Assembly (NCBI GenBank): GCA_009839745.1
Contig: VXPE01000011.1
Coordinates: 15,910-54,807 of the forward strand
Origin: Candidatus Poribacteria bacterium
GTDB taxonomy: Bacteria > Poribacteria > WGA-4E > WGA-3G
Direction of reading: 5' to 3'
DNA length: 38,898 bases
Made by a program: the position numbers and the translations under genes. The notes under the pieces were generated by a model, which had not been told where the DNA came from, did no database searches, and saw nothing but the letters and a program-made list of their open reading frames with translations. This document shows, piece after piece, positions 1 through 38,898 of this stretch (position 1 is the first letter of the stretch; each line of letters starts with the position of its first letter).

Positions 1-163
1 CATATTGCTGCACAAGGACATCTAAGCAGCGTTTACGTCCCTATCGTGTCGAGAGGCTAACGCGTGGGGTTTGTGCTTCATAGTAGTAAAAACCTACTTT
101 GTAGATCTCATATTGCTGCACAAGGACATCTAAGCAGCGTTTACGTCCCTATCGTGTCGAGAG
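1..163. repeat. 55-bp direct repeat, two identical copies
   Basis: Positions 1-55 and 109-163 are identical over 55 bp (beginning catattgctgcac, ending gtcgagag), giving a period of 108 bp. The array may continue beyond the left edge. The 53 bp between the copies show no further repeat. I see no convincing gene here: the only ORF spans the repeat and has no ribosome-binding site or recognisable domain. The two copies are too long and too few to call CRISPR. Confidence 0.75.
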
Positions 164-260
164 CCACATTCGGGACATCTCTACCGCCGGGTAGAAGTAG
201 AAAGTTTTTCCCGAATATGTTCACAATTGAAGCCCGCCTCCTATAATTTGGAGGTGCCCT

Positions 261-653
261 TTAGACTTTTGGCTCTTTCTTTGAAGAGCCCCCGCGGGCG
301 AATAGAAACACCAAGAAAAGAACTATAAGCACGAGGTCAATAAGAATCCCTAAACCCGCATGGGTTATCCACTTTGGGAGGTATACGGCGATAACGCCAA
401 GTATCACCGAAATCACGCAAAAGAGAAGAAAGCAGAAAATCTCTTGTATTAGATGGAGAGGCTTGTCAGGGTTCTCACGGTATGCCACCCACGACATACC
501 ATACCACACTAGTAGTAGCACTCCGTAGAGAAATATATCTTCAGTTTCAACACCGATGAACAAAAGTGTGCCGCCAACAAAGAATAGGATTGCCCCAACA
601 AGTCTGGCAATTTCATGTTTCTGTTTATCCGGAGAGAGAAATCTCAATCGCAT
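261..653 (-). CDS. small multi-pass membrane protein, unknown function
   Basis: A 130-residue protein with about four hydrophobic stretches (roughly residues 17-35, 40-57, 69-92 and 98-118), consistent with an integral inner-membrane protein. The N-terminus (MRLRFLSPDKQKHEIAR) and C-terminus (GGSSKKEPKV) are basic and soluble. The start at 653 is supported by an AAGGTGA Shine-Dalgarno sequence just upstream. A MITE-like element (671-914) ends about 17 bp before the start codon, so the original promoter has been displaced or replaced. I do not recognise the family. Confidence 0.6.
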   Translation of the reverse strand: MRLRFLSPDKQKHEIARLVGAILFFVGGTLLFIGVETEDIFLYGVLLLVWYGMSWVAYRENPDKPLHLIQEIFCFLLFCVISVILGVIAVYLPKWITHAGLGILIDLVLIVLFLVFLFARGGSSKKEPKV

Positions 654-670
654 ATATCACCTTCTAAATA

Positions 671-914
671 ACGTGAGTTTGACAAATAATCAAATATTTT
701 TTGTATAAAGAGAACCCTTTTGGTATAATGCAGTATTCTATCTTCGACAAAAAAAGTCCTCCGATGGGAATTATAACACTTTTTTGTGAAATAGACGACC
801 TTTTCTTGGCATATCAGAATCGGAGAACAAACTCTCGCTGAGTTTCGCTGAACTTCAGCAAAGGAACGATTTACCTATGCTGTTTTAGACATTATGCTTT
901 TTTCAAACTCACGT
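671..914. mobile_element. MITE-like element, copy 1
   Basis: A 244-bp non-coding element with perfect 12-bp terminal inverted repeats, ACGTGAGTTTGA (671-682) and its complement (903-914). Including flanks, the inverted repeat is 14 bp (669-682 and 903-916). It is flanked by TAAATA on both sides (665-670 and 915-920), a likely target-site duplication. The interior is AT-rich with no ORF. The ends match those of the element at 4166-4317, whose interior differs. It lies directly upstream of the Shine-Dalgarno sequence of the 261-653 gene. No transposase for these ends is seen in the window. Confidence 0.7.
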
Positions 915-1012
915 TAAATAAGATTTTTATGAAGAAGAAAGAAAAAAATCAGACTTCTTCGCGAGGGTTATGAGCATCTTGAGACTGATTTGGACATCAT
1001 TGGGTAGAAAGT

Positions 1013-1038
1013 GCCCCACCAGAAACTTCTGTTGGGGC
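1013..1038 (-). terminator. hairpin downstream of the small secreted cysteine protein gene
   Basis: GCCCCA (1013-1018) and TGGGGC (1033-1038) form a GC-rich stem with a 14-nt loop, 26 nt past the stop codon of the minus-strand gene at 1064-1372. The following T-rich stretch on the minus strand is short (CACTTTCT), so it is a weak or factor-assisted terminator at best. Confidence 0.4.
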
Positions 1039-1063
1039 TATGAGTTCCGCATCGAGAGATCCT

Positions 1064-1372
1064 TCAACTACCACTACAGATGTGAATTCCTGTCATCGCA
1101 CAGAACACGCACATAGGGTTGACTTCAGAAAGATCTTGCAGCCCTTCTTCTATTTCATCTGCGATGTCTGATGCGGTATCTGTGGCCCAATCCCAAACAT
1201 CCGCTATTGTATCTGGTGTGCTTGGGTCTTGGATAGTTGACTCAATTACACCTTGGACTCTTGGGTCGTGGAGAAGGCGAATTAGCCCCGGCAATACAGC
1301 ATCCGCCGGTTGCGGAACACAAAAAGAAAGCGTCGCAACAATCAAAAGCCCCGATAATGTTTTCGTAAGCAT
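1064..1372 (-). CDS. small secreted cysteine-containing protein, unknown function
   Basis: The N-terminus is a clear Sec signal peptide: a basic start, a hydrophobic core (LSGLLIVATLSFCV) and a cleavage site after PADA, leaving a mature protein of about 75 residues. It is acidic in the middle (DIADEIEEGLQDLSE) and ends in a cysteine cluster (NPMCVFCAMTGIHICSGS) containing CxxC. A GTG start at 1381 is possible, but the ATG at 1372 sits 5-6 nt after GAAAGGTGAG, an obvious ribosome-binding site, so I choose 1372. That site is buried in a 10-bp hairpin (see the leader at 1377-1468). No family is recognised. The CxxC tail could bind metal or form disulfides. An ECF sigma factor and a broken secreted CxxC protein lie upstream on the same strand. 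Confidence 0.65.
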   Translation of the reverse strand: MLTKTLSGLLIVATLSFCVPQPADAVLPGLIRLLHDPRVQGVIESTIQDPSTPDTIADVWDWATDTASDIADEIEEGLQDLSEVNPMCVFCAMTGIHICSGS

Positions 1373-1376
1373 TTTT

Positions 1377-1468
1377 CTCACCTTTCGGCTGGTGTAAGTG
1401 AAAGGTGAGGAGGTCAGGTTACCAGCCTGTTAAATAAAAGACCTCCTCATAATTACGGCTGGTAACCT
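1377..1468 (-). promoter_or_regulatory. self-complementary 5' leader with mutually exclusive helices over the ribosome-binding site
   Basis: Three perfect inverted repeats lie in the leader of the 1064-1372 gene. The ribosome-binding site segment 1377-1386 pairs with 1400-1409 (10 bp). Segment 1406-1415 pairs with 1440-1449 (10 bp). Segment 1416-1427 pairs with 1457-1468 (12 bp). The second and third are interleaved, a pseudoknot-like order, although the zero-length linker at 1415/1416 may force them to alternate. The first and second share 1406-1409, so forming 1406-1415/1440-1449 frees the ribosome-binding site. Segment 1387-1393 (GGCTGGT) can also pair with 1421-1427. In the mRNA, 1449-1440 reads TGAGGAGGTC (Shine-Dalgarno-like) and 1415-1406 reads GACCTCCTCA (anti-Shine-Dalgarno-like). 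A six-codon mini-ORF starts at 1450. This is the layout expected of a riboswitch or translational attenuator. No known class is recognised. Confidence 0.6.
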
Positions 1469-1682
1469 TATTTCTATACAACTTACTTGGAGGGATCGCG
1501 CCAACAGGTCGAGAAAGAAAAAGGTCAGGCGATCCTCATATTTTCGCTATTGGGTGCTAACCTAAAAGACACACAAACTGCGTTCAGTATGTGCTACAAT
1601 TAAGTTAGCACTGTCCATACTCTGATTATGGTAGTGCCGTGCTGATGGGCGCTGGTATCACCTACGATACGCCTCAAAAACT

Positions 1683-2058
1683 TTAGAGGTTGCCAATTAC
1701 AAAATACATTCTATAACCAGAGTCCGAACTATTCATATTACCGTAATCTTCACCACAATAAGAGCAGGTACTCACTCCTATCAAAAAGGAACCAGATACT
1801 GAATCAGGGGTGAGAAATGTATAAATGTTATTCAGGATGCTGCTGCCCTACGGGACCACATCCGTAATTAAACTACCTATCCATTCACCCAAAGAGGGTG
1901 AACGAACTCTACCACAATGAGAACACCCTGGAGAAAGTTGACCACTCCCATCACAATCTGGACAGTCGTCATCATTATCGTGTGCATACACGCTTGTGTG
2001 AAAAAACAACAAGCGAAAGTAGCATTAAGCATGCCATTAGCTGTAAATGTTTACGCAT
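1683..2058 (-). pseudogene. broken secreted CxxC zinc-finger-like protein
   Basis: Reading from ATG 2058, the frame encodes a signal-peptide core (MACLMLLSLVVF) and then runs into a six-base A run (2001-2006 on the plus strand). Dropping one base restores a continuous protein: ...SLVVFHTSVYA, then HDNDDDCPDCDGSGQ, then LSPGCSHCGRVR, giving a textbook cleavage site followed by two CxxC pairs spaced like a DnaJ-type zinc finger. An in-frame TAG at 1848-1850 ends this part after LITDVVP. The same frame then stays open for 54 codons with another CSYCGED motif, to TAA at 1683-1685. Two disruptions suggest a decaying gene; a sequencing error in the homopolymer or programmed slippage is possible. 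It lies between the ECF sigma factor and the small secreted cysteine protein. Confidence 0.55.
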
Positions 2059-2163
2059 TGTTTTTCTCTGTGATTGGAAAGTTGTGTTATGCCCAGCAAA
2101 AAAGTAGGACACCATGAAAAACATAAACCAAAACACAATCCAACCAGCTACCGCTACTTTCAC
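1975..2163 (-). CDS. possible small two-helix membrane ORF coupled to the sigma factor
   Basis: The intact frame from GTG 2163 overlaps the sigma-factor stop codon (GTGA), a classic translational-coupling arrangement often seen with membrane anti-sigma factors. It encodes 62 residues with two hydrophobic segments (about residues 5-24 and 42-55). It shares its second half with the signal peptide of the broken protein at 1683-2058, so the two readings compete. Either this ORF is a real small membrane protein or it is the by-product of the frameshift at 2001-2006. I lean towards the latter but cannot decide from sequence alone. Confidence 0.3.
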   Translation of the reverse strand: MKVAVAGWIVFWFMFFMVSYFFAGHNTTFQSQRKTMRKHLQLMACLMLLSLVVFSHKRVCTR

Positions 2164-2726
2164 TCAGGCTCTATCCCGAACTCTTTTCGTAGAAGCCCTC
2201 GTGCCTCATGAAGTTTGCGCTTGACTGTGCCGAGTGGCAACTCAAGTTCTCCCGCAATCTCCTTTAGCGGTATATCGTGAAGATAAAACAATATAGCGAC
2301 TTCGCGGATATATTCAGGCTTATTCGGCAGGTGATACACTGCTTCAACAGCATTTGCTTTCCATTCTTCTTCACGAAGGAGAATCTCAGCACTCCTATTG
2401 ACGTGCCACGCCAACCCCTCGTCTTCGTAAGGACGCTCGCCTTGCGAATGGTATGTGGTATTGTAATACCGCCTGCATTGGTTATAGGCGATTTTCCGTA
2501 ACCACCCACTGAAACTACTTACATCCCGCAAGCCGTTGATGTTCTCCCAGACCGCCAGCCAAGTATCCTGTAGGATTTCCTCGGCATCTCGGAAGTTTCG
2601 GGATTCTGCGAGAATCAGGGGCCATATATGTGATTTGTAGTGTATCATCAACTCATTGAGGGACTTATCATCCCCCGTTTGGAGTCTCCGAACTAAATCT
2701 TCAGTCGTTGCTATATCATCATCCAT
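2160..2726 (-). CDS. ECF-type RNA polymerase sigma factor
   Basis: About 188 residues with the two-domain layout of extracytoplasmic-function sigma factors. Region 2 is seen in the FRDAEEILQDTWLAVWENI stretch and the FSGWLRKIAYNQCRRYY part. Region 4 is a helix-turn-helix (YLHDIPLKEIAGELELP, then GTVKRKLHEARGLLRKEF). I prefer ATG 2726 (MDDDIATTEDLV) over the upstream TTG at 2774, which adds an unconserved-looking tail. Neither start has a strong ribosome-binding site. It directs polymerase to a specific promoter set. No classical anti-sigma gene is evident, although a small coupled membrane ORF (1975-2163) follows. Downstream on the same strand are two small secreted CxxC proteins, one broken, which are plausible targets. 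Confidence 0.85.
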   Translation of the reverse strand: MDDDIATTEDLVRRLQTGDDKSLNELMIHYKSHIWPLILAESRNFRDAEEILQDTWLAVWENINGLRDVSSFSGWLRKIAYNQCRRYYNTTYHSQGERPYEDEGLAWHVNRSAEILLREEEWKANAVEAVYHLPNKPEYIREVAILFYLHDIPLKEIAGELELPLGTVKRKLHEARGLLRKEFGIEPE

Positions 2727-2865
2727 TAGCGATAACCAGATTAGATTCGGGCATAGAGGACGCGTTACCCCCAAAAGGTTCAGGAAAATGAAAAAATTGT
2801 TGTTTTTTTTAAATTATGGAAAAAGCAATCAGAAGAGAGGGAAGGTTGGAAGAAGGGAAGAAGTC

Positions 2866-2881
2866 GCGAGCTGGCGCTCGC
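2866..2881. repeat. short palindromic REP-like sequence
   Basis: GCGAGC (2866-2871) and GCTCGC (2876-2881) form a 6-bp stem with a 4-nt loop, followed by TCCTACAGT. It resembles short extragenic palindromes seen as dispersed copies in repeat-rich genomes. Only one copy is seen in this window. It lies in the 2775-3100 gene-free interval. Confidence 0.3.
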
Positions 2882-2947
2882 TCCTACAGTGGTATGCTGT
2901 GATTTGTCGTTCGCTCTCGTCAGAGAACTAAATGACCCTGACTGAAA

Positions 2948-3076
2948 ACTCAGAGCCATTCAGTTTTAGGTTTTCTGAGTCCATTATCGGGAATACGGAC
3001 ACACTGCTATCCGCAAGAGTCGGGGTTACAAACCCCTCCCACAAAAGTGGTTTGTGACAATTGAATGGCTCTGAGT
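2948..3076. repeat. 129-bp element with 15-bp terminal inverted repeats
   Basis: ACTCAGAGCCATTCA (2948-2962) and its exact complement (3062-3076) bound a non-coding 129-bp segment. GAAA occurs at both outer flanks (2944-2947 and 3077-3080), possibly a short target duplication. Inside is a second palindrome around GGGGTTACAAACCCC (about 3023-3037), similar to GGGATTTGTAATCCC near 36754-36768. This could be a MITE or a large extragenic palindrome. It ends just upstream of the PIN-module promoter. Confidence 0.5.
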
Positions 3077-3103
3077 GAAAACTATTCTCTTTTCAGCAAA
3101 AAC

Positions 3104-3136
3104 TTGACATTTCCCAATATTTAGGGTAATATTACC
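3104..3136 (+). promoter_or_regulatory. sigma-70 promoter with overlapping palindromic operator
   Basis: TTGACA (3104-3109), a 17-nt spacer and TAATAT (3127-3132) make a good sigma-70 promoter. The -10 box is embedded in the perfect 12-bp palindrome GGTAATATTACC (3125-3136), the position expected for an autoregulatory toxin-antitoxin operator. It drives the decayed PIN-domain module downstream, so it may be a relic or may still express the ORF at 3621-4073. Confidence 0.6.
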
Positions 3137-3159
3137 TATATTTTTTATGTCTGGGAGAT

Positions 3160-3621
3160 TGAAAAAAAATCCAACGGCGCGCTGGTATCCACAGACAGAA
3201 ACCGAAAGTCTATATTGAGACTACAGCTTTTAGTTATCTTGCTGCGCGTCTTAGCCAAAATGCAACCATAGCTGCTCGTCAATAAGCGACTCATCAGTTT
3301 TGGTATGAACATGCACATAGATTCGATTTTATTATTTCAGATGCAGTTTTGGACGAAATTGAAGAGGGCGATAAGATGTTAGTTGAGCGTCGAATCCATT
3401 TACTACGCCCCTTCACTGTATTTGAAACAACACCTGCAGCTTCTCAACTTACTCAAGCATTACTTAATTCAGGAACGGTTCCTCAGAGTTCACAGACCGA
3501 CGCGAAGCATATTGCCGTTGCCTCCGTATATAACGTTGAATACCTTGCAACATGGAACTATAAACATATTGCGAATGTGCATAAGCGTCAAATGTCACAG
3601 CTGAACATCTTGAATTCGTAG
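3160..3621 (+). pseudogene. decayed PIN-domain (VapC-like) ribonuclease
   Basis: One frame reads as a PIN domain: KPKVYIETTAFSYLAARLSQ, an internal TAA at 3283-3285 (after ...AARQ), then ATHQFWYEHAHRF, SDAVLDEIEEGD, QTDAKHIAVASVYNVEYLAT and WNYKHIANVHKR. These match the intact PIN protein at 6473-6961 in order (Y-I-[ED]-T, the internal D/E, D-A-[KL]-H-[IL]-A, T-W-N-x-x-H-I-A-N). The frame has no start codon after the stop at 3160-3162, and the only nearby ATG (3147) is in another frame that ends at about 3218. The gene is therefore broken at least twice. The part after the stop (from GTG 3349) could still give a 90-residue fragment lacking the first catalytic acid. Confidence 0.7.
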
Positions 3622-4073
3622 TGAATCGCGCAAAAGAAGCGGGTAAGGATCCACAGATCGTTGCATTGATTAAACGGCTCAACACCGGACTGATAACCTG
3701 TGAAACGGCAAAAGACAACGCGAATGGCGAATTTGGGACAACGATAGAATTTGAAACGGCTTGCGCGCTCATACAGGATTGGGCGATTGCAGCAATTCAG
3801 TGTATCTTCAACGAAGACATCGACTTGCAATCCGAGACATCTTCGATCGCGCAAGAGGTTTGCCAGATACTAACAGCGTGGCTGCCAGACTTTGTCGTTC
3901 TGAATTTTACGTTAGAGCTCTCTGAAGATATGCAAATCGTAGCGAAGCCAATCGTCGGTGCCGACACACGGAAAGAAGAGGGGTATCTCGCGAGCGCGCA
4001 CCTTGAAATAAGAATGAAGCGCGGTGAGATACCAGAGGGATTACCACAAATTTTGAATCGCTTCAAAGTTTAA
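3621..4073 (+). CDS. hypothetical protein coupled to the decayed PIN gene
   Basis: A 150-residue soluble, acidic protein starting at GTG 3621 and overlapping the PIN pseudogene stop by one base (TAGTG), so it depends on translational coupling; no separate ribosome-binding site is visible. The sequence contains helical segments (FETACALIQDWAIAAIQC, SIAQEVCQILTAWL) and a C-terminal half that looks like strands. I recognise no domain. Its position directly after a PIN gene suggests a partner or antitoxin role, but it is unrelated by eye to the small partner at 6963-7199 and is long for an antitoxin. Confidence 0.6.
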   Translation: MNRAKEAGKDPQIVALIKRLNTGLITCETAKDNANGEFGTTIEFETACALIQDWAIAAIQCIFNEDIDLQSETSSIAQEVCQILTAWLPDFVVLNFTLELSEDMQIVAKPIVGADTRKEEGYLASAHLEIRMKRGEIPEGLPQILNRFKV

Positions 4074-4143
4074 CAACTTTACGGGCAGGACTTAAGCTTG
4101 TTCTTTGCTATGCGCGCCCCCGCGTATATTTAGGAGCATTCCC

Positions 4144-4467
4144 ATGAAACCTATATCGTTTATTTACGTGAGTTTGATAAAAGCGAGATGTCGGGTTTCG
4201 CTACGGTGATTTCGTCAAAAAGCGGGTTGAAAAAGGTCAAATCTGTCCACATTTTGCGTTTTTTTTTGGGTGTTTTCCCGCTCTACCCGACCTACGAATT
4301 TATTTTCAAACTGACGTTTTATTTCCATGTTGGCAGCACTCACCCTACCGAGTGCGTTTGCCGCACCCGAATGGAAATCCTACGACGATTTTGAAGGCGA
4401 TTTAGACGCATCAGTTTCAAAAAATTATCGGGTTTTGCGTCTTTTTTCGCGGATCCGGTGCGGTTAG
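4144..4467 (+). pseudogene. secreted-protein gene interrupted in its signal peptide by a MITE
   Basis: AGGAG and a 7-nt spacer precede ATG 4144, which encodes MKPISFI before the MITE at 4166-4317 begins. After the element and the duplicated TTTATTT, the frame resumes. Removing the element plus one target copy joins the halves in frame as MKPISFISMLAALTLPSAFA followed by APEWKSYDDFEGDLDA, a textbook signal peptide and the start of a mature secreted protein. The reading ends at TAG 4465-4467, inside a 30-bp dispersed palindrome (4455-4484), so the gene is also truncated at its 3' end. An ATG at 4327 could still initiate a shortened leader. The original function is unknown. Confidence 0.7.
4166..4317. 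mobile_element. MITE-like element, copy 2, with 7-bp target duplication
   Basis: A 152-bp non-coding element with 12-bp terminal inverted repeats: ACGTGAGTTTGA (4166-4177) and TCAAACTGACGT (4306-4317), 11 of 12 matching. It is flanked by perfect 7-bp duplications TTTATTT (4159-4165 and 4318-4324). The ends match the element at 671-914 but the interior differs. Precise excision restores an in-frame signal peptide in the host gene (4144-4467), independent proof of insertion. Confidence 0.85.
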
Positions 4468-4484
4468 GAAACCGCCCCTACCGG
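4455..4484. repeat. 30-bp dispersed double-stem palindrome, copy 1
   Basis: An outer stem CCGGT/ACCGG encloses an inner hairpin GCGGTT-AGGA-AACCGC. A second copy is at 36814-36843, where the inner stem is TCGGTT/AACCGA, so both partners of one base pair have changed together. A degenerate copy lies near 32251-32270. This copy sits between the broken secreted-protein gene and the mdh promoter and supplies the stop codon of the former. Confidence 0.7.
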
Positions 4485-4550
4485 ACTTAGGATAGAAATC
4501 TGGGAAAAGAAAGAAGAACTGAACGCCTCTGAACCCAATGATGTCCTTCC

Positions 4551-4579
4551 TTGATTATTTTCAGATTTCTGGGTATAAT
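4551..4579 (+). promoter_or_regulatory. probable sigma-70 promoter of malate dehydrogenase
   Basis: TTGATT (4551-4556), a 17-nt spacer and a consensus TATAAT (4574-4579) lie about 105 nt upstream of the mdh start. A lone MITE-type end (ACGTGAGTTCGA, 4625-4636) lies in the leader. Confidence 0.6.
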
Positions 4580-4624
4580 TAATACATTCAATAAAGGATA
4601 AAATCTGTACATTTTCATAATAGA

Positions 4625-4636
4625 ACGTGAGTTCGA
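4625..4636 (+). repeat. solitary MITE-type end in the mdh leader
   Basis: ACGTGAGTTCGA differs at one position from the terminal repeat of the elements at 671-914 and 4166-4317. Only a poor partner (TCGAATTTACGC, 4659-4670) is found downstream, so this is a degenerate or partial copy. Confidence 0.4.
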
Positions 4637-4684
4637 TAAACACACCTATACACTAAAGTCGAATTTACGCGAATGGAGGCAGAA

Positions 4685-5611
4685 GTGGCAAGAAAAAAAA
4701 TCAGTGTTATCGGTGCAGGGAATGTCGGCGCAACAGCTGCGTTCCTGATCGCACAAAAACAACTCGGGGATGTCGTCATGATAGACATCGTAGACGGGGT
4801 CCCACAAGGTAAGGCATTGGACATGGCACAAATGGGGCCTGTAGAAATGTTTGATGCCGCCGTTGACGGAGATCTTGACTACGCAGCAACCGCAGGTTCG
4901 GATCTCGTCATCATCACATCAGGTTCCCCACGGAAACCGGGGATGACGCGCGAGGATCTGTTGCAAACCAACGCTAATATCGTCGGCAGCGTCACAGAAA
5001 ACGTCGTGAAACAGTCGCCAGATTGCATTATCATGATGCTCACCAACCCGCTCGACATCATGACTTATCATGCATGGAAGGTGTCAGGCTTCCCATCACA
5101 TCGCGTCGTCGGACAAGCAGGCGTGCTGGATTCGGCACGATTTCGCTATTTTATTTCGCTCGAACTCGGTGTCTCCATGGAAGACATCCATGCGCTCGTA
5201 CTCGGTGGACACGGCGATACAATGGTCCCACTCCCGCGCTATACCACCGTCAACGGTATCCCGATCCCGCAGCTTATACCGGAAGATCGCATCGAATCAA
5301 TGGCACAACGGACGCGTGACGGGGGTGCTGAAATCGTTAACCTCCTCAAGACGAGTGGCTATTATGCCGCGGGTGCCTCCCTGGCACAGATGGCTGAGGC
5401 GATTATTCTCGACAAAAAACGGCTGTTGCCCTGCTCTGCACATCTCACCGGACAGTACGGTATCGACGACCTTTATATTGGCGTTCCGATTAAACTCGGT
5501 GGAAACGGGGTGGAAGAGATTCTCGAAATCGAACTCACGGATGACGAAATTGGCTCTTTACAACATTCCGCAGCGACCTATAAAGAAGGCATCGAATTGC
5601 TTGGGTACTAA
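4685..5611 (+). CDS. mdh: malate dehydrogenase (LDH-like type)
   Basis: Oxidises malate to oxaloacetate with NAD in the TCA cycle; a soluble cytoplasmic enzyme. The N-terminus ARKKISVIGAGNVGATAAF carries the Rossmann GxGxxG loop. SPRKPGMTREDLL holds the substrate-loop arginines typical of malate rather than lactate specificity. NPLD and the catalytic histidine in GGHGDTMVPL are present. I start at GTG 4685, 5 nt after GGAGG, rather than ATG 4673, which overlaps that ribosome-binding site. That gives 308 residues, the usual length. A good promoter lies at 4551-4579. A truncated transposase follows. Confidence 0.95.
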   Translation: MARKKISVIGAGNVGATAAFLIAQKQLGDVVMIDIVDGVPQGKALDMAQMGPVEMFDAAVDGDLDYAATAGSDLVIITSGSPRKPGMTREDLLQTNANIVGSVTENVVKQSPDCIIMMLTNPLDIMTYHAWKVSGFPSHRVVGQAGVLDSARFRYFISLELGVSMEDIHALVLGGHGDTMVPLPRYTTVNGIPIPQLIPEDRIESMAQRTRDGGAEIVNLLKTSGYYAAGASLAQMAEAIILDKKRLLPCSAHLTGQYGIDDLYIGVPIKLGGNGVEEILEIELTDDEIGSLQHSAATYKEGIELLGY

Positions 5612-5663
5612 GCAATCTTGGCTCATGTAAAAAGTGCGTGCTATTTTTTGAAGTTGTGTTAGG

Positions 5664-6422
5664 ATGTGTCGTATGGATTTTCCGATACACACTCTCATAG
5701 ATGAAGCAGCAGCTGAAACCTGGGTGTTGAACCATTTCCACTCCGAAGGTCTGTGTTGTCCGAAATGCCAAGCGAGCGTCTCCGGGGCACGCCACTTCCG
5801 TAAGACCGCAACAAGTGGTCTTGACGTCTATCGCTGCAAACACTGCGAGAGCATCTACAATCTCTATACAGGCACGGTCTTTGCACACACGCAGTTTCGC
5901 CCCTCACAGGTGGTGCTGCTTTTACGCGGCATCTGTCAAGGTGTTTCGAGTTCACAACTTGCCCGTGAGTTAGAGATCCCCCGTCAAACCGTGCTTGCGA
6001 TCAGACGTAAACTTCACGCCTCGGCGGCGCAGCTACAGCCTTCGGTGGCTTTACCGGACGCTGAAGTTGAAACAGATGAGATGTTCCAAAACGCGGGTGA
6101 AAAAGGCGATAAGCACGGTGATCCTTCGGATCCGCCGCGTCGGCGTGGCAATAAACGGCGCGGACACGGCACTTATGAAAAGGATCGTCCCCCGATTGTT
6201 GGGACGAAAGGTCGTGAAAGTGGGTGTCTGCGCTTACGTCTTGTGCATCGCACGGAGGCTCTGACGCTTTCGTCCCACGTGCATCAACTTACACTGCCGA
6301 CGGCGACGGTATATCCAGAGGGTTGGCGTGGATATAACAGCATTGAACGTCTGCGTAAGATCGTTTTACATAAAGATGGCGAGTGGGCGAGAGACGCAGA
6401 CGGTGATGGTCTTTCCGAATAG
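5664..6422 (+). pseudogene. IS1595-type transposase, 3'-truncated
   Basis: The protein starts with a zinc ribbon (CCPKC at 31-35 and CKHC at 58-61) followed by a helix-turn-helix (SSSQLARELEIPRQTV) and an ISXO2-like catalytic core (EVETDEMFQNAGEKG, first Asp about 138; VYPEGWRGYN, where the family usually has D rather than E in TDxW; HKDGEWARDADGDG). It stops right after GDGLSE, where intact relatives continue with a segment holding the last catalytic residue (NT[LI]EG) and 40-60 more residues. I find no continuation in other frames and no flanking inverted repeats. Probably an inactive insertion-sequence remnant. ATG 5673 is an alternative start. Confidence 0.75.
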
Positions 6423-6472
6423 ACTGCAGGGGTAATTGCTTGGCATTCTTATATACAAATGGAGTATAATTA

Positions 6473-6961
6473 TTGTCTGAGGAGATCAAGAAACGTATCT
6501 ACATTGATACGTCAATTCCGAGTGCTTACTATACATTACGAACCGACGACGGCTCACGCGCACGGCAAAGGGTGACTCGGCAGTGGTGGGACGAATACGC
6601 GAATGTATTTATTCTGACTTCAAGCCCTGCTGTTATTGAGGAACTGAGTGATGGAATAAGTGAGAAAACCCGAGATCGGATTGCTCTGGTAGAAAATCTT
6701 GAGATATTGCCAATCACTGCTGATATCCGTCAAATTATGCAGCTTTATATTGACAGGTTCATAATGCCCCAAGATCCGTCTGGTGATGCGCTTCATTTGG
6801 CAATTGCTTCTTTTCATAGGATGGACACGCTGCTTACGTGGAACCGTTCGCATATTGCCAATGCGAGTAAAATTCCTATCATCCAGCGGATTAATCGAGA
6901 ACTCGGCTTAGCAACACCAGAATTAACAACACCGTTGAATTATTTGGGAGGCAGTGGCTAA
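6473..6961 (+). CDS. PIN-domain ribonuclease toxin (VapC-like)
   Basis: A 162-residue PIN-domain protein with the acidic cluster expected of a metal-dependent ribonuclease: D12 in YIDTS, E56 in AVIEELSDG, D105 in DPSGDALHLAIAS, and TWNRSHIAN. The TTG start at 6473 is preceded by GGAG at 9 nt. The gene directly downstream (6963-7199) is small and likely its antidote, the reverse of the usual antitoxin-first order. It is a paralogue of the broken PIN gene at 3160-3621. A TATAAT (6465-6470) abuts the start, so promoter placement is uncertain. Confidence 0.8.
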   Translation: MSEEIKKRIYIDTSIPSAYYTLRTDDGSRARQRVTRQWWDEYANVFILTSSPAVIEELSDGISEKTRDRIALVENLEILPITADIRQIMQLYIDRFIMPQDPSGDALHLAIASFHRMDTLLTWNRSHIANASKIPIIQRINRELGLATPELTTPLNYLGGSG

Positions 6962-6962
6962 A

Positions 6963-7199
6963 ATGGAAGACAGAAAAATTATAGAAAACGAAGAAAGTGC
7001 TGAATGCGAAATTGTTAAGGAGGTTCGCGAAATTCGGCATAAAATATCGGCACGGTTCAACCACGATGTCGGTCAACTGGTCGCACACTATCAAGCGTTA
7101 GAGGAAAAAATGCGGCAGTCTGGTAAATATCGGTTTGCTGCCCTACCGAATGAGAACCCCAAAATTGCGGAACCCGCCAATATTGAAACATCAGACTGA
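6963..7199 (+). CDS. small antitoxin-like partner of the PIN toxin
   Basis: A 78-residue charged protein. Its central part, IVKEVREIRHKISARFNHD, resembles small helical proteins found next to PIN genes in cyanobacteria and other phyla (family recalled, not searched). I use ATG 6963, just after the PIN stop codon. GTG 6954 is only 2 nt from the GGAGG at 6947-6951, too close. The pair is presumably co-transcribed and the product likely neutralises the PIN nuclease. No DNA-binding domain is obvious. Confidence 0.65.
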   Translation: MEDRKIIENEESAECEIVKEVREIRHKISARFNHDVGQLVAHYQALEEKMRQSGKYRFAALPNENPKIAEPANIETSD

Positions 7200-7323
7200 A
7201 GTAGTTGAAGCAACGACAGCGTGTCCTCCGGAATGAACGGAAAAGAACGAATGGATTGAGCGTTTGAAAACATACTGCAAAACGGATACGCTCGCTACGG
7301 TTGAAATCCATAAGGTATTGAAA

Positions 7324-7360
7324 GAAAAAAGCACCTACCCCATATAATGTGAGAGGTGCT
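7324..7360 (-). terminator. rho-independent terminator for the PD-(D/E)XK-like pair
   Basis: AGCACCT (7330-7336) and AGGTGCT (7354-7360) form a 7-bp stem. Read leftward it is followed by six T residues (7324-7329), the classic signature. It would end transcripts of the minus-strand genes 8764-7518 and places the MITE at 7374-7492 within their 3' untranslated region. Confidence 0.65.
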
Positions 7361-7373
7361 ATGAAAACAGAAC

Positions 7374-7492
7374 AGGACTTACGCAAGTTGCATAAAAAAG
7401 CGGTAACTGTCACCGAAAAAGGCGTTATTCAGTGATTTAACCCCCTCAATCCCCCTTATCAGGGGGACTTTAAGAGAAAATGCGTAAGTCCT
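7374..7492. mobile_element. MITE-like element, second family (AGGACTTACGCA ends), copy 1
   Basis: A 119-bp element with perfect 12-bp terminal inverted repeats AGGACTTACGCA (7374-7385) and TGCGTAAGTCCT (7481-7492), flanked by AAC on both sides (7371-7373 and 7493-7495). An internal hairpin CCCCCT-TATC-AGGGGG (7451-7466) also occurs at 11990-12005 and 29520-29534. No ORF. A related copy is at 29399-29560 and a lone end at 38721-38731. Confidence 0.7.
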
Positions 7493-7517
7493 AACTATAA
7501 TGTAAATTTAAGCCGAC

Positions 7518-8123
7518 TCACGCCTTCTGGGCGACCATACTCGAGAGGATGCCGAGGATCCTGCCGGGCTGTTGAATTGGATAGACCTCCATACCAATGT
7601 GTAGACACTTTCCTTCCAATTTAAGAAACAGCCAATCTATTCCTGTTGTGGAGGCACCATAAACACAAGGGATATCATTTCCGCGTTCAGCATTAAAACG
7701 CTGTACGGCAAGCATCTCAGCAATACATTGCCCCATACCTAGTTTCAGATCGTCCTTCTTCGCCTCAACAAGAACGATCATAGGGGCCTGTAACAAATGC
7801 TGCACTGGCGACAAGCTGACTAAAAAATCGCACACCCCGGTTAATCCGCTTTCCTCATCAACACTAAACTCAATACCGGAAAAAAAACTGATACGGCGAT
7901 CAAATTGCTCGCGGAGTTCAAACAATACATCAGCAACAATCAGTTCTGATTTTGCCTTTTCTGTCCCTATTGCGGCAGCCAACTGAACCTTTTTTGTCAA
8001 GAATTCTGTGAGATAACTACTGGGAACAATTGTCTCTATTTCAGCAAAAAGGCTAGGGGCCTCAACGATGTCTAGTTGAAACGCCGTTACCACTGCATCC
8101 AACGTAAAATTGCTATAAGCCAT
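7518..8123 (-). CDS. PD-(D/E)XK nuclease-like protein, tandem copy B
   Basis: A 201-residue protein with an endonuclease-fold signature: E...SELIVADVL near residue 60, FSVD.ESGLTGVCDFLVS (acidic residue), then IVLVEAKKDDLKLGMGQC (E-A-K core) and a C-terminal VYGASTTGIDWLFLKLEGK. I start at ATG 8123, preceded by GGAGGG at 6 nt, rather than far upstream at 8210. The gene is a close paralogue of 8159-8764 with a 35-bp gap and is likely co-transcribed. The family is widespread in cyanobacteria but functionally uncharacterised as far as I recall. It may be nuclease-derived. No methyltransferase is adjacent. Confidence 0.7.
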   Translation of the reverse strand: MAYSNFTLDAVVTAFQLDIVEAPSLFAEIETIVPSSYLTEFLTKKVQLAAAIGTEKAKSELIVADVLFELREQFDRRISFFSGIEFSVDEESGLTGVCDFLVSLSPVQHLLQAPMIVLVEAKKDDLKLGMGQCIAEMLAVQRFNAERGNDIPCVYGASTTGIDWLFLKLEGKCLHIGMEVYPIQQPGRILGILSSMVAQKA

Positions 8124-8158
8124 ATCTATCCCTCCAACTACCTCACCGCTTTTGTCTC

Positions 8159-8764
8159 TCACGCTTTTTGTGCGACCATACTGGAAAGGATGCCAAGGAT
8201 CCTGTCGCACCGCTCAATCGTGTAGGTCACCATATCAATGTGCAGACATTTTCCTTCCAACTTGAGGAACAGCCAATCTATCCCTGTTGTGGAAGCACCA
8301 TAAACACAAGGGATATCGTTCCCTCTTTCTGCATTAAAGCGTTGGGCGGCGATCATCTCGGCGACACACTGTCCAAGCCCAAGTTTTATGTCAGCATTTT
8401 TCGCTTCAACAAGGATGAGAACAGGAGCTTCCACATAAAATTGGTTTGGTGACAGACTCACTAAAAAATCGCACACGCCGGTCAAACCCTCTTCAGGGTC
8501 AACGCTGAAGTCGGTTCCAGAAAAGAAACTGATGTGTTGGTCACAGTGCTCGCGAAGTTCAACCAGAACATCAGCGACAATCAATTCTGAACGTGCTTTT
8601 TCGGTGCTGATAGCGGTAGCTAATGGTGTCTTTTTTGCTAATGCCGTCGTCAGGTGGGCACTGGGGGTTACCACTTCTACTTCAGCAAAGAGTGCCGCGG
8701 ATTCAACGATCTCTAATTGAAACGTTGTTACGACTGCTTCCAGCGTAAAATTGCTATAAGCCAT
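8159..8764 (-). CDS. PD-(D/E)XK nuclease-like protein, tandem copy A
   Basis: A 201-residue protein of the same length and design as 7518-8123. It starts MAYSNFTLEAVV and carries SELIVADVLVEL, GLTGVCDFLVSLSP and VLILVEAKNADIKLGLGQC. The copies are nearly identical at VYGASTTGIDWLFLKLEGK and at the end (RILGILSSMVAQKA) and differ mostly in the middle and in the region after KCLHI. The start has GGAAGG at 8 nt. It lies upstream of copy B in a two-gene operon ended by the terminator at 7324-7360. Recent duplication with divergence is the simplest explanation. Confidence 0.7.
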   Translation of the reverse strand: MAYSNFTLEAVVTTFQLEIVESAALFAEVEVVTPSAHLTTALAKKTPLATAISTEKARSELIVADVLVELREHCDQHISFFSGTDFSVDPEEGLTGVCDFLVSLSPNQFYVEAPVLILVEAKNADIKLGLGQCVAEMIAAQRFNAERGNDIPCVYGASTTGIDWLFLKLEGKCLHIDMVTYTIERCDRILGILSSMVAQKA

Positions 8765-8844
8765 TGCTTGAACCTTCCGTCGACATTATCGTAAGGACAA
8801 CTTCAGAGCGTCATACACCTGTAACGGCACCCCGCGTATGCCTA

Positions 8845-10779
8845 CTACTGTTTCTTCTCGTCCTCGTCAACGACTTCGTATTCAGCGTCAACGACCTCGC
8901 TATCCGCGGAATCCGCTGTCGGACCGGCAGCAGATGGATCGCCTGCAGCAGCTCCTGGATCCGCACCGGCATCCGCTGTCTGTTGATACATCTGCGCAGA
9001 AACTTCATGCCAGACTTGTGTTAACGCCTCCGTAGCGGATTGGATTTCAGCATGGTTGTCCGCTTCCAATGCCTGTTTGACCCGGGCAACGGCATCGTTC
9101 ACTTTCTCCTTGGAAGCATCGTCTACCTTGTCCCCGAACTCGTTCAGGTTCTTCTCAGTCTCGTAGACCATAGAATCCGCCTGGTTACGCGTCTCAACCT
9201 CCTCACGTTTCTGCTTATCCTCTTCGGCGTGTGTCTCTGCATCTTTTACCATCTGATCAATCTCGGCATCGGTAAGCCCAGAGGATGCGGTAATGGTAAT
9301 CTTTTGCTCCTTACCGGTTGCAGTATCCTTAGCAGACACGTTGAGGATGCCGTTTGCGTCAATATCAAACGTCACTTCAATCTGTGGAATACCTCTGGGA
9401 GCTGGTGGCAACTCGCTCAAACGGAAGCGTCCGATGGTTTTGTTGTAAACCGCCTGTTCCCGTTCACCTTGGAGGACATGCACATCGACCGAGGTCTGAT
9501 TGTTCTCAGCCGTCGTGAAGACATTCGATTTCTTCGTAGGAATTGTTGTGTTCCGGTCAATCAACCGTGTGAACATGCCACCGAGTGTCTCAATCCCAAG
9601 TGAGAGCGGCGTGACATCCAACAAAAGAATATCTTTGACTTCTTCATCCCCAGCGAGCACACCGCCTTGGATTGCGGCACCAATCGCGACGACTTCATCT
9701 GGATTGACCCCTTTGTGGGGTTCTTTGCCGAAGAGTTGTTGGACGGCTTCTTGAACCTTAGGCATGCGCGTTTGTCCACCGACGAGGATAACCTCATCGA
9801 TATCGGCGGGTTGCATTTCAGCGTCCGCCAGAGCCTGTCGACAAGGATCGAGCGACCGTTGGACGAGGCTATCTGTAATTTGCTCCAGTTTTGGGCGAGT
9901 GAGCGTCAAGTTAAGGTGCTTCGGTCCGCTGGCATCACTGGTAATAAAAGGCAGGTTAATCTCAGTCTGTTGCGTGCTGGAAAGCTCACACTTTGCTGTT
10001 TCTGCGGCTTCTTTCAGGCGTTGCAGTGCCATCGGATCGTTGCGAAGGTCGATGCCTTGGCTACTGAGGAATTCTTGCGCCATCCAGTCAATAACCGTCT
10101 GATCAAAGTCATCACCCCCGAGGTGTGTATCACCATTGGTACTTTTCACCTCAAAAACGCCATCTCCGATTTCCAAGATAGAGATGTCAAACGTGCCGCC
10201 CCCGAGATCATAGACTGCGATCTTTTTATCGCCTTCATTTTGCAACCCGTAAGCGAGAGATGCGGCGGTCGGTTCGTTGATAATCCGCTCGACCTCTAAC
10301 CCCGCGATCTTCCCTGCATCGGCTGTCGCCTGACGTTGGGAGTCGTTGAAGTAGGCAGGAACGGTAATAACCGCTTTCGTGACCTCCTCTCCAAGGTATG
10401 CCTCGGCGGTTTCCTTCATTTTCCGCAAAACCATAGCGGAGATTTCAGGCGGCGAGTAATCCTTGCTCTCAATATTTACAGCGACATCGCCATCTTTACC
10501 TGCTTTTAATTCATAGGATACACGATTGGCATCGTCCCCAATCTCGTTATATTTCCGTCCCATGAACCTTTTAATCGAAAAGATTGTATTTTGTGGGTTC
10601 GTGATGGCTTGTCTTTTTGCGACCTGTCCGACGGGACGTTCACCGTCACTGGTGAAACCAACAATCGAGGGAGTCGTTCGGTTTCCTTCGGTGTTTTCAA
10701 TCACCTTGGTATCACCGCTCTCTAAAACAGCCACACATGAATTTGTTGTCCCTAAATCAATTCCAATGACTTTGCTCAT
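8845..10779 (-). CDS. dnaK: chaperone protein DnaK (Hsp70)
   Basis: An ATP-dependent chaperone of the cytoplasm. The start is ATG 10779, with AAAGGAG at 8 nt, giving 644 residues. The ATPase domain begins [17 protein letters not shown] and contains [24 protein letters not shown], the phosphate loop DLGGGTFD and [13 protein letters not shown]. The substrate-binding domain and lid follow, and the protein ends in an acidic tail ([12 protein letters not shown]). grpE and dnaJ are not adjacent. The upstream region lacks a recognisable CIRCE element but has a sigma-54-like promoter at 10898-10913. It is the last gene of a long minus-strand run. Confidence 0.97.
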
Positions 10780-10897
10780 CTTCGATTTCTCCTTTGCATA
10801 AATATGATAGATTTCAGAATTAAGCACAAACTATGGTGAATTCCGGTTAGCGTTCTTGGAACTGGCACAAACCAACAGTTTCTGCTACAACATAGTA

Positions 10898-10967
10898 TGC
10901 AATATTTATGCCAATGGTAATTGATGGAAATAAGGGAAATTCCCGCGGGTTGTCTGCCAAATTGGCA
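10898..10967 (-). promoter_or_regulatory. sigma-54-like promoter and upstream palindrome before dnaK
   Basis: On the minus strand 10913-10898 reads TGGCATAAATATTGCA. GG and GC are separated by exactly 10 nt, as in the -24/-12 consensus TGGCAC-N5-TTGC. Upstream, TGCCAAATTGGCA (10955-10967) is a perfect 13-nt palindrome that could bind an activator dimer. Chance matches to -24/-12 are not rare, so this is tentative. Confidence 0.4.
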
Positions 10968-10996
10968 CAGTCTTAAAAGGGTTGTGGTTCTATATG

Positions 10997-11830
10997 TCAA
11001 TTTGACTTACTACCGCCCGCATATCTTCCTTTAAGAACCCCCCATGTCGTCGATAATTTTTCATCGGGTTCAACAGCCAAAATCTCTTGGATACTACTCC
11101 CCTGAATTTCTTTAACCTCATCCTGTGAAAGCCCACGGTTAAAGAGTGCAAACTCATCAATAACGCCGTTATAGTAGCGATTGAGGGCGGGCGGATCCTC
11201 CCTACCGAGTAAGAGCGGGGCATCAATCGGCACCAGTTCATTCCCATTCTTCGGATAATCTATCAGGACCTCGCCATCGAGATAGACAGTCCACCACTCA
11301 CCACTCTGAAATGAAACAGCGACGTGTTGCCATTTGTCTTTAACGACATCGCGGGGGCTTTGTGCCGGCACAACGCGTCCACCCGTCAACTTCCATCCCA
11401 TCCATATAAAACCGTCGGGATGGAGCAGCACCTCGAAAAATTCCTGCACGTCAGGTCCCTTCGCTGCTATGAGTTGCCATGTGCCGGGTCCCGCCTTCAA
11501 AGTGGGCAGAATCCAAGCGACAATCGTAATTCCATCGGTAAATTCAAAGGCATCGGAATGCTCTACGCTAACGATTCCATCTTTTCCGCCGAAATTCACC
11601 GCTTTCCCGAATTTCCCATCCGTCCACGACGTATCCCCCTCTAATTTTCCATCCTGTCCGTTACCCGAGAGATCCGCCACGGCTTTACCAGCCCCCTCTT
11701 CAAAAGCGAAATAGACGACCAACCCCTCAAGTTCCGCGGCTGTGCCGATACTTTGTAAACTCACCACCAGACACACAACACACAAGCATACCCTCTTCAC
11801 ATACGGGGTTTTGGTCTGTAAGTTACGCAT
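10997..11830 (-). CDS. secreted LamG-domain protein
   Basis: A 277-residue exported protein. It has a basic N-terminus, a hydrophobic segment (VCLCVVCLVVSL) and a likely cleavage site near GTAA/ELEG. The mature part is a concanavalin A-like/LamG sandwich: LVVYFAFEEGAGKAVADLSG, NGQDGKL, FGKAVNFGG, then WQHVAVSF and WTVYLDGE, then YNGVIDEFALFNRGLSQDEV. Such domains bind carbohydrates or surface ligands. The start at 11830 has GGAGG at 7 nt. The C-terminal LSTTWGVLKG resembles the end of the second LamG protein (20212-21033). It lies between the PhyH gene and dnaK, with a terminator hairpin (11871-11899) before it. Confidence 0.85.
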   Translation of the reverse strand: MRNLQTKTPYVKRVCLCVVCLVVSLQSIGTAAELEGLVVYFAFEEGAGKAVADLSGNGQDGKLEGDTSWTDGKFGKAVNFGGKDGIVSVEHSDAFEFTDGITIVAWILPTLKAGPGTWQLIAAKGPDVQEFFEVLLHPDGFIWMGWKLTGGRVVPAQSPRDVVKDKWQHVAVSFQSGEWWTVYLDGEVLIDYPKNGNELVPIDAPLLLGREDPPALNRYYNGVIDEFALFNRGLSQDEVKEIQGSSIQEILAVEPDEKLSTTWGVLKGRYAGGSKSN

Positions 11831-11870
11831 GAGTATCCTCCAGTTTTATAAGGTTAAGTCATGAAACGAT

Positions 11871-11899
11871 ACGGGCGGATGCCAAGAACACCCGCCCGT
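11871..11899 (-). terminator. GC-rich hairpin between the PhyH and LamG genes
   Basis: ACGGGCGG (11871-11878) and CCGCCCGT (11892-11899) form a perfect 8-bp stem with a 13-nt loop. It lies after the minus-strand PhyH gene and before the LamG start. The T-rich tail is weak (ATCGTTTC on the minus strand). Confidence 0.5.
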
Positions 11900-11983
11900 G
11901 AAACACTCACATATATCTCTACAGTGCATCCCATAAATAGTTTCAGCGTATTGTCCAATAGCATTTCTCATAGGAGAAACCCC

Positions 11984-12009
11984 CTAAATCCCCCTTATCA
12001 GGGGGACTT
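11984..12009. repeat. dispersed CCCCCT-TATC-AGGGGG hairpin
   Basis: A 6-bp perfect stem with a TATC loop (11990-12005), embedded in ctaaatcccccttatc and followed by gacttg. It is the internal hairpin of the AGGACTTACGCA-ended MITE family (7374-7492 and 29399-29560), here without those ends, just past the PhyH stop codon. It may also slow or end transcription of that gene. Confidence 0.5.
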
Positions 12010-12036
12010 GTAGGACATTTACTGATAAGATAGGTT

Positions 12037-12759
12037 CTAAGCAAACGGAAATGTTCCTTGATATCCGCGCGGACGAGAGACATGCCAAACACCTTCGTAC
12101 ATCGGTGTTACCTGATAATGACACACAACATTGCTCCGCTCCATATCGTCCCGTTCTTTGGCACCCTGATGCGGGATATGGTTGATAAACACGACACAAT
12201 CCCCTGCTTTCGGATACAGGATAACGTGTTCTTGTGCCTCACACCATTCCTCGAATTTAGGACGATCTATCGGATAGAGGTGCGGTGGTTCTGTTAGATG
12301 ACCGCCTTTGATAAACTTGAGGTGTCCCTCACCCGGATCGTTGTCTTGGAAGTAGTAGGTGGTGTTAATCCCGACGGGTGCCATTGCAAACGGATGTTCT
12401 TGAACATATCGCTGTTCCTGCCAATAGCCATAAAAATCCATGTGCCACTCTTGGAGATACGGACCCGGATTGATGTGTGCCCGTAGGCTCCGAAGTTGGC
12501 ACTGTTTGCCCATTAACCCCTCAAGATAGGGGCGGACACTCGGATGCCCAACGAGCGGTTGGTACGTATCGGGTTCGCGATCGAGCAAGGTATCAAACCA
12601 CATGTTCCCGACAGCGTTTAGACCTTCCTCCCACCCTTTCTCACGGGCATAGTTAATCCGCTGACGGATATTCTCTGTCTCATCTGGCGACAACGCCCCC
12701 TCTATCAAAACGAAGCCGTTCTGTTGCAATTTCTTGAGCTCATCTTTGATGCCTGCCAT
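12037..12759 (-). CDS. phytanoyl-CoA dioxygenase (PhyH) family protein
   Basis: 240 residues of the Fe(II)/2-oxoglutarate-dependent oxygenase type. The metal triad is visible as EWHMDFYGYW (H-x-D) and the distal histidine in FINHIPHQGAKERDD, with a downstream arginine (MERSN) for 2-oxoglutarate. The N-terminal helix (LKKLQQNGFVLIEGALSPDE) is typical. The start has AAGGAG at 8 nt. The true substrate cannot be read from sequence; such proteins hydroxylate diverse small molecules. A structured repeat (12785-12862) occupies the leader. It is one of three PhyH proteins in the window. Confidence 0.85.
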   Translation of the reverse strand: MAGIKDELKKLQQNGFVLIEGALSPDETENIRQRINYAREKGWEEGLNAVGNMWFDTLLDREPDTYQPLVGHPSVRPYLEGLMGKQCQLRSLRAHINPGPYLQEWHMDFYGYWQEQRYVQEHPFAMAPVGINTTYYFQDNDPGEGHLKFIKGGHLTEPPHLYPIDRPKFEEWCEAQEHVILYPKAGDCVVFINHIPHQGAKERDDMERSNVVCHYQVTPMYEGVWHVSRPRGYQGTFPFA

Positions 12760-12784
12760 AATCTCATCTCCTTTTTTAATTTTA

Positions 12785-12862
12785 CCTTGCGGAGAAACAA
12801 CGTATGTTTAGGCACTTACGTGCCTTCCGATACATCCGTCCTCCACTTCGTTACGGACTACG
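12785..12862 (-). repeat. leader repeat with conserved ends, copy 1 (PhyH leader)
   Basis: CCTTGCGGAG (12785-12794) and CCTCCACTTCGTT (12840-12852) are separated by exactly the same distance as in the copy at 16451-16528, with a diverged middle. In the middle GGCAC-TTAC-GTGCC (12811-12824) forms a hairpin. It sits 26 bp upstream of the minus-strand PhyH start. It is either a dispersed repeat or a structured 5' leader. Confidence 0.5.
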
Positions 12863-12915
12863 GGTTGTGTAGGATACCAAGAACTCGCGCGCGAGGCATC
12901 CATAAATTAAAAACC

Positions 12916-14400
12916 TCAATTGCTAACGAACAGTTTGGCGAACAATCCCCAACCGCTGATTCCGGCAAATGTAACAAGCACGGCTGCGGAAATCAAGGCA
13001 CCGATGAACATGAACGGGCGCGTCCGATAAGCAGTGGGTAGCTTGGCGTTGAGATAGAGTGCTGCGATCATCATCAACGCGATCGAAAAATTCGCCAAAA
13101 TAAAACCTGCGATCTGTGTCAAGATATCGAACGGGATGTTCAACCAAATGAGCACCATTGTCGTTAGGAAAATATAGACACAAATCCATCTACGGAGTGT
13201 ATCGTAGTTCCATTCGCGATGGGGCCAGATCGCTTGGAAGAACTCTTGCATCACCCGTGCGTAAATCTCAGGAAGTGCCTGCAGCGTTCCCCACAGCGCG
13301 ACGATGATACAGATGTAGTACACCCATACGAGTGAAGCATGAATATTTTTCCAGACACTCGCCTGTTCGGTAAGCAGACTCCACCCTTCAAAAGTGCTTT
13401 GCATTCCATACAGGACAGCCGCACCTGAGATCATGAACGCGCCTGTCACGATAAACAACACTATCGCACCCATACCGACATCCCATCGGAGCGGGGCAAG
13501 GATTTTTCGGAGTTGACTGACCTGCTCAGGGTGTTCAGGGAGGTAATCAATTCTATCACGAGTGGCGGCACGCTGACGGATCGCGTCAATGTTCCGATGT
13601 GATGTCATCCCCCACCGGTGCATGCTCACCCAATTTGCGTAAACAACGTATCCCATTACAGAACCACCGACGTAACCAAACGCAGTCGCCATTGTCAATA
13701 ACGGGTTTTCAACCGCGTCTTTGGGTGCCCATTCAGGGAATTCAGGTAAATGTCCAAAACGGAGACTCCCAACGAGTGCCTTACCAAAGTCGGGACGCAC
13801 CATGAGCGTGCCAATAATCGTTCCGACAACAAGAATGAGGCAGATAATGAGTTGCTGTTTTTCAAGCCTCTCAAAGGAGATACGTAAACCAAAAAGGAGT
13901 GCAAGAGTGATAAAGCAGGATGTGATTAGGTTTTCCCAAACGAGTTGCGAGATACCTGAAGACAGTGTATCTTTGAACAAAAAATGGAGCAGTGCCCCAC
14001 ACGGTTTGGCAATCGGCACCCACGCTAATGGCGCACCTACCATCTCAAAGAGGACAATCACAAGGAGGAGCCAGCCCCGCGGTCCAGGCAGCTTGGCGAG
14101 CCGCTGCCCGATGTATTCACCGCTCACCGCTGTGTAGCGACCGAGCAGATAGGTGACAAAAATACCTTTCACGACGCAGCTGAGCAGGACAAGCCAGAGC
14201 AAGTTATAACCTGCCCACGCCCCTGCCCGAACGACAACAATCGTCTCGCCTGCCCCGATACTCACCGAGGCAACAATCGCAGCGGGTCCAAACACCGATG
14301 CAAGCGCTATAATCTTTTTCAGGGACCACGGCTCGGCATAAGGACCGGTGACGGGTGGGATGTCAACAGGTTCAGTCGTTTGTGTCTCTTCTGTTTGCAT
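12916..14400 (-). CDS. Nramp-like divalent-cation transporter family protein
   Basis: About 494 residues with roughly 11 membrane spans, of the Nramp/SLC11 fold: KKIIALASVFGPAAIVASVS in helix 1, SIGAGETIVVVRAGAWAGYN, then LPGPRGWLLLVIVLFEMVGAP. The DPGN metal motif of classical Mn/Fe transporters is replaced by FGPAAI, and I see no MPH motif in helix 6, so the substrate is probably not the classical one. The start at 14400 avoids an N-terminal extension that would overlap the hairpin at 14422-14445. It lies upstream of a PhyH gene on the minus strand. Confidence 0.75.
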   Translation of the reverse strand: MQTEETQTTEPVDIPPVTGPYAEPWSLKKIIALASVFGPAAIVASVSIGAGETIVVVRAGAWAGYNLLWLVLLSCVVKGIFVTYLLGRYTAVSGEYIGQRLAKLPGPRGWLLLVIVLFEMVGAPLAWVPIAKPCGALLHFLFKDTLSSGISQLVWENLITSCFITLALLFGLRISFERLEKQQLIICLILVVGTIIGTLMVRPDFGKALVGSLRFGHLPEFPEWAPKDAVENPLLTMATAFGYVGGSVMGYVVYANWVSMHRWGMTSHRNIDAIRQRAATRDRIDYLPEHPEQVSQLRKILAPLRWDVGMGAIVLFIVTGAFMISGAAVLYGMQSTFEGWSLLTEQASVWKNIHASLVWVYYICIIVALWGTLQALPEIYARVMQEFFQAIWPHREWNYDTLRRWICVYIFLTTMVLIWLNIPFDILTQIAGFILANFSIALMMIAALYLNAKLPTAYRTRPFMFIGALISAAVLVTFAGISGWGLFAKLFVSN

Positions 14401-14421
14401 AAACAGTTCCCAATAACAACA

Positions 14422-14445
14422 AGCGGACTTCGAGAGAAGTCCGCT
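14422..14445 (-). terminator. terminator between the ThuA and Nramp-like genes
   Basis: AGCGGACTT (14422-14430) and AAGTCCGCT (14437-14445) form a perfect 9-bp stem with a 6-nt loop. On the minus strand it is followed by TGTTGTTATT. It lies 19 nt past the ThuA stop codon and suggests the Nramp-like gene has its own promoter or is expressed by readthrough. Confidence 0.6.
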
Positions 14446-14463
14446 CACTGTTAACTTATACGC

Positions 14464-15198
14464 TTATTCTTCTTCTAAGGGTTCTAAGGGTTGCGCGTTG
14501 CCAAAGACAGGGGTCGGTGCGTTGCCGGGCGCTGCCCATCGAGAGGCATTCGCAATAACGTGTCGAACGTTCTCATCGTAAAAGATGGGATACGTCTCAT
14601 GACCGGGACGGAAATAGAAGATCTTCCCTCTGCCCCGATAATAACAACATCCACTTCGGAAGACTTCACCGCCGGGGAACCAGCTGACGAAAATAAGGGT
14701 ATCGGGTTCAGGAATATCAAACGGCTCGCCATACATCTCGGCGTGCTCAATTTCAAAGTATTCGCCTAAGCCTTCAACGATTGGGTGTCCGTGCTCAATG
14801 ACCCAGAGACGTTCCTTCTCGCCTGCCTCACGCCATTTGAGACTACACGACGTGCCCATCAAACCCGTAAAGGGTTTAGAATAGTGCGCCGAGTGCAGCA
14901 CAATCAGTCCCATACCTTCTAACACACGGGCGCGAACTTTAGCGGCGATATCATCTTCAACTGCACCGTGCGCCGCGTGTCCCCACCAGATGAGAACATC
15001 GGTGTTTGAGAGGACATCGTCGGTTAATCCGTGTTCGGGTTCATCTAAAGTTGCGCTCCGAACCTTAAAACCGCCAGTTTTGTCGAGTCCATCGGCAATA
15101 GCGGCATGGATACCATTCGGATAGATACCGCGAATGAACTCGTTCGTTTTTTCGTGTCTAAATTCATTCCAGACTGTAACCTGAATCGGTTGCGTCAT
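14464..15198 (-). CDS. ThuA-like domain protein
   Basis: About 244 residues with the ThuA / class I glutamine-amidotransferase-like fold: [60 protein letters not shown] and [20 protein letters not shown]. ThuA is linked to trehalose utilisation; homologues occur with sugar oxidoreductases. ATG 15198, with AAGGAG at 7 nt, is chosen over 15234. It is 47 bp downstream of fabV and may share its transcript. The exact reaction is not known. Confidence 0.85.
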
Positions 15199-15245
15199 AA
15201 GTTTCTCCTTATTGATTGTAAATTGCATTTTCAACTACACTTGGG

Positions 15246-16439
15246 TTAAAACACCAATTCCGTCTCCACCGCCTCATCGTAGTCTACGCCTTCAACTTCA
15301 AACCCGAACAGGTTTCGGAAGCGTCGCCTGAAGTCTGCGTAATCGGAGAGTTCATGGAAATTGTCGGTATCGATTTGCTCCCAACGCTCCGTCACTGCGT
15401 TTGTCACCTCAGGTTGTAACTCACGGTCATCGAGGCGAATATAGCGTTCGTTGTCGAGGTGTGGTTGTAGTCCAGGTCCGAGATGCTCCGAGAAGAGCCG
15501 TCGCATCTGCCCAATTGGTGCCTCATTGATGCCCTTGGCATTCATAATGTCATAGAGGATACTGACATAGAGCGGCACGACAGGGATTGCTGCGGACGCT
15601 TGTGTAACGACGGCTTTGTTCACCGAGATATAGGCATTACCACCGAGTTGATTTGCGAGTCGCTTGTCAAGTGCGTCAACACGCGTCTTGAGGTCGTCCT
15701 TTGCTCTACCGATGGTCCCATCCCAGTAAATGGGCCACGTTAAGGTGCTCCCGATATAGGTATAGGCAACAACTGTGACTTCTGGCGCGAGCAACTCCGC
15801 TTCCGCCAATGCGTCAATCCACATCTCTAAATCTTCACCCCCCATCACAGCAACTGTATCCGTAATCTCCTGTTCAGTTGCGGGATCAATGGTAACAGGA
15901 ACGATGGTTTCTCGATTCAGATCAATCGTTTTCCCTGTATATGGCTCACCGATCGGTTTCAGTTGTGATTGATGTGAGGCACCGGTTTTTGGATGTATGC
16001 GTCGGGGTGCGGCGATACTGTAGACGAGCATATCTATTTTGCCGAAATTCGCCTTGAGTCGGTTAATTGCCTCCGCCTTCATCTCATCGGAAAACGCATC
16101 CCCGTTGAGGCTATCAGCGAAAAACCCATCCGCTGTCGCCTGTCGATGGAAAGCAGCCGTGTTATAGTAACCTGCCGTTGCAGTGCGTCTGCTATCAGCG
16201 GGACGTTCATAAAGAAGTCCAAGCGTCTTCGCACCGTAAGCCCAGGTCAGAGCGATCCGAGAGGCGAGCCCGTAACCTGTTGATGCCCCGATGACGAGTG
16301 CGTTCATATCTGTTGCTTTGTAGGGAATGCCCTGTTTAATCTCATCAATCTGATTAAGGACATTCGCATGACAACCTGCCGGATGTGCATTGGTGCAAAT
16401 AAACCCGCGTATCCGAGGCTTAATAATTTGGACTGCCAT
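15246..16439 (-). CDS. fabV: trans-2-enoyl-CoA/ACP reductase FabV
   Basis: A 397-residue single-domain NAD(P)H-dependent enoyl reductase that completes each cycle of fatty-acid elongation. It begins with KPRIRGFICTNAHPAGC, then a Rossmann segment (NALVIGASTGYGLASRIAL), then DMLVYSIAAPRR, and the FabV catalytic Y-x8-K (Y-WDGTIGRA-K). The length matches the family. The start at 16439 has AAGGAAAG upstream, and the leader carries the repeat at 16451-16528. FabV isoforms are commonly insensitive to FabI-directed inhibitors (family knowledge). Confidence 0.95.
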   Translation of the reverse strand: MAVQIIKPRIRGFICTNAHPAGCHANVLNQIDEIKQGIPYKATDMNALVIGASTGYGLASRIALTWAYGAKTLGLLYERPADSRRTATAGYYNTAAFHRQATADGFFADSLNGDAFSDEMKAEAINRLKANFGKIDMLVYSIAAPRRIHPKTGASHQSQLKPIGEPYTGKTIDLNRETIVPVTIDPATEQEITDTVAVMGGEDLEMWIDALAEAELLAPEVTVVAYTYIGSTLTWPIYWDGTIGRAKDDLKTRVDALDKRLANQLGGNAYISVNKAVVTQASAAIPVVPLYVSILYDIMNAKGINEAPIGQMRRLFSEHLGPGLQPHLDNERYIRLDDRELQPEVTNAVTERWEQIDTDNFHELSDYADFRRRFRNLFGFEVEGVDYDEAVETELVF

Positions 16440-16450
16440 TTTTTAACTTT

Positions 16451-16528
16451 CCTTGCGGAGTAATAAGCGTGGTTCCATGCTTGAAGCCTTCCTCTCCCGA
16501 GTCGCCCTCCACTTCGTTTCGGGCTGCG
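16451..16528 (-). repeat. leader repeat with conserved ends, copy 2 (fabV leader)
   Basis: CCTTGCGGAG (16451-16460) and CCTCCACTTCGTTT (from 16506) match the copy at 12785-12862 with identical 55-bp spacing. The middle differs but can still form a small hairpin (GGTTC/GAAGCC). The start codon of fabV is 12 bp away. A partial third copy (ACCTTGCGGAT) is at about 24103-24113. Confidence 0.5.
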
Positions 16529-16570
16529 CTTTGGTGACGCATCATACCGATTTTAAGTTTCCTCAAGAGA

Positions 16571-17032
16571 TTAATCCTCAATTTCGATAACCATCTCAAT
16601 TTCAACGGGAATCCCGCCGGGCAATTGCACCATACCGACTGCGGAGCGTGCATGTCTACCTTTGTCGCCGAACACCTCAACCAAAAAGTCGGATGCGCCG
16701 TTGACAACCGCGGGTTGATCGGTGAAGTCGGGTGCCGAATTGACGAACCCAATCACCTTGACGACACGCTTGATTCTGTCTAAATCACCGAGTGCGTGTT
16801 TGAGGGTGCTTAACAAGCAAATTGCCACTTGACGTGCCGAAGCGTAGCCTTCCTCGATCGTCGCATCAGTGCCGAGTTGGCTTTTATAGATTGGACCTTC
16901 GCCTGTTCCGGGACCGTGTCCTGATGTAAAGACGAGATTGCCGGTCTGCACCGTCGTGACATAATTCGCTACGGGGACCGCGGGTTCTGGTAATTCTACA
17001 CCTAATTCCTCAAGTCGTTGTTCTATTTTCAT
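16571..17032 (-). CDS. RidA/YjgF family protein
   Basis: A 153-residue protein of the YjgF/YER057c/UK114 fold. TGNLVFTSGHGP, IEEGYASARQVAICLLSTLK, LDRIKRVVKVIGFVNS and GRHARSAVGMVQLPGGIPVEIEMVI (with the key arginine in HARSAVG) are clear family blocks. RidA deaminates reactive enamine/imine intermediates; this longer subfamily is less well characterised. The start is preceded by AGGG. A promoter is at 17141-17169. Confidence 0.85.
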   Translation of the reverse strand: MKIEQRLEELGVELPEPAVPVANYVTTVQTGNLVFTSGHGPGTGEGPIYKSQLGTDATIEEGYASARQVAICLLSTLKHALGDLDRIKRVVKVIGFVNSAPDFTDQPAVVNGASDFLVEVFGDKGRHARSAVGMVQLPGGIPVEIEMVIEIED

Positions 17033-17140
17033 TTGATTTCCCTTTTATTAAAGATTAAATCCCAACATGCCGCAAACACGGCACTTCTGATGGGACCTGC
17101 AAGTCAATACTTGCTGTGATGGTTTGGACATGCCTCTATT

Positions 17141-17169
17141 ATTAAACAGGTTTTCGTCAATTTTGTCAA
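17141..17169 (-). promoter_or_regulatory. probable sigma-70 promoter of the RidA gene
   Basis: On the minus strand TTGACA (17169-17164), a 17-nt spacer and TTTAAT (17146-17141) lie about 109 nt before the RidA start. Together with the plus-strand promoter at 17247-17275 it accounts for most of the 301-bp divergent interval; CCCCTACGGGG (17191-17201) is the only other palindrome noted there. Confidence 0.5.
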
Positions 17170-17246
17170 GAGATTTCTATAGAGATGTCACCCCTACGGG
17201 GTTACAGAAATAACAAAAACTTTACACACTCCCAACAGTCCGCAAT

Positions 17247-17275
17247 TTGATTTATAGATTGATTTATGCTAAAAT
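17247..17275 (+). promoter_or_regulatory. probable sigma-70 promoter of the dehydrogenase-sulfatase operon
   Basis: TTGATT (17247-17252), a 17-nt spacer and TAAAAT (17270-17275), about 58 nt before the start codon at 17334. Confidence 0.55.
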
Positions 17276-17333
17276 GGATCGAGGATTAATCGAAATATTC
17301 TTATATATTTAGTGAAAAATAGAAGGAGCGACT

Positions 17334-18356
17334 ATGAAAGTAGCAGCAGTTTTAGGTGAACATCAAGCAGGAGTCGTCGAAGTACCAGATCCGATACCGA
17401 AAGAGGATTGGGTCGTTGTAAAAATCCACGCTTCGCCGATGTGTACCGAATACCACGCTTTCGAGCATGGATACAAAACCGACGGGCTTGGACACGAAGC
17501 CGCAGGCGAAGTCGTTGACATGGCTCAGCCCGGAAAAGTGGAGATTGGTGACCGCGTGGTGGTCATGCCGCAATACCCCTGCGGGAAGTGCGCACTCTGC
17601 ACCGATGGGGACTACATCCACTGCGAAAACAACTACAATTTCGAGGAATTCGTCGGCACCCGTCACGGGAGTGCGACGATGGCACAATACATCCTCAAAC
17701 CGTCTTGGTTGCTCCCGAAGATTCCAGACGATGTCTCCTACGAACACGCCTCCCTTGCGTGTTGTGCCTTGGGTCCGTCGTATCGCGCTTTTGATGAAAT
17801 GGGCGTTAACGCGACACACACTGTGCTGATTACCGGTATCGGTCCTGTCGGTTTTGGTGCGATTGCCAACGCCCGGTTTCGCGGGGCAAAAGTCATTGCG
17901 GCGGAACTGATCCCGTGGCGCGCCGAACGCGCAAAGCAGATGGGCGTCGAAGCAGTCATCAACCCGACCGATGAAGATGCCGTAGACCAGATTCGTGATC
18001 TCACTACGGATGGACGCGGTGTGGATTTTGCGCTCGACTGCTCAGGGAACGTGCACGCGCACAGACTCTGTATCGATACAACGCGGCGGCGTGGCACGAT
18101 TGCATTCGTCGGACAGAGCGGCACAAACGACACCATCCTCCACGTGAGCCCAGATCTCATCGGTAAAGGGTTGCGTCTCATGGGGGCATGGCATTATAAC
18201 CTCAATCAATTTCCCGGCTTGATGAAGGTCATCGAAGGCTCACCCCTCCTCGACCTGCTTATCAGCAATATCTTCCCGATGCGTGAGATCCAGAAGGCAT
18301 TTGAAACCTCCGCATCTCAAGAAAGCTCAAAGATTATCCTGAAACCCTGGGAATAA
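17334..18356 (+). CDS. zinc-binding medium-chain dehydrogenase
   Basis: A 340-residue alcohol/polyol dehydrogenase-like enzyme. C37 (SPMCTEYH) and H54-E55 (GLGHEAAGE) form the catalytic zinc site; C83, C86, C89 and C97 (PCGKCALC...HC) form the structural zinc site. GIGPVGFGAIANA is the nucleotide-binding loop. It resembles sorbitol/threonine dehydrogenases; the substrate is unknown. AAGGAG lies 6 nt before the start. The sulfatase follows after 3 nt, indicating an operon that may process a sulfated sugar or polyol (inference). Confidence 0.88.
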   Translation: MKVAAVLGEHQAGVVEVPDPIPKEDWVVVKIHASPMCTEYHAFEHGYKTDGLGHEAAGEVVDMAQPGKVEIGDRVVVMPQYPCGKCALCTDGDYIHCENNYNFEEFVGTRHGSATMAQYILKPSWLLPKIPDDVSYEHASLACCALGPSYRAFDEMGVNATHTVLITGIGPVGFGAIANARFRGAKVIAAELIPWRAERAKQMGVEAVINPTDEDAVDQIRDLTTDGRGVDFALDCSGNVHAHRLCIDTTRRRGTIAFVGQSGTNDTILHVSPDLIGKGLRLMGAWHYNLNQFPGLMKVIEGSPLLDLLISNIFPMREIQKAFETSASQESSKIILKPWE

Positions 18357-18359
18357 GCC

Positions 18360-19754
18360 ATGCCAACTACACATAAACCGAATATACTCCTCATCGTGTC
18401 CGACGACCATGCGGCACCGGCGATCAGTTGTTATGGCAGCGAGATGAATCACACCCCGAATATCGACCGAATCGGCAACGGCGGCATGCGATTCAACAAC
18501 TGTTTCTGCACGAACGCAATCTGCACACCTGCACGTGGCTCCATTCTTACGGGAAAATACAGCCATCAAACCGACATCAAAACCCTCGCGGATACCATCG
18601 ATCACACACAGGAACAGACAGTCGCACAGATGCTGCATGAAGCCGGGTATCAGACTGCGATTGTCGGGAAGTGGCATCTCGGACACGGGGGTGTCAGTGA
18701 TCCGCACGGATTCGATTACTGGAACGTGTTTCCTGTCCAAGGGGCACACATCAATCCTGAAATGATTGAGATGGGGGAACCGAAAAAATTCAATGGATAC
18801 TCCGCGGACATCGTGACGGACAACTCGCTGAATTGGCTACAGGGCAGAGAGGCAGATCAACCGTTTTTTCTTATGACGACCTACAAAGCGACGCACGATC
18901 CCTTCTTTCCGAATCCGAAGCATCGGCATCTCTACACGGAAGAAATCCCTGAGCCACCAACTTTCAACGATGATTATGAAAACCGAGCGGCAGCCGCCGC
19001 AATGAATACGGCAAAAGTAGACATCATGCAACGGAAAAACCATCTGCCGGAACCGACACCTGAAGGTCTGACGGGTGATGCTTTGAAACGATGGAACTAT
19101 CAGTGCTACATGCAGAACTATCTGCGGTGCGCCCATGCCATCGACGAGAATGTCGGACGCTTGCTCGATTATCTGGACGCGGAAGGTCTTGCGGATGATA
19201 CGATTGTCATCTATTCTGCAGATCACGGATTCTTTTTAGGCGACCACGGTTGGTATGACAAACGGTTCATGTATGAGGAATCCATACGGATTCCGTTGCT
19301 CGTCCGGTATCCACACGAGATCCAAGCGTCGGGTGTGAGCGAACAAATTACACTGAACGTCGATTTCGCGCCGACGTTACTCGACTACGCAGGCATAGGA
19401 ATTCCCGACGATATGCAGGGCCGGAGTCTCCGAACGTCGTTGGAAGGTGAAATGCCAGCGGATTGGCGAACATCCATGTATTACCGGTATTGGATGCACC
19501 TGGCGCACTTCAACATCCCCGCGCACTACGGCGTGCGGACGGAACGGTATAAACTCATCTACTATTACGGTGAGGCGTTGGGAGCAGGCGGTGCAATCGA
19601 CCGTTCTACACCGCCAGAGTGGGAATTGTTCGATCTGGAGAAGGATCCGCATGAAATGCACAATGTTTACGGAGATCCGGCGTATAACGAGGTTGTGGTG
19701 GAATTGAAAACGGAATTGGAACGACTTCGGGATGCGTTGGGGGATTATGAGTAG
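18360..19754 (+). CDS. formylglycine-dependent sulfatase
   Basis: 464 residues of the arylsulfatase/alkaline phosphatase superfamily. NILLIVSDDHA holds the metal aspartates, and the signature CTPARG (C55-x-P-x-R59) provides the cysteine converted to formylglycine. GYQTAIVGKWHLGHG and IVIYSADHGFFLGDHGW complete the active site. No signal peptide is visible from this start, so it appears cytoplasmic unless exported by another route. It lies 3 nt after the dehydrogenase and is translationally linked. The substrate is likely a sulfated carbohydrate. The anaerobic or aerobic maturase is not in the window. Confidence 0.93.
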   Translation: MPTTHKPNILLIVSDDHAAPAISCYGSEMNHTPNIDRIGNGGMRFNNCFCTNAICTPARGSILTGKYSHQTDIKTLADTIDHTQEQTVAQMLHEAGYQTAIVGKWHLGHGGVSDPHGFDYWNVFPVQGAHINPEMIEMGEPKKFNGYSADIVTDNSLNWLQGREADQPFFLMTTYKATHDPFFPNPKHRHLYTEEIPEPPTFNDDYENRAAAAAMNTAKVDIMQRKNHLPEPTPEGLTGDALKRWNYQCYMQNYLRCAHAIDENVGRLLDYLDAEGLADDTIVIYSADHGFFLGDHGWYDKRFMYEESIRIPLLVRYPHEIQASGVSEQITLNVDFAPTLLDYAGIGIPDDMQGRSLRTSLEGEMPADWRTSMYYRYWMHLAHFNIPAHYGVRTERYKLIYYYGEALGAGGAIDRSTPPEWELFDLEKDPHEMHNVYGDPAYNEVVVELKTELERLRDALGDYE

Positions 19755-19773
19755 GTTAGTATCTACAAGATAC

Positions 19774-19952
19774 ACTAATCTCTCCATTCCATTGTTTTCT
19801 TTTGAAGTTCAAGTGCTGTATACTGGTCACGATATTCCTCCAAACCACCGATCCAATCTAATTTAGGTTTCTTTTTTCGTTTTGGAATGGATTACTTCTT
19901 TATGATATTCAGGTGGAAGCTGCTTGAGTTTCTCAACAACGATAGATTCCAT
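19774..19952 (-). pseudogene. frameshifted DUF2281-type antitoxin
   Basis: From ATG 19952 the frame reads MESIVVEKLKQLPPEYHKEV, typical of the N-terminus of DUF2281 (VapB-like) antitoxins, and then shifts. The other frame continues PKRKKKPKLDWIGGLEEYRD and QYTALELQKKTMEWRD to TAG 19774-19776, the family's C-terminal signature. A frameshift, probably with a deletion in the middle, has broken the gene. Its PIN toxin partner is absent. Its promoter (20033-20061) is nearly identical to that of mntA-hepT. Confidence 0.65.
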
Positions 19953-20032
19953 TTTTATACCTGCTCTTTAATTTTTTCTCTTATTCGCTTACATAACTCC
20001 TTTAGGACCACTTCGACTCGATTGTGTTAAAT

Positions 20033-20061
20033 ATTGTAAACTATCTTGAGATTTAAAGCAA
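20033..20061 (-). promoter_or_regulatory. sigma-70 promoter of the broken antitoxin
   Basis: On the minus strand TTGCTT (20061-20056), a 17-nt spacer and TACAAT (20038-20033). The whole block (about 35 bp) recurs at 21842-21870 with few differences. Confidence 0.65.
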
Positions 20062-20116
20062 TTTCTTTATCAAATCTTATAGGACTATTTAACTTCCAGT
20101 TCTCCGAAATATTATT

Positions 20117-20169
20117 AGGGGCGTTTCAGCCATCTTCAAAAGTTTGGACTGTGAAGAGAAAACGCCCCT
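20117..20169. terminator. large intergenic hairpin after the LamG gene
   Basis: AGGGGCGTTT (20117-20126) pairs with AAACGCCCCT (20160-20169) over 10 bp, and TCTTCA/TGAAGA (about 20132-20137 and 20152-20157) extends the stem inward. It lies 43 bp past the stop codon of the LamG gene at 20212. There is no clear T-run, so it may be a palindromic repeat rather than a terminator. The rest of 19953-20211 holds only the promoter above. Confidence 0.45.
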
Positions 20170-20211
20170 CACACTATTACGACACATTAGTCATCACGTT
20201 TTTATAATGAA

Positions 20212-21033
20212 TTACTCGCTTTTGAGCCGTCCCCACGTCATAGCGATTTTCCCTTCAGGCTTCACATCGGAAACGAGCATTTCCATTTCCCTCTGGATGT
20301 CCTTTTGTGATAAGACTTCGCTGTAGATAGCGAATTCGTCAATAACACCGTGAGCCCCTGCCGTGGTGGCTCTGTACTTAAACTTGTTATTTCCGCCGAT
20401 TCTTGGGGATTCATGAAATGCGGGAAATCCTGCGAACCCCTTCGCTGTAGCGACTTCCTCGCCATCAAGGTAGAAGTAAGCACTGCCGCCGAAATCCCAC
20501 GTTGCGGCGACGTGCATCCACGTATCTTTTTTCACAACATCCTCGGCCTGCGCGGCGAGATAATAGTCTGTATCGGGTGCATCCTCTACCGCGAAGTGGA
20601 ACTCGTTTTCCCGTTCTCCGATGACGGCACCTTTTCCAATCGAGAAGAAGACGACTGCGTTGTTGGCATCGAATATTCTAAAGGTCCCAGCGTCTCCACC
20701 ATTCCAATGCGGCTTAAACCAGAATAAAACGGTGCCGGGATCGGTCATCTCGTAATCGAATTCAATGAACTGGTCCAAGGCTTTGCTGAGTTCGATGCCC
20801 ATCCCGTAAGGACCGTCTTTACTTTTAACACGCTTTGCATTACCCTCAATCCTACCGTCATTTCCGTTTCCACTGGCATCTTCAACGACCCCTGCCTTTC
20901 TTCCCTTGAAAGAAAACCAAACTTCGGGTTTGGGTGCGGCATCTCCGATATGAGCAAGCAGCATCAAGCCAACTACGAACATCACAACCAATGTTAAAGG
21001 TTTATAGATAGACCGAATTGTCCAGTTAAACAT
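20212..21033 (-). CDS. secreted LamG-domain protein, second copy type
   Basis: About 273 residues from ATG 21033 (AGGAGG at 6 nt), giving a signal peptide with hydrophobic core LTLVVMFVVGLMLLAH and cleavage near GDA/APKPEVWF. The LamG sandwich follows: VWFSFKGRKAG, VEDASGNGNDGRIEG, YGMGIELSKALDQFIEFDY, WMHVAATWDFGGSAYFYLDG and HGVIDEFAIYSEVLSQKDI. It ends IAMTWGRLKSE, matching the tail of the other LamG protein. It is monocistronic, with a large hairpin downstream. Likely a surface or periplasmic binding protein. Confidence 0.85.
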   Translation of the reverse strand: MFNWTIRSIYKPLTLVVMFVVGLMLLAHIGDAAPKPEVWFSFKGRKAGVVEDASGNGNDGRIEGNAKRVKSKDGPYGMGIELSKALDQFIEFDYEMTDPGTVLFWFKPHWNGGDAGTFRIFDANNAVVFFSIGKGAVIGERENEFHFAVEDAPDTDYYLAAQAEDVVKKDTWMHVAATWDFGGSAYFYLDGEEVATAKGFAGFPAFHESPRIGGNNKFKYRATTAGAHGVIDEFAIYSEVLSQKDIQREMEMLVSDVKPEGKIAMTWGRLKSE

Positions 21034-21145
21034 AGCATCCTCCTGTTTAGTGCAGATATGCTTACCATCAAAATTAATTGAATATTCTAACACGTTAGGA
21101 AACATTGTCAAATATTCGCTCTATCCGATTTTGGACAGCGCGGTA

Positions 21146-21490
21146 TCATTCGCTTCTTTCCTTGAGGAGTTGTTGAATTTGTGTTTTCAGTATAGGAAGT
21201 TCAAATTGCACTACATCCCAGATAATGTTAATATCCACATCAAAATATACGTGGGTTACTCTGTTCCTTAACCCTGCAATTTCCTGCCATGGAATACTTG
21301 GATACTCTTCCTGAGTTGAATCAGGGATCTTCTTGACTGCTTCACCGATGCTCTGAAGGTTTCGGATAACCGCGTCAATCCGCATCTGGTCTGTCTCAAA
21401 CCCACCGCGAGTAATGCCTTCAACATAGGATGCAATACGGTCAGCTGCCGTCACTATGTCTTGGAGGTATAAATCATAGTTCCGTGACAT
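21146..21490 (-). CDS. hepT: HepT-type HEPN ribonuclease toxin
   Basis: A 114-residue HEPN/DUF86 protein. R75-NRVT-H80-V-Y82 is the RX4HXY motif; in characterised pairs the R and H are RNase residues and the tyrosine is AMPylated by MntA. It overlaps mntA by 17 bp at its 5' end, so expression is coupled. Part of a type VII-like toxin-antitoxin pair. No truncation is seen. Confidence 0.88.
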   Translation of the reverse strand: MSRNYDLYLQDIVTAADRIASYVEGITRGGFETDQMRIDAVIRNLQSIGEAVKKIPDSTQEEYPSIPWQEIAGLRNRVTHVYFDVDINIIWDVVQFELPILKTQIQQLLKERSE

Positions 21491-21785
21491 ACTCTATCTC
21501 TTTTTCAATATAAGGTTTGAAACCCGGTTTGATGGAGGTAGGGGTAACCAGGTCAACATCTTTCTGAAACAGGTCTTCAAGAAATAGAGCCAATCCCATG
21601 TAGTCCCGAAAAGTCAACCTCTCCAGTTCAACGAGGAAATCAATGTCGCTTGCGACGGTTGCTGTGCCGCGGACGTAAGACCCAAACAAGCCGATCCGTT
21701 TGACCCCGTATTTCCGCAGGGTCTGTCGATTATCCAGCAGGGTCTGCTTGATAAATGCTTTGCTGAGAACCGTTTGATTTTCCAC
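21474..21785 (-). CDS. mntA: MntA-type minimal nucleotidyltransferase antitoxin
   Basis: About 103 residues with the minimal nucleotidyltransferase signature GSYVRGTATVASDIDFLVE (GSX10DXD). It would AMPylate and silence HepT. GTG 21785, preceded by GGAGGG at 7 nt, is favoured over ATG 21821, which lies close to the predicted transcription start and has no ribosome-binding site. The promoter at 21842-21870 leaves a leader of about 50 nt. Confidence 0.85.
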   Translation of the reverse strand: MENQTVLSKAFIKQTLLDNRQTLRKYGVKRIGLFGSYVRGTATVASDIDFLVELERLTFRDYMGLALFLEDLFQKDVDLVTPTSIKPGFKPYIEKEIEYVTEL

Positions 21786-21841
21786 TCTGAATCCCTCCAC
21801 TAAAGCATTACAGTACCGCATGCCATTTCACTTACACGGCT

Positions 21842-21870
21842 ATTATAAATTATCTTGAAATTTAAAGCAA
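21842..21870 (-). promoter_or_regulatory. sigma-70 promoter of mntA-hepT
   Basis: On the minus strand TTGCTT (21870-21865), a 17-nt spacer and perfect TATAAT (21847-21842). The surrounding TTTAAATTTCAAGATAATT block is nearly the same as at 20033-20061. Confidence 0.7.
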
Positions 21871-21926
21871 TTCTTTATATGATGTTTCGCAAGAAAACGA
21901 TACCGCTACCCGCTTGAGGAAAGAAC

Positions 21927-22736
21927 ATGACACCGAAACAGAAATACCTCTTTGACCTACGTGGCTACCTACATTTAAAGAACGTCCTGATGCCAGAAGA
22001 ACTTAGCAACGCACAGGCAGCTATCGAACGACTTGTGCAAGCATCGCCAGATGAATTGCCACCCGGCATCAGTCGCGGCGGTGAAGGGTTCTCCAATGGG
22101 TTCTCCTCCGATAAATCGCTTGAGGCACTCACACTACATCCGGCTACCTGGCCCATCATCAAAGAATTGACGTGGAACAAACCCCGTTTCAATCGTGGAT
22201 CGCTTGTTGTAAATACGCACGAGCGACAGGAGATGACACCATTGCACTGTGGCGGTGAAGATTTCCGCTGGACTCGACGCTACGGTGTCAGAAACGATCA
22301 GATCTTCACGAATGACATTGTGTGTTTCTTCTACTTCACGGATGTCTATCCGGGTGACGGGGGTTTGATCGTCCTACCGGGTTCTCACAAAAGCGAGTTT
22401 GAACGTCCTGAGAATCTGTTTTTCCCTAACCCTGACACCCCAGATATGCCACTTCACCCCGCGCTCGTTAATGTGACACCGAAAGCCGGAGATGTTGTGA
22501 TTATCACTGAACTGTTGACCCACGGCGTGCTGGTGTGGAAACCGACGGATCGCGATCGGAGATTCCTGATTCTGCGATACAAGACGCAGTTCTTTCAAGA
22601 CGAGCGTGGGATCCGGGAAGTCTTCCCACCTGAAGTGATGGAGAGGCTCTCGCCCGAGACGAAAGAATTGGCGGCTTATGGACCCGAGTGGGAAGAAAAG
22701 GATCTTGTTAAACAGGATACCGTGACGTTAACGTAA
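21927..22736 (+). CDS. phytanoyl-CoA dioxygenase (PhyH) family protein
   Basis: 269 residues, Fe(II)/2-oxoglutarate oxygenase type. It has the N-terminal FDLRGYLHLKNVLMPEEL and a double-stranded beta-helix with TPLHCGGEDFRW, GGLIVLPGSHKSEF and the distal histidine in ITELLTHGVLVW. The usual H-x-D is not literal: the first histidine is followed by CGGED, so the acidic ligand may be displaced or the protein divergent. An arginine follows (DRDRRFLILRY). GAGGAAAG precedes the start. First gene of a PhyH-GNAT-PhyH operon. Confidence 0.8.
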   Translation: MTPKQKYLFDLRGYLHLKNVLMPEELSNAQAAIERLVQASPDELPPGISRGGEGFSNGFSSDKSLEALTLHPATWPIIKELTWNKPRFNRGSLVVNTHERQEMTPLHCGGEDFRWTRRYGVRNDQIFTNDIVCFFYFTDVYPGDGGLIVLPGSHKSEFERPENLFFPNPDTPDMPLHPALVNVTPKAGDVVIITELLTHGVLVWKPTDRDRRFLILRYKTQFFQDERGIREVFPPEVMERLSPETKELAAYGPEWEEKDLVKQDTVTLT

Positions 22737-22750
22737 TCAGGCGAATCGCA

Positions 22751-23158
22751 ATGGAAATCGTTAGAGCAGAACTTACCGATGCCGAAAGGCTTGCTGAACT
22801 GAACCAGCACCTTATTGAGGACGAGCGACACCCGAATCCGATGAACATCGCCGAACTCACCCAGCGGATGAAAACGTGGTTGGCAACTGATTACATTTGT
22901 TATGTGGCGAAGCAGAACGCAGGTATTGTCGTCTACTGCTTATACAGGAATGATGGTAGACATTACTATATGCGGCAATTGTACGTGGACAGAGCGCACC
23001 GACGCAAAGGGATCGCGACGCAGTTGCTGGATTGGTTATACGAGAACGTATGGACGGATAAGAAGGTCAGATTGGATGTACTTGCCCATAACGAGGATGC
23101 CGTCGCCTTTTACAAGAGATACGGATTCAGAATTGGTGTCTTCAGGATGGAAAAATAA
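22751..23158 (+). CDS. GNAT family N-acetyltransferase
   Basis: A 135-residue single GNAT domain. The acetyl-CoA loop is HRRKGIATQLLDWLYE, preceded by YYMRQLYVD and followed by LDVLAHNEDAVAFYKRYGF, the classic C-terminal block. The acceptor is unknown. It lies 14 bp after one PhyH gene and ends just before the next, consistent with an operon whose products act on the same metabolite (inference). Confidence 0.85.
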   Translation: MEIVRAELTDAERLAELNQHLIEDERHPNPMNIAELTQRMKTWLATDYICYVAKQNAGIVVYCLYRNDGRHYYMRQLYVDRAHRRKGIATQLLDWLYENVWTDKKVRLDVLAHNEDAVAFYKRYGFRIGVFRMEK

Positions 23159-23178
23159 GAAGTGTGAGGGAATCAAAG

Positions 23179-24099
23179 ATGAAATACGACGCAGTAAACC
23201 GAACCTTTGATTGTGAACCGACGCTTACCGATACACAGGTGCTACAGTACTGTCGGGATGGCTACCTGCAACTCCAAGGGGTCGTTCCTGATGAGATTAA
23301 TCAGCGCACGTGCGATTATCTCAACGGCGATTTGCCGATAAATCCGTGTTTCATGCCCGAGGGGATGACACACGCCGATTTAGAACGGATGCGGGATACA
23401 CATGAACCCAGCTCGATTCTGCTTGAGGACTGGTATATTGAACATGTCCTGCTAAACCGTGAACTCGCCGGCGCATTGCGTTCATTGCTCGGTAAGGACG
23501 TTGGGTTACCTGTGTTAGTCAGCAACCATCGTGTTAAGTGTCCGATGCCCGCACAGGGATGGCACCACGATGCCGATCACGTCTTTGGTCCTGAAACCAA
23601 CTTTGTGGAGGTCTTTTACTTCCCGCAGGATACACCGATGGAATTGGGTCCGACAGAGATTCTGCCGGGTTCACATATCCGTTCCACAAGTCGAGATATA
23701 GCCGAGAAAGGGGTTTCAAGCGAGGGACCGGCGGGTTCGTTTGTTATCCACTCGCAAAGCATCCTCCATCGTCGCGGTGAATCCACAGCGGAAGGGCTGC
23801 GCCACATGTTGAAATACAGTTATTGGCGGACGGTCCCACCGACACGGGACTGGAAGGAAGAATCAGAATTTGATCCCCAGACTGCCGAATACGGTGGACA
23901 CGGCGTGGCGAGATACGTGGCACACATATTCTACTGGCTCTGCGGCAAAAGCGATGAATTTCGGGTCATCGGTGGGCAAGCGTGGCCCTGGTCGAGTGTG
24001 AACCAAATCGGTCCTTCCTATGGGTTTGGACACAAAGAAGGTTACCTCCCGAACTGGCGAAAGGACAATCCTGATGACTACGCTATTCCATCTTCCTAA
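23179..24099 (+). CDS. phytanoyl-CoA dioxygenase (PhyH) family protein
   Basis: About 306 residues with a well-preserved metal triad: QGWHHDADHVFG (H-x-D) and the distal ILHRRGES histidine, plus TEILPGSHIRST. ATG 23179, with GAGGG at 8 nt, is preferred to GTG 23164. The C-terminal extension is aromatic-rich (AHIFYWLCGKSDEF, GHKEGYLPNWRKD). Third gene of the PhyH-GNAT-PhyH operon. The substrate is unknown. Confidence 0.85.
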   Translation: MKYDAVNRTFDCEPTLTDTQVLQYCRDGYLQLQGVVPDEINQRTCDYLNGDLPINPCFMPEGMTHADLERMRDTHEPSSILLEDWYIEHVLLNRELAGALRSLLGKDVGLPVLVSNHRVKCPMPAQGWHHDADHVFGPETNFVEVFYFPQDTPMELGPTEILPGSHIRSTSRDIAEKGVSSEGPAGSFVIHSQSILHRRGESTAEGLRHMLKYSYWRTVPPTRDWKEESEFDPQTAEYGGHGVARYVAHIFYWLCGKSDEFRVIGGQAWPWSSVNQIGPSYGFGHKEGYLPNWRKDNPDDYAIPSS

Positions 24100-24134
24100 T
24101 TTACCTTGCGGATAAGTAACGGGGTCCCATAAGG

Positions 24135-24401
24135 TTAGCGACCCAATGCATCGAGTTGAACACGATACCGTTTTTCAGTGGTATCAAGCAACGCTTCGAT
24201 GACCTTCTCCGTGTCCCCCGACTCCGCAACAAGGGTTTCCATCTGCTCCACTGCGAAAGATGGAACGTGGCTAAAACAGTTCTGAGAAGACTTGTCGAGA
24301 TGATTCCCAACGTTTAAACTCAGCACTAACAACAGTGCGCGTTCCAATCGTTCAATACGTTCGTCACGCGCTTTAAGTTCTTCCAACACATCCATTTGCA
24401 T
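24135..24401 (-). CDS. small coiled-coil protein, unknown function
   Basis: 88 residues starting MQMDVLEELKARDERIERLE, with a heptad-like helix to about residue 35. A polar C-terminal half (EQMETLVAESGDTEKVIEAL) follows. GGAG lies 9 nt before the start. No domain is recognised. It sits alone on the minus strand between the PhyH operon and the restriction gene. It could be a regulator or a structural peptide; there is no direct evidence. Confidence 0.5.
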   Translation of the reverse strand: MQMDVLEELKARDERIERLERALLLVLSLNVGNHLDKSSQNCFSHVPSFAVEQMETLVAESGDTEKVIEALLDTTEKRYRVQLDALGR

Positions 24402-24470
24402 TTACCAGTCTCCAGTCCATTTATCGCTTCCTATTGCCCACAAATCTAAAGAATTCGTAATGCAGAAACA

Positions 24471-25250
24471 CTATAGGTATTCTATGGCACTACCATACAC
24501 CGAAGTCTGACGATTTTCTACAAAGATTACTGCAAAGTTGCTTTGAAGAAGACTAAGAATCGCAGGAGAATTGAAACGCCACTTAGCTTGCTTATAATGA
24601 ACGTTGGAGTCTGTCCGGATCTCAATTTCCCCGACATTTTTATTGCTATAGCGGAAAATTACTTTTTGAGCATCCATTTGTCCACGTCCACGCGCCCTTG
24701 AATTCTCAATCTGCAGCTTCATTGATAAAAGTCTCACAACATCTTCAGCAGAAAATAAATGGAAATGCTTTTGGTCTAAGGGAACATCTTGACGGGACAG
24801 ATCTTTGGACAAAATAGAAAGAAAACCCACTTCATTTCCATTGAAAATCGCTTTTGATAGCAGTTGTGGAAAAATAGTCGGTCTACATATTTCGTCTTTC
24901 AATTGGCGCATTGGCTCTTGAAGACGTTTTTTGAAATAGATTTTGTCCTCGAAATAATCATTTCGATTTTCTGGAAACGCGTCTATACAATCAATGAATA
25001 GATCTGCAAGATTTCCTATTTCCCGAAATTCCGTGTTGGTTACAAAACGCTCTCTACCATATAGGAAAATCTGCCACCATTCACCTCCTTTGACAGAGTA
25101 AGTATTATCTGACTGGTCAATCACATCTGTTTTGTCTGTTCGATCACCAACGACATCACCATCAATAAGATAAGCGAAGTGTTGCTCATTAATATGTCCA
25201 GTTCTTTTTTTGTAAGATGCTGCCGTCGATGTCATAGCCCTTTTTAACAT
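24471..25250 (-). CDS. probable type II restriction endonuclease
   Basis: 259 residues immediately after a D12-class methyltransferase, sharing one base with its stop codon (TAATG). The N-terminal part GHINEQHFAYLIDG, TDKTDVIDQSDNTYSVKGGE and WWQIFLYGRERF has the D...VK pattern of PD-(D/E)XK nucleases (D42 and K54). The rest contains no other known motif. The recognition site is not predictable. The locus looks AT-richer than its neighbours, suggesting acquisition by transfer. Confidence 0.75.
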   Translation of the reverse strand: MLKRAMTSTAASYKKRTGHINEQHFAYLIDGDVVGDRTDKTDVIDQSDNTYSVKGGEWWQIFLYGRERFVTNTEFREIGNLADLFIDCIDAFPENRNDYFEDKIYFKKRLQEPMRQLKDEICRPTIFPQLLSKAIFNGNEVGFLSILSKDLSRQDVPLDQKHFHLFSAEDVVRLLSMKLQIENSRARGRGQMDAQKVIFRYSNKNVGEIEIRTDSNVHYKQAKWRFNSPAILSLLQSNFAVIFVENRQTSVYGSAIEYL

Positions 25251-26185
25251 TATCTCTCCTTCACGATTAAAAGTTCATGCGATTGTTTGACATGATCAGT
25301 GCCATTCTCTATTCGGTTTTTACCAATCCGGGTTTCGCCTTGCCCCAATGTATACTGCCATTGAACTTCAATTACCTGAAAATCTGTATACCATTCCCGG
25401 ATAGTTGCGCAGTCGTTATAGGAAAGCACAAAACCGCCCTTGTGTGCATGAAGCAGGTCGCGTAGCAACGCATGATCGAAACCTTTATGATGCACAGGGA
25501 AATTCCGTTGTGGATAGATACCCCGAAACATTTTACCTTCATCAAGATAGTAAGGAGGATCACAATAAAGGAACTCCCCTTGATGCATAGGAATTGTTTC
25601 TTCAAAACTCCCATGTTCAACAGAAAGTGAAGGACATTCAAAATAACGCACTTTGTCTACAGAGCGGACGTATCTCTCCGGGGACTCATAAATCTTGGAC
25701 ATCCAACCGAGAAAACCGGGACCATAGGAAAGATTATGATTAAACCAATAGTGTGCAGCCAACTCTAGTGGATCTGAAATGAGGGACTCCTGGGTCCAGT
25801 GTGCCTTGAGTTGGGTTTTAATCTCTGCATACTGCTCCTTCGTTGGCTGCCATGCTGCAAGCCTATCAGCAAGTTCATGATTAGATGAAAGTTGTACCTG
25901 CCAATAGTTCACAAGAATATCAAAGACATCATATCCACGAACCTGTATACCGAGTTCTTTCGCACAGGCAATTTCTATAGAACCTCCACCCATAAACGGA
26001 GACATAAGTTTATCAAGTCCATCAGGTATATGTTCAATAATATGCCCAACACCCAAGCTTTTTCCACCTGCATAACGCAAGGGTAACCCATTATAGCGCG
26101 TATATTTAAATTTACCCTTACTTTTGAGTTTGTCTAAAAAGTAATCTTTTACAGGAATTTCCAAAGGGATCATCTCTTGTCGCAT
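25250..26185 (-). CDS. D12-class DNA adenine-N6 methyltransferase
   Basis: 311 residues. The S-adenosylmethionine-binding motifs LRYAGGKS (37-43) and SPFMGGGSIE (62-71) and the catalytic DPPY (209-212, CDPPYYLDEG) identify the Dam/M.MboI-like class. GGGG lies about 6 nt before the start. It protects host DNA against the adjacent endonuclease (24471-25250). The 26186-26374 interval upstream holds no gene. Confidence 0.9.
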   Translation of the reverse strand: MRQEMIPLEIPVKDYFLDKLKSKGKFKYTRYNGLPLRYAGGKSLGVGHIIEHIPDGLDKLMSPFMGGGSIEIACAKELGIQVRGYDVFDILVNYWQVQLSSNHELADRLAAWQPTKEQYAEIKTQLKAHWTQESLISDPLELAAHYWFNHNLSYGPGFLGWMSKIYESPERYVRSVDKVRYFECPSLSVEHGSFEETIPMHQGEFLYCDPPYYLDEGKMFRGIYPQRNFPVHHKGFDHALLRDLLHAHKGGFVLSYNDCATIREWYTDFQVIEVQWQYTLGQGETRIGKNRIENGTDHVKQSHELLIVKER

Positions 26186-26374
26186 TATTTTTCCCCTTCT
26201 GACAGATTTTTAAAATAGCAATTCATAGCATTCCCCAATCACCGCTAGCCGCCAATTACGACGGGGGGAAGAGCAGTACAAACAGAGAGATTTTCTGTTC
26301 ATAGCAGCTCACCTGAACATTAGTTTAGATAGTATATCAAAAAAAGATAAAAAAAGAAACAAAAATGTTTCGCG

Positions 26375-28048
26375 CTAATCCTCATAGATAATAAGTACTT
26401 GATTCGTTTCAACGTTCTGTAAGGTTTGGACGCTGCCACAGAGCCACCGCACCGTTAGCGTATCAACCCGCGTTGCATCCGCTAATCCGAAATGTAAACG
26501 GAGGTCGTTCTGACTGAGGTAGCCCGAACCGCTTTTGACCTCACGCATCTGTGTCAATCCCCCAGAAACAACGGTCACTCGTGCCCCAATTGCATCTCGG
26601 TTGCAACGGGTCCCGATGAGCTTGACCGCCAACCATCGCGACGTGTTGTCACCGTCGTTCCGTAAAACGGTCGGAGCGTCTTTGAGGTTGGAAACAACGA
26701 TATCAACATCGCCGTCGTTATCTATATCACCGAAGGCAGCCCCTCGACTGACTTTTTTCTGTGCGATCGCCGCATCAGGATTTTCGGAAAAACGGATACC
26801 CCGATTGTTCAGGAAAAGTTGATTCGGCTGTGCATACGTGCCAATCGGATCGATCTCGGCGATATTGTCATCAAGGTGACCATTGGCAATAAACAGATCC
26901 AACCATCCATCATTGTTAACATCGATGAAATCGACACCCCACGCTAAATAGGGGAGACTCCTCTCACCGATCCCTTTGGCGAAACTCATCTCGGTAAAGA
27001 ATCCGCTCTGGGCATTGTGATAGAGACTATTCGTCTGATCCTGAAAATTCGTAATCACGATATCGAGATAACCGTCGTTATCGAAATCGCCGAGATTCGC
27101 GCCCATCCCGCTATAGGCACGTCCCTCCTCGCTGAGCGCAACACCTGCGAAAAGCGCGTCCTCCATCATCCTCATGTCGTTCCGTTCATTGCGATAGAGA
27201 AAATTCGGGGTGGTATCGTTCGCAACGAAAATATCAACATCTCCATCGTTATCCACATCGCCGCAGACAACGCCCAACCCCTTTCCATTTGCTGTGCTGA
27301 CACCTGCCGACTCTGAGACATCCGTGAAGGTGCCATCACCGTTGTTCCGGTAGAATACATCAGCCACACCGGGGAGCGCTTCCGGCGTGCAATACGTCAG
27401 AATCCCTTGCCGAGAGCATTCTGGATTCGTCTCTGGGTCGAATTGAACATAGTTGACGACATAAAGATCCAGATACCCATCGGCATTAACGTCTACAAAG
27501 GCGCATCCACTACTGAACTGATCGCCGGCGACACCCGCAGTGGCAGTAACATCCGTAAAAGTGCCGTCTCCATTGTTGTAATACAGCACATTGGGACCGT
27601 AGTTCGTCACATAGAGATCCGTGAAACCGTCGTTGTTGTAATCACCGACACAGCACCCCAACCCGTAGCCCGTATCACCGACAGAAGCCTCGTCCGTTAT
27701 ATCGGTGAAAGTGCCACCCTCGTTGCGGTAGAAACGGTTTGTTGGGGGAATAGACGAGGTCATCCCCGGTAAATCGCTACCGTTGACGAAATAGAGATCC
27801 ACATCCGCGTCATTGTCGTAATCGAAGAGGGCAACGCCGCTGCCGATCGGTTCAATAAAGTATTTCTTGCCACTCTCACCGTTCACATGCCGAAATTCAA
27901 TACCGAGTTCCGTAGTTACATCGGTGAAACGGACCCCTTGATTTTGTGAGGAATCGGGTTGTGCGAATAAAGATGTTAGCACGAGGTGTAAGAGAAAGAG
28001 GATAAGAGCTAAATGGATTGTGGATCTCGTCAATTTTTTGTAACGCAT
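26375..28048 (-). CDS. secreted FG-GAP/VCBS repeat protein with ASPIC-UnbV domain
   Basis: 557 residues with a signal peptide (hydrophobic core IHLALILFLLHLVLTSLF, cleavage near FA/QPDSS). About eight FG-GAP/VCBS-like repeats follow, each with a calcium-loop pattern such as DYDNDADVDLYFVNG, DYNNDGFTDLYVTNYG and DVDNDGDVDIFVAND, forming a beta-propeller. The C-terminal ASPIC/UnbV domain runs from WLAVKLIGTRCNRDAIGARV to the LNV-type end. CRTAC1-like proteins of this kind are exported and calcium-binding. The function is unknown. Confidence 0.9.
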   Translation of the reverse strand: MRYKKLTRSTIHLALILFLLHLVLTSLFAQPDSSQNQGVRFTDVTTELGIEFRHVNGESGKKYFIEPIGSGVALFDYDNDADVDLYFVNGSDLPGMTSSIPPTNRFYRNEGGTFTDITDEASVGDTGYGLGCCVGDYNNDGFTDLYVTNYGPNVLYYNNGDGTFTDVTATAGVAGDQFSSGCAFVDVNADGYLDLYVVNYVQFDPETNPECSRQGILTYCTPEALPGVADVFYRNNGDGTFTDVSESAGVSTANGKGLGVVCGDVDNDGDVDIFVANDTTPNFLYRNERNDMRMMEDALFAGVALSEEGRAYSGMGANLGDFDNDGYLDIVITNFQDQTNSLYHNAQSGFFTEMSFAKGIGERSLPYLAWGVDFIDVNNDGWLDLFIANGHLDDNIAEIDPIGTYAQPNQLFLNNRGIRFSENPDAAIAQKKVSRGAAFGDIDNDGDVDIVVSNLKDAPTVLRNDGDNTSRWLAVKLIGTRCNRDAIGARVTVVSGGLTQMREVKSGSGYLSQNDLRLHFGLADATRVDTLTVRWLCGSVQTLQNVETNQVLIIYED

Positions 28049-28071
28049 AGTCTGTGTATATGGTATAATGG

Positions 28072-28099
28072 TTCTCAGTTTTCAGTTCTCAGTTTTCAG
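28072..28099. repeat. two perfect 14-bp tandem repeats
   Basis: TTCTCAGTTTTCAG occurs twice back to back (28072-28085 and 28086-28099), upstream of the minus-strand FG-GAP gene. Unknown role; may affect the promoter of that gene. Confidence 0.6.
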
Positions 28100-28216
28100 T
28101 TAAGAGGTATTCTTGTAACAACTTACCTATCTTTGGAGTCCTCCAAGTGCAGGGGTATTGTCATAAAAACGGGAATCTTCTAACCGTTACTGACAACTAT
28201 AAAAGGAGAATTTCTA

Positions 28217-29188
28217 ATGGCTAATACTCTACGTTTCGGTGTTGTCGGTTTAGGTATGGGCATGAACCGCTCCCGTATGATTCACAGCACAGACGGTGCG
28301 GAACTCGTTGCCGTGGCGGATCTCGTCGAAGAACGACGCAAGTCGGCTGAAGAGAACTTCGGCTGCGAAAGCCACGACGATGCGCTTGAGATGTTCGATC
28401 GCGACGATATTGACGTGGCAATGATTATGACACCGAGCGGTCTCCACGGTAAATTTGGAGAAGAAGCCGCACGCCGCGGTAAACACGTCATCACCACAAA
28501 ACCGATGGATGTCAGCGTCGAAAATTGCAACTCCCTTATTAAAACATGTGAAGACAACGATGTCAAACTGCTTGTCGACTTCGGTGAACGATACGGCACA
28601 CATAACCGTCAGATTCAGCACGCACTCGCAACGGGTGCTCTCGGTAGACCCCTTCTCTGCGAACTCCGCATGAAGTGGAAACGTCCGGATAGCTACTACG
28701 TCGGTTGGCACGGCACATGGGAACTCGACGGTGGCGGTTCTATCATGAATCAAGGCGTGCATTACATCGACTTGATGGTCTGGTTCATGGGTCCCGTCAA
28801 ACGCGTTATCGGTGCACACTTCGATGTCTACGATCACGAAAATTGTGAAACCGAGGACATGACCTCGGCGATTCTTGAATTTGAAAACGGCGCGCTCGGA
28901 CACGTCCTGACGACGACGACCTTCCCGGGGAGCAGCGTCTCAATGATCCACGTCCACGGCGAAAAAGGCATTGTCGGTCTCGGACCGGAGATTTGGGAGT
29001 TTGTCGATGATGATGAACCCGAAATCGAACTTCCGCCGTATCCAGATAACGTCATCGAGGATGCGCTCCAAGTCATCAACGACGGTGGCTCACCGGCAGT
29101 CGACGGCTATGAAGGCAGACGTTCTGTCGCTCTCAACATGGCTATCTACGAATGCGCACGGACCGGCAAAGCGGTCGAATTATCATAG
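28217..29188 (+). CDS. Gfo/Idh/MocA family oxidoreductase
   Basis: 323 residues. It has an N-terminal Rossmann fold (FGVVGLGMGMNRSRM, AVADLVEERR) and THKP-type region HVITTKPMDVS, where the conserved lysine is preceded by T instead of the usual E. GGGSIMNQGVHYIDLMVW holds the C-terminal catalytic histidine. It oxidises or reduces a sugar or cyclitol using NAD(P). AAGGAG lies 8 nt before the start. A strong terminator follows. Confidence 0.88.
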   Translation: MANTLRFGVVGLGMGMNRSRMIHSTDGAELVAVADLVEERRKSAEENFGCESHDDALEMFDRDDIDVAMIMTPSGLHGKFGEEAARRGKHVITTKPMDVSVENCNSLIKTCEDNDVKLLVDFGERYGTHNRQIQHALATGALGRPLLCELRMKWKRPDSYYVGWHGTWELDGGGSIMNQGVHYIDLMVWFMGPVKRVIGAHFDVYDHENCETEDMTSAILEFENGALGHVLTTTTFPGSSVSMIHVHGEKGIVGLGPEIWEFVDDDEPEIELPPYPDNVIEDALQVINDGGSPAVDGYEGRRSVALNMAIYECARTGKAVELS

Positions 29189-29199
29189 ACATCCTTCCG

Positions 29200-29229
29200 A
29201 GGCGGGTCTCAATGCCCGCCTATTTTTTC
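29200..29229 (+). terminator. rho-independent terminator of the Gfo/Idh/MocA gene
   Basis: AGGCGGG (29200-29206) and CCCGCCT (29215-29221) form a 7-bp GC-rich stem with an 8-nt loop, followed by six T residues (29223-29228), 12 nt after the stop codon. Confidence 0.85.
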
Positions 29230-29327
29230 TATAAACATACCGCTCTTACAGGGCTCAATTATTCTTTTCAATGGCTTTCTATAAACATTGCGTCCCTATA
29301 GGACTAAAGATGGAAGCCATTCCCATG
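29227..29327. repeat. imperfect direct repeats in the gene-free interval
   Basis: TTCTATAAACAT begins two similar units (from about 29227 and 29278), followed by CGCTCTTACAGGGCT or GCGTCCCTATAGGACT, each ending in a short palindrome. AATGGCTT (about 29269-29276) and AAGCCATT near 29314-29321 form an inverted pair around the second unit. These are intergenic repeats without a gene. Confidence 0.4.
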
Positions 29328-29398
29328 TTTTTTGTAGGAGACAGGTGTCATTTTGCACAAGAATATTTTCAAATCTAAAAAACGCCTTTCTTTCTAAC

Positions 29399-29560
29399 AG
29401 GACTTACGCAAAGTGCCTGAAAAAGCCGTTATTTTAGCGAATTAACCCCCTAAAGAATCAACGGTATGAAGTCCGTATGGACTTCCCCGGGTATGAGGTC
29501 TCCCGTGTGGGCTTCCCCGCCCCTTATCAGGGGGACTTTAAGAGGAACTGCGTAAGTCGT
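29399..29560. mobile_element. MITE-like element, AGGACTTACGCA family, copy 2 with internal insertion
   Basis: AGGACTTACGCA (29399-29410) and TGCGTAAGTCGT (29549-29560, one mismatch) bound 162 bp similar to 7374-7492. The central CCCCCT-TATC-AGGGGG hairpin is split by an extra 60-65 bp (about 29455-29519), which itself contains a perfect hairpin GAAGTCC-GTAT-GGACTTC (29468-29485) and a diverged second copy of that unit. No ORF. Confidence 0.65.
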
Positions 29561-29652
29561 AATCTATAGTAACATGAAAAGCGGAGGATGTCAAGGAGAA
29601 ACGGTAGAAGCAGTGGCAGCGTTGAATCCCACGAATGTGAGAAAAATTTCGC

Positions 29653-29681
29653 TTGACAAAAAACAATGCATCTATTACAAT
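29653..29681 (+). promoter_or_regulatory. strong sigma-70 promoter of the helicase gene
   Basis: Perfect TTGACA (29653-29658), a 17-nt spacer and TACAAT (29676-29681). The leader carries the hairpin CACACTG-TTTGTC-CAGTGTG (29701-29720) before the GGGAGG ribosome-binding site. Confidence 0.75.
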
Positions 29682-29752
29682 TGTTTTTAACATTACACCT
29701 CACACTGTTTGTCCAGTGTGCGGGGGAGCTTTGGAGTGCGAGGGAGGTTTGA

Positions 29753-32209
29753 ATGCTTTACAAAGGGTTACAACTGGATCGGTTTCAGGAGGAAGCGATC
29801 GCTGCGATTAATCGGGATACCTCAGTGATTGTCACTGCCCCGACAGGTGCTGGTAAAACTGTCATTGCTGAATACGCCGTTGAAAAGTGTCTGCAGGAGA
29901 ACCGCCGCGTTATCTACACCGCCCCGATCAAAGCCCTCAGCAATCAAAAATATCGGGATTTTTACGCAGAATATGGGGAAAAAATTGGCATTGTCACAGG
30001 CGATGTGGTCCTAAATCCGTATGCGCAAGTCCTGTTGATGACGACCGAGATTTTTCGGAATACGATCTTTGACGATATTGAACGGTTGCGAGATGTCTCT
30101 TACGTTATCTTTGACGAAATCCATTATATTAACGACATTGAGCGCGGGACGGTTTGGGAAGAGAGTCTCATTTTCGCACCGCAACATATTAAATTCGTTT
30201 GTCTGAGTGCCACGATCCCGAACATTAAGCCTTTCACAGAGTGGATGCAAAGCGTGCGGGATATTGACATTGAGATCGTTGAAGAATTAGAACGTCCAGT
30301 TCCTTTGAAACATTACCTCTATTTTAAAGATTACGGCATTGGGAATCCCGCACACATTACCCCCCTTCGAAAAAGAGCTCAGCACGATACCAAGAAACAA
30401 AAAGGTGAGTTATTTGAAAATAGCCCGCCTCCGGCATTTCCACCTGGCTTTGTTGAGACACGTCTTATTCCGCATCTCCGTGAAGAAAAGCAGTTTCCAT
30501 GCCTCTATTTCTGTTTTAGTCGTAGGGGGTGTGAAGAAAACGCGAAATCATTGGCACTCGGATCGCAGTTACAGTTGCTGAATAAAAAACAGGCCGCCCT
30601 GATTTTAAAGCAATTTGATGAACTCTGTCTCCAATTCGACATCGTTGAGGAAAAGAAAATCGCGGAGTTCCGTAAATTAGTGCGTTATGGTATCGCCTAT
30701 CATCACGCCGGTATGTTACCGACGCTGAAAGAGGTCGTTGAGCGGTTATTTACCTCCGGCTTGATTCAACTCCTCTTTACCACAGAAACGTTCGCTGTTG
30801 GTATCAATATGCCAGCCTGCTCGGTGGTTTTTGACAGCCTCAGAAAATTTGATGGACTCGGATTTCGACACCTCAAGGCGCGGGAATATCATCAGATGTC
30901 AGGGCGCGCAGGCAGGCGGGGTATAGATACTATCGGTTATGTTTATGCGCAAATTATACCCGCATACGCGGATTTTAATGAAATCCGAGGGGTTGTTTCT
31001 GATAAAATCGAATCCATAGAGAGCCAATTCAATCTTTCTTATTCCAGTATTCTCAACCTTTATGAGAAATATGGTGATGACATTTACGATGTTTACACGA
31101 TGAGCTTGAGTAACCATCAAAACCGGGTGCGGGTCGTTAAACTCAACGAACAGATTGAAGATAAGACAGAAAAACTTCAGACGCTCCCGAAACCCGAATG
31201 TATTCACGAGGGTATTGATGGGAGTGCCCAAATTGAAAAACATTATCGCCAGAAGCGGAAGAGTGAAGACAAGATTAAGGGTTTATATGCAGAGATGTCG
31301 CAAGTCAAATCGCAGCTGCGAAGAAAAAAGCGGAGAAAGGAACGCACGAAGCGACTGAATATCATTCACAAAGAAATTAAACATGTTCGAGCAAATCGCG
31401 AGGAGAGTCTTTGTACCGGATGTCAGCAGTTCGACACGTGTGGTGGAAGATATAGGGCAATTCGCCAGGCAGAGACGCAGCGTCAGAAACTGAAAAACAG
31501 GACAACATCCATTAAGAATCATCCACAAGAGCAGATAGCTGCCCGTTTGAAAGTGCTTGAAGAACTCGGACACATTGAAGCACAGACCCTTCTGCCGCGT
31601 GGAAGCACCGCTGCTTGTATTTACGGATATGAACTCCAATTAACCCAATTACTATTTAGCGGACTTTTTGAGCAGCTGACAGAGGACGAAATTAACTGTC
31701 TCATGGTAGCGATTATCACTGAACCCCGTAAAGATGGATACTTTAAGCCCCTCAAAGACGAGCGGTTGTTAGAGGCACTTTATGCAGTCAATGCCGAAAT
31801 CTCGTTCATACAACATTTAGAGGTCAAGCATGAGTTAACAGAAATTACACCGCTGTTAGAACTCCGGCTTTGCACCGCTATGCTCGCTTGGAGCCGAGGT
31901 TGTGACTTTGACCAACTTGAAAAATATGCCGATTTAGATGCCGGCGACTTTGTCAGAACCTTCCGACTCGTCGTCGATCAGCTCCGTCAAATCCGTCGTG
32001 CCATGAGTGGTCATACCGCTCTCGTTGAGAAACTCAACCGATGTATCGGCAGGATTAACAGAGATGTTGTGGATGCGGAACGGCAATTGCGAATTGGGCA
32101 GGAAAATCTTGATGAAACAAATGTTGAGATTTTCGACCAGCGGATGCTTGTTCCCCTTGACGATCCTGATGCGTTTGAATCACAAGATGAAACAACAGTT
32201 TCTTCTTAG
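29753..32209 (+). CDS. Ski2/Mtr4-like DEAD/DEAH-box RNA helicase
   Basis: 818 residues of superfamily 2. Walker A APTGAGKT is at 29-36, motif Ia TAPIKALSNQKYRDF, DEIH at 121-124, motif III LSATIPN and motif VI QMSGRAGRRGID. A charged coiled-coil insert follows (about residues 465-620), holding four cysteines (LCTGCQQFDTCGG), then a DSHCT-like C-terminal domain. It resembles the helicase subunit of eukaryotic/archaeal Ski2 and bacterial Dob10-like proteins; it likely unwinds RNA for turnover. The cysteine insert may bind a metal. Strong promoter, leader hairpin and ribosome-binding site precede it. Confidence 0.88.
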   Translation: MLYKGLQLDRFQEEAIAAINRDTSVIVTAPTGAGKTVIAEYAVEKCLQENRRVIYTAPIKALSNQKYRDFYAEYGEKIGIVTGDVVLNPYAQVLLMTTEIFRNTIFDDIERLRDVSYVIFDEIHYINDIERGTVWEESLIFAPQHIKFVCLSATIPNIKPFTEWMQSVRDIDIEIVEELERPVPLKHYLYFKDYGIGNPAHITPLRKRAQHDTKKQKGELFENSPPPAFPPGFVETRLIPHLREEKQFPCLYFCFSRRGCEENAKSLALGSQLQLLNKKQAALILKQFDELCLQFDIVEEKKIAEFRKLVRYGIAYHHAGMLPTLKEVVERLFTSGLIQLLFTTETFAVGINMPACSVVFDSLRKFDGLGFRHLKAREYHQMSGRAGRRGIDTIGYVYAQIIPAYADFNEIRGVVSDKIESIESQFNLSYSSILNLYEKYGDDIYDVYTMSLSNHQNRVRVVKLNEQIEDKTEKLQTLPKPECIHEGIDGSAQIEKHYRQKRKSEDKIKGLYAEMSQVKSQLRRKKRRKERTKRLNIIHKEIKHVRANREESLCTGCQQFDTCGGRYRAIRQAETQRQKLKNRTTSIKNHPQEQIAARLKVLEELGHIEAQTLLPRGSTAACIYGYELQLTQLLFSGLFEQLTEDEINCLMVAIITEPRKDGYFKPLKDERLLEALYAVNAEISFIQHLEVKHELTEITPLLELRLCTAMLAWSRGCDFDQLEKYADLDAGDFVRTFRLVVDQLRQIRRAMSGHTALVEKLNRCIGRINRDVVDAERQLRIGQENLDETNVEIFDQRMLVPLDDPDAFESQDETTVSS

Positions 32210-32391
32210 TATGTTTCGTTTTTAATGGGTCCGACTTACCCAATCCCTCGATAGGTGCGGTTTCTAACCGAATCTATTTGAACAGATTGTGTTAGATAAG
32301 ATAATAACGTGCATAGATGCTGGCTATTAAGAGGTGCTACGCGCGGTGCCCGAAGATACCGGCACCTTGATAAAGATTAAAGGAGAATAAC

Positions 32392-32934
32392 ATGGCAAAT
32401 CAAGATTTTGGCTTGGCTGGAGCCCTTAAAATACGCCCAGCTGCAGAAGGGGATGCGACACATTTACACACATTTTGTTTCCCTGAAAAGACCAGCACAC
32501 AGGTTACCGAAGAACTCAAAGCCGATTTGGAATCTGAGGGTCAGACCCATAGACTCGTTGCGGAATCGAGTGGATACCCGATCGGACAGATTACCGTGAC
32601 CAAGGACTCCGGTGATCCTGAGGTAGCGCAAGTCGGAAATCTCGCTGTGTCTGGACCCTTTCGACAGTTAGGTGTGGCAGACCATCTCATGGCAGCTGCC
32701 GAGGTTGCCGCAGCAGAAAATGGTGCGAAAATCCTTGAAATTGAGCTGACAGCCACGGAGACGAATGTCATCCAGAGATATAAGGATTGGGGATTCGTTG
32801 AAAAGCCGCTTGTCATTCTGCAGAAAATGCTTGATGCAGAAGAACAAGAAGAGGAAGTCGTAGAAGAAACGGTCGAAGACGAAAATCCAGTTACTGAATC
32901 CGGTGGCGAGCAACAGGAACTTCTTAATGCCTAA
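32392..32934 (+). CDS. GNAT acetyltransferase with acidic C-terminal tail
   Basis: 180 residues. The GNAT core runs from LKIRPAAEGDATHLHTF, through QVGNLAVSGPFRQLGVADHLMAAAE (acetyl-CoA loop), to EIELTATETNVIQRYKDWGF. The last 40 residues are highly acidic (DAEEQEEEVVEETVEDENPV) and probably disordered. AAAGGAG lies 7 nt before the start. The acceptor is unknown. It begins a plus-strand run that includes two lipoproteins. Confidence 0.8.
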   Translation: MANQDFGLAGALKIRPAAEGDATHLHTFCFPEKTSTQVTEELKADLESEGQTHRLVAESSGYPIGQITVTKDSGDPEVAQVGNLAVSGPFRQLGVADHLMAAAEVAAAENGAKILEIELTATETNVIQRYKDWGFVEKPLVILQKMLDAEEQEEEVVEETVEDENPVTESGGEQQELLNA

Positions 32935-32996
32935 GGGTGTGCCTCAACCAACGAAACCACTGCCCTCGCTGGCGAGATTTTTAGGAGAAACCGACT

Positions 32997-33881
32997 ATGA
33001 AAAAAATCTGGATTGCCCTCGCGCTCACACTCTTTGCCATTGGGTGCGGCACACAGAATGAGAACCTCGCGAAGGGGAAAGAACTGATTAAATCGGATAA
33101 ACGACGCAAAGAGGAACGCGCTGTCCGAGAATTTAAACTTGCGCTCCAGCAACAGATTGATAGTGCTGAAGCACACTATCTGCTTGGATACTACAACTCA
33201 CAGGAATTTTACGAGCCGAACACCACGGATTGGCAGGAAGCCGCGATTACGGAGCGCGGCAAACAGATGTTCCTCGCGTATCAAGCCGAGCAGCGGAAGT
33301 ACCTCGAAAGACTCGTTTTTGAAACACTCCGTGATGATGATTTGGATATCCAAAATGCTGCACTTGATGCGCTGAAACGGATCTATAAACAAGGCGACAG
33401 GAAGCGGCTTCTCAGTCAACTCCAAAAGGCGATTAAATCGAGTGATAATCGCGATAGACATAATGCGCATTGGATCCTTGGGCATCTCGGTGCGGAGGAC
33501 CCGGGGACGATTGTCCCTATTTTGGTAAAACTTTTGGATCATCGAAGAATGGAAACTCGTTTGAATGCCGTCAAGGCACTTGGGGAGGTTGGAAGTGAAC
33601 AAGCGATTCCAGCACTCGCCGCTTTAATTGAATCCGGCTCTGCGAAATGGAAGCGCGATCGGGAGGAACCTGAAGTGCGCCAACTTGCCGTGGAAGCACT
33701 TGGCAAAATCGGGGGTGCTGCTGTGCCGGAGTTAGTCAAAATTGTGGAAAATAAAGGGTCATCGCTACGTGTTGACGCAATTCGAGCGTTGGCAATCCTC
33801 GGGGACGAAAAAGTTGTGGAACCCCTCTTAGAGGCTTTAAAGGAACAGAGCAGCCGCGATGTTGTTATCCCTCTTAACTGA
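32997..33881 (+). CDS. HEAT-repeat lipoprotein
   Basis: 294 residues with a lipoprotein signal peptide (IALALTLFAIGC, lipobox FAIGC). It then has an N-terminal helical region similar to TPR (REFKLALQQQIDSAEAHYLLGYY), followed by several HEAT/PBS-lyase-like repeats such as TRLNAVKALGEVGSEQAIPALAAL and VRQLAVEALGKIGGAAVPEL. Likely an envelope-anchored scaffold. It is directly upstream of another HEAT lipoprotein (18 bp gap), probably co-transcribed. Confidence 0.8.
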   Translation: MKKIWIALALTLFAIGCGTQNENLAKGKELIKSDKRRKEERAVREFKLALQQQIDSAEAHYLLGYYNSQEFYEPNTTDWQEAAITERGKQMFLAYQAEQRKYLERLVFETLRDDDLDIQNAALDALKRIYKQGDRKRLLSQLQKAIKSSDNRDRHNAHWILGHLGAEDPGTIVPILVKLLDHRRMETRLNAVKALGEVGSEQAIPALAALIESGSAKWKRDREEPEVRQLAVEALGKIGGAAVPELVKIVENKGSSLRVDAIRALAILGDEKVVEPLLEALKEQSSRDVVIPLN

Positions 33882-33899
33882 ATAAGGAATAATTAGGAA

Positions 33900-35348
33900 A
33901 TGCGAAAAAAAATAACACAGTTTAACCAACCGCACCACGTGGTGTTTATCGTGTCCCTCCTTTTCGTTCTGATGTTCGGACTCGGATGTGATAACCAATA
34001 TTACGATGAACGCCTCAAAATGCAGGTGCAGCAGTTAGACAGCGACCTGAAAGACCGTTGGTCCACTAGTGGTGTCGTCATTTTGGATACAACACCCAAC
34101 GGACCCGCAGATAGAGCACAGTTGGAGACGGGTGAACTCATCTCTTATGTCATCGCAGAATATCCTGTTCGAGATGTCGGAGGCTTTAACAGTGCCATAA
34201 AACAGGCACTCGATGAGGATAATAACTTCATTCTTCATCTAAAAGATAAACCGCCACTGCGTATTGCGCTCCGCAGACAGGGCGATAAGGTTGGATTCAG
34301 CGTTGAAGGCAATGGGACTGTGCGTGTCAAGGAGATTCAACCCGGCACCCCAGCGGCAAATACCGATATTCAGGTAGGTGATCTCGTAGAGAAGATTGTC
34401 GATGAACGCAAAATTTACAGTCTTGCTGATTACAAGAAGACACTCGAAAAATTTTCCAAAAAGCAGTTTACTTTCCGAACAACTGAACTTATAGGGGTGA
34501 AGATTGCCGCTGTGGATGCACTCGGGGAGTTAGGCGATGTCCGTGCGATCGAGCCACTCGTGGACCTCTTCAAAAATAGCACAGAGTTCTCGCTCCGGAA
34601 AGAAGCAATTAATAGTCTTCAACGCCTCGTTGAACTGAGTGTCCTCAACGAGCTGTTTCAGGAGTTTCAAAGCGCGGACACCAACCAACTGCCAGCCGAT
34701 AGTCTGCAAGCACAACAGTTAGAATCTGCTGCGATCCTTGGGCTACTCACTGTGGATAGAAACGAGAATACCGCCACCCTTAAGGCTCCCTTCGGGACGC
34801 AATTCAGACACAGATCCGAAGCACTTTATCAAAAAATTAACGAAGGGCAACTCGCTACGCTCGCTCAAGAATATATCCAAATTGAGATGGAACCGGAACA
34901 AGAAATTCGACGGGCTTGTCTTGCTATGATCGGAATTCTCAAACCGGTTTCTGCTATTGATGCCCTCGTTGCGGTTCTTGAAAATCCTGCAGAAATTCCC
35001 GGCATCCGCTTCCAAGCCGGATTAGCACTCAGTCAAATTGGTGAACCCGCTGTTGATACGCTTATTACTGCGTTTGAAAAGGGAGATACCAGCACGAAGG
35101 ATATTGCGGCTTCTGCACTCGGGAGCATTGGTGGCTCTAAAGCGCGGGATCGATTGATTAACGCCTTAGAAGACAGTACCGAATCCGCGATTCAACTCAC
35201 CCTTGTGGACGCAATTGCTAAAATCGGTGATGTGCCTTCCATGCGAGCCTTGGAACGCCAACTTCAACAGTATCAACAGGACGATGAGAGTGGGGTGCGC
35301 ATCTTTCTGGATGAAGTTTTCAGAAGTCTGGCATTTTCTAACAATTGA
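33900..35348 (+). CDS. lipoprotein with PDZ and HEAT repeats
   Basis: 482 residues with a lipoprotein signal (VVFIVSLLFVLMFGLGC, lipobox). Two PDZ-like segments follow: VVILDTTPNGPADRAQLETG and VRVKEIQPGTPAANTDIQVG, each with the GP/GT-P-A-A loop. The C-terminal half carries HEAT repeats such as AAVDALGELGDVRAIEPLVD, ACLAMIGILKPVSAIDALVA and AASALGSIGGSKARDRLINA. The combination suggests a periplasmic or outer-membrane-anchored adaptor; no catalytic site is seen. Confidence 0.8.
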   Translation: MRKKITQFNQPHHVVFIVSLLFVLMFGLGCDNQYYDERLKMQVQQLDSDLKDRWSTSGVVILDTTPNGPADRAQLETGELISYVIAEYPVRDVGGFNSAIKQALDEDNNFILHLKDKPPLRIALRRQGDKVGFSVEGNGTVRVKEIQPGTPAANTDIQVGDLVEKIVDERKIYSLADYKKTLEKFSKKQFTFRTTELIGVKIAAVDALGELGDVRAIEPLVDLFKNSTEFSLRKEAINSLQRLVELSVLNELFQEFQSADTNQLPADSLQAQQLESAAILGLLTVDRNENTATLKAPFGTQFRHRSEALYQKINEGQLATLAQEYIQIEMEPEQEIRRACLAMIGILKPVSAIDALVAVLENPAEIPGIRFQAGLALSQIGEPAVDTLITAFEKGDTSTKDIAASALGSIGGSKARDRLINALEDSTESAIQLTLVDAIAKIGDVPSMRALERQLQQYQQDDESGVRIFLDEVFRSLAFSNN

Positions 35349-35508
35349 ATCTGATTTTCTAACTATGGGAATCTGGTCACCGCTCCGTCACATTCCGCGG
35401 GACTTTTCGGCGAATCCCAACCCGCTCCAGGTGTGCAGAGGTTGCTGAATTCACCAGATACCCTCGTGAAACGAAGTGGAACGAGGACCAGAGTTAATAG
35501 TTAAAAAA

Positions 35509-36345
35509 ATGAAGATTGGTCTCATTTCAGACTTGCACACGGACGTTACGCCTTGGAACAAGTTACTTGTGCCACATCTCATTGATGCTGTTAAGGCAGC
35601 AGCACTTGACGTTTTAGTGATTGCTGGAGACATCGCACGACATTTGGTTCAACTTTCTGAAACGCTGAATGCCTTTCACCTTGCGGATTTGGCATGTGAG
35701 ATAGTGTTTGTCCCCGGTAACCATGACATTTGGGCGATTGAGACCGCTAACGTTACGAGTGAACAGAAATGTAGGATTATTTCAGAACTTTGTTCCGCGT
35801 GTGGGATTCATCCATTGATGGACGCACCTTTCGTCCACGAAAAAGTCGGTTTCTGTGGCACTATTGGTTGGTACGATTATAGTTTTGCACGGGATGGGTG
35901 CGATTTTTCCGACGCTCAATATGCCGAAAAAGAGTTGATGGGAGCCGTCTGGAACGATAAGCGGTATGCCAAATGGAACGATGCCGATCCAAGGGTCGCC
36001 CGACGTTTTGAAGCAGCTCTTGGGACCCAGATTGCCGCTATTCGAAATGATGTATCACGCATCGTTGTGGTCACGCACCATGTTCCGTTTCGGAGGTGTA
36101 TTCGATACCGGGGTGAGTTGCCGTGGGATTACTTTCGGGCGTTCATGGGCAGCAAAGGTCTTGGGGCTCAGTGCTTGCAGGAACCGCTTGTCACACATGC
36201 ACTCTTCGGACACACCCATCAGGCACTTGATATGCAAATCGACAGTGTGCGGGCTATATGTGCTCCCGTCGGTTACCTGCATGAAAAACCTACAATAGCA
36301 TTGCAGGCGTATGCAGCGCAATGTTTAACCTGTTTTGAAATCTAA
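35509..36345 (+). CDS. calcineurin-like metallophosphoesterase
   Basis: About 278 residues from ATG 35509; GTG 35476 would add an unlikely tail, and neither has a strong ribosome-binding site. The metal motifs are in order: ISDLHTD (D-x-H), VIAGDIARH (GD), VPGNHDIWA (GNHD), VVTHHVPF (H) and LFGHTHQALD (GHTH). It is a soluble phosphoesterase; the substrate is unknown. The cupin gene follows after 29 bp on the same strand. Confidence 0.85.
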   Translation: MKIGLISDLHTDVTPWNKLLVPHLIDAVKAAALDVLVIAGDIARHLVQLSETLNAFHLADLACEIVFVPGNHDIWAIETANVTSEQKCRIISELCSACGIHPLMDAPFVHEKVGFCGTIGWYDYSFARDGCDFSDAQYAEKELMGAVWNDKRYAKWNDADPRVARRFEAALGTQIAAIRNDVSRIVVVTHHVPFRRCIRYRGELPWDYFRAFMGSKGLGAQCLQEPLVTHALFGHTHQALDMQIDSVRAICAPVGYLHEKPTIALQAYAAQCLTCFEI

Positions 36346-36374
36346 TCGATGTGAAATATAGAAAGGAAACCACT

Positions 36375-36734
36375 ATGGAGATAACGTTAACCAACAGTAA
36401 CGATGCTGGATCACTCGAATTTCCGTGGGGCGCGATTAAGTGGCTCTGTAACGATCAAATTGATCCAGAAGCTGAGATGACATTCGGGGTCGTCTATATT
36501 AATGCGGGTGAAGGCAATCCTACCCACTACCATCCGAACTGTGAGGAACTTATCTATGTTCTCTCAGGGGAATGCGATCACAAATTGGGGGATGAGGTAA
36601 TTCCGCTCAGACCTGGGATGATGCTGCGTATTCCGCGCAATGTGAAACACAATGCCGTCAACACCGGTTGGCAACCCGTAACGATGATTATCTGTTATTC
36701 GGATGCCGATCGGCAAACCATCTTTGAAGAGTAG
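36375..36734 (+). CDS. cupin-domain protein
   Basis: About 119 residues, a single cupin barrel: NPTHYHPNCEELIYVLSGECDHKLG (metal histidines and glutamate in H-x-H-x4-E) and PGMMLRIPRNVKHNAVN (distal histidine). Likely a metal-binding isomerase, dioxygenase or sugar-binding protein. AAAGGAAA precedes ATG 36375. Confidence 0.8.
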   Translation: MEITLTNSNDAGSLEFPWGAIKWLCNDQIDPEAEMTFGVVYINAGEGNPTHYHPNCEELIYVLSGECDHKLGDEVIPLRPGMMLRIPRNVKHNAVNTGWQPVTMIICYSDADRQTIFEE

Positions 36735-36813
36735 AAGCGACTCTTCTGTCGGAGGGATTTGTAATCCCGATCCTATCTTATAGTAAAGTTTAGAATTAAT
36801 AGGACATCCTGTG

Positions 36814-36843
36814 CCGGTTCGGTTAGGAAACCGAACCTACCGG
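36814..36843. repeat. 30-bp dispersed double-stem palindrome, copy 2
   Basis: Same architecture as 4455-4484: outer CCGGT/ACCGG and an inner stem TCGGTT/AACCGA. The base pair G-C of copy 1 is T-A here, keeping the stem. A further palindrome GGGATTTGTAATCCC (36754-36768) lies nearby. No gene in 36735-36991. Confidence 0.7.
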
Positions 36844-36974
36844 GGGCGGAAAGTGTCCATTTATTTTTCGGATCCACTATAAAAGATGTCCAAAGCGCGT
36901 AGCTCGTAATGAAATGGAGAGCGGATTCGGGCAAAGAACCTCAAAACTCCAACCCTCTTCATTTAACCGTAAGG

Positions 36975-36980
36975 TATAAT
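36975..36980 (+). promoter_or_regulatory. possible -10 box giving a near-leaderless TrpF mRNA
   Basis: TATAAT ends 11 nt before the ATG at 36992, which has no ribosome-binding site, so transcription would begin within a few bases of the start codon. No convincing -35 is seen. Confidence 0.35.
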
Positions 36981-36991
36981 TAAAATAAAAA

Positions 36992-37681
36992 ATGTCTAAA
37001 GAATCTTACTGCAGTGTTAAAATCTGCGGCATCACCTCTATCCATGATGCTCGACTTGCTGCCGATGCTGGCACCGATTACATCGGAGTATTAGTAGATG
37101 TTGCCGTGTCCGAACGGACACGCTCCGCGACGCAAGCCGCCGAAATTGCGAGCGAAAGCCCGGTCCCTACCGTAATTCTACTCTATAACCGCTCCACATC
37201 CGACATCCGAGAAATAGTCTCACAGGTTCAACCGTTTGCCGTTCAACTTCTCGGACAGGAGTCTCCCCAACAGGTGGAGGAACTAAAACGCGAAGAAGCG
37301 TGTGAATTCTGGAAGTCGGTCTATTTGCCAGCGGGAAGCCCCAAAAATGTGGATATCCCAGCTGTTCGGCAAGAGATGCAAGCGTACCGGAATGCAGGCG
37401 CGGATTTTCTACTGTTTGATAGTGTTGATATGAGTCTTGAGAAACCGCGATACGGCGGCACCGGGAAAACCTGTGATTGGAATGTCGCTGCTGAGCTCAT
37501 TGTGGAGAGTCCACTACCGGTTTTCTTTGCAGGTGGGATTCGTCCGGAGAACGTCAAAGCTGCTATTGAGACAATCCGACCTCACGGCATCGACCTCTGT
37601 TCTGGGGTCGAAGCCTCAAAAGGCATCAAGGATCCACACAAACTCGAACAACTCATGAAACAAATTAAGCAAGCGAATTAA
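36992..37681 (+). CDS. trpF: phosphoribosylanthranilate isomerase (TrpF-like)
   Basis: 229 residues, TIM-barrel. KICGITSIHDARLAADAGTDYIG begins the fold; RYGGTGKTCDW is the catalytic GGTGxTxDW and VFFAGGIRPENV binds phosphate; GIDLCSGVEASKGIKD ends it. It converts phosphoribosylanthranilate to an enol form in tryptophan synthesis. No other trp genes are adjacent, so it is an orphan or may have a related role. The central part (VDVAVSERTRSA) is less typical of the GF-F-[KR]-x-S-x-R loop. Confidence 0.8.
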   Translation: MSKESYCSVKICGITSIHDARLAADAGTDYIGVLVDVAVSERTRSATQAAEIASESPVPTVILLYNRSTSDIREIVSQVQPFAVQLLGQESPQQVEELKREEACEFWKSVYLPAGSPKNVDIPAVRQEMQAYRNAGADFLLFDSVDMSLEKPRYGGTGKTCDWNVAAELIVESPLPVFFAGGIRPENVKAAIETIRPHGIDLCSGVEASKGIKDPHKLEQLMKQIKQAN

Positions 37682-37781
37682 AAGTAGTAGGCACGTTCCG
37701 CGTGCCGTGTAACTCGTAAGTTCTAAAGTCCAACATTTATAAATGTTAGATCCCTATCCGCTAAAATCAAGGAGATTTTTT

Positions 37782-38537
37782 ATGAAAGGTCGTCTTGTCC
37801 ATCACCCGCAGATATCCAACAATATCTTTCAGCACATCGCTATCGTGGTATTAATTTGTATAATATCTATTGCCAATTTTTCCACTGCCTTCGCCGATGG
37901 TCATGAAATGGAAGGCGAAACGGCAGAAGAAAAACCGATGGAGGAAAAACCGAAAATTACAGGTTGGTTCCAGATTGATGTCGATAGCTTAGGCACCTAT
38001 TTTTTAGTTGGGGCAAGCCATCCGCTCAGCGGTGGTATTTCCTTTGATTCTAATATCTATGTGAACGATCATTTGGGCGAGTTTGATATGGGTATTTCAT
38101 TCCCTGTTATCGCGAATGACAGCATGGCACTGCTGCTGACCCCCATGCTCGGTGTTGGGTTTAATTATGTCAGTCCAGACGGTCCCTATGCCTTATACCC
38201 GCAAATCTTTGCGATCCTACCCGCCGGTAAAATTTTCGGGTTCCACTGGACAATCAGCACACTCAAGACCCTATTTGATGACCAAAGTCTTGATGAACTC
38301 TACAATCGGACGTACCTGACTTATGCTCTTAACGACACTGTCGCGGTGGGTCCGCAGTTTGAATCCGTGCTGGGTCTGGGCGAGGGTGGCGGATTGTGGG
38401 CACTCAATTTCGGTGGACGTGTGAACATCGGTTATGGCGAGAATAACACACTCGGCATATATGTCGGATATGAGACAAAGAAAGAGGAGGGCCAAACCGG
38501 ACTTACCGGTAGAATGAATTTTACGCGTAGATGGTAG
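37782..38537 (+). CDS. outer-membrane beta-barrel protein, unknown function
   Basis: About 251 residues from ATG 37782 (AAGGAG at 8 nt). A signal peptide with core IAIVVLICIISIANF is cleaved near AFA/DGHE. A short acidic linker (EGETAEEKPMEEKP) follows, then alternating beta strands (GWFQIDVDSLGTYFLVGASH, ALLLTPMLGVGFNYV, LNFGGRVNIGYG) and a C-terminal aromatic (RRW), the usual barrel-insertion signal. Likely a small porin or barrel. Confidence 0.7.
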   Translation: MKGRLVHHPQISNNIFQHIAIVVLICIISIANFSTAFADGHEMEGETAEEKPMEEKPKITGWFQIDVDSLGTYFLVGASHPLSGGISFDSNIYVNDHLGEFDMGISFPVIANDSMALLLTPMLGVGFNYVSPDGPYALYPQIFAILPAGKIFGFHWTISTLKTLFDDQSLDELYNRTYLTYALNDTVAVGPQFESVLGLGEGGGLWALNFGGRVNIGYGENNTLGIYVGYETKKEEGQTGLTGRMNFTRRW

Positions 38538-38575
38538 GTATACTTTTATATTTACGACTGACGCATGCCCTTTTA

Positions 38576-38731
38576 TAGTCCCCCTGTCCTGTTTCCCTTG
38601 TTTTTCCTTCCTTACTTGCGGGGGGACTAAGGGGTTGCGGATTTAGGGGTAAATACAAAGAAATAGCAATTTACGTAGGGGCGAGGTCCCCCTCGCCCGA
38701 ATAAGATTTTCGTTCAAATTACGTAAGTCCT
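38576..38731. repeat. palindrome and lone MITE end after the outer-membrane gene
   Basis: TAGTCCCCC (38576-38584) and GGGGGACTA (38621-38629) form a 9-bp inverted repeat with a 36-nt loop, resembling the centre of the AGGACTTACGCA-ended elements. ACGTAAGTCCT (38721-38731) matches one end of that family. No second end is found, so this is a degenerate or partial copy. No gene otherwise in 38538-38746. Confidence 0.4.
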
Positions 38732-38746
38732 GTGCAATAAACGCAA

Positions 38747-38898
38747 TTAATCCTGGGCTTTCACATCCGCCCACTTCCACAATACTTTATCCGCTGCTGA
38801 AACATGCCCCCGCAACCGCACCGTCGCTACCGCACGACGCTCGCCAGATAACGAAACCTCTTCCAGCCGATAGTAATACGGAACGTTCACCGAGACTG
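38747..38898 (-). CDS. C-terminus of a secreted-type protein (partial)
   Basis: The minus-strand frame is open from the right edge to TAA at 38747-38749, giving about 49 residues: VSVNVPYYYRLEEVSLSGER, RAVATVRLRGHVSAADK, then VLWKWADVKAQD. The YYYRLEEV...G part resembles the fibronectin-like or C-terminal region of exported proteins in this group. Its WKWADVK end resembles the ends of both LamG proteins. The rest lies beyond the window. Confidence 0.6.
   Translation of the reverse strand, partial: VSVNVPYYYRLEEVSLSGERRAVATVRLRGHVSAADKVLWKWADVKAQD

Follow-up and report, generated by a model that had tools for sequence, protein, structure and literature searches.

A conserved leader predicted to hide the Shine-Dalgarno sequence of a Poribacteria secreted-protein gene, with arms for an alternative fold

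The gene of a 102-aa secreted protein from Candidatus Poribacteria is preceded by a 92-nt element which very probably acts at the RNA level, in a conserved manner, to sequester the Shine-Dalgarno (SD) sequence. Our modelling leans, with less assurance, towards a regulated change of fold that would use the arms B, B' and A'' of this element. The latter would come last in a structured mRNA leader of roughly 330 nt and control the translation of the secreted protein. All positions (Table 1) refer to the window, i.e. the whole stretch of 38,898 nt that was analysed (GCA_009839745.1, contig VXPE01000011.1, 15,910-54,807).

Table 1. Features of the leader and of the gene that it precedes, in window positions
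Feature	Position	Strand	Description
Regulated gene	1064..1372	minus	102-aa secreted protein; ORF read from the sequence
Arm C' (GAAAGGTGAG)	1377..1386	minus	Holds the SD; partner of C in the OFF fold; identical in 3/3 species, unpaired probability near 0
Arm A'' (ACCAGCC)	1387..1393	minus	Third outer-arm copy, complementary to A', inside the loop of the SD hairpin
Arm C (CTCACCTTTC)	1400..1409	minus	Strand hiding the SD
Arm B' (GACCTCCTCA)	1406..1415	minus	Anti-SD-like; shares 4 nt with C
Arm A' (GGCTGGTAACCT)	1416..1427	minus	Partner of A (OFF) or of A'' (proposed ON)
Arm B (TGAGGAGGTC)	1440..1449	minus	SD-like, in the A:A' loop; partner of B' in the proposed ON fold
Arm A (AGGTTACCAGCC)	1457..1468	minus	Partner of A'
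Hairpin E (GGATCGCC...GGCGCGATCC)	1493..1536	minus	Between D and the switch; read directly
Element D	1553..1696	minus	144-nt structured leader RNA with stems P1, P2, P3 and P5

Repeats, homologous leaders and covariation

The regulated gene runs on the minus strand from an ATG at 1372-1370 to a stop at 1064, the repeats being located in its leader. A preliminary description of this DNA listed three perfect inverted repeats, of 10 bp (1377-1386 with 1400-1409), 10 bp (1406-1415 with 1440-1449) and 12 bp (1416-1427 with 1457-1468), and these coordinates proved to be exact, as did the overlap of the first two repeats at 1406-1409 and the interleaving of the second with the third. Also present as described are the SD (AAAGGTGAG, within 1386-1377), the SD-like B arm (GAGGAGGT) and the anti-SD-like B' and C arms. 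This list of helices was nevertheless incomplete, overlooking both the third copy of the outer arm, A'', and the upstream element D. Read 5' to 3' on the mRNA, the arms follow one another in the order A, B, A', B', C, A'' and C', the last one holding the SD, before the AUG. Among the perfect repeats of at least 9 bp, no other cluster of this kind occurs across the 38.9-kb window, and the repeats lie far beyond chance, since none of 3000 dinucleotide shuffles of 1370-1470 yielded even two repeats of at least 10 bp. Folding of 1350-1480 gives a z-score of -4.4 for the mRNA (minus) strand, compared to -5.3 for the plus strand.

Within the 38 genomes of the genus, the leader was found in two others, designated G013 (88% over 160 nt, E 3e-50) and G034 (78% over 84 nt, E 2e-9), and the leaders compared are thus those of three Poribacteria species from one genus; a decayed arm remnant that follows the ECF sigma gene in G008 (L022) was left out. 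A covariance model run on 73 genomes of the order gave no clear copy of the switch beyond these three, while a DNA pattern search returned the two Poribacteria loci already identified and unrelated single matches in GTDB contigs, and none in viral contigs. The 102-aa protein itself carries a signal peptide (MLTKTLSGLLIVATLSFCVPQPADA, judged by eye) and ends in CVFCAMTGIHIC, with a CxxC...C motif at its C-terminus. It matched none of the Pfam, NCBIfam and PADLOC families, and relatives sought in 84,980 species genomes were not found; within the genus, its only clear ortholog is that of G013 (59% identical), where a degenerate paralog is also present (G013:C386). The occurrence of the repeats upstream of the orthologous gene, which had been set as a check, is therefore verified in G013. 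In G034, the leader heads a different putative secreted Cys-rich protein, missed by the protein search and unalignable with the 102-aa protein. Since the G013 leader is 88% identical compared to 59% for the protein, and since the G034 protein is a different one, the leader appears to be kept while the protein turns over; judged from these sequences, the 92-nt element is narrow in distribution but better kept than its protein.

The second check, compensatory changes in homologues, also turned out positive, with four such pairs in A:A' and three in A':A'', although these counts rest on essentially one divergence (the window and G013 against G034), only three sequences being available. Between the window and G034, the four A:A' pairs changed from U-A to C-G, A-U to G-C, C-G to U-A and G-C to A-U, with one uncompensated mismatch in G034, and the four altered A columns all stand opposite altered A' columns (P about 0.01 when position alone is considered). 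In the same line, A'' in G034 is altered together with A and A', so that A':A'' is kept there at six of seven pairs with one mismatch; over the three species, three of its seven pairs are altered on both sides, one is a G-U, and 95% of the cells are paired. Pairing amounts to 97% for A:A' and 100% for B:B', and sliding the partner by 1-3 columns lowers it from 98% to 23-47%. All 10 pairs of B:B' are kept in the three species, and in two of them an A has become a G, which yields a G-U on the mRNA strand. C:C' is 100% paired and invariant, and is for that reason neither supported nor opposed by covariation.

These changes also bear on whether the repeats could act as DNA, either as operator sites or as the hairpin ends of a mobile or repeated element. 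Operators often consist of multiple copies of one motif, as is the case for A, A' and A'', and the cassette contexts differ among the three genomes. Nevertheless, the changes preserve pairing across the copies, the three one-sided ones (two in B, one in A'') all give G-U on the mRNA strand only, the element lies between a structured leader RNA and the SD, and a search for a second copy in its own genome found it to be unique, making a DNA-level role highly improbable.

The pairing of B by itself further accounts for most of the conservation of an ATG overlapping it, which lies just behind A in the three species. This ATG opens the six-codon mini-ORF previously pointed out from 1450, which does exist (ATG AGG AGG TCT TTT ATT TAA); a role for it is not supported, neither its length nor its sequence being conserved. 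For leader-peptide control, a ribosome on the mini-ORF would have to block A or B and thereby set the fold, but the frames of 6, 24 and 9 codons have no peptide in common and no SD of their own, in contrast to the conserved short ORF with its own SD of a leader-peptide attenuator, and such control is hardly credible.

Computed folds and the proposed change of fold

The minimum-energy fold of the three leaders combines A:A' and C:C', with an SD unpaired probability of about 0, and these helices persist when the whole leader is folded. By comparison, the best fold forced to hold B:B' is worse by 12.9 (window), 15.9 (G013) and 10.8 (G034) kcal/mol. In simulated transcript growth of the window and G013 leaders, A:A' and C:C' arise early and in order. 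By default, A would join A' once the latter is made, leaving C free for C', and the SD within C' would be hidden (OFF). An RNA thermometer, whose SD helix would have to melt near the growth temperature, is disfavoured on energy grounds, C:C' being a perfect 10-bp helix with a stacking of about -17 to -18 kcal/mol.

A second and incompatible set of partners can be drawn on the same mRNA, namely B with B' and A' with A''. Taken together, these two helices have the classical H-type order, with loops of 12, 5 and 12 nt, and exclude A:A' and C:C'. The ON form would accordingly be an H-type pseudoknot made of a 10-bp stem, a 12-nt loop, a 7-bp stem and connectors of 5 and 12 nt, in which the SD would be single-stranded. 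When A is deleted in silico, B:B' forms in all three leaders, and the mean SD accessibility becomes 0.23 in the window, 0.42 in G013 and 0.14 in G034; part of the SD hairpin stays in the A-less folds of the window and G034, and 7 bp of C:C' are left in the window with B:B' alone. The stability of the pseudoknot was estimated from summed stacking terms minus a literature penalty of ~10 kcal/mol, giving for the window a stacking of about -38 kcal/mol, near -28 after penalty, compared to a less favourable -25.7 for the A-less RNA with B:B' and a partial SD hairpin. In G034, where A':A'' has its mismatch, the pseudoknot is not clearly favoured by energy, and it is therefore a hypothesis backed by covariation rather than by energy. 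The combination of A:A' with B:B', i.e. a pseudoknot with a zero-length connector, was judged sterically implausible. A might be removed from A', and translation thereby turned on, by a ligand, a protein or a small RNA, by cleavage behind A, or by a signal coming from element D upstream.

The dominance of the OFF fold in every computed ensemble, its early and ordered appearance in simulated growth and the fact that no trigger was found would also agree with a static conserved leader, in which A:A' and C:C' keep translation low or protect the mRNA, and B, B' and A'' are by-products of sequence reuse. Such a leader is however rather unlikely, as a static fold needs neither the full B:B' complementarity in three species nor an A'' that tracks A'. 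The perfect partner B' would equally be without purpose in a tisB-like standby mechanism, in which the SD stays hidden while ribosomes land on the SD-like B, or on another open upstream stretch, and slide in as C:C' breathes. B is indeed a near-perfect SD displayed in the A:A' loop while the real one is sequestered, but the computed folds partly engage it in a small inner hairpin and the distance is ~55 nt only, so that standby is quite improbable.

SD sequestration with a regulated change of fold is thus the preferred reading. From the cis-acting RNA switch initially proposed, the cis-acting RNA is upheld by the homologous leaders in two species, the compensatory pairs and the intact SD-hiding helix, whereas the switch is only plausible, the OFF fold being ~11-16 kcal/mol better than the B:B' folds. 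If the model is true, the three-copy arm would represent a neat natural design, A'-A closing the SD and A'-A'' opening it.

Element D and the surrounding locus

A DNA search with 1540-1690 gave matches in 29 of the 38 genomes of the genus, these being copies of D. Among 23 copies of D, 14 pairs are altered on both sides, a score reached by 0 of 500 shuffles, and when the set is widened to 33 copies, among them a second subtype, its 3' hairpin is seen to alternate between GCTAACC/GGTTAGC and GCTGGTT/AACCAGC (four neighbouring pairs, 10-11 sequences). The D covariance model R2, against which the window copy scores 124 bits (this copy was in the training alignment), recorded 313 matches (summed from the table) at E <=0.001 in 55 of the 73 genomes of the order, namely in 38/38 of the genus, 17/21 other family members and 0/14 genomes of three other families. 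The weakest of these matches may be false, since the E-values are rough, training-set copies match by construction and antisense cross-matches reach ~41 bits. Rfam, searched with D copies at gathering and permissive thresholds, returned nothing, and a paper search on Poribacteria and riboswitches yielded nothing beyond a genome paper on another phylum. On comparative grounds, D is a previously uncatalogued structured leader RNA family, absent from Rfam.

D usually lies a short way 5' of a gene for a putative secreted or membrane protein: most of the 39 copies examined by a heuristic scan are followed, mostly within 13-120 nt, by a start codon that has an SD and opens a hydrophobic N-terminus, and in the window the start of the signal-peptide protein gene lies 180 nt downstream. 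As a sigma-70-like TTGACA-N17-TATAAT ends just before D in many copies, these mRNAs most likely begin with D; in the window copy, the only such sequence at this position is a weak TATAGA. The TATA-like TGTATAGAA immediately before A is a less likely start site, D leaders elsewhere having their promoters just 5' of D.

The second subtype (L160, L161, L162, L168, L171) has the hairpin GCTGGTTTC/GAAACCAGC, and in several genomes a copy of this kind stands before a DNA methyltransferase instead. Besides, the 3' strand of P1 (CTGCCA) can alternatively pair with a downstream TATGACAG to form a stem P4 (alignment A5, columns 70-77 with 85-93), in which an A-U to U-A swap is seen in two copies; D itself may be two-state.

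At the three switch loci, and only there, the 92-nt element stands between D and the start codon, D being followed by a GGATYGC element, which is a clear hairpin in the window, then by the switch and the gene. At many other D loci, GGATTGC...GCAATCC occupies the place of hairpin E, and at other D loci, where no switch separates the leader from the SD, the latter is partly open, its unpaired probability being 0.02-0.68 in 27 other D leaders compared to about 0 at the three switch loci. For this reason, the switch looks like an insertion into an existing leader type, bringing full SD occlusion. Pairing sought between D or E and the switch arms reached 9-10 nt at most and is not conserved. The D hairpin has GCTAAC and the switch arm CCAGCC in the window (1457-1468, 1553-1610) and in G013, and GCTGG and GCTAACC, respectively, in G034 (L089 3384-3533); the two helices look as if they had swapped sequences, possibly so as not to pair with each other. 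It is tempting, but speculative and on the whole doubtful, to consider D as a new riboswitch-like leader class, sensing a ligand or a protein, for the small secretome of a Poribacteria family, and coupled at three loci to a pseudoknot-ON switch that would reuse one arm three times (A, A', A'').

Other features of the locus can be mentioned. An ECF sigma factor gene (2160-2738, minus) has close orthologs in ~11 species (L060-L070), often followed by a small putative secreted protein that differs per species, as a fast-changing partner. In the window, it is directly followed by a second secreted Cys-rich ORF (1683-2058, minus) with a signal peptide and CPDCDGSGQLSPGCSHC, interrupted by a stop and by a frame shift close to a run of T. 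A small membrane protein of ~130 aa (261-653, minus), whose gene in several species lies behind or beside that of the secreted protein (L101-L107), weakly resembles AgrB (E 0.29 in Pfam, 0.038 in NCBIfam) and is possibly a transporter or an immunity partner. Positions 1-165 contain two copies, ~110 bp apart, of a ~55-bp direct repeat (CATATTGCTGCACAAGGACATCTAAGCAGCG...). In G032 (L102, about 28-1450), a long array of repeat units, translated as FNRTSMESK / SNQYGIET, adjoins the membrane-protein gene and looks like a CRISPR array.

Relation to known leaders

In line with the preliminary description, which recognised no known riboswitch class, no Rfam family of any kind matched in the whole window, the best weak hits reaching 14-18 bits for thresholds of 40-73. 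In translational riboswitches such as SAM-II and preQ1-II, alternative helices hide or free the SD, a feature which the present leader would share, whereas the latter has no Rfam match at a meaningful score and no ligand pocket was recognised in its 92 nt. Its likeness to a conserved structured leader domain with covariation is one of structure only (14 pairs in D, four and three in the switch). Several partners compete for one arm in hok/sok-type metastable mRNAs too, but here, where the 5' leader only was examined, neither an antisense gene nor 3'-end pairing is known.

Poribacteria are uncultured bacteria known largely from sponges, and the leader offers a testable handle on the control of their exported proteins, with a conserved RNA that outlives the protein it would control. 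D is a candidate new regulatory RNA class, any input of which would be open to in vitro screening, with no need for a culture.

The closest parallels are the two-state leaders of rpsO and tisB. In E. coli and mycobacteria, the rpsO leader is repressed when folded as a pseudoknot, which S15 stabilises (PMC8470358). The arms and loop lengths described here fit two stem-loops mutually exclusive with an H-type pseudoknot, the latter being predicted and energetically unfavourable in G034; the logic would however be reversed, with repressed stem-loops and an open pseudoknot, and the gene is not rpsO but that of a secreted protein without family match or known binding protein. The tisB +42 mRNA of E. 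coli has a sequestered RBS, an important upstream single-stranded region, a pseudoknot in its leader and a small membrane-directed product (PMC7708055), features which the present case would share. Here, no processing site, antisense RNA or toxin gene was identified, and the proposed pseudoknot would be a direct competitor of the helices that hide the SD. The leader is like those of rpsO and tisB in outline and a member of neither, its novelty being that a translational leader of the two-state type, a kind already known and whose switching we infer here, is attached to the new RNA family D.
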